IMG/VR virus record: IMGVR_UViG_3300001450_000172
Location: 1 to 25,009 of that record
From: a virus
Length of the DNA: 25,009 bases
Strand: one strand, 5' to 3'
Made by a program: the position numbers and the translations under genes. The notes below the pieces were generated by a model. The model saw only the letters and a list, made by a program, of their open reading frames with translations. It was not told the origin of the DNA and ran no database searches. This document shows, piece after piece, positions 1-25,009 of this stretch. Positions within the stretch are counted from its first letter, which is position 1; each line of letters opens with the position of its first letter.

Positions 1-9
1 ACAATTACA

Positions 10-531
10 ATGTCCACAAACTCCGATTCAACATCAAACAATGCTGGAACGGGGAATAAAAAACTTCGTGGTGCAATCACTGTATTGCAAAACGATATTG
101 ACATGGCAGATGCAGTATTGCAGAATGGTGGAACTGCTCTAGCAGCAAATGACATTATTCAAGCTATTGCACTTCCAACTAACACAATGGTTCTACATGC
201 AGGTATCAAGGTTATTACTGCAATGGAAGGTACAACTACTGACTCTTCTTTACTCCTTGGTATGACAGGTGGTGATGTTAATCAATTTACAGATGCATTT
301 GATTATGATGGTGCATCCGTAGGTGATCATAGTGGGCCACAACTATCTAGTGCTGTGGCTACCTTAGTACCATTTTTTACTGCAGCAGCAGATACTATTG
401 ATGTAGAAATTGATGCATCAAGTGGTACTATTACTGGTGGTATTATTCGTGTATATGCAGTTTGCATTATCATGGATGATGTTACACAGTCAGGTTCAGC
501 CGCTGAAGTAGACCGTGATCTACTGGCTTAA
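10..531 (+). CDS. Probable head decoration / capsid-associated structural protein
   Basis: This 173-residue protein begins with a Ser/Thr/Asn-rich flexible stretch (residues 1-18) and continues as an Ala/Thr/Gly-rich, beta-prone domain. It has no membrane segment and no recognisable catalytic motif. A small soluble beta-rich protein placed just ahead of the head-tail adaptor is where many short-tailed marine phages keep a capsid decoration or head-stabilising protein next to the major capsid gene. The segment around residues 50-75 (ALPTNTMVLHAGIKVITAM) resembles that class, from memory only. The reading frame stays open to the window edge and no Shine-Dalgarno is visible in the nine bases shown, so the true start could lie further upstream. 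A strong hairpin follows the stop codon. The structural role is fairly likely; the decoration call is inference. Confidence 0.5.
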   Translation: MSTNSDSTSNNAGTGNKKLRGAITVLQNDIDMADAVLQNGGTALAANDIIQAIALPTNTMVLHAGIKVITAMEGTTTDSSLLLGMTGGDVNQFTDAFDYDGASVGDHSGPQLSSAVATLVPFFTAAADTIDVEIDASSGTITGGIIRVYAVCIIMDDVTQSGSAAEVDRDLLA

Positions 532-550
532 CTTAAATTAAACATACTTT

Positions 551-576
551 GGGGCTGGCTATATGCTGGCCCCTTT
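551..576 (+). terminator. GC-rich hairpin after the decoration gene, weak terminator or processing site
   Basis: GGGGCTGGC at 551-559 pairs fully with GCTGGCCCC at 565-573, counting two G-U pairs, around a TATAT loop. This gives a 9-bp stem followed by only three T residues. It lies in the 66-base gap between a probable abundant head protein and the adaptor gene. The short T-run suggests a leaky terminator or an RNA stabiliser that lowers expression of downstream genes rather than a full stop. Confidence 0.5.
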
Positions 577-597
577 GGTACATCTTAAGGAAACATA

Positions 598-1551
598 ATG
601 GCATATAATTATCTAAGTTTAGTCAATGACGTAAACAAACGTCTCAATGAAGTAGAGCTTGTTAAAACACTTACAACAGATACTTTTTCTAATGCTATAG
701 GTGAATATGCTATGGTTAAAGATGCAATCAATGTTGCTATAAGACAGATCAATCAACATGAATTTTCATATCCTTTTAATAGTGCAGTTAATAGCAGTAC
801 TGTAACTCCGGGAGTAGTGAGATATACTATACCTACAAATACTAAACACATAGATTATAAAACTGCAAGAATTAAAAAAAATACAACACTTAATGTTTCT
901 GGCAATAATTTATCAACAATGACTTACTATGAATACATTGCTAAAGACTATGCTAATCAAGAAGATGATATACAATCGACTACTATTAATGCTCCGTCTG
1001 GATTATCAGCATCAGTAGAAACAATATCAGTTACCTCTTCAACAGGGTTTAGTTCAACAGGAACTTTGTATGTAGGAGGAGAACAAATAACTTATACAGG
1101 TATACTAGGTAATGATTTCACAGGTTGCACTAGGGGTGCTAACAGTACTACAGCAGCAACTATTGCTGATGATGTTACGGTAACACAGTTTGATAACGGT
1201 AATATACCTAAACATATTGTACGTACCCCAGATAATAATTACTTACTGTATCCTTTTCCAGATAAACAATATACATTAGTCTTTGATTATTTTACTTTAC
1301 CTACAGACTTATCTGCTGCAACAGATGCACCAAGTTTACCTGAGCAGTTTAGAACTGTTATTGTAGAAGGTGCTATGTACACAGCATATATGTTTAGGGG
1401 TGAAACACAAGAAGCTACTATTATGAAGAATAACTTTGAAGAGGGTATTAAAAATATGCGTACTCTTTACATTAATAAGTATGACTACATTAGCTCTACT
1501 TTAATTAATAAATCAGCAACTTCTTCTATGACCAACAGCAGAATTAATTAA
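598..1551 (+). CDS. Head-to-tail adaptor protein (SU10/gp6-like adaptor)
   Basis: This 317-residue protein would form the ring joining the portal to the tail nozzle. The N-terminus (YLSLVNDVNKRLNEVEL) and the helical C-terminal part (LPEQFRTVIVEGAMYTAYMFRGE, residues ~249-271, then a long helix) fit the phage adaptor fold seen in short-tailed phages, in which a helical bundle with a C-terminal arm binds the portal. Between them, at about residues 131-199, sits a Ser/Thr/Gly-rich beta module that includes GGEQITYTG and FTGCTRG. It looks like an insertion compared with a minimal adaptor. The Shine-Dalgarno AAGGAA lies six to eight bases before the ATG. The stop overlaps the next start as TAATG, so translation of the nozzle is probably coupled to this gene. 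The family call rests on recognised pattern and gene order, not on a search. Confidence 0.72.
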   Translation: MAYNYLSLVNDVNKRLNEVELVKTLTTDTFSNAIGEYAMVKDAINVAIRQINQHEFSYPFNSAVNSSTVTPGVVRYTIPTNTKHIDYKTARIKKNTTLNVSGNNLSTMTYYEYIAKDYANQEDDIQSTTINAPSGLSASVETISVTSSTGFSSTGTLYVGGEQITYTGILGNDFTGCTRGANSTTAATIADDVTVTQFDNGNIPKHIVRTPDNNYLLYPFPDKQYTLVFDYFTLPTDLSAATDAPSLPEQFRTVIVEGAMYTAYMFRGETQEATIMKNNFEEGIKNMRTLYINKYDYISSTLINKSATSSMTNSRIN

Positions 1552-4355
1552 TGCCTACAACTAGAGAAACTTTCCCTGTAGAATTTAAAGGTGGCTTAGT
1601 TACAAACATAAGCCCCCTACAACAAGGTATTAACATGCCGGGTTCTGCAATTACTTTGAAGAACTTTGAGCCTTCTATTGTTGGTGGATACAGAAGAATA
1701 TTAGGATTTTCTAAGTTTGCTGCAGCTAAGATACCACCATATGGATTAGCTGTTGTAGATGGAAAAGGTCAAACTGGTACAAGTTTAACTATTGCTAGGA
1801 CACATACTACACCTGTAGCAGGGGATACATTTACAGTAGCAGGTATAACAGGTACTTTTACTATAACAGGTTTGTCTTTTGATGCCACTAATAATAGAAC
1901 TACATTAACATTAGGAAGTAGTCTTGGTGCTACAGCAATAGTTAATGGTGCAACAAGTAGTACTACTGCTTTAGTATTAGATAATAATTCTGGTACTATA
2001 GAAGCAGGAATGGAAGTTACAGGAACAGGTATATCAGGAACTGTAACTGTAGCTAGTATAACTGATCAAAATAATATTGTACTTTCTTCTTCACAGTCTT
2101 TAAGTAATGATGTACCTTTAGAATTTAGCCCATTAAATGGAGCAGCACTAACATTTAAAACTTATGATACTGCATACAGAACACAAGGTATGGAAGTATT
2201 TGGTGATGATGTTATAGTAGCATTAAACTCAGATATTTATAAAACTTCTGGTGGAGATGTTGCATTCACTAAAGTAAATGTACCTGCATATGGAACTGTA
2301 CTGGTTAATGGTGGATCACAAACAGGTGGTACATTAGCAGTAGATGGACTTACTGTTGCCCCTCAAATAGGGGATATGTTTACAATAGCAAGTGTTGACA
2401 AGGTTTATACAGTTACTTCTGATGCTAGTGGTACAGGTGGGCAGACACTTGCTATAAGTCCTGACTTAGCTTCTAGTCCTGCTGATAATGCTGCAGTAAC
2501 ATTTATAAGTTTAAACAGAGAAGGTGCAGGAAGAACAAGATTTTCTGAGTATAACTTTACAGGAACACGTAAGGTTGCAATAGTTGATGGGGCTAATCCA
2601 CCTGCACTATATGATGGCACTACCTTTACAGAATTAACATCAGCACCAGCAGATGTAATATCTGCAACACATGTAAGTAATTTTAAAAAACATATCTTCT
2701 ATGGTAAAGCTGATGTAGTTTCTTTTTCAAGTTTGTCGTTAGATAGTAATTTTGCAACAAGTGGAGGTAGTTTTAGAGTTGGTGGTTCTGTTACAGGATT
2801 GATACCTTTTAGGGAATCTCTTGTAATATTTACAGATAGAACTATACAACAAATATCAGGTACTGGTGTAGGTAACTTTGCATTAAAGCCTATCAGTGAA
2901 GACATTGGGTGTATTGATGGAGATACAATTCAAGAAATAGGTGGAGACATTATGTTCCTCACCGCTGATGGTTTAAGACTATTAGGTGCTACTGATCGTA
3001 TTGGTGACTTTGGTTTAGGTATTATTTCTAAGTCTATACAGAGTACATTAGGTGACTTTATACAGTCTGCTAGTTTATTCACTAGCTTAACTGTAAGAGC
3101 TAAATCACAGTATAGATTGTTTGCTTTTAATCCTGATCAAGTTGGTGCTGCAGCTAAGGGTGTAATAGCTACACAGTTTGCACCTGAAGGTGGTGAAGCT
3201 TTTGCTTTTGCAGAAATACGAGGTATGGAAGTATTTTCTGCTTCAAGTAAGATGGTAGGTTCAAACGAGGTTATTGTTTTCTCTGGTAATAATGGTTTTA
3301 TTTATCAGATGGAAGACGGTAATAGTTTTGATGGGTCTGATATATCTGCTGAATATTTATCACCATACCTACCATTAAATGATCCAAGAGTACGTAAAAC
3401 AGTATACAAAGCTAATTTATTTACAGATCCACAGGGTGCTGTTAATTTTACGTTTAACTTAAAGTTTGACTTTGATGAGCTAAACTCCGTACAACCTGCG
3501 GCAATAACTTTCTCTAATGAAAGCGCACAGATTGCTTTTTATGGAGTAAACACATTTTCAAAGTTTGGGACATTAGCCTCTGGTACTGCCGTTACTACTG
3601 GAACACAAACTATAACAGTAGCAGATAATACTAACATAGCATTTGGAGATACAATAACTGGAACAGGTATACCTAGTAATACAACAATTACTACAACAGG
3701 CACAGCACCCGTAGGGACTACAACTACTATTACAGCTAAAGTTAATGAACCTGTTGCAACTGCAACTGTTAATGGTGCAACTTCTAATTCTACTTCATTA
3801 GCTGTTGATGGTAATAGTAATACTATTTTAGCAGGTATGACAGTCACCGGAGCAGGTATTACAGGAATAGCTACAGTAGCCAGTTTATCTAGTCAAATTA
3901 GTTTAGTACTTTCTCCTGCACAAACATTAAGTGATGATGTAGCTTTAACCTTTACTAAAAAAGAACAGTCTACAACTATTGCAGTAGATAATCAAAGTGC
4001 AACTATTTTAACAGGTATGTTAATAACAGGTACAGGTATAGATAAAACAGTAGTTGTTACAGCAGTAGCAACTAATAGCATAACAATTTCAAAACCTTTA
4101 TTATTAACAGATAATACAGACTTAACATTTAAAAGCACAACAATTGATATAAGTAATTATTTATCATCTAATATAAGTAATGTTAGGGTTACAAACTCAG
4201 CATCAGTGTTTGGTGGACAGGTACAAAATTTATTTAAAACGCAAACAGTAGGTACAGGTTTTACCACAGCAATTCAATTTAGAAGCGACAGTACAGACCC
4301 ACCTTTTTCACTTGACACAGTGACATTAGAATACGGCACAAACACAAGAAGGTAA
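1551..4355 (+). CDS. Tail nozzle / tail tubular protein B-like
   Basis: This 934-residue structural protein directly follows the adaptor, as the nozzle gene does in short-tailed phages. The N-terminus (EFKGGLVTNISPLQQG, then GSAITLKNFEPSIVGGYRR) is typical of nozzle or T7 gp12-like proteins, which open with a segment describing which positions along the ring the chain contacts. The middle (residues ~330-650) reads as blade-like beta repeats, with FKKHIFYGKADVVSFSSL, LIPFRESLVIFTD and DIMFLTADGLRLLG. At both ends the core is interrupted by Thr/Gly/Val-rich modules that repeat within the protein (residues ~69-203, ~252-319 and ~675-861). These make it longer than T7 gp12, which is about 790 residues. 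It would form the tail channel and end at the fibre attachment site. It starts at the TAATG overlap with the adaptor. Confidence 0.72.
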   Translation: MPTTRETFPVEFKGGLVTNISPLQQGINMPGSAITLKNFEPSIVGGYRRILGFSKFAAAKIPPYGLAVVDGKGQTGTSLTIARTHTTPVAGDTFTVAGITGTFTITGLSFDATNNRTTLTLGSSLGATAIVNGATSSTTALVLDNNSGTIEAGMEVTGTGISGTVTVASITDQNNIVLSSSQSLSNDVPLEFSPLNGAALTFKTYDTAYRTQGMEVFGDDVIVALNSDIYKTSGGDVAFTKVNVPAYGTVLVNGGSQTGGTLAVDGLTVAPQIGDMFTIASVDKVYTVTSDASGTGGQTLAISPDLASSPADNAAVTFISLNREGAGRTRFSEYNFTGTRKVAIVDGANPPALYDGTTFTELTSAPADVISATHVSNFKKHIFYGKADVVSFSSLSLDSNFATSGGSFRVGGSVTGLIPFRESLVIFTDRTIQQISGTGVGNFALKPISEDIGCIDGDTIQEIGGDIMFLTADGLRLLGATDRIGDFGLGIISKSIQSTLGDFIQSASLFTSLTVRAKSQYRLFAFNPDQVGAAAKGVIATQFAPEGGEAFAFAEIRGMEVFSASSKMVGSNEVIVFSGNNGFIYQMEDGNSFDGSDISAEYLSPYLPLNDPRVRKTVYKANLFTDPQGAVNFTFNLKFDFDELNSVQPAAITFSNESAQIAFYGVNTFSKFGTLASGTAVTTGTQTITVADNTNIAFGDTITGTGIPSNTTITTTGTAPVGTTTTITAKVNEPVATATVNGATSNSTSLAVDGNSNTILAGMTVTGAGITGIATVASLSSQISLVLSPAQTLSDDVALTFTKKEQSTTIAVDNQSATILTGMLITGTGIDKTVVVTAVATNSITISKPLLLTDNTDLTFKSTTIDISNYLSSNISNVRVTNSASVFGGQVQNLFKTQTVGTGFTTAIQFRSDSTDPPFSLDTVTLEYGTNTRR
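1756..2157 (+). repeat. N-terminal repeat modules inside the nozzle protein
   Basis: Residues ~69-125 hold one copy of a QTG...GDTFT beta module, whose partner lies at 2302-2505 (QTGGTLAVDG...GDMFTIA). Residues ~128-203 hold one copy of a second module with the pattern VNGATS, then AGMEVTGTGISG, then a run ending SLSNDVPLEF. Partners of the second module occur near the C-terminus at 3574-4137. The copies are clearly related at protein level and partly at DNA level (ttaatggtgcaac is shared). Confidence 0.7.
2302..2505 (+). repeat. Second copy of the GDxFT module in the nozzle
   Basis: Residues ~252-319 match the module at residues ~69-125 in the spacing of QTG, GDxFT and a closing run of hydrophobic beta residues (AVTF). 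It appears to be an inserted beta-sandwich-like unit within the N-terminal part of the nozzle. Confidence 0.6.
3574..4137 (+). repeat. Three tandem TGTGI-type modules near the nozzle C-terminus
   Basis: Residues ~675-731, ~738-802 and ~805-861 each contain a hydrophobic strand, then xGxxITGTGI (or VTGAGI), a strand, and a closing LTF. They are related to the module at residues ~128-203. Tandem duplication followed by divergence is the simplest reading. Confidence 0.7.
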
Positions 4356-4359
4356 GATA

Positions 4360-7300
4360 ATGGGAACAGGTTATACAAGAAACGATACAGACAATAATAT
4401 TGCTGACGGTAATGTTATTAATGCAGCAGACCTTGATGGAGAGTTTGATGCCATTGTAACTGCTTTATCTACCAGTGGTCACACACATGACGGTACGGCT
4501 GCTGAGGGTGGGCCAGTAAGTGTGGTTGGTCCTGCACAGGATATTACTGTTAGTGCTACTATTGTTTCACCTAAATCAAATAATGCAATAGACTTGGGTA
4601 CAGATGCCTTAGAGTTTAAAGACCTGTACTTAGATGGTACAGCTTACATTGATGGACTAGGTAGAGACTTACTTGTCGCTGGTACAAATAAAGTACAGTT
4701 TAATGCTACAGGAAATTATGTAAGTGCAAGTAGTTCTACTATATTAGATATTGTATCTGCTGGTGATATAAACCTTACTCCTGCTTCTAGTGGGGATATT
4801 AATATACCTGCAGATAAAGGACTTACATTTGGTGATGATGGTGAAAAAATTGAAGGTGATGGAACTGATTTAACCATTAGTTCATCTAATGATCTTAACC
4901 TTACTGCAACTACAGACATTAATATCCCTGCAGATGTAGGATTAACTTTTGGTAACGATGCTGAAAAGATTGAAGGTGACGGTACAGACTTAACTATCTC
5001 AGGTAATAATATCAATCTTACTGCTGTAGCTGATGTGAATATCCCATCGGGAGTAGGGTTAACATTTGCAACAGCAGAGAAGATTGAATCTGATGGAACA
5101 GACTTATCAATTACAGTAGGTGCAGGTGGAGACATAAATATACCAACTGACATTGGCTTAACTTTTGGTAATGACGGTGAAAAGATTGAAGGCGATGGCA
5201 CAGATTTAACTATTTCAGGTAATAATATTAATCTTACTGCTGTAGCTGATGTTATTATTCCTACTAACGTAGGGTTACATTTTACTGATGCTAATGAAAA
5301 GATTGAATCAGACGGTACAGACCTGACAGTTAATTCTGGTGCTAAGATTAATTTGACTGCTACTTCAGATGTCCATATTCCTAATAATGTAGGCATTGTA
5401 TTTGGTGGGGCTTCAGAAAAGATTGAGGGTGATGGCACAGATTTAACTATTTCTGGAGCTAAAATTAATTTAAACGCAACAACAGATGTGCATTTAGCTA
5501 ACGATATAGGAATGGTATTTGGTAATGCCGGAGAAAAAATTGAAGGTGACGGTACTAATCTTAGGATCGATTCTAGTGCAGAATTAGATATTGTTGCTCC
5601 TACTATAGATATTGATGCATCTACTTCTGTAGCTATTGATACTGCAGCAATAACAATAACAACAGACACTGCAAGTTTTGTTTCTGCAAATTCTACTGAC
5701 CCTGTAGTAATCATTAAAAATACTACTAATGATGCTAGTGCATCAACACTGCGTTTTGAAAAAGACAGGACTTCTGGAACTGGTGGTTCTAGTGGTGATG
5801 ATATTGGTACAATAGAATTTAAAGCAGGTGATTCTGGTGAAACTCAAGAAGTGTTTGCTAGTATACTTGGTGAAGCTGCTGTAGCTACCAGTGGTCAAGA
5901 AGGTGGTAGACTAACTTTTAGTGTTGCATCTAACGATGGAGAACTTAACTCTGGTTTAATAATTGTAGATGGTGATGCTGAAGATGAAATTGATGTAACT
6001 ATTGGTAGTGCTGTTGGATCTCTTACTACAATAAAAGGTGATGTTCTTTTAGATCATGATGCTGCTGTGCTTGGGTTTGGAGTAAATAATGATGTAACTC
6101 TTACACACGTTCACGACACTGGTCTTTTATTGAACAGCACAATGGCATTGCAGTTTAACGATGCAAGTCAGTTTATAAATGCGCCATCTGCCACCGTGTT
6201 GGATATTACTGCTACAGACGAGATTGAACTTAATGCTACCGCCATTGATCTTAATGGTACGCTTGATGTGTCAGGCACTGCCCTAGTAACAGGCGTCCTG
6301 ACCACCACGGCTGGCACTGTGTTTAACGGTGGGTTTGCTGCGGGAGGTGTAGGTACGTTTGCTGATGGGTCAGTCTCAGCACCTTCAATTACAAACACAG
6401 GTGATCTTAACACAGGCATATTCTTCCCAGCGGCAGACACGATTGCGCTTGCTAGTGGCGGTGTGGAAGAAATGAGAATGACTGCTGGTGGTGGCATAAC
6501 GGTTAACAATGCCCAAAATGCTAATATTAATTTTACTGTTAAGTCTGGTAGTGTGGCAACTGCTTTATTTGTGGATGGGTCTAGTGGTGATATAACTATT
6601 GGCACTGGTGCTGATCTTATTACAAACACAGCAGGTACATCCAACCTACGCCTTGGCGTCAACGCAGGTGATGCAATAGCCTCTGGCGGTGATTACAATA
6701 CTGTCATAGGCGATGAGGCAGGTACTGCAATTACTACTGGGGATAACAACGTAGCTGTAGGTTATCAATCTTTAGGTACAGAAGATACAGGCAGACAAAA
6801 TGTAGCAATAGGTTATCAGGCTTTAGCAACACAAAATAAAGATGACACAAATTTAAATACTGCTGTTGGTTATCAAGCAGGAACAGCAATTACTACTGGT
6901 GTTAGTAATGATATTTTTGGTGGAAGTGCTGGTGATGCTTTAACAACTGGCAGTTTTAATGTAGCAATAGGTAGGTCTTCTTTATCTTCTGATACACTAG
7001 GCTCAACAAGTGTTGCAGTTGGTCACGCTGCTTTAGCTACTCAAAATCAAACTACTGCGGTAAATACTTTCAACGTAGCCGTTGGTTATACTGCTGGTAA
7101 TGATATTACAACAGGTACTTCTAACGTACTTATTGGTGGTCTAACTGGTGATGCATTAACTAGCGGATTATATAACGTAGCAGTAGGAACCAATGCGTTA
7201 GGTGCAGATACACAAGGACAATCTTCTGTTGCGATTGGTGATAACGCATTATCTGCTCAAAATCAAACTACTGCGGTAAATGCTTACAACACAGCAGTAG

Positions 7301-8574
7301 GATCAACAGCAGGAGCAGCAGTCACAACAGGTACACTTAACACCCTTGTTGGTGGACTAGTAGGTGATGCTATTACTACTGGTGGCAGTAATGTTGCACT
7401 AGGTTATTTTGCTCTATCAGCAGAGGATGTGGGGAGTAAGTCTGTTGCTATTGGTACTGCTGCTTTAGGAGATCAAAATTCAGCTACAGCTACAGACGTT
7501 TATAATGTGGCAGTAGGACAAGAAGCAGGTAGACATGTCACAACAGGTACAGAAAACGTCTTAATAGGCGGTTTAGCAGGTGATGCTCTTATAAATGGTG
7601 GGCAAAATGTTGCCGTAGGACATGCTGCGCTTTCTTCTGAAGATGGTCATGGACAAAATACGGCTATTGGGTATTTAGCATTGGTTGCTCAAAACGCAGG
7701 AGCAACAGCTTATAACACAGCAGTAGGGTCACAAGCAGGAGCAGCAGTCACAACAGGTATTAATAATACCCTAATAGGTTCTGGATCAGGTGATGCTCTT
7801 ACTGTAGGTAGTTACAATACAGCATTGGGTGGATTTGCTCTTACGGTAGATGATGTAGGTAGTAAAACTACTGCTGTTGGATGGGGTTCTTTACAAGATC
7901 AAAACATTGCAACGGCTGCCGATACTCACAACACAGCAGTTGGTTATAATTCTGGTGCAGCCGTTGCAACAGGAACCCTTAACACCCTTATCGGTGCTTT
8001 AGCAGGAGATAATATTACTTCAGGTACACTTAATACAGTAATTGGTTATAATAATGATGTATCAGCAGTTGATGATACTGCCTCAATAGTAATTGGAAGC
8101 AATGCTACTGGGGCAGGAAGTAATACGGTACGTTTTCAAACAAGTGCAGGTTCTTGTACAATTAATATTGATGGTTCTGATACCTCTTGGGCGGCGGCTT
8201 CTGACCAAAGACTTAAAAAAGATGTTGAAGATTGTGCTGTAGGTTTAGACTTTATTAAAGATTTACGTCCTATAACATATAAATGGAATGCTAAAAATGT
8301 TATTGCAGATACTCTTCCGCAATATGACGAAGATTCATCAGACCCTGTTTATGGCTCTGGAAAAACACAACATGGGTTTATAGCTCAAGAAGTTAAAACT
8401 GTTATTGATGCGTATAGTGGTTTAAAAAATGGTTTTACTATGTGGAGTGAAGATCCTGACGGGACACAACAACTAGCACCATCTGCGTTAATACCAATGC
8501 TAGTCAAAGCAGTACAAGAACTCTCCGCAAAGAACGATGCTTTAGAAGCACGTATAGCCACATTAGAAGGGTAA
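4360..8574 (+). CDS. Giant tail fibre with repeat shaft and C-terminal S74 intramolecular chaperone
   Basis: This 1404-residue fibre probably binds the host receptor as a trimer. The N-terminus (residues ~1-60, with GEFDAIVTALSTSGHTHDG) looks like a virion anchor. Residues ~146-410 hold seven copies of a unit of about 39 residues with the pattern DINIPxxxGLTFG then EKIEGDGTDLTI. Residues ~600-760 form a different, GC-richer segment with NTGIFFPAADTIALASGG, a common fibre module. Residues ~780-1240 hold about seven superrepeats of roughly 72 residues made of NVAVGYxA...TTG units, which resemble the head repeats of trimeric autotransporter adhesins. The last ~124 residues are a Peptidase_S74 chaperone: S1281 in ASDQRLKKD is the expected self-cleavage serine, and a coiled-coil end (LSAKNDALEARIATLEG) closes the chain. 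The chaperone would assist trimer folding and then be cut off. The gene starts five bases after the nozzle stop, with AAGG upstream. Confidence 0.88.
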   Translation: MGTGYTRNDTDNNIADGNVINAADLDGEFDAIVTALSTSGHTHDGTAAEGGPVSVVGPAQDITVSATIVSPKSNNAIDLGTDALEFKDLYLDGTAYIDGLGRDLLVAGTNKVQFNATGNYVSASSSTILDIVSAGDINLTPASSGDINIPADKGLTFGDDGEKIEGDGTDLTISSSNDLNLTATTDINIPADVGLTFGNDAEKIEGDGTDLTISGNNINLTAVADVNIPSGVGLTFATAEKIESDGTDLSITVGAGGDINIPTDIGLTFGNDGEKIEGDGTDLTISGNNINLTAVADVIIPTNVGLHFTDANEKIESDGTDLTVNSGAKINLTATSDVHIPNNVGIVFGGASEKIEGDGTDLTISGAKINLNATTDVHLANDIGMVFGNAGEKIEGDGTNLRIDSSAELDIVAPTIDIDASTSVAIDTAAITITTDTASFVSANSTDPVVIIKNTTNDASASTLRFEKDRTSGTGGSSGDDIGTIEFKAGDSGETQEVFASILGEAAVATSGQEGGRLTFSVASNDGELNSGLIIVDGDAEDEIDVTIGSAVGSLTTIKGDVLLDHDAAVLGFGVNNDVTLTHVHDTGLLLNSTMALQFNDASQFINAPSATVLDITATDEIELNATAIDLNGTLDVSGTALVTGVLTTTAGTVFNGGFAAGGVGTFADGSVSAPSITNTGDLNTGIFFPAADTIALASGGVEEMRMTAGGGITVNNAQNANINFTVKSGSVATALFVDGSSGDITIGTGADLITNTAGTSNLRLGVNAGDAIASGGDYNTVIGDEAGTAITTGDNNVAVGYQSLGTEDTGRQNVAIGYQALATQNKDDTNLNTAVGYQAGTAITTGVSNDIFGGSAGDALTTGSFNVAIGRSSLSSDTLGSTSVAVGHAALATQNQTTAVNTFNVAVGYTAGNDITTGTSNVLIGGLTGDALTSGLYNVAVGTNALGADTQGQSSVAIGDNALSAQNQTTAVNAYNTAVGSTAGAAVTTGTLNTLVGGLVGDAITTGGSNVALGYFALSAEDVGSKSVAIGTAALGDQNSATATDVYNVAVGQEAGRHVTTGTENVLIGGLAGDALINGGQNVAVGHAALSSEDGHGQNTAIGYLALVAQNAGATAYNTAVGSQAGAAVTTGINNTLIGSGSGDALTVGSYNTALGGFALTVDDVGSKTTAVGWGSLQDQNIATAADTHNTAVGYNSGAAVATGTLNTLIGALAGDNITSGTLNTVIGYNNDVSAVDDTASIVIGSNATGAGSNTVRFQTSAGSCTINIDGSDTSWAAASDQRLKKDVEDCAVGLDFIKDLRPITYKWNAKNVIADTLPQYDEDSSDPVYGSGKTQHGFIAQEVKTVIDAYSGLKNGFTMWSEDPDGTQQLAPSALIPMLVKAVQELSAKNDALEARIATLEG
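4795..5590 (+). repeat. Seven shaft repeats of about 99-120 bp in the fibre gene
   Basis: Copies start at 4795, 4915, 5032, 5131, 5248, 5368 and 5485, mostly 117 or 120 bp apart, with one short copy of 99 bp. Each encodes D-I/V-x-I-P, a GLTFG-like strand and then EKIEGDGTDLTI. They look like a triple-helical or beta-solenoid shaft. Confidence 0.85.
6700..8080 (+). repeat. Seven superrepeats of about 215 bp, adhesin-head-like, in the fibre gene
   Basis: The motif xAVGxxAGxxxTTG recurs near 6700, 6862, 7079, 7292, 7508, 7721 and 7937. The last five intervals are about 213-217 bp. Some tracts are almost identical in DNA, for example caaaatcaaactactgcgg at about 7040 and again at about 7255, and gcagcagtcacaacaggt at about 7317 and again at about 7741. 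This suggests recent duplication or gene conversion. Confidence 0.8.
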
Positions 8575-8576
8575 AC

Positions 8577-9212
8577 ATGGAACTGATACCACGACACTTT
8601 CCAAACGTAGGTGTAGTTGAAGCCCAACTACCAGAAGACGTTGTAGAAAACATATGGAAAGTAATCAATGAAGCAAGAGAACAACCAGAGGACATGAAGC
8701 CTGAACTAGCAGGTAACATTAGTTCTTCTATTAGGTTGGACGCAAGCTCACCTCTACTAGAGAAGTTTGTAGGTGAGGTACTGCCATCCTTTATGGACAG
8801 CCATATACAGAACTATGGCTCACCTTGGAGGGCAGTAATAAAGGAAGGCCAAGGGTTTAACTTGGAAAGCCTGTGGGTTAACTTCCAAAAGAAGTATGAG
8901 TTTAATCCACCGCATGACCACAGTGGCGTGTACAGCTTTGTAATATGGATGCAAATACCTACGTCCTACGCAGAACAACGTAAGCTACCTATTTGTGCTG
9001 AATCAAATGCGGATAATCACATATCTAACTTTGCATTTAGCTACACAAATACGTTAGGCAGAGTAAGTACCTTTGCGTATAATATGGAGAAAGAAGCTGA
9101 AGGATACATGGTTATGTTTCCATCACAAATGCTCCATCAAGTCTTTCCCTTTTATGACAATGATGGAGAAAGAATTTCAATCTCAGGCAACATAACCATA
9201 GAGGATAAATAA
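8577..9212 (+). CDS. 2-oxoglutarate/Fe(II)-dependent oxygenase
   Basis: This 211-residue protein carries the iron-binding facial triad of the phage 2OG-Fe(II) oxygenase family. H113 and H115 lie in PPHDHSGVYSFVIW, preceded by WVNFQKKYEFN, and H187 lies in MVMFPSQMLHQVFPF. R199 in GERISISGN is the expected 2-oxoglutarate-binding arginine. In this family either the HxD/HxH pair or D114 completes the metal site. Such enzymes hydroxylate or otherwise oxidise a protein or small-molecule substrate using oxygen and 2-oxoglutarate and act in the cytoplasm. The gene starts two bases after the fibre stop and belongs to the virion-protein operon, so modification of a structural protein such as the fibre is a reasonable guess. 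The fold call is strong; the substrate is unknown. Confidence 0.85.
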   Translation: MELIPRHFPNVGVVEAQLPEDVVENIWKVINEAREQPEDMKPELAGNISSSIRLDASSPLLEKFVGEVLPSFMDSHIQNYGSPWRAVIKEGQGFNLESLWVNFQKKYEFNPPHDHSGVYSFVIWMQIPTSYAEQRKLPICAESNADNHISNFAFSYTNTLGRVSTFAYNMEKEAEGYMVMFPSQMLHQVFPFYDNDGERISISGNITIEDK

Positions 9213-9213
9213 A

Positions 9214-9486
9214 ATGGACAGAACAACAGAAACAATGATTCAGGCACACAAGGCATGTCTTGATGGTGCAGACACAGTAAATGTAGTTATTGCTACCCAT
9301 GCTAAAGGTGACAGTGCTACAAGTTCAGACTATGCATGGGATTTAACGCATGACCAAAAGAAAGAACGTGTTAAACGCAGTGTAGGCTATCTCAAGCATC
9401 AAAAGGAAACTTACAGTGATTGGGGTGATAAAGATTTTACTGTTATCAATGCAGCAATCACTGCAGCAGATGCATTTACAGGATAA
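9214..9486 (+). CDS. Small conserved-looking phage protein of unknown function
   Basis: This 90-residue soluble protein is predicted to be mostly helical (TETMIQAHKACLDGADTV near the start, DFTVINAAITAADAFTG at the end). It has no membrane segment and no motif I recognise. It starts one base after the oxygenase stop, and its own stop overlaps the next ATG as TAATG, so it is firmly inside the operon and probably translated by coupling. A role in tail or fibre assembly, or as a partner of the neighbouring small membrane proteins, is possible but not shown by the sequence. Confidence 0.7.
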   Translation: MDRTTETMIQAHKACLDGADTVNVVIATHAKGDSATSSDYAWDLTHDQKKERVKRSVGYLKHQKETYSDWGDKDFTVINAAITAADAFTG

Positions 9487-9731
9487 TGGACATTAACTGG
9501 ACAGTAGTAACAATAGTAGGTGCCTTACTAGCACAAGGTGCTGCTATTGTCTGGGCTGTGTCTAGCATGGTGTCTGACATTAAGTACAACAAATCTACTA
9601 TAGCTGAAGTAGAGGCTAGTACTGCAAGACTAGCTGAAGAAATACATGAGAATGATGTAACTATTGCAAGAATAGATGCAAATGTAGAGGCAATAAAGAA
9701 TGCAATGCACTCCATAGTCGCACAGAGATAA
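9486..9731 (+). CDS. Small membrane protein with coiled coil, holin- or spanin-like candidate
   Basis: This 81-residue protein has one N-terminal hydrophobic segment (residues ~5-27, with VVTIVGALLAQGAAIVWAV). A charged helical coiled-coil region follows (residues ~33-78, with AEVEASTARLAEEIHEND and ARIDANVEAIKNAM). This layout is found in small phage lysis-associated membrane proteins and in inner-membrane spanin subunits. It starts at a TAATG overlap with the gene before it and is four bases from the next gene. Together with the next two genes it forms a cluster of small membrane or exported proteins. Holin, spanin or membrane anchor are all possible; sequence alone does not decide. Confidence 0.65.
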   Translation: MDINWTVVTIVGALLAQGAAIVWAVSSMVSDIKYNKSTIAEVEASTARLAEEIHENDVTIARIDANVEAIKNAMHSIVAQR

Positions 9732-9735
9732 AATT

Positions 9736-10212
9736 ATGATTGATCCCATTACAGCTTTTACTGCAGCCTCTGCAGCCTTTACTGGGATTAAGAAACTCGT
9801 ACAGACAGGCAGAGAGCTAGAAGATATATCAGGTCAACTAGGTGCTTGGTATGGTGCAGTAGCAGACATAACTAGGGCTGAGAGCCAACGTAAGAACCCA
9901 ACGTTCTTAGATAAGATGTCTCACGGCACTGAGTCTATTGAACAAGAAGCAATGGACATTGTAGTACGTAAGAAGACCTTAGCTGAGAAAGAAAAAGAAA
10001 TAAAGTTTATGCTTGACATGAGGTTTGGTTTTGGGACTTACGATGAAATGCTTACAATGCGTAGACAAATACGTAAAGATAGAGAAGATAAAGTCTACAA
10101 AGCAATGGAAACAAAAAGACAGATAGCTAACAACATGGCTATACTTGGTTTGTCAATAGGTATTATAGGTATAATAGGTGGTGGTTTGTATTTAGTTATG
10201 TCAGCAATGTAA
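9736..10212 (+). CDS. Helical protein with a C-terminal membrane anchor, unknown function
   Basis: The 158 residues start with an Ala/Thr-rich amphipathic helix (ITAFTAASAAFTGIKKLV), continue through a charged helical region (residues ~70-130), and end in a single hydrophobic segment (residues ~134-158, with GLSIGIIGIIGGGLYLVM). Similar proteins with a C-terminal anchor occur near fibre or lysis genes in marine podoviruses, in my recollection, but without a proven role. The topology would place the bulk in the cytoplasm with the tail in the inner membrane. It could take part in lysis or in anchoring an assembly complex. It is separated by one base from the next gene. Confidence 0.65.
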   Translation: MIDPITAFTAASAAFTGIKKLVQTGRELEDISGQLGAWYGAVADITRAESQRKNPTFLDKMSHGTESIEQEAMDIVVRKKTLAEKEKEIKFMLDMRFGFGTYDEMLTMRRQIRKDREDKVYKAMETKRQIANNMAILGLSIGIIGIIGGGLYLVMSAM

Positions 10213-10213
10213 T

Positions 10214-10477
10214 ATGGAAGCAATTATCCTACCCCTAATACTAGCAAATAGTTTGCTTAACCCTGAGTATGTCCAGTGTAATCTTTGGAAGTACACAGAG
10301 AGTGAACGAGAAGGCAAGGTATGTATTTACTTAGGTAAGAATAAAACGATAGCATATCACTATGCACAGAATAGTTTTCGTGAATGTCCTAAACAGTTTC
10401 AATGTAAGTACTCACCTAATGCTAAAGCTAAAGTAAGCATTAAAGATATACTCAAGGGATTAAGTGATGGCTTTTAA
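10214..10477 (+). CDS. Small probably exported cysteine-containing protein
   Basis: This 87-residue protein opens with a short hydrophobic stretch (residues 3-15, IILPLILANSLLN) that could act as a signal or anchor. Four cysteines follow (C22, C37, C58, C64), which would suit two disulfide bonds in the periplasm. The rest is polar and positively charged near the end. It sits between the membrane-anchored 158-residue protein and a large virion protein. An outer-membrane spanin or a periplasmic partner in lysis is conceivable, but C22 has no clear lipobox. The end of the gene overlaps a tiny frame described separately. Confidence 0.6.
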   Translation: MEAIILPLILANSLLNPEYVQCNLWKYTESEREGKVCIYLGKNKTIAYHYAQNSFRECPKQFQCKYSPNAKAKVSIKDILKGLSDGF

Positions 10478-10514
10478 ACCACAACTAAAAAGACTTAAGG
10501 CGGATTTTAAATGA
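10467..10514 (+). CDS. Possible 15-codon bridging frame between two virion-operon genes
   Basis: An ATG at 10467, inside the last codons of the upstream gene but in another frame, opens a 15-residue basic peptide (MAFKPQLKRLKADFK). Its TGA stop at 10512-10514 overlaps the ATG of the next large gene as ATGA. This arrangement would carry ribosomes across the 33-base gap by stop-start coupling. No Shine-Dalgarno specific to this ATG is evident, and a chance frame of this length is common, so confidence is low. Confidence 0.25.
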   Translation: MAFKPQLKRLKADFK

Positions 10515-13500
10515 TAGACTCAAGAGTTAATACCAATATTAATACAGCTAACTCACGTGCTGCAGCAGTTAATAAACCAAACCCCGGTATGATTGCTGAA
10601 AGAATTATGGCAAAGTTTAATCTACCTTCCGTAGAATCTATTAAAGATAATCCTGTTGCACTGCAAGTATTAAGAAATGTATTAGCTAAAACTAATACTT
10701 CTCCTACTCCAATGTCTGCTGCAGAAGGTGGGTCTGTACCACGTAAAACTACTATTGAAGGTCAACCACACGCACTTGCTTATATTAATCCTGAAGAAGA
10801 ACAGATGTTACGTAAAGCTGGTGGTTCAGGTCAACCCGGACCCGGTGGTGTACCTGCTTATCCTACAATATATAAAGATGGGCAAACTTCAGAAGTTAGT
10901 GATGGTAGTGTAGACCTTTTTAAAAGTATGGGGTGGTCAACAACACCTCCTGCATACACTAATACTGCTGTTACTACAGATGCCTCTGCTGAGGAATTAG
11001 CAGATCTTGCCCAACTACCAAAAGAATCTGGACCTCAAAATATTTTAGCACAAGAAACGGAGGCAAAGGATTATGTTAGTAATATTACTGGAGATCCTCA
11101 AACTGCCGTTACTGATTCTAATGAAGCACTTAGAGATTTAAATCTTACATTATCAAGTTTAGAATCTCAACAAGGAACAGGTGAAAATTATAATGAAAGC
11201 CTTCAACTTCGTATAGATGGAGTAAAAAAAGAAATAGAAGGCGCAACAAAAAAAGCCGGTGATGCTCAATCAGTATTATCTGATGAACAAAATAGAAAAA
11301 TAGCTGAAAAATCTTACACTGCTGCTCTTGATCCAACATCTTTAGTAACTAAAGCTGATGTAGCAAGTTTAACTGATGCACCAATAGATCCTGCAACTGG
11401 TTTACCAAAAGAAGAAACTCCTGAAGAAAAAACTGCTAGGCTTGCTAAATTAGAAATAGCTGAAGGTACAGGTAAACTAAGTGAAACTGATCCAACAATT
11501 ATTGCTGGTACAGGTACAGCCTCTACTGCTGATTCTGCGGTAGAAGTAGGAACAAGTCTTGCAGGTACTACAAAAACTAAAGATGATGTTGAAGATGCAT
11601 TAAAAGATCTTGATCCTGCAAAAGGTACTGTTACTAAAGATGTTGAAGGTGCTGTTGGTAAATTATCTGATGGTGCTACACCTGATGCTAATGCTATGGA
11701 CCCTGATTATATCTCTGAAGTAACATCAGGTACACGTAATGTTTCTGAAGATGAACTTGCAAAAGCTCAAGGTTTAAATGAGACAGCAGTAAAAACAAAA
11801 ATAGCTCAAGCTGATATGCCTGATAGTATTAAGGCAGCACAGACTACAGTAAGACCAGAAGAGATTCCTGCCGCTGCACAGATAGCTGAATCAGAAATGG
11901 CTCAAGCTGAAGCAATCACAGCAGATGGTTTATCAGATGATGCTACTGCTGTTGCTAAAAAAATGGAAGCATTTAATGTAGATGATGGTACATTAGCTGA
12001 GTTTAAAGAAGGTAAGATAGAAGCACAAGACACTGTGCAAGGACAGCTTGCTAACCTTATGGCACAGTTTGATGACGGTACACCTGCATGGGCTGCTGGT
12101 GCTATGAGGGCTGCAAATGCTGCTATGGCTGCACGTGGTATGGGTGGTTCTTCTATGGCTGCTGCAGCTATTGTACAAGCCTCTATGGAGTCAGCACTAC
12201 CTATTGCAGTGCAAGATGCTAATGCTTTTCGTGAAATGAAGTTAGATAATCTTGGTCGTCAGCAACAAATTTCTTTAACTAATGCTGCTGCCCAACAAGG
12301 TGTTAAGTTACAAAACTTTAATGCTGAACAAACAACCATGCTTCAGAACTCACAGAATGCATTCTCATTACAAACACAAAATCTCAGCAATATGCAATCT
12401 GCTGTCTTAGCTAATGCTCAGATTAAAGCTGCATTACAAGGTCAAAATCTTAGCAATCAACAGCAAGCTAACATAGCAGAAGCTGCAAGATATGCTGAAG
12501 TAAGTAATCTTAATCTTAATAATCGTCAACAAGCTTTACTACAAGACAGTGCAAATACTTTACAAGTTAATCTTGCAAATCTTAGTACTAAGCAACAAGC
12601 TTATACAGCTAATGCACAACTTGCAGCAGCACTACAAGGTAAGAAAATTGATAACAAACAACAAACAGCTATCTTAAATGCTGCTAAGTTTAGTGAAGCT
12701 AATAACTTAACTTTTACTGCAGCACAACAAGCTGAGATACATAACTCTGAGTTAATGAAAACTGTAGGTTTGGCAAATCTTAATGCTAAACAAGCAGCTA
12801 CTCTACAAGGTGCTGCTGCTATTGCTTCTATGGATATGGCTAACCTAAGTAATGCACAACAAGCTGCAGTTGAAAATGCTAAGAACTTCTTACAGATGGA
12901 CTTAGCTAATATGAGTAATGAACAACAGACAAGTATATTTAAAGCTCAGGCTATGCAACAAGCTTTACTTACTGATGCTGCTGCTGAGAATGCTACTTCT
13001 CAGTTTAATGCTTCTAGTAAAAATCAAGTTGATCAGTTTATGGCAACACTTAAAAATCAAATCTCTCAGTTTAATACTGGGCAAACTAATGCAATGGAAC
13101 AATTTAATGTTGGTGAAGAAAATGCTGTTGAAAAATTTAACTCTGAATTAAAAAATAATAGAGAACAATTTAATTCTGGTCAAGCACTAGCAATAGCACA
13201 AGCTAATGCAGTATGGAGACAAAATATATCTACAATAGATACTGCTGCACAAAATGATGCTAATAGAACTGATGCTGCTGAAAAGAATGGATTGACTGCT
13301 AAATCTATTGATGATATATGGCAAAGAGAAAGAGACGTAATGTCATGGGCTATTGCTAGTTCTGAAAGTGCAGCAGAAAGAGCTATGAATTTGTTACTTG
13401 GAGATATGGATATGGAAGAAGTTAGACAAAAACTTGCATTTACAGAAACAACAGCTAAATCTGCATGGATTAATACATTACTTTTTGGTTCAAATTCAAG

Positions 13501-13525
13501 TGGAGTTTTTGGTGCAATTGCGTAA
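10511..13525 (+). CDS. Large internal virion protein with 22- and 11-residue helical repeats
   Basis: This 1004-residue protein has a low-complexity acidic and Ala/Thr-rich N-terminal half (residues ~1-560). It is followed by eleven gapless 22-residue repeats (residues 581-822, typical unit LSNAQQAAVENAKNFLQMDL) and then by about eight 11-residue repeats (residues 830-917, unit EQFNSGQALAI). The tail (residues ~918-1004) is helical and ends in a hydrophobic stretch. Repeats of 11 residues give three helix turns per unit and usually form right-handed coiled coils, so a very long helix or helical bundle is expected. No enzymatic motif is visible. In this operon position, before a lysozyme-domain protein and a 1210-residue protein, an internal core protein ejected with the DNA is the best guess. 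AAGG lies about ten bases before the ATG. Confidence 0.6.
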   Translation: MIDSRVNTNINTANSRAAAVNKPNPGMIAERIMAKFNLPSVESIKDNPVALQVLRNVLAKTNTSPTPMSAAEGGSVPRKTTIEGQPHALAYINPEEEQMLRKAGGSGQPGPGGVPAYPTIYKDGQTSEVSDGSVDLFKSMGWSTTPPAYTNTAVTTDASAEELADLAQLPKESGPQNILAQETEAKDYVSNITGDPQTAVTDSNEALRDLNLTLSSLESQQGTGENYNESLQLRIDGVKKEIEGATKKAGDAQSVLSDEQNRKIAEKSYTAALDPTSLVTKADVASLTDAPIDPATGLPKEETPEEKTARLAKLEIAEGTGKLSETDPTIIAGTGTASTADSAVEVGTSLAGTTKTKDDVEDALKDLDPAKGTVTKDVEGAVGKLSDGATPDANAMDPDYISEVTSGTRNVSEDELAKAQGLNETAVKTKIAQADMPDSIKAAQTTVRPEEIPAAAQIAESEMAQAEAITADGLSDDATAVAKKMEAFNVDDGTLAEFKEGKIEAQDTVQGQLANLMAQFDDGTPAWAAGAMRAANAAMAARGMGGSSMAAAAIVQASMESALPIAVQDANAFREMKLDNLGRQQQISLTNAAAQQGVKLQNFNAEQTTMLQNSQNAFSLQTQNLSNMQSAVLANAQIKAALQGQNLSNQQQANIAEAARYAEVSNLNLNNRQQALLQDSANTLQVNLANLSTKQQAYTANAQLAAALQGKKIDNKQQTAILNAAKFSEANNLTFTAAQQAEIHNSELMKTVGLANLNAKQAATLQGAAAIASMDMANLSNAQQAAVENAKNFLQMDLANMSNEQQTSIFKAQAMQQALLTDAAAENATSQFNASSKNQVDQFMATLKNQISQFNTGQTNAMEQFNVGEENAVEKFNSELKNNREQFNSGQALAIAQANAVWRQNISTIDTAAQNDANRTDAAEKNGLTAKSIDDIWQRERDVMSWAIASSESAAERAMNLLLGDMDMEEVRQKLAFTETTAKSAWINTLLFGSNSSGVFGAIA
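12251..12976 (+). repeat. Eleven tandem 66-bp repeats encoding 22-residue helical units
   Basis: The units run without insertion or deletion from residue 581 to residue 822 of the large virion protein. The shared pattern is L-S/N-N-x-Q-Q-A at the start, N-A near the middle, and L-x-N at the end. Protein similarity is clear while DNA has diverged, so the array is old and kept by selection. Confidence 0.85.
12998..13261 (+). repeat. Eight 33-bp repeats encoding 11-residue units
   Basis: Units include SQFNASSKNQV, DQFMATLKNQI, SQFNTGQTNAM, EQFNVGEENAV, EKFNSELKNNR and EQFNSGQALAI, followed by two weaker ones. Q-F-N at the start and N near position 9 are the fixed points. The period is exactly half that of the preceding 22-residue array. 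Confidence 0.8.
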
Positions 13526-13568
13526 ACCATTGCTCCAGGCGACGACGATTAGAAAAATGGGTAAATAA

Positions 13569-14513
13569 ATGACATTACAATATTATACAAATTGGAAGAA
13601 TGCACACGAAGCTAGAAAGACAAGGGGTTTTTCTGAGGGTGGTTTTGTTTCTGCAACAGGTGCAGAGCTACCTACTAATGTTGATATTTCTAGGGGTGCT
13701 AAAGGTAGATTAGATTCTATTATGGCAAGAAGAGCTTCTAAAAAACTTACTAAAGAAATGCAAAAGATGGCTGAAGAATCTTTAGGTCAACAGTATATGA
13801 ATGCATTTGCTGATGAAAACGAACAGTATCTTACAGCCGGTCTTGAAACAGTTACCCGTGATCCTGATGCAGTGGTATCAAGTAGTGCTCTTAGTGACGA
13901 TGCTTTACAAAAAGAATTTTTAAGTATGTTACAAGAGGGTGCAGAAAAAGGACCACCTATTGATCCTAAAAAAGGTCTTGATATTCGTCCACAAAAAGCT
14001 GAGTCTTTAGAACAATTTACTTTTAATTTTATTGTGGGTAAAGAAGGTTTTAAATCTAAACCTTATGATGATAGAAAAAAAGGTGCTTCTAAACCAGTTT
14101 GGCGTGGGGGTTTTGGTAGTGATACTTATACTACAAAAGACGGTAAAGTTTTTACTGTAAAACAAAACTCCGTTATATCTAAAGAAGATGCAATTAGAGA
14201 TTTAAACCGTAGACTAGAAACAGAGTTTATACCAAGAGTTAAAAGAAGTGTTGGTGCAAATACTTGGAATACTTTAGGTGACTCTACAAAAACAGCTTTA
14301 ACTTCTTATATTTATAACTATGGAAATATTGGTGAGTCAATTATTAAAGCTGCTAATTCTGGTAGTGCCCGTAAATTAGCTGATGCTGTTCGTGCAAGAG
14401 CTGTAGATAATAATGGTATTAATAGTGTTAGAAGAAATGATGAAGCAGACTTAATTGAGTCTGACATGACTGGTCCAGAGTTAATTGTTAAGACAAGGAG
14501 AAGAAACCAATGA
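13569..14513 (+). CDS. Virion-associated lysozyme (GH24-type domain at the C-terminal half)
   Basis: The 314 residues divide into a ~145-residue N-terminal region without known motifs (FSEGGFVSATGAELP, then helical) and a lysozyme-like domain at residues ~150-310. E159 in VGKEGFKSKPYDDRK is the expected catalytic glutamate. The segment WRGGFGSDT (residues 177-185) stands where GH24 enzymes have the catalytic Asp/Thr loop, and TALTSYIYNYG and a terminal NGINSVRRNDEADLI match the usual helical part. GH24 enzymes cut the glycan strands of peptidoglycan. The unusual N-terminal half and the position among large virion proteins suggest it is carried in the particle and opens the cell wall during DNA entry. 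It could also serve as the endolysin, since no other lysozyme is seen in the window. Its stop overlaps the next start as ATGA. Confidence 0.75.
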   Translation: MTLQYYTNWKNAHEARKTRGFSEGGFVSATGAELPTNVDISRGAKGRLDSIMARRASKKLTKEMQKMAEESLGQQYMNAFADENEQYLTAGLETVTRDPDAVVSSSALSDDALQKEFLSMLQEGAEKGPPIDPKKGLDIRPQKAESLEQFTFNFIVGKEGFKSKPYDDRKKGASKPVWRGGFGSDTYTTKDGKVFTVKQNSVISKEDAIRDLNRRLETEFIPRVKRSVGANTWNTLGDSTKTALTSYIYNYGNIGESIIKAANSGSARKLADAVRARAVDNNGINSVRRNDEADLIESDMTGPELIVKTRRRNQ

Positions 14514-14983
14514 TATCACAATTTTCTAATAGACCAATTCCTGGACAGTCCTTAACGACTACTCCAAAGAATGCACAGTATGAGCAACCACCGCAGATCA
14601 CTGACCCAGAAAAAGCTCTTAACTTTCACCTAAAAAATATTTCTAAACCCAAAGCAATGGAAGACATCTTAGAGTTTGTTGATCAAGGTGTCACCATTCG
14701 TGCATTAGTTGAAGGGATACTACGTGGTGGTGTTATGAATGGCATACACTCAATAGATGTAAGTTTAGTTATTGCTCCTGTAGTACATGAGTTTGTTAGA
14801 GGTATACCTTTAGCTGCTGGGATTGAGTTTAGAGATGGCTTTGATGAAGATGACGAAATTGATGAGGCTATGTACAGAAGAAAGAAACCTGACGTAGAAG
14901 AAGAAGAACCTGTTGAGGAACCTACTGTACAAGAAATGCCAATGAAGGAAGAGAAACCTTCTGGCTTAATGGCGAGGGTGTAA
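14510..14983 (+). CDS. Conserved-looking phage protein with acidic tail, unknown function
   Basis: This 157-residue protein has a Pro/Gln-rich start, a compact middle (residues ~38-105, with AMEDILEFVDQGVTIRALVE and GGVMNGIHSIDVSLVIAPVV) and a strongly acidic, Glu/Pro-rich C-terminus (residues ~108-150). The middle is hydrophobic and helical but does not look like a clear transmembrane span. The acidic tail is of the kind found in scaffolding or chaperone-like phage proteins. It is coupled by ATGA to the lysozyme-domain gene and sits two bases before the next gene, so a role in assembling or loading the internal virion proteins is possible. Confidence 0.6.
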   Translation: MISQFSNRPIPGQSLTTTPKNAQYEQPPQITDPEKALNFHLKNISKPKAMEDILEFVDQGVTIRALVEGILRGGVMNGIHSIDVSLVIAPVVHEFVRGIPLAAGIEFRDGFDEDDEIDEAMYRRKKPDVEEEEPVEEPTVQEMPMKEEKPSGLMARV

Positions 14984-14985
14984 AG

Positions 14986-16071
14986 ATGGCTATGGAGTTA
15001 GGTTTCTGGACTGGCATGCGTGAAGCTCAAGTTGATCGCATCAAGAACAAACAAATACAAGACACACTGGACAAAGAAGAAAAACGTTATCAAGAAGGTC
15101 GTGCTGATAAAATAGAAAATCTTAGATTATCTGAACTAACTGGTTTAAGAGCTGCTCTATTACCTCAAGTATTAGATAAATTTACTAATGCTAAAACTAC
15201 CCGTGATTCAATTAATTTACAAATTAAAACTTTAGAAAATTTAAAGTTACGCCCTGACATAGCAAGAGCTTTAGTTAAGTCAGGTCAAGCTGGTAATGTT
15301 ATTAAAACTGCAGAAAAAGATAATGGTTATCTTCGTATAGCATACCTTAATCAAATAACAGAAGCTGTTGAAGATGCTTTTCCTGCGGCAAATGAAAAAG
15401 AACGTACTGCAATGATTATGAAGGGTTATAATTCACTTGGTAATGACATGAGTGATGGTAATCAAATAGCATCTATTATGGGAACTGTTTTTGGTGCTAA
15501 AACACAAGAAGAGTTAATGACTAGTATTGGTGCTCTTGATATAACTATCCCTGACTTTGCTGGTACTGCAGATGCAATTAACATTAATTTTGCAGAGGGA
15601 AAACCTCTTGCTCAAGGTACTCTAACTGCTATAGGTAGAGAAACTAATAGACGTATGGCTACTATACTTGGAGCTGGTGTTAAATTTGTGCCCGAGGCTG
15701 GTACTCCGGGTTCACTAGAGTATAAAAGTACCGACTTTGGTCAAAATCAAGCTGCAGAAATTGTAGGAAAAGTCACTGAAGTTGTCACTAGAATCCAACA
15801 AACCTCCCCTGATTTTTATGGGAATCAAAACATAGTCTTTAATAAAGTTGAGGAGATGGTACAAAATGGTTATGCAGGAATAAATATTATTCAGTTCTTA
15901 GACAAGGGTATAAAAGTAAATCCAAATACAGGTAAGATATACTTTGTTGAAATACCCGCAGCCCCTTCAAGACCAGAAAACCCATCCGAGCAAAAGTTAC
16001 CAAGGCTTGCCATTCCCGGTTTTAATATAGCTGAAGATGAACTAGACGACTTAATTAATCCACCTACATAA
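14986..16071 (+). CDS. Probable internal virion protein, helical, unknown function
   Basis: This 361-residue protein starts with a charged helical region (residues ~8-50, with DKEEKRYQEGRADKIENL) and continues as mixed helix with no membrane segment or catalytic motif I recognise. Two possible ATG codons lie close together (14986 and 14992); the first follows GAGGGTGTAAAG and is preferred. It lies between the acidic protein and the 1210-residue protein in the block that resembles the internal-core genes of short-tailed phages. A structural or ejection role is inferred from position only. Confidence 0.55.
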   Translation: MAMELGFWTGMREAQVDRIKNKQIQDTLDKEEKRYQEGRADKIENLRLSELTGLRAALLPQVLDKFTNAKTTRDSINLQIKTLENLKLRPDIARALVKSGQAGNVIKTAEKDNGYLRIAYLNQITEAVEDAFPAANEKERTAMIMKGYNSLGNDMSDGNQIASIMGTVFGAKTQEELMTSIGALDITIPDFAGTADAININFAEGKPLAQGTLTAIGRETNRRMATILGAGVKFVPEAGTPGSLEYKSTDFGQNQAAEIVGKVTEVVTRIQQTSPDFYGNQNIVFNKVEEMVQNGYAGINIIQFLDKGIKVNPNTGKIYFVEIPAAPSRPENPSEQKLPRLAIPGFNIAEDELDDLINPPT

Positions 16072-16085
16072 AGGCATCCACACAC

Positions 16086-19000
16086 ATGGCTGATAACGTA
16101 ATTCTTGCAGACTCTTCTGGCTTTCGTTCTCCAATTAATCTGATTGATCAGGAAACAAATCTTACTGCTGGTGCAGCAAAGCCAGTGCTACCTAAACTTG
16201 ACCCTGATTTAGACTATGTGCAAGACGTAGAAGGTAAAAACTTTATGGACCTAAAAGAAAACATTGAGTTTCAAAAAGACTTAGTACGTTTTTTTAATGG
16301 TGGTAGATATAAATATACTAAAAAAGAAATTAAAGATCGTGGTGCTGAAGGTTTAGCTGAAGAATTTGTAGAGCATATGCGTTTTCAAGATATGAACGAA
16401 GCTACTCAAATTAAAGATTTATTTTATGCTAGGGATAGCAGGAATAATACACCAGATGAACTTGCTGCATTTGGAAGATTAATATCAGCATGGGATGGTT
16501 CTGAAAAAGGTGGCACAGGTACACTCACAGCCGTTGGTGACTATGCTGCAGGTATTCTTTCTGCCCCATCAACTTGGGCTAGTCTTATAGCTATACCCAC
16601 AACACTTGGTGCTGGTGCTGTAGCTGGACAGTTAGCTAAACAAACTGCTAAAAAAGGTATGCAGTTAAAGTTACGTCAAGTTCTTGCTGATCTTGTAGCA
16701 AAGAAAACAACTGCTCAGATTTTAAAGAAAGGTGTTACTTCAACAACACTTAAAGGTGTTGGTGCAGGTATGGCAGTAGAGGGTGCACTAGGTTACGGTC
16801 AGATTGAAACACAAGAAGCTATCCGTAAAGAAGTAATAGATGAATACAGGGGCATGTCACCGGGACAAAAAGCTCTTGCTACTGGCCTTCAAGCAACCTT
16901 TGGTGGTGTGACTGCAGGTTTTGGTTCATGGTTAAACGTAAGGTCTGCTAATAGTGCTATTGATACTCTGTTTAAACAACAACAACAGATTGAACAACAA
17001 GCTACTGCAGGTGCTAAGAATGCTTTAGCTACTCTACGTTCTAAAGTTGGAAATCCACGTACAGAAAAAAATTTAAAGAACACTTTAGGGCGTCTTGTTA
17101 AAATGACTGACGCATTAGAAAAAAGAGTTGCTAGAAAAGCAGGACAAAAAGCACCACTACCTGCTCAAGGTGTAGCTGAAGGTCAAAAAATTCTTAATGA
17201 AATCTTTGCTGAAAAACCAAACACTAATATTATTGGTGGGTTATCTTCACAAACACTTCAAGGTATTACTGCTGCTACTATTGAGATAGTAGAAAAACTT
17301 GAAATTGGTCCTAACGAGAGAATTAGTACTGCTGTTGCTAAGGCTATCTCTAAACCAGAAGGTTCTCCAGGAGCTGTTAGCACTAAAGAAATAACAGATA
17401 TACTAGATAGTTATGCTATAACTAGAGAGGAGTTTAGTAACGTATACCTAGCAGAACTATCTGAAGCAGGTACTACCCTTGGTCAAGCTGGTATGATTAG
17501 TAGAGCTTTTGATCAGGCTAAACTTCCTAGATTCCGTAGTGATACAAACAAAGATGTAGAAGCTTTGTTGTCTGACATAACAACACTAGGTAAAGCTGGT
17601 ATCTCAACTGTGGATGACTTACTTGCCAGACAGGAAGTAGACCTTGCCAGTAAATCTAACTTTGGAATGAAGTTGTACAAAGGTATACAAGAACTAGATG
17701 CTGTTCGTATTGGCTTTATGACATCACAGCTTGCTACAACAGCACGTAACGTAGGATTCTCTGTTGCTAGACTTGGTGTAGATGCTAGTGATCAAGTCTT
17801 TAGAAGTATTCTTACAGGTACAGCTAGGGCTGTTGGATCAGATATTCCTCACACACCAGCAAGAAATACTTTTACTATGCTACGGGGAATGTCTTATGAT
17901 AAAGACATGGCTCTTGTTGCTAGAACAATGTTAGAACAAGATCTTCCTGCTGTTTATAAGAAGTTATTTAGAGATACAAGTAGAGTTGAAGTAGCCACAG
18001 GTTCACAAACATTTCTTGCTAGGGCTTCAACCTTTGTTAATACTTTGAACAGTGCTACTGACCATGTGTTTAAACAAGCAGCTTTCTATGCGTCTCTTGA
18101 TAGGCAACTAGCAGAAGCAGGTAGTAGTTTTGCAGACTTTGCAAAGTCAGGTAAGACAATGTTAGAGATTGACCCTGATATACTAGAACGTGCTGGTCGT
18201 GATGCATTAGACTTTACATTTCAAAAAGGGTATGAAGGTTCTGATACAATCTTTGGTATGGGTGCTAATTCTATTATAAATTTAAATAGAAAATTACCTT
18301 TTGTTGTTTCTGGTGCAGCGGGTTTACCTTTCCCAAGATACGTAGCAAATCATATGGAGTTTATGTTTGACTACGTACCTCTATTAGGTGGTGCTAAAGG
18401 TATCTCTGAAAAGCTTGCTCAAAAATACTACGGCCCTGACTTCGCCTTTAGTAAAGACAAGGGACAACTAGAACGTTGGTCAAAACAAATGACTGGTACT
18501 TTAATGTTTACCGGTGCATACTATGCAAGAGCAACTCAAGAAGGTGAAACAGATTTTTCAGATTTTAAATTTTCTGAAGATGGAGATGTGGCTAAGATGG
18601 GACCAATCTTAGGTGCAATGGGTGGTCATGCTTTAGCTGCTGACTTATTGTATAGATACGTAGAGGACTTACCTCTTCCTACGGATAAAATGTGGCTTTC
18701 AAATGCACTAGAAGTTACAGCAGGTATGGGTAGCCTTGGTTTTAATACTGGTGTAGTAAAATCTTTTAGAGATTCTCTTGAACAAGGTTCGTTTACTGAG
18801 GGTAGTAAAAGAAAAATGGCTGATATTCTTGCTACCTTTACTTACCCCGCTGCACCAGCTAAAGATTTTCTTGCTCAGGGTGATCCAGAGAAATCCTATA
18901 CTAGATACAACCCTGATCTGCAGACCGATGCGAATATGATTATTGAGCTAGGAAAATGGGGAGAGTTTAACAGTCGTGTTAGTAAGTTTATACCACAGTT

Positions 19001-19718
19001 TGATTGGATTAATCATGCTAAGTCTGTGAATAGTGCTACAAGTTTACCAAGATATTCACCGTTTAATCCACGTCCCATTGGTACTATCAACCCTGCAATG
19101 AAACAAATTGTAGGTATTGATGTACGTGCTCAGTCTGAAATACAAGAAGAACTATCTATGCTTGGTTTAAAAGAGTATGACTTATACAAAAACTCAACAG
19201 TACAAAATCCTGTAATCAGGTATGTAGTTGAACAAAGGCTATCACAATATTTAAGTAAAGAGTTTATACGTTGGAAAAAAGAACCTCAAAAAAGACTAAG
19301 TGGTAAAACTTACGACGATCTTCAGGCTGTAGATGCTGATGTTAAACGAGAAATTTTTTCCACTTGGGTTACAGATGAAATTAAAGCTGTTGTTAATCAA
19401 ACAAAGTTGAGATGGCACGGAAAAGAACCTACAAAAGATGAACCAAATGGTATTATTGGGTATAAAGACATAGCACCCACTTCAGCAGCAGGGTATATTA
19501 GGAATATGTATATGATTCAAGGTAAGACACCTATTCTAGGTAGACCTAGATTTGATATAGGTGCACAAGCTATACCCAACTCTAATTATGAAACAGCAGA
19601 AGAATATTTGTCTGAATCAACAAGTCTTCTTGATGAATTAAATCGTAGACAAATGCTTATGTACTATGCAGACAAAGCTGAAGATGATACAAAAGCTGAA
19701 AAAAATCTAGGTAACTAA
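16086..19718 (+). CDS. Very large internal virion / DNA-ejection protein
   Basis: The 1210-residue chain is mainly helical, with several hydrophobic or amphipathic stretches. These include residues ~150-186 (GILSAPSTWASLIAIPTTLG, then GAGAVAGQLAKQ), ~220-240 (GVGAGMAVEGALGYG), ~262-282 (ALATGLQATFGGVTAGFGSW) and ~740-775 (PFVVSGAAGLPFPRYV). Long helical proteins with membrane-active segments, encoded at the end of the virion block, are typical of ejection proteins such as T7 gp16 that form a channel across the envelope. No lysozyme or transglycosylase motif is seen here; that activity may be supplied by the separate lysozyme-domain gene upstream. The gene ends head-on against the - strand module, with the two stop codons overlapping. 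The function is inferred from size, composition and position. Confidence 0.6.
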   Translation: MADNVILADSSGFRSPINLIDQETNLTAGAAKPVLPKLDPDLDYVQDVEGKNFMDLKENIEFQKDLVRFFNGGRYKYTKKEIKDRGAEGLAEEFVEHMRFQDMNEATQIKDLFYARDSRNNTPDELAAFGRLISAWDGSEKGGTGTLTAVGDYAAGILSAPSTWASLIAIPTTLGAGAVAGQLAKQTAKKGMQLKLRQVLADLVAKKTTAQILKKGVTSTTLKGVGAGMAVEGALGYGQIETQEAIRKEVIDEYRGMSPGQKALATGLQATFGGVTAGFGSWLNVRSANSAIDTLFKQQQQIEQQATAGAKNALATLRSKVGNPRTEKNLKNTLGRLVKMTDALEKRVARKAGQKAPLPAQGVAEGQKILNEIFAEKPNTNIIGGLSSQTLQGITAATIEIVEKLEIGPNERISTAVAKAISKPEGSPGAVSTKEITDILDSYAITREEFSNVYLAELSEAGTTLGQAGMISRAFDQAKLPRFRSDTNKDVEALLSDITTLGKAGISTVDDLLARQEVDLASKSNFGMKLYKGIQELDAVRIGFMTSQLATTARNVGFSVARLGVDASDQVFRSILTGTARAVGSDIPHTPARNTFTMLRGMSYDKDMALVARTMLEQDLPAVYKKLFRDTSRVEVATGSQTFLARASTFVNTLNSATDHVFKQAAFYASLDRQLAEAGSSFADFAKSGKTMLEIDPDILERAGRDALDFTFQKGYEGSDTIFGMGANSIINLNRKLPFVVSGAAGLPFPRYVANHMEFMFDYVPLLGGAKGISEKLAQKYYGPDFAFSKDKGQLERWSKQMTGTLMFTGAYYARATQEGETDFSDFKFSEDGDVAKMGPILGAMGGHALAADLLYRYVEDLPLPTDKMWLSNALEVTAGMGSLGFNTGVVKSFRDSLEQGSFTEGSKRKMADILATFTYPAAPAKDFLAQGDPEKSYTRYNPDLQTDANMIIELGKWGEFNSRVSKFIPQFDWINHAKSVNSATSLPRYSPFNPRPIGTINPAMKQIVGIDVRAQSEIQEELSMLGLKEYDLYKNSTVQNPVIRYVVEQRLSQYLSKEFIRWKKEPQKRLSGKTYDDLQAVDADVKREIFSTWVTDEIKAVVNQTKLRWHGKEPTKDEPNGIIGYKDIAPTSAAGYIRNMYMIQGKTPILGRPRFDIGAQAIPNSNYETAEEYLSESTSLLDELNRRQMLMYYADKAEDDTKAEKNLGN

Positions 19719-19921
19719 CCCTCCTCACCATCCAACATAAAGTCTGCCCACTCATATGATGAACGCTTTACTTCAGACATATTTAAAGCCCCTCGTCCAC
19801 CTGAAAGTATTCCAGCAAGAGCTTGTCCTGCTAGGTATCTTCGGGCGGTCAGGGGCTTTATCATGTTTGGGTTACGTTTTTTACGGGTGTACTTCTTAGC
19901 TTCTTTCTCAAGATTGTTCAT
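19715..19921 (-). CDS. Small conserved phage protein, unknown function
   Basis: This 68-residue basic protein contains TARRYLAGQALAGILSGG (residues ~25-42) and SYEWADFMLDGEEG at the end. The pattern of an aromatic/Ala-rich helix, a short linker and a Y..AD.ML helix recurs in small proteins of many phages, in my recollection, with no known role. It is the last gene of the - strand module. Its TAG stop overlaps the stop of the large + strand gene by four bases. Its start lies 14 bases inside the end of the upstream small gene and lacks a clear Shine-Dalgarno, so translation is probably coupled. Confidence 0.6.
   Translation of the reverse strand: MNNLEKEAKKYTRKKRNPNMIKPLTARRYLAGQALAGILSGGRGALNMSEVKRSSYEWADFMLDGEEG
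19784..19860. terminator. Ten-base inverted repeat at the junction of convergent modules, candidate bidirectional terminator
   Basis: TAAAGCCCCT at 19784-19793 and AGGGGCTTTA at 19851-19860 are perfect inverted copies separated by 57 bases. They lie inside the last - strand gene, 66 bases after the stop of the last + strand gene, where a + strand transcript would need to end. The long loop makes it weaker than a classic terminator. The repeat is a direct observation; the function is inferred. Confidence 0.3.
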
Positions 19922-20063
19922 GCTTTTTTATCTTTTCTAAGTTTTTAAAGTATTCAGTATTAAAACCAAACTCCCAATCTTTGTTGGGTTTACTGTTAAT
20001 CGGGTAAGGATTGCCTAGCTTACCCTTATTAAAAGCTTCTCTACCTTGATCGTATGGTCTCAC
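19908..20063 (-). CDS. Ribosome-modulation-factor-like small protein (GTG start)
   Basis: A GTG at 20063-20061 opens a 51-residue protein containing RPYDQGREAFNKGKLGNPYP, then KDWEFGF and a charged C-terminal helix. The pattern Y-x-Q-G-x-x-A-x-x-x-G, then N-P-Y, then W-x-x-G-F is shared with the RMF family of small ribosome-hibernation proteins and with phage proteins of the same shape. A perfect AAGGAGGT Shine-Dalgarno at 20077-20070 lies six bases before the start, the best ribosome site in the window. The start overlaps the DUF3310 stop as GTGA. An RMF-like protein could bind host ribosomes or nucleic acid. The gene is very likely real; the RMF relationship is moderate and rests on motif only. 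Confidence 0.75.
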   Translation of the reverse strand: MRPYDQGREAFNKGKLGNPYPINSKPNKDWEFGFNTEYFKNLEKIKKHEQS

Positions 20064-20371
20064 TTGTGGACCTCCTTCATTGCTTCACGCATCTTCTGCA
20101 TGTACCAATTAGCTTTGTCCATGTCTTCTACAGGATTCTTCTTGTACCTGTGTCGGTGTTGATACTTAATCATATTACCATGACAGTATGCAATGAAACC
20201 TTCAATGCCTAACACTTGTTTAATATAGTCAATACATTCTATACCACCTACGTTATAATGTAAAGGTTTAGTTACTGGATCAAAGCACTCTTCAAGGAAG
20301 TTGTCAGTATTTATTTCAGCTTCAAGTTTTTTGAATGGGTCATTGTTTTCTGGTAGTGTCCATTTAGTCAT
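20060..20371 (-). CDS. DUF3310 family protein
   Basis: This 103-residue protein has the full signature of the DUF3310 family common in phages: KPLHY (residues 35-39), GGIECIDYI (42-50), YCHGNMIKYQHRHRYK (~62-77), and the closing DMDKANWYMQKM. The conserved His, Cys and aromatic residues suggest a nucleotide- or metal-binding helical fold, and the family is often listed as nucleotide-kinase-like, but no activity is established. It is placed in the nucleotide-metabolism module, coupled upstream by ATGA to the 166-residue nuclease-like gene and downstream by GTGA to the RMF-like gene. GGAG lies about twelve bases before the ATG. Confidence 0.85.
   Translation of the reverse strand: MTKWTLPENNDPFKKLEAEINTDNFLEECFDPVTKPLHYNVGGIECIDYIKQVLGIEGFIAYCHGNMIKYQHRHRYKKNPVEDMDKANWYMQKMREAMKEVHK
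20070..20077 (-). promoter_or_regulatory. Perfect Shine-Dalgarno for the RMF-like gene
   Basis: AAGGAGGT on the - strand is a full match to the anti-Shine-Dalgarno of 16S rRNA and lies six bases before the GTG start at 20063. It lies inside the last codons of the DUF3310 gene and decides the start of the small gene. Confidence 0.85.
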
Positions 20372-20868
20372 AGTTCTATTAGCTCCGCATTAGTGTAAGG
20401 AATATGAAAGAACCGTTCACCTTTTTGAATGTAACGTCCCTTGGCTTCTTTAAGACTTTCTTTTGTAAGACAAATATCTTTAATGCGCCAAACTTGTTCC
20501 ATGTCTTTTCTAAAAACATAAAAGTTTAACACACCATTCACACCGTTATACTTATCTAACAGTCTTTGTTTTCGTTCTGGTATCCTGATCTCAGCCCAAT
20601 GCCTAGGCCAATCACTATCCCAAGCTACCTTTACCTCTACCTCATTGAAGTAAGTGTAATCATCTTTCTTTGATATTACATCAACATAGTAGTTTTCTTT
20701 TGTGTTTACAATAGTATGTCCTTTACTTTCTAATAAAGATACAAGTTTTTCTTTTGCAGCAGTATCGTATGCTTCATACAAAGCCCTATTGAAAGGTTTT
20801 CTTATAGCCAAGTTATGTTCCTTTGGTATTAAGTAGAAGTGTCTACATCCTTTGGTATTTTTATACAA
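20368..20868 (-). CDS. PD-(D/E)XK nuclease-like protein
   Basis: The longest reading gives 166 residues. D63 in ENYYVDVIS and E78-x-K80 in NEVEVKVAW have the spacing of a PD-(D/E)XK metal site, followed by WAEIRIPERKQRLL, which would be the next helix. Such proteins bind Mg2+ and cut or bind DNA. The start is uncertain. The first possible codon is a TTG at 20868, which would overlap the gene before it by 40 bases. A second TTG at 20811 has AAAGGAA just upstream, avoids the overlap and begins LAIRKPFNRALYEAYDT, close to where I recall related phage proteins starting. I favour the internal start. Endonuclease activity is likely but not certain. It is coupled by ATGA to DUF3310. Confidence 0.6.
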   Translation of the reverse strand: MYKNTKGCRHFYLIPKEHNLAIRKPFNRALYEAYDTAAKEKLVSLLESKGHTIVNTKENYYVDVISKKDDYTYFNEVEVKVAWDSDWPRHWAEIRIPERKQRLLDKYNGVNGVLNFYVFRKDMEQVWRIKDICLTKESLKEAKGRYIQKGERFFHIPYTNAELIEL

Positions 20869-21029
20869 GTAGAATAGAACTTTGCATTAGTGCTAGGTTT
20901 AATTTTTTCAAGCCTTGCACCATCTAACAATTTAAAATATAAACAGTCTTGCTGTTCAGAGAAAACTGAATTGGGAGTATGAACTGCATACCCACCATCT
21001 AACATTAATACTACTAAGTATACATACAT
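20829..21029 (-). CDS. Small phage protein with hydrophobic N-terminus, unknown function
   Basis: This 66-residue protein begins MYVYLVVLMLDGGYAVHT, a short hydrophobic stretch followed by a compact domain with two cysteines (QQDCLYF and FYSTCIKI). A strong Shine-Dalgarno (AAAGGAG, seven bases before ATG) at 21043-21037 supports the start. It is too short for a confident signal peptide or membrane call. It sits between the reductase with its trailing microprotein and the nuclease-like gene. A similar leading segment seems to recur in marine phage small proteins, in my recollection. Confidence 0.6.
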   Translation of the reverse strand: MYVYLVVLMLDGGYAVHTPNSVFSEQQDCLYFKLLDGARLEKIKPSTNAKFYSTCIKIPKDVDTST

Positions 21030-21081
21030 AATATTACTCCTTTGTTATAAGCAGTTTATACACTTACTTAGGTGTAGTAGT

Positions 21082-21147
21082 TTAATTAATCATTTCAAAG
21101 ATTGCTACAATAGTCATGAAGATTGCATACATTTCTAGTCCTGTCAT
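21082..21147 (-). CDS. 21-residue membrane microprotein downstream of the reductase gene
   Basis: An ATG at 21147-21145, preceded by AAAGGAGT five bases upstream (21160-21153), opens a 21-residue peptide starting MTGLEMYAIFMTIVAIFEM. From residue ~7 to ~20 it is almost wholly hydrophobic, long enough to enter a membrane as a short single span. It lies 13 bases after the stop of the class II reductase, on the same strand. The Shine-Dalgarno is one of the best in the window, and the frame fills half of the gap between two genes. Existence is likely on that evidence; function is unknown. Confidence 0.6.
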   Translation of the reverse strand: MTGLEMYAIFMTIVAIFEMIN

Positions 21148-21160
21148 TTTATACTCCTTT

Positions 21161-23062
21161 CTATGTTATGTCTACCATTTCACACACGTCACCAGTACAT
21201 GCCATGGTCTGCATACCTGATGTATTATCCTCTGCTTCATAGGATGATAGCTTTGTCCAATCAATATTCTTAGGCATTCGATCTAGTAAAATATGATAGT
21301 CTGTAGCTACACATTCCTGATAAGGTGCTTGTTGATATGTGTGTTCATTGAAAGGTAGGAAAGACACACCTGACATTTCATCAAAGTGTTTATACACAAA
21401 TGCTCCTACCTCAAACCATTCATCAGCCCTGACATTAATTGTAACACTAGGCTTATGCTCACACCAATGACGTTGATACATAATCCACATTTCTAGCTGC
21501 TCTATTGCAGTCATGTTAGCAGTATGGATAGCACCATCAGGTGACTTCATTGGAAAACTAAACACTGTAGTCTGATCAGGCTTCATAACATCTGCTTCAC
21601 TAGGGATGCCTTGATCCACCATAAACTGTGTCAGGGGATCTTTGTTGTCAGCTCGTACAGTCCTAATGTAAAAAGGAGAGTGACGTGCATGAATACCAGA
21701 AGCACTATCCACCAATTGGGAAACTGTTCCTGATGGTTTAACGCAAGAGATAGCAGTAGAGACAGGGATACCCAAACGGTCAGCCCACTCAGTATTAGTA
21801 GTAATAGCAACATCTTTTAAATACTCCAATGTATCTGATAGCCCTTTGTTCTCCATAGTCATTAAAGGATTATCCATTATCCCCGTGAGTGACACACCAA
21901 GCAAACGTTCTGCTTCTGTATTGTTAGTCCACACCTTGCGCAAGTACGGGAAGTGTGTGTAGGTTGCTTGAATAGTTCCAAGGATAGTTGCAATTCTGAC
22001 TTTACGTGCAATATCTTCGATACCATCTGACGAACGAATGACAACCTCTGAGAGATTGCAGAACTGATTCGGCCTAAGAATGATCTCTGAGCAAGGGTTT
22101 GTTCCGAACTCATAGCAAGACTCTCTACGGCCATTCTTTGCAGCTTGTTTAACTGATGCTTCTCTGTTGAATATTCCACGTTCACCACTCCCACTTTCCA
22201 TAAGAGCACCCCACTCACGCATGAAAGCAATACTATCAGGCTTTTCTGAATAGGACACCGAGTTATTAGCCAAGGCACGATGAGCTGCATTCTCCCACCA
22301 GTTCCCTGACTTGGCATGACGCATACGATCATCTGATAGATTGGACAGAGAGATCATAGCACTACGTCTTACACCACCTACTACCACTACCTCACCTATT
22401 TTACACATCAAGTCATGACACTCAATACTAGATAATCTACGTCCTTCTGCACCCTTAAAAGTATTAACGGTAAACATAAACAGATCAACTAAAGGTGCAG
22501 GACCACTAGCCCTACCACCAAATGTCTTTAGCCTTGCACCTGCAGGGCGTACCCTGGAAACATCCCACTTAGGAATTTCCCCAGCCCATAGGAGTGCTAA
22601 AATTTGTCTGAGTCCTTTCGCCCAACCTTCCTTACTGTCCTTGATGACAACCGTAGTCTCACTATCGAACAAGGTAGGAACATCAGGGAGCTTAGTGATG
22701 AACTGTCTCTCAACACTGAAACCAACCCCCGTACCACAAAGCAAGATGAACATAGCCTCATCGAAGGACTTAGGGTCATCTACGGGTAGATAGCTACAGT
22801 TATACATACAAGTATTGTCACGCATACTAGCCTTACCAGCAGTCATCATGGACCTCATGGAGGGCATGACCTGTAGTGATAAGATGTGATGACGGATAAG
22901 ATCAAGGTCAAACTTTTCACTGGTTACTGGCTTGATAATGTTATCTATGTAACGTTCAACAGTTTCAGTCCATGTCTCACGTCTGCCCTCATCTTCAAGC
23001 CACCTTGCGTAACGGCTGGTTGCAATGAATGTTTGATAATCAGTAGGTAGATAGTTACTCAT
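21161..23062 (-). CDS. nrdJ: Adenosylcobalamin-dependent (class II) ribonucleotide reductase, monomeric RTPR type
   Basis: This 633-residue enzyme reduces ribonucleotides to deoxyribonucleotides for phage DNA synthesis, using vitamin B12 coenzyme. The active-site segment reads NPCSE at residues 322-326 (C324 as thiyl-radical cysteine, E326 as general base), with C335 eleven residues later. This is the same spacing as C408 and C419 of the Lactobacillus leichmannii enzyme. The partner cysteine is probably C89 in MYNCSYLP. The C-terminal redox pair is C622 and C627 in ACTGDVC, with the same five-residue step as in the Lactobacillus enzyme. GTVSQLVDSASGIHARHS is another family segment. It is shorter than the 739-residue bacterial enzyme, as phage versions often are. 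GGAG lies seven bases before the ATG, which overlaps the MazG stop as ATGA. It implies a host that makes or imports B12. Confidence 0.93.
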   Translation of the reverse strand: MSNYLPTDYQTFIATSRYARWLEDEGRRETWTETVERYIDNIIKPVTSEKFDLDLIRHHILSLQVMPSMRSMMTAGKASMRDNTCMYNCSYLPVDDPKSFDEAMFILLCGTGVGFSVERQFITKLPDVPTLFDSETTVVIKDSKEGWAKGLRQILALLWAGEIPKWDVSRVRPAGARLKTFGGRASGPAPLVDLFMFTVNTFKGAEGRRLSSIECHDLMCKIGEVVVVGGVRRSAMISLSNLSDDRMRHAKSGNWWENAAHRALANNSVSYSEKPDSIAFMREWGALMESGSGERGIFNREASVKQAAKNGRRESCYEFGTNPCSEIILRPNQFCNLSEVVIRSSDGIEDIARKVRIATILGTIQATYTHFPYLRKVWTNNTEAERLLGVSLTGIMDNPLMTMENKGLSDTLEYLKDVAITTNTEWADRLGIPVSTAISCVKPSGTVSQLVDSASGIHARHSPFYIRTVRADNKDPLTQFMVDQGIPSEADVMKPDQTTVFSFPMKSPDGAIHTANMTAIEQLEMWIMYQRHWCEHKPSVTINVRADEWFEVGAFVYKHFDEMSGVSFLPFNEHTYQQAPYQECVATDYHILLDRMPKNIDWTKLSSYEAEDNTSGMQTMACTGDVCEMVDIT

Positions 23063-23394
23063 CTATTATCTCCGCTTCCCTTTAGTGTTCCCCTAGCTTC
23101 TCTTCCATCTAACTTTACCATGTTCTGTGCAATGATAGCAGCTAGATTAAACCCGTAGTAGTTAGCCAATGCTGTGGTATAGAACAATACATCACCTAGT
23201 TCCAATAGAATATCTTCAGGAGATACCTTTGTATCATCACGGATACGTTTCTTTATCTTACCTGCAACTTCCCCAGCCTCTTCACAAAGGCCAAGGGTGT
23301 TCTCTGTTAGACGATCTTCAGGTAAAGTAATAATCTTACTTTCAACCCACTCACTGTAACCCTCAAAGGCTTGCATGTCTTCATTCGTCATCAT
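23059..23394 (-). CDS. mazG: MazG-like nucleotide pyrophosphohydrolase
   Basis: This 111-residue all-helical protein has the MazG metal-binding motifs: EEAGE (residues 38-42) and ELGDVLFY (65-72). These form the ExxE...ExxD set that binds Mg2+ for hydrolysis of nucleoside triphosphates or related nucleotides. Phage MazG proteins are proposed to clean up nucleotide pools or to lower (p)ppGpp. Placement directly before the reductase, coupled by ATGA, fits a nucleotide-supply role. Two adjacent ATG codons lie at the start, inside the last 14 bases of the upstream small gene. The family call is strong. Confidence 0.88.
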   Translation of the reverse strand: MMTNEDMQAFEGYSEWVESKIITLPEDRLTENTLGLCEEAGEVAGKIKKRIRDDTKVSPEDILLELGDVLFYTTALANYYGFNLAAIIAQNMVKLDGREARGTLKGSGDNR

Positions 23395-23587
23395 CTACTG
23401 TCTCATCTGTTAGAGATTTCTTAAGTCTTTGAACTAACAAGTCTCTTACAACATTGAGACTGTTTAGTTGGTACTGAAGACCAACAGAAATGTTATTGTT
23501 ATTTATCAACTCTTGATAAACTTTACCTTGATCTTCATTAAAGTCTTCTGAATTATATTCTATATCGTCTAGTGTTATTTTAGTCAT
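23381..23587 (-). CDS. Small DUF6447-like phage protein
   Basis: The 68 residues begin MTKITLDDIEYNSEDFNEDQ and continue with a helix of the form QLNSLNVVRDLLVQRLKKSL. A short strand plus xxYxxEDF and a C-terminal helix that ends the coil is the shape of the DUF6447 proteins of phages and cyanobacteria, whose function is unknown. It overlaps its upstream neighbour by eight bases and MazG by fourteen. The gene is well supported by context; the family assignment is tentative. Confidence 0.65.
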   Translation of the reverse strand: MTKITLDDIEYNSEDFNEDQGKVYQELINNNNISVGLQYQLNSLNVVRDLLVQRLKKSLTDETVDDDE

Positions 23588-23744
23588 GTCGTGTTACCTC
23601 ACACATTTCTATTGTTATGTCATCCAGATCATACAAAACATCTTGGATAACTTCCAGGACTACCTTAGAGCTTTGTACATCATCAACCTCCAGAAAGTTA
23701 GCTGATGGATCTACTTTTATGTTTAGTATAACCTCATATTTCAT
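23580..23744 (-). CDS. 54-residue small phage protein, unknown function
   Basis: An ATG at 23744-23742 opens MKYEVILNIKVDPSANFLEV and the frame continues through EVIQDVLYDLDDITIEMCEV to a TAA at 23582-23580. The pattern of a strand, a helix rich in Asp/Leu and a second strand (ITIEMCEV) resembles small alpha/beta proteins found beside nucleotide-metabolism genes in marine phages. It fills the gap between two genes, overlaps the downstream start by eight bases, and lies just behind the TTGACA/TATAAC promoter. GAGA near the ATG is a weak ribosome site. The gene is likely real; the role is unknown. Confidence 0.65.
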   Translation of the reverse strand: MKYEVILNIKVDPSANFLEVDDVQSSKVVLEVIQDVLYDLDDITIEMCEVTRHD

Positions 23745-23759
23745 TCTCAGAAACCCCTA

Positions 23760-23787
23760 GTTATACGCAAGAAAAGAATAATGTCAA
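23760..23787 (-). promoter_or_regulatory. Sigma70-type promoter driving the small-gene/mazG/nrdJ block
   Basis: On the - strand TTGACA at 23787-23782 is a perfect -35 box and TATAAC at 23765-23760 is a five-of-six -10 box, with a 16-base spacer. It starts at the stop codon of the 81-residue gene and would give a transcript start near 23753, about nine bases before the ATG of the 54-residue gene. This is the best sigma70-type site I see in a non-coding position. It suggests host RNA polymerase transcribes the nucleotide genes early. Confidence 0.7.
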
Positions 23788-23788
23788 G

Positions 23789-24034
23789 CTATGCATCATA
23801 CTTATCCCAATAATTTATTTCAAGGGGTTCTATACTAACATTAAAATGTTTAACCCATTCATTAACATCCTCTTCATTCTCAAACCAGTAGTGTATAGTT
23901 TCTAGTTCACCATTAACTTCTGCTTTGCAGATTAAAAGTTGTCTACAATCGTCGGGAAACTCTTTATAATTTTTACTGTCCTCTATTGATATTGGACCTG
24001 ATATTATCCCCCAAACTTTTACTGCTTGTTTCAT
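23789..24034 (-). CDS. Small phage protein of unknown function
   Basis: The 81 residues contain VKVWGIISGPISIEDSK near the start, a pair of cysteines (DDCRQLLIC), and an aromatic/acidic C-terminal half (IHYWFENEEDVNEWVKHFNV). The order of strands and a helix with W/F residues suggests a small alpha/beta fold. There is no membrane segment. The start is two bases after the nuclease stop, with AAAGAG upstream, so it belongs to the same operon. The gene's stop codon lies next to the -35 box of the promoter behind it. Confidence 0.65.
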   Translation of the reverse strand: MKQAVKVWGIISGPISIEDSKNYKEFPDDCRQLLICKAEVNGELETIHYWFENEEDVNEWVKHFNVSIEPLEINYWDKYDA

Positions 24035-24036
24035 AG

Positions 24037-24390
24037 TTACTCTTTCTTCCAGTTCTTAAGGAGATCAGTATAATGATCCATACCTACCATGACAACCCAA
24101 GGCTTTCTATCTGAACGAAAGAAAACTACAGGCTCTCCTTTGCCATGCTTAGAGGCTTGTTCTATATAACCATATACAGTTTTAAACCCACCTTTCCTAC
24201 GTTTAACCTCTATACTAATAGGCATCTTCTTACGGGCAGCAGGTGATAGCTGGATGTCTTCACCAGTATCACCCATAGTAGTGCTCTTGATGTCATCAGG
24301 TTCAAACTCAGGAAATGTTTCTAGTAGTTTATCCCTGACTTCTTGCTGCCCTGTACGTCCTTTAGCTTTGGCTGATCTTGTCTTGGTCAA
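24037..24390 (-). CDS. PD-(D/E)XK endonuclease, Holliday-junction-resolvase-like (TTG start)
   Basis: From the TTG at 24390 the protein has 117 residues beginning MTKTRSAKAKGRTGQQEVRD. E17, D45 in GDTGEDIQL, and E61-x-K63 in ISIEVKRRK form the metal site of PD-(D/E)XK nucleases. SPAARKK and a later VVFFRSDRK are typical of the small phage version related to resolvases. It would cut branched DNA during replication or packaging. An ATG at 24552 in the same frame would add 54 residues, but these lie wholly inside the out-of-frame exonuclease gene and look like noise (Met/Cys/Ser-rich, no motif). GGGAG lies before the TTG. The true gene therefore overlaps the exonuclease end by only 29 bases. Confidence 0.75.
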   Translation of the reverse strand: MTKTRSAKAKGRTGQQEVRDKLLETFPEFEPDDIKSTTMGDTGEDIQLSPAARKKMPISIEVKRRKGGFKTVYGYIEQASKHGKGEPVVFFRSDRKPWVVMVGMDHYTDLLKNWKKE

Positions 24391-25009
24391 CAGGTGGCTC
24401 CCATAACTGATCTTCTTCTCTTCGTAACCAAAGCAGCCTAGCATTCTCAATGACACGATCTGCATCACCTTCATATGCTTCAACACAAGTATTCCACAGT
24501 TTGATTTCTGTGTCACACTCATTAAGTATCTTATCTGCTTTGACAGGTCCACACCTATATAAACCTTTGATGTTGTCAGCTTTGTCTCCTGTAAGTATCT
24601 GACTGTAGAAGTATTTCAAACCAGTAAACTCACCAACAGCACTTAGTTCCCTCCTTGTAATGTTGTAATGATAGCATGGTATTTGTAGCATATCTTTATC
24701 TATACTGGCGACCACCGTAGTCATCCCAAATTTGGTTGCTTCTATAGCAATAAGATCATCAGCTTCCTCGCCTTCGCTTACGGTGGCTTTGTACTTGGTA
24801 ATCATATACTCTCGTACATGCGGCAGGTGTATTGGTTTAGCTGCATCTTTACGATTACCTTTGTACTCAAGGGTCTTTGCAATATCAAATCGAAAATTAC
24901 CTTTACCTGTTAGATATACTTCATAGTTATCGTCAGCAAAACCCTCAGTATCACTAAGGATTGTGCTTATTAGTTCATCTACTTTTAACTCAGCATCTTT
25001 AGCAGTAAG
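24362..25009 (-). CDS. 5'-3' exonuclease (FEN/Pol I 5'-nuclease type), 5' end outside the window
   Basis: The frame runs without stops from the window edge to the TGA at 24362, giving 215 residues of the C-terminal part. It carries the family's acidic metal-binding segments EGEEADDLIA, VVASIDKDMLQ and TGDKADNIKG, followed by the helix-hairpin-helix RCGPVKADKIL. These enzymes remove RNA primers and 5' flaps and, in T7-like phages, degrade host DNA and help recombination. An ATG at 24805 is internal, because LTGKGNFRFDIAKTLEYKGN upstream is clearly part of the protein. It is followed by the PD-(D/E)XK nuclease with an overlap. A DNA polymerase gene may lie beyond the window. The identification is strong. 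Confidence 0.9.
   Translation of the reverse strand, partial: LTAKDAELKVDELISTILSDTEGFADDNYEVYLTGKGNFRFDIAKTLEYKGNRKDAAKPIHLPHVREYMITKYKATVSEGEEADDLIAIEATKFGMTTVVASIDKDMLQIPCYHYNITRRELSAVGEFTGLKYFYSQILTGDKADNIKGLYRCGPVKADKILNECDTEIKLWNTCVEAYEGDADRVIENARLLWLRREEDQLWEPPVDQDKISQS

Follow-up and report, generated by a model that had tools for sequence, protein, structure and literature searches.

Length steps of five 22-residue units in the repeat array of a putative DNA-delivery protein from HMO-2011-type marine podoviruses

The DNA analysed here (the window) is the whole 25,009-nucleotide stretch at positions 1 to 25,009 of IMG/VR record IMGVR_UViG_3300001450_000172, and its source virus is an HMO-2011-type marine podovirus, of which the window is a fragment, lying on a viral contig of 29.7 kb. 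A repeat protein of 1004 aa, recognised by its open frame and homologs, is encoded on the plus strand at 10511-13525. Its N-terminal variable region (residues 1-500; 10511-12010, +) was delimited by its Ala/Thr/Glu/Asp-rich composition and is without a family match; the part preceding the anchor ranges from 144 to 1114 aa among homologs. A conserved Ala/Gly/Met-rich hydrophobic anchor (TPAWAAGAMRAANAAMAARG...ESALPIA; residues 501-577; 12011-12241, +) was defined in two alignments and contains the top 19-residue hydropathy of the protein (1.44). The anchor is followed by eleven 22-residue repeats (residues 578-819; 12242-12967, +) without insertions or deletions, through which the homologs also align gap-free, by a half unit at the 22/11 junction that was placed by sequence and alignment (LTDAAAENATS; residues 820-830; 12968-13000, +), and by nine 11-residue repeats (residues 831-929; 13001-13297, +) that were identified by autocorrelation and by the QFN-to-W spacing. 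Six of the nine 11-mers are strong, namely the first six, which start with [QK]F[NM]. A conserved Trp-containing helical region and a variable C-terminal tail (13298-13525, +), defined by alignments, complete the protein.

The initial annotation had placed eleven 22-mers and eight 11-mers at 12251-13261, which is correct apart from a few residues of phase. Its description of the 22-mers as indel-free over 242 residues agrees with the gap-free residues 578-819, and the shift to units of half the length was found to be in register and conserved across the family. It was silent on the 577 in-frame residues preceding the array, and since these lie in the same frame, the array, which occupies the C-terminal 40% of the ORF, is not a stand-alone protein. 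In BLOSUM autocorrelation against shuffles, z was 12.0 at lag 22, 12.0 at lag 66, 9.7 at lag 44 and 6.7 at lag 11, and the 11-mer part by itself gave z = 7.3 at lag 11. The repeats of the window are Ala/Gln/Asn-rich and weakly charged, with Gln at position 8 in 11/11 of the 22-mers. A tandem repeat in the array is no longer detectable at the DNA level, so the repeats are old.

Downstream of the repeat gene, a lysozyme-domain protein of 314 aa (13569-14513, +; Pfam PF00959, E 1.1e-6, above the cut-off; PHROG endolysin) is followed by a small protein of 157 aa (14510-14983, +; 29% identity to HMO-2011 phage1322_24, E 2e-18), a medium protein of 361 aa assigned by synteny (14986-16071, +) and a very large protein of 1210 aa that is homologous to HMO-2011 phage1322_22 (16086-19718, +; E 3e-14), the last three forming the trio of a putative ejection module. 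The setting beside a lysozyme-domain protein and a 1210-residue protein, noted in the initial annotation, is supported and belongs to an ejection-like module. Gene order was compared in HMO-2011, CRP-3, CRP-603, CRP-738, CRP-207, HTVC033P, HTVC115P, phiM6, RHph_N3_13, CHOED, MQM1 and Slicky01, and the repeat gene was upstream of a small/medium/very large trio in all of them, in the order repeat protein, lysozyme or small ORFs, about 160 aa, 360-930 aa, and 800 to about 1900 aa. In some relatives the lysozyme position is taken by a cell-wall hydrolase (PF07486 in CRP-603) or the gene is missing from this place. The module is placed downstream of the tail genes, and in most isolates the coding strand then switches to nucleotide-metabolism genes; in the window, a B12-dependent ribonucleotide reductase (21161-23062, -) and a MazG-like pyrophosphatase (23059-23394, -) are encoded past the module, as in HMO-2011. 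Between the tail-spike and the putative delivery-module genes of the window lies a 2OG-Fe(II) oxygenase gene (8577-9212, +; PF13759, PHROG 81), and two genes of this kind occupy a comparable position in HTVC033P. The 1404-aa tail-spike ORF carries a Peptidase_S74 chaperone domain close to its end and includes a 117-bp tandem repeat (5334-5549, +; 1.8 copies, 74% matches).

Searches of Pfam, PHROGs and NCBIfam gave no match to a family of ejection proteins for either the trio or the repeat protein. Such families diverge fast, and for this reason an ejection role is compatible with that result. The large protein at the equivalent position in HTVC033P contains LPD38 (E 1.3e-23), a domain of polyvalent proteins, which have been argued to enter the cell with the phage DNA (PMC5512222). 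Because the 1210-aa protein of the window gave no detectable match to this protein, HTVC033P gp52 (E 0.17), the LPD38 argument is positional for the window. Within the 1210-aa protein, residues 485-542 weakly resemble the alpha C-terminal domain of RNA polymerase (E 2.8e-4 in Pfam, which is under the cut-off; NCBIfam 0.0097). This likeness was rejected as a candidate feature; it was clear in the closest homologs only and may be due to chance.

Homologs of the repeat protein were found in 26 phage records and hundreds of IMG/VR contigs, the best annotated relatives being those of Puniceispirillum phage HMO-2011, Roseobacter CRP phages, Pelagibacter HTVC phages, phiM6, CHOED, MQM1 and others. 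One homolog (L081) is on a contig filed as a Euryarchaeota MAG (PAZU01000016.1), which is probably a phage contig binned with that MAG. The window protein aligned with its HMO-2011 counterpart, phage1322_25 (ADW08438.1), at 48% identity across 41% of the query (E 1e-57); homology to this family extends over the anchor, the 22-mers, the 11-mers and the Trp-containing C-terminal region in nearly gap-free alignments, and the position upstream of the trio (about 160 aa, medium and very large) is shared. Vibrio phage CHOED_013 and its equivalents in HMO-2011-type phages are likewise homologous through the 22-mers, 11-mers and Trp region and share the gene order. The arrays differ in size, with 7 units in HMO-2011, 12 in the window (as counted below) and 3 in CHOED. 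Among the homologs conservation is in the middle of the protein rather than at one end, and both the N- and C-termini are variable. No family for the repeat protein was present in Pfam, PHROGs or NCBIfam, and a profile of the homolog alignment detected no sequence relatives in the PDB (E<=1). The initial annotation knew of no described family with this repeat shift; members are in fact already annotated, nearly all as hypothetical proteins (phage1322_25 and CHOED_013, for example), and in the literature found on HMO-2011-type relatives neither the repeat nor a length ladder is described.

Array lengths were scored in a sample consisting of the best 80 loci per scan, from which identical sequences were removed and to which anchor-only and type II scans were added. 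Units were counted by subtracting 42 from the spacing between the anchor and the first 11-mer and dividing by 22; on this scale the window has 12 units. Almost every relative examined keeps the change from 22 to 11 residues in register. For 281 of the 293 distinct homologs among the matches listed, the spacing between anchor and first 11-mer equals a constant plus a whole number of 22-residue units, and a further 8 of the 293 differed by multiples of 11. The 11-mer array alters in steps of 11, the QFN-to-W distance being 5 mod 11 in 191/191 homologs scored. Two ladders were recognised. Type I proteins (PAWAAG anchor) had 2, 7, 12, 17, 22 or 27 units (5n+2) in 202 of 210 cases and type II proteins (PxWA[KR]P anchor) had 5, 10, 15, 20, 25, 30 or 35 units (5n) in 67 of 73 cases, again among the matches listed, and these counts are biased by sampling, so that the frequencies should not be taken as abundances. 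The step in both is five units, or 110 aa, and both ladders survived clustering at 80%. Arrays of 8, 9, 11, 13, 16, 18 or 19 units did not occur among the matches listed in the homolog sample. The phiM6/CRP-3 group reads 3.9 units because its anchor seems to be shorter by one or two residues. Arrays that fall off the ladder, at 6.5 and 12.5 units (L079, L235, L240, L189 and a few others) correspond to the change of a single 11-mer.

In a type I tree computed without the array, the length labels switch about 20 times, and well supported branches force at least six changes for the 12-unit class and at least four for the 22-unit class; the length classes are few and are clustered on the tree. Close pairs of four kinds, in which the flanks are 81-99% identical, differ in length by precisely one block of 110 residues, and clean 110-aa indels were located at residues 262, 242, 216 and 272 past the anchor. 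The gained or lost block is 32-56% identical to the adjacent blocks. Identity between units five apart was raised in type I arrays of 22 and 27 units (0.40-0.44 vs about 0.27) and in type II arrays of 20 to 35 units (0.26-0.32 vs about 0.20), and was not raised in the 12-unit class, including the window, or in the 15-unit type II class. A lag-3 (66-residue) superperiod suggested by the window was confined to the 12-unit class and was discarded as a family rule. From the ladders, the changes on the tree, the 110-residue differences between pairs and the lag-5 identity of the long arrays, the five-unit block is a real evolutionary unit. It is this five-unit quantum that is new here; no description of a 110-residue length ladder was found in the literature searched, the coverage of which was incomplete and may have missed one.

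The initial annotation had read the whole array as one continuous right-handed helical rod or bundle that could be part of an ejected channel spanning the envelope. AlphaFold2 run with 97 homologs (mean pLDDT 68, pTM 0.42; a monomer model of middling confidence) was all-helical and gave instead a separate helix of 14-16 residues for each 22-mer, with about six other residues; the helix began at unit position 6 in 11/11 22-mers and ended at about 18-21, pLDDT in the array was about 60-84, and long helices were confined to the 11-mer part. With 20 homologs the same pattern was obtained over a large part of the array, in a model (pLDDT 43) too poor for structure search. Neither AlphaFold2 run thus supports one unbroken rod as the straightforward reading, although the strict register and the scarcity of proline speak in favour of it. 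Among 891 distinct family units, position 5 of the 22-mer is Ser/Thr/Asp/Asn in 90% and Gly is enriched at position 1, which suggests helix ends near positions 1 and 5. Proline was found in 6 of the 891 units, every one at position 9, and the linker between the 22-mer helices does not vary in length. The hydrophobicity of the window 22-mers has a weak peak at 98.25 degrees per residue; in the family, the helical harmonic (6/22) accounts for 7% of the 22-mer hydrophobicity variance, compared with 33% at 131 degrees, and the family value at 3/11 is 16%. Mean-field couplings peaked at i+4 in both the 22-mer and the 11-mer arrays and were somewhat stronger between positions of one predicted helix than between positions on either side of a linker; they are helix-like but lack a distinct peak at the longer separations of 22, 44 or 110, and so do not decide between a rod and a solenoid.

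Foldseek returned nothing against the PDB at E<=0.001, and VIA-align gave Z values of up to 7.2, mostly to designed helical repeats and long helices, a range that the tool calls uninformative. Four BFVD matches (E 2e-19 to 3e-6, 27-39% identity) look like members of the repeat protein's own family, and the tape-measure entries ranked beneath them were not significant. A fully helical straight array would measure about 7 nm with 2 units and 115 nm with 35 units, which fits poorly with a channel through a single envelope or with storage in the head.

The T7 genes 14-15-16 have been described as an operon, and DEV 73-72-71 have a comparable small-medium-large order (PMC10925440). The window trio resembles T7 gp14/gp15/gp16 and DEV gp73/gp72/gp71 in this order, with a lysozyme nearby; it is the three downstream ORFs, and not the repeat protein, that form a small, medium and very large operon of the T7 type past the tail genes. 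No sequence match was found between the T7 and DEV ejection proteins and those of the window, and the repeat protein is encoded by an extra gene ahead of the 14-15-16-like trio, without an evident T7 counterpart. In exchangeable apolipoproteins such as apoA-I, 22-residue repeats are mixed with 11-residue repeats, and these form proline-punctuated, lipid-binding amphipathic helices, whereas the window array is nearly proline-free. The phiX174 DNA pilot protein H shares with the window protein an amide-rich helical array in which hendecads turn into another repeat length, the lumen of its tube being mostly amide-lined (PMC7354561); in H, however, three hendecads are followed by heptads, whereas in the window 22-mers are followed by 11-mers, and phiX174 is a tailless single-stranded DNA phage, unlike the window podovirus. 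The profile search of PDB sequences (E<=1) detected no similarity to the solved H tube. Given such mixtures in H and the apolipoproteins, a change of repeat length is not in itself unprecedented.

On these grounds the repeat protein is read as a structural part of the virion that belongs to a DNA-delivery module and in which the modular array serves as a stalk or spacer, a reading to which we assign a probability of roughly 0.45. It is favoured by the kept gene order and by the position of the trio, which is like T7 14-15-16, and of LPD38; we infer virion location, ejection and membrane contact from gene context and positional homology, the literature search having found no virion proteomics for any relative. 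The protein would be packed in the particle and ejected together with the small, medium and large proteins encoded just downstream. Its alpha-helical array may be organised in three tiers, in which each 22-mer is a pair of hendecads and every five 22-mers make up a 110-residue module that would be evolutionary and probably also structural. The array would link the Ala/Gly-rich hydrophobic anchor, a possible membrane contact, to the more continuous 11-mer helix and the C-terminal domain, and because of this connection it may act as a stalk or spacer that gains or loses length in whole modules.

The main functional rival is a fibre shaft. In an external tail appendage, the array would form the shaft of a whisker, needle or fibre, with the variation in length usual for fibre shafts, and the anchor or C-terminal region would fix its attachment to the tail. 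Such an appendage is suggested by a gene that comes after those for tail spikes and tail fibres, both in the window and in its relatives, by the variable termini, and by a range of 2-35 units, more in keeping with a shaft than with a channel across the envelope; it is nevertheless unlikely in view of the conserved place immediately ahead of the putative ejection trio in every isolate compared, of a protein without a fibre, receptor-binding or chaperone domain, and of conservation that lies in the middle and not at one end. A non-ejected internal head protein, such as a core or DNA-organising protein, would suit the amide-rich, weakly charged repeats and a gene within the late structural block, but the lysozyme gene and polyvalent-type large protein of the same module argue for delivery, no core or scaffold family was matched, and we regard this alternative as distinctly improbable. 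Also unlikely is a continuous right-handed hendecad helix forming a trans-envelope tube with an Asn/Gln-lined lumen like that of phiX174 H, itself built of hendecads whose inward residues are mostly amide and guanidinium (PMC7354561). The strict 11/22 register with hardly any other indels, the confinement of the rare proline to position 9, the Ala/Gln/Asn-rich composition and the 98.25-degree peak of the window are all consistent with such a tube, and an oligomeric tube would be compatible with the AlphaFold2 result, that model being of a monomer. It is opposed by the break once per 22-mer in that model, by the dominance in the family profile of the 131-degree component (33%) over the alpha harmonic (7%), by the helix-end residues at positions 1 and 5, and by the span of about 7 to 115 nm that straight arrays of 2 to 35 units would have.

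A separate question, compatible with the delivery-module reading since it concerns the quantum and not the function, is whether the 110-aa ladder is history alone, an early five-unit block having been followed by in-phase unequal recombination between blocks without any structural reason. This is quite possible, if somewhat short of an even chance: the lag-5 identity of the long arrays, the 32-56% identity of a gained or lost block to its neighbours and the few, tree-clustered length classes are as it would predict. On the other side stand the presence of two ladders (5n+2 and 5n), each with its own anchor, the about 20 label changes in type I with their well supported minima for the 12- and 22-unit classes, and the scarcity of single-unit indels although the units are themselves repeats. 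The 12- and 15-unit classes moreover hold the quantum without lag-5 similarity, so that it is not simply the result of recent block duplication or of visible lag-5 contacts. That array length changes near-exclusively in whole 110-aa blocks points to an undescribed repeat architecture, and we infer that 110 residues may be one turn or domain of the fold. The fuller proposal, in which a single closed turn or domain, belonging to a fold absent from the PDB, is built from five 22-mers (ten hendecads, 110 residues) and the array is a length-quantised modular stalk for DNA delivery, is speculative and on balance rather unlikely; if it were true, viable arrays would need whole turns plus a fixed remainder.

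That length changes by a fixed step of 110 residues in both lineages offers a natural experiment on the constraints that act on repeat proteins. The ladder predicts a structural period of five units, and with it the role of array length in infection becomes testable.
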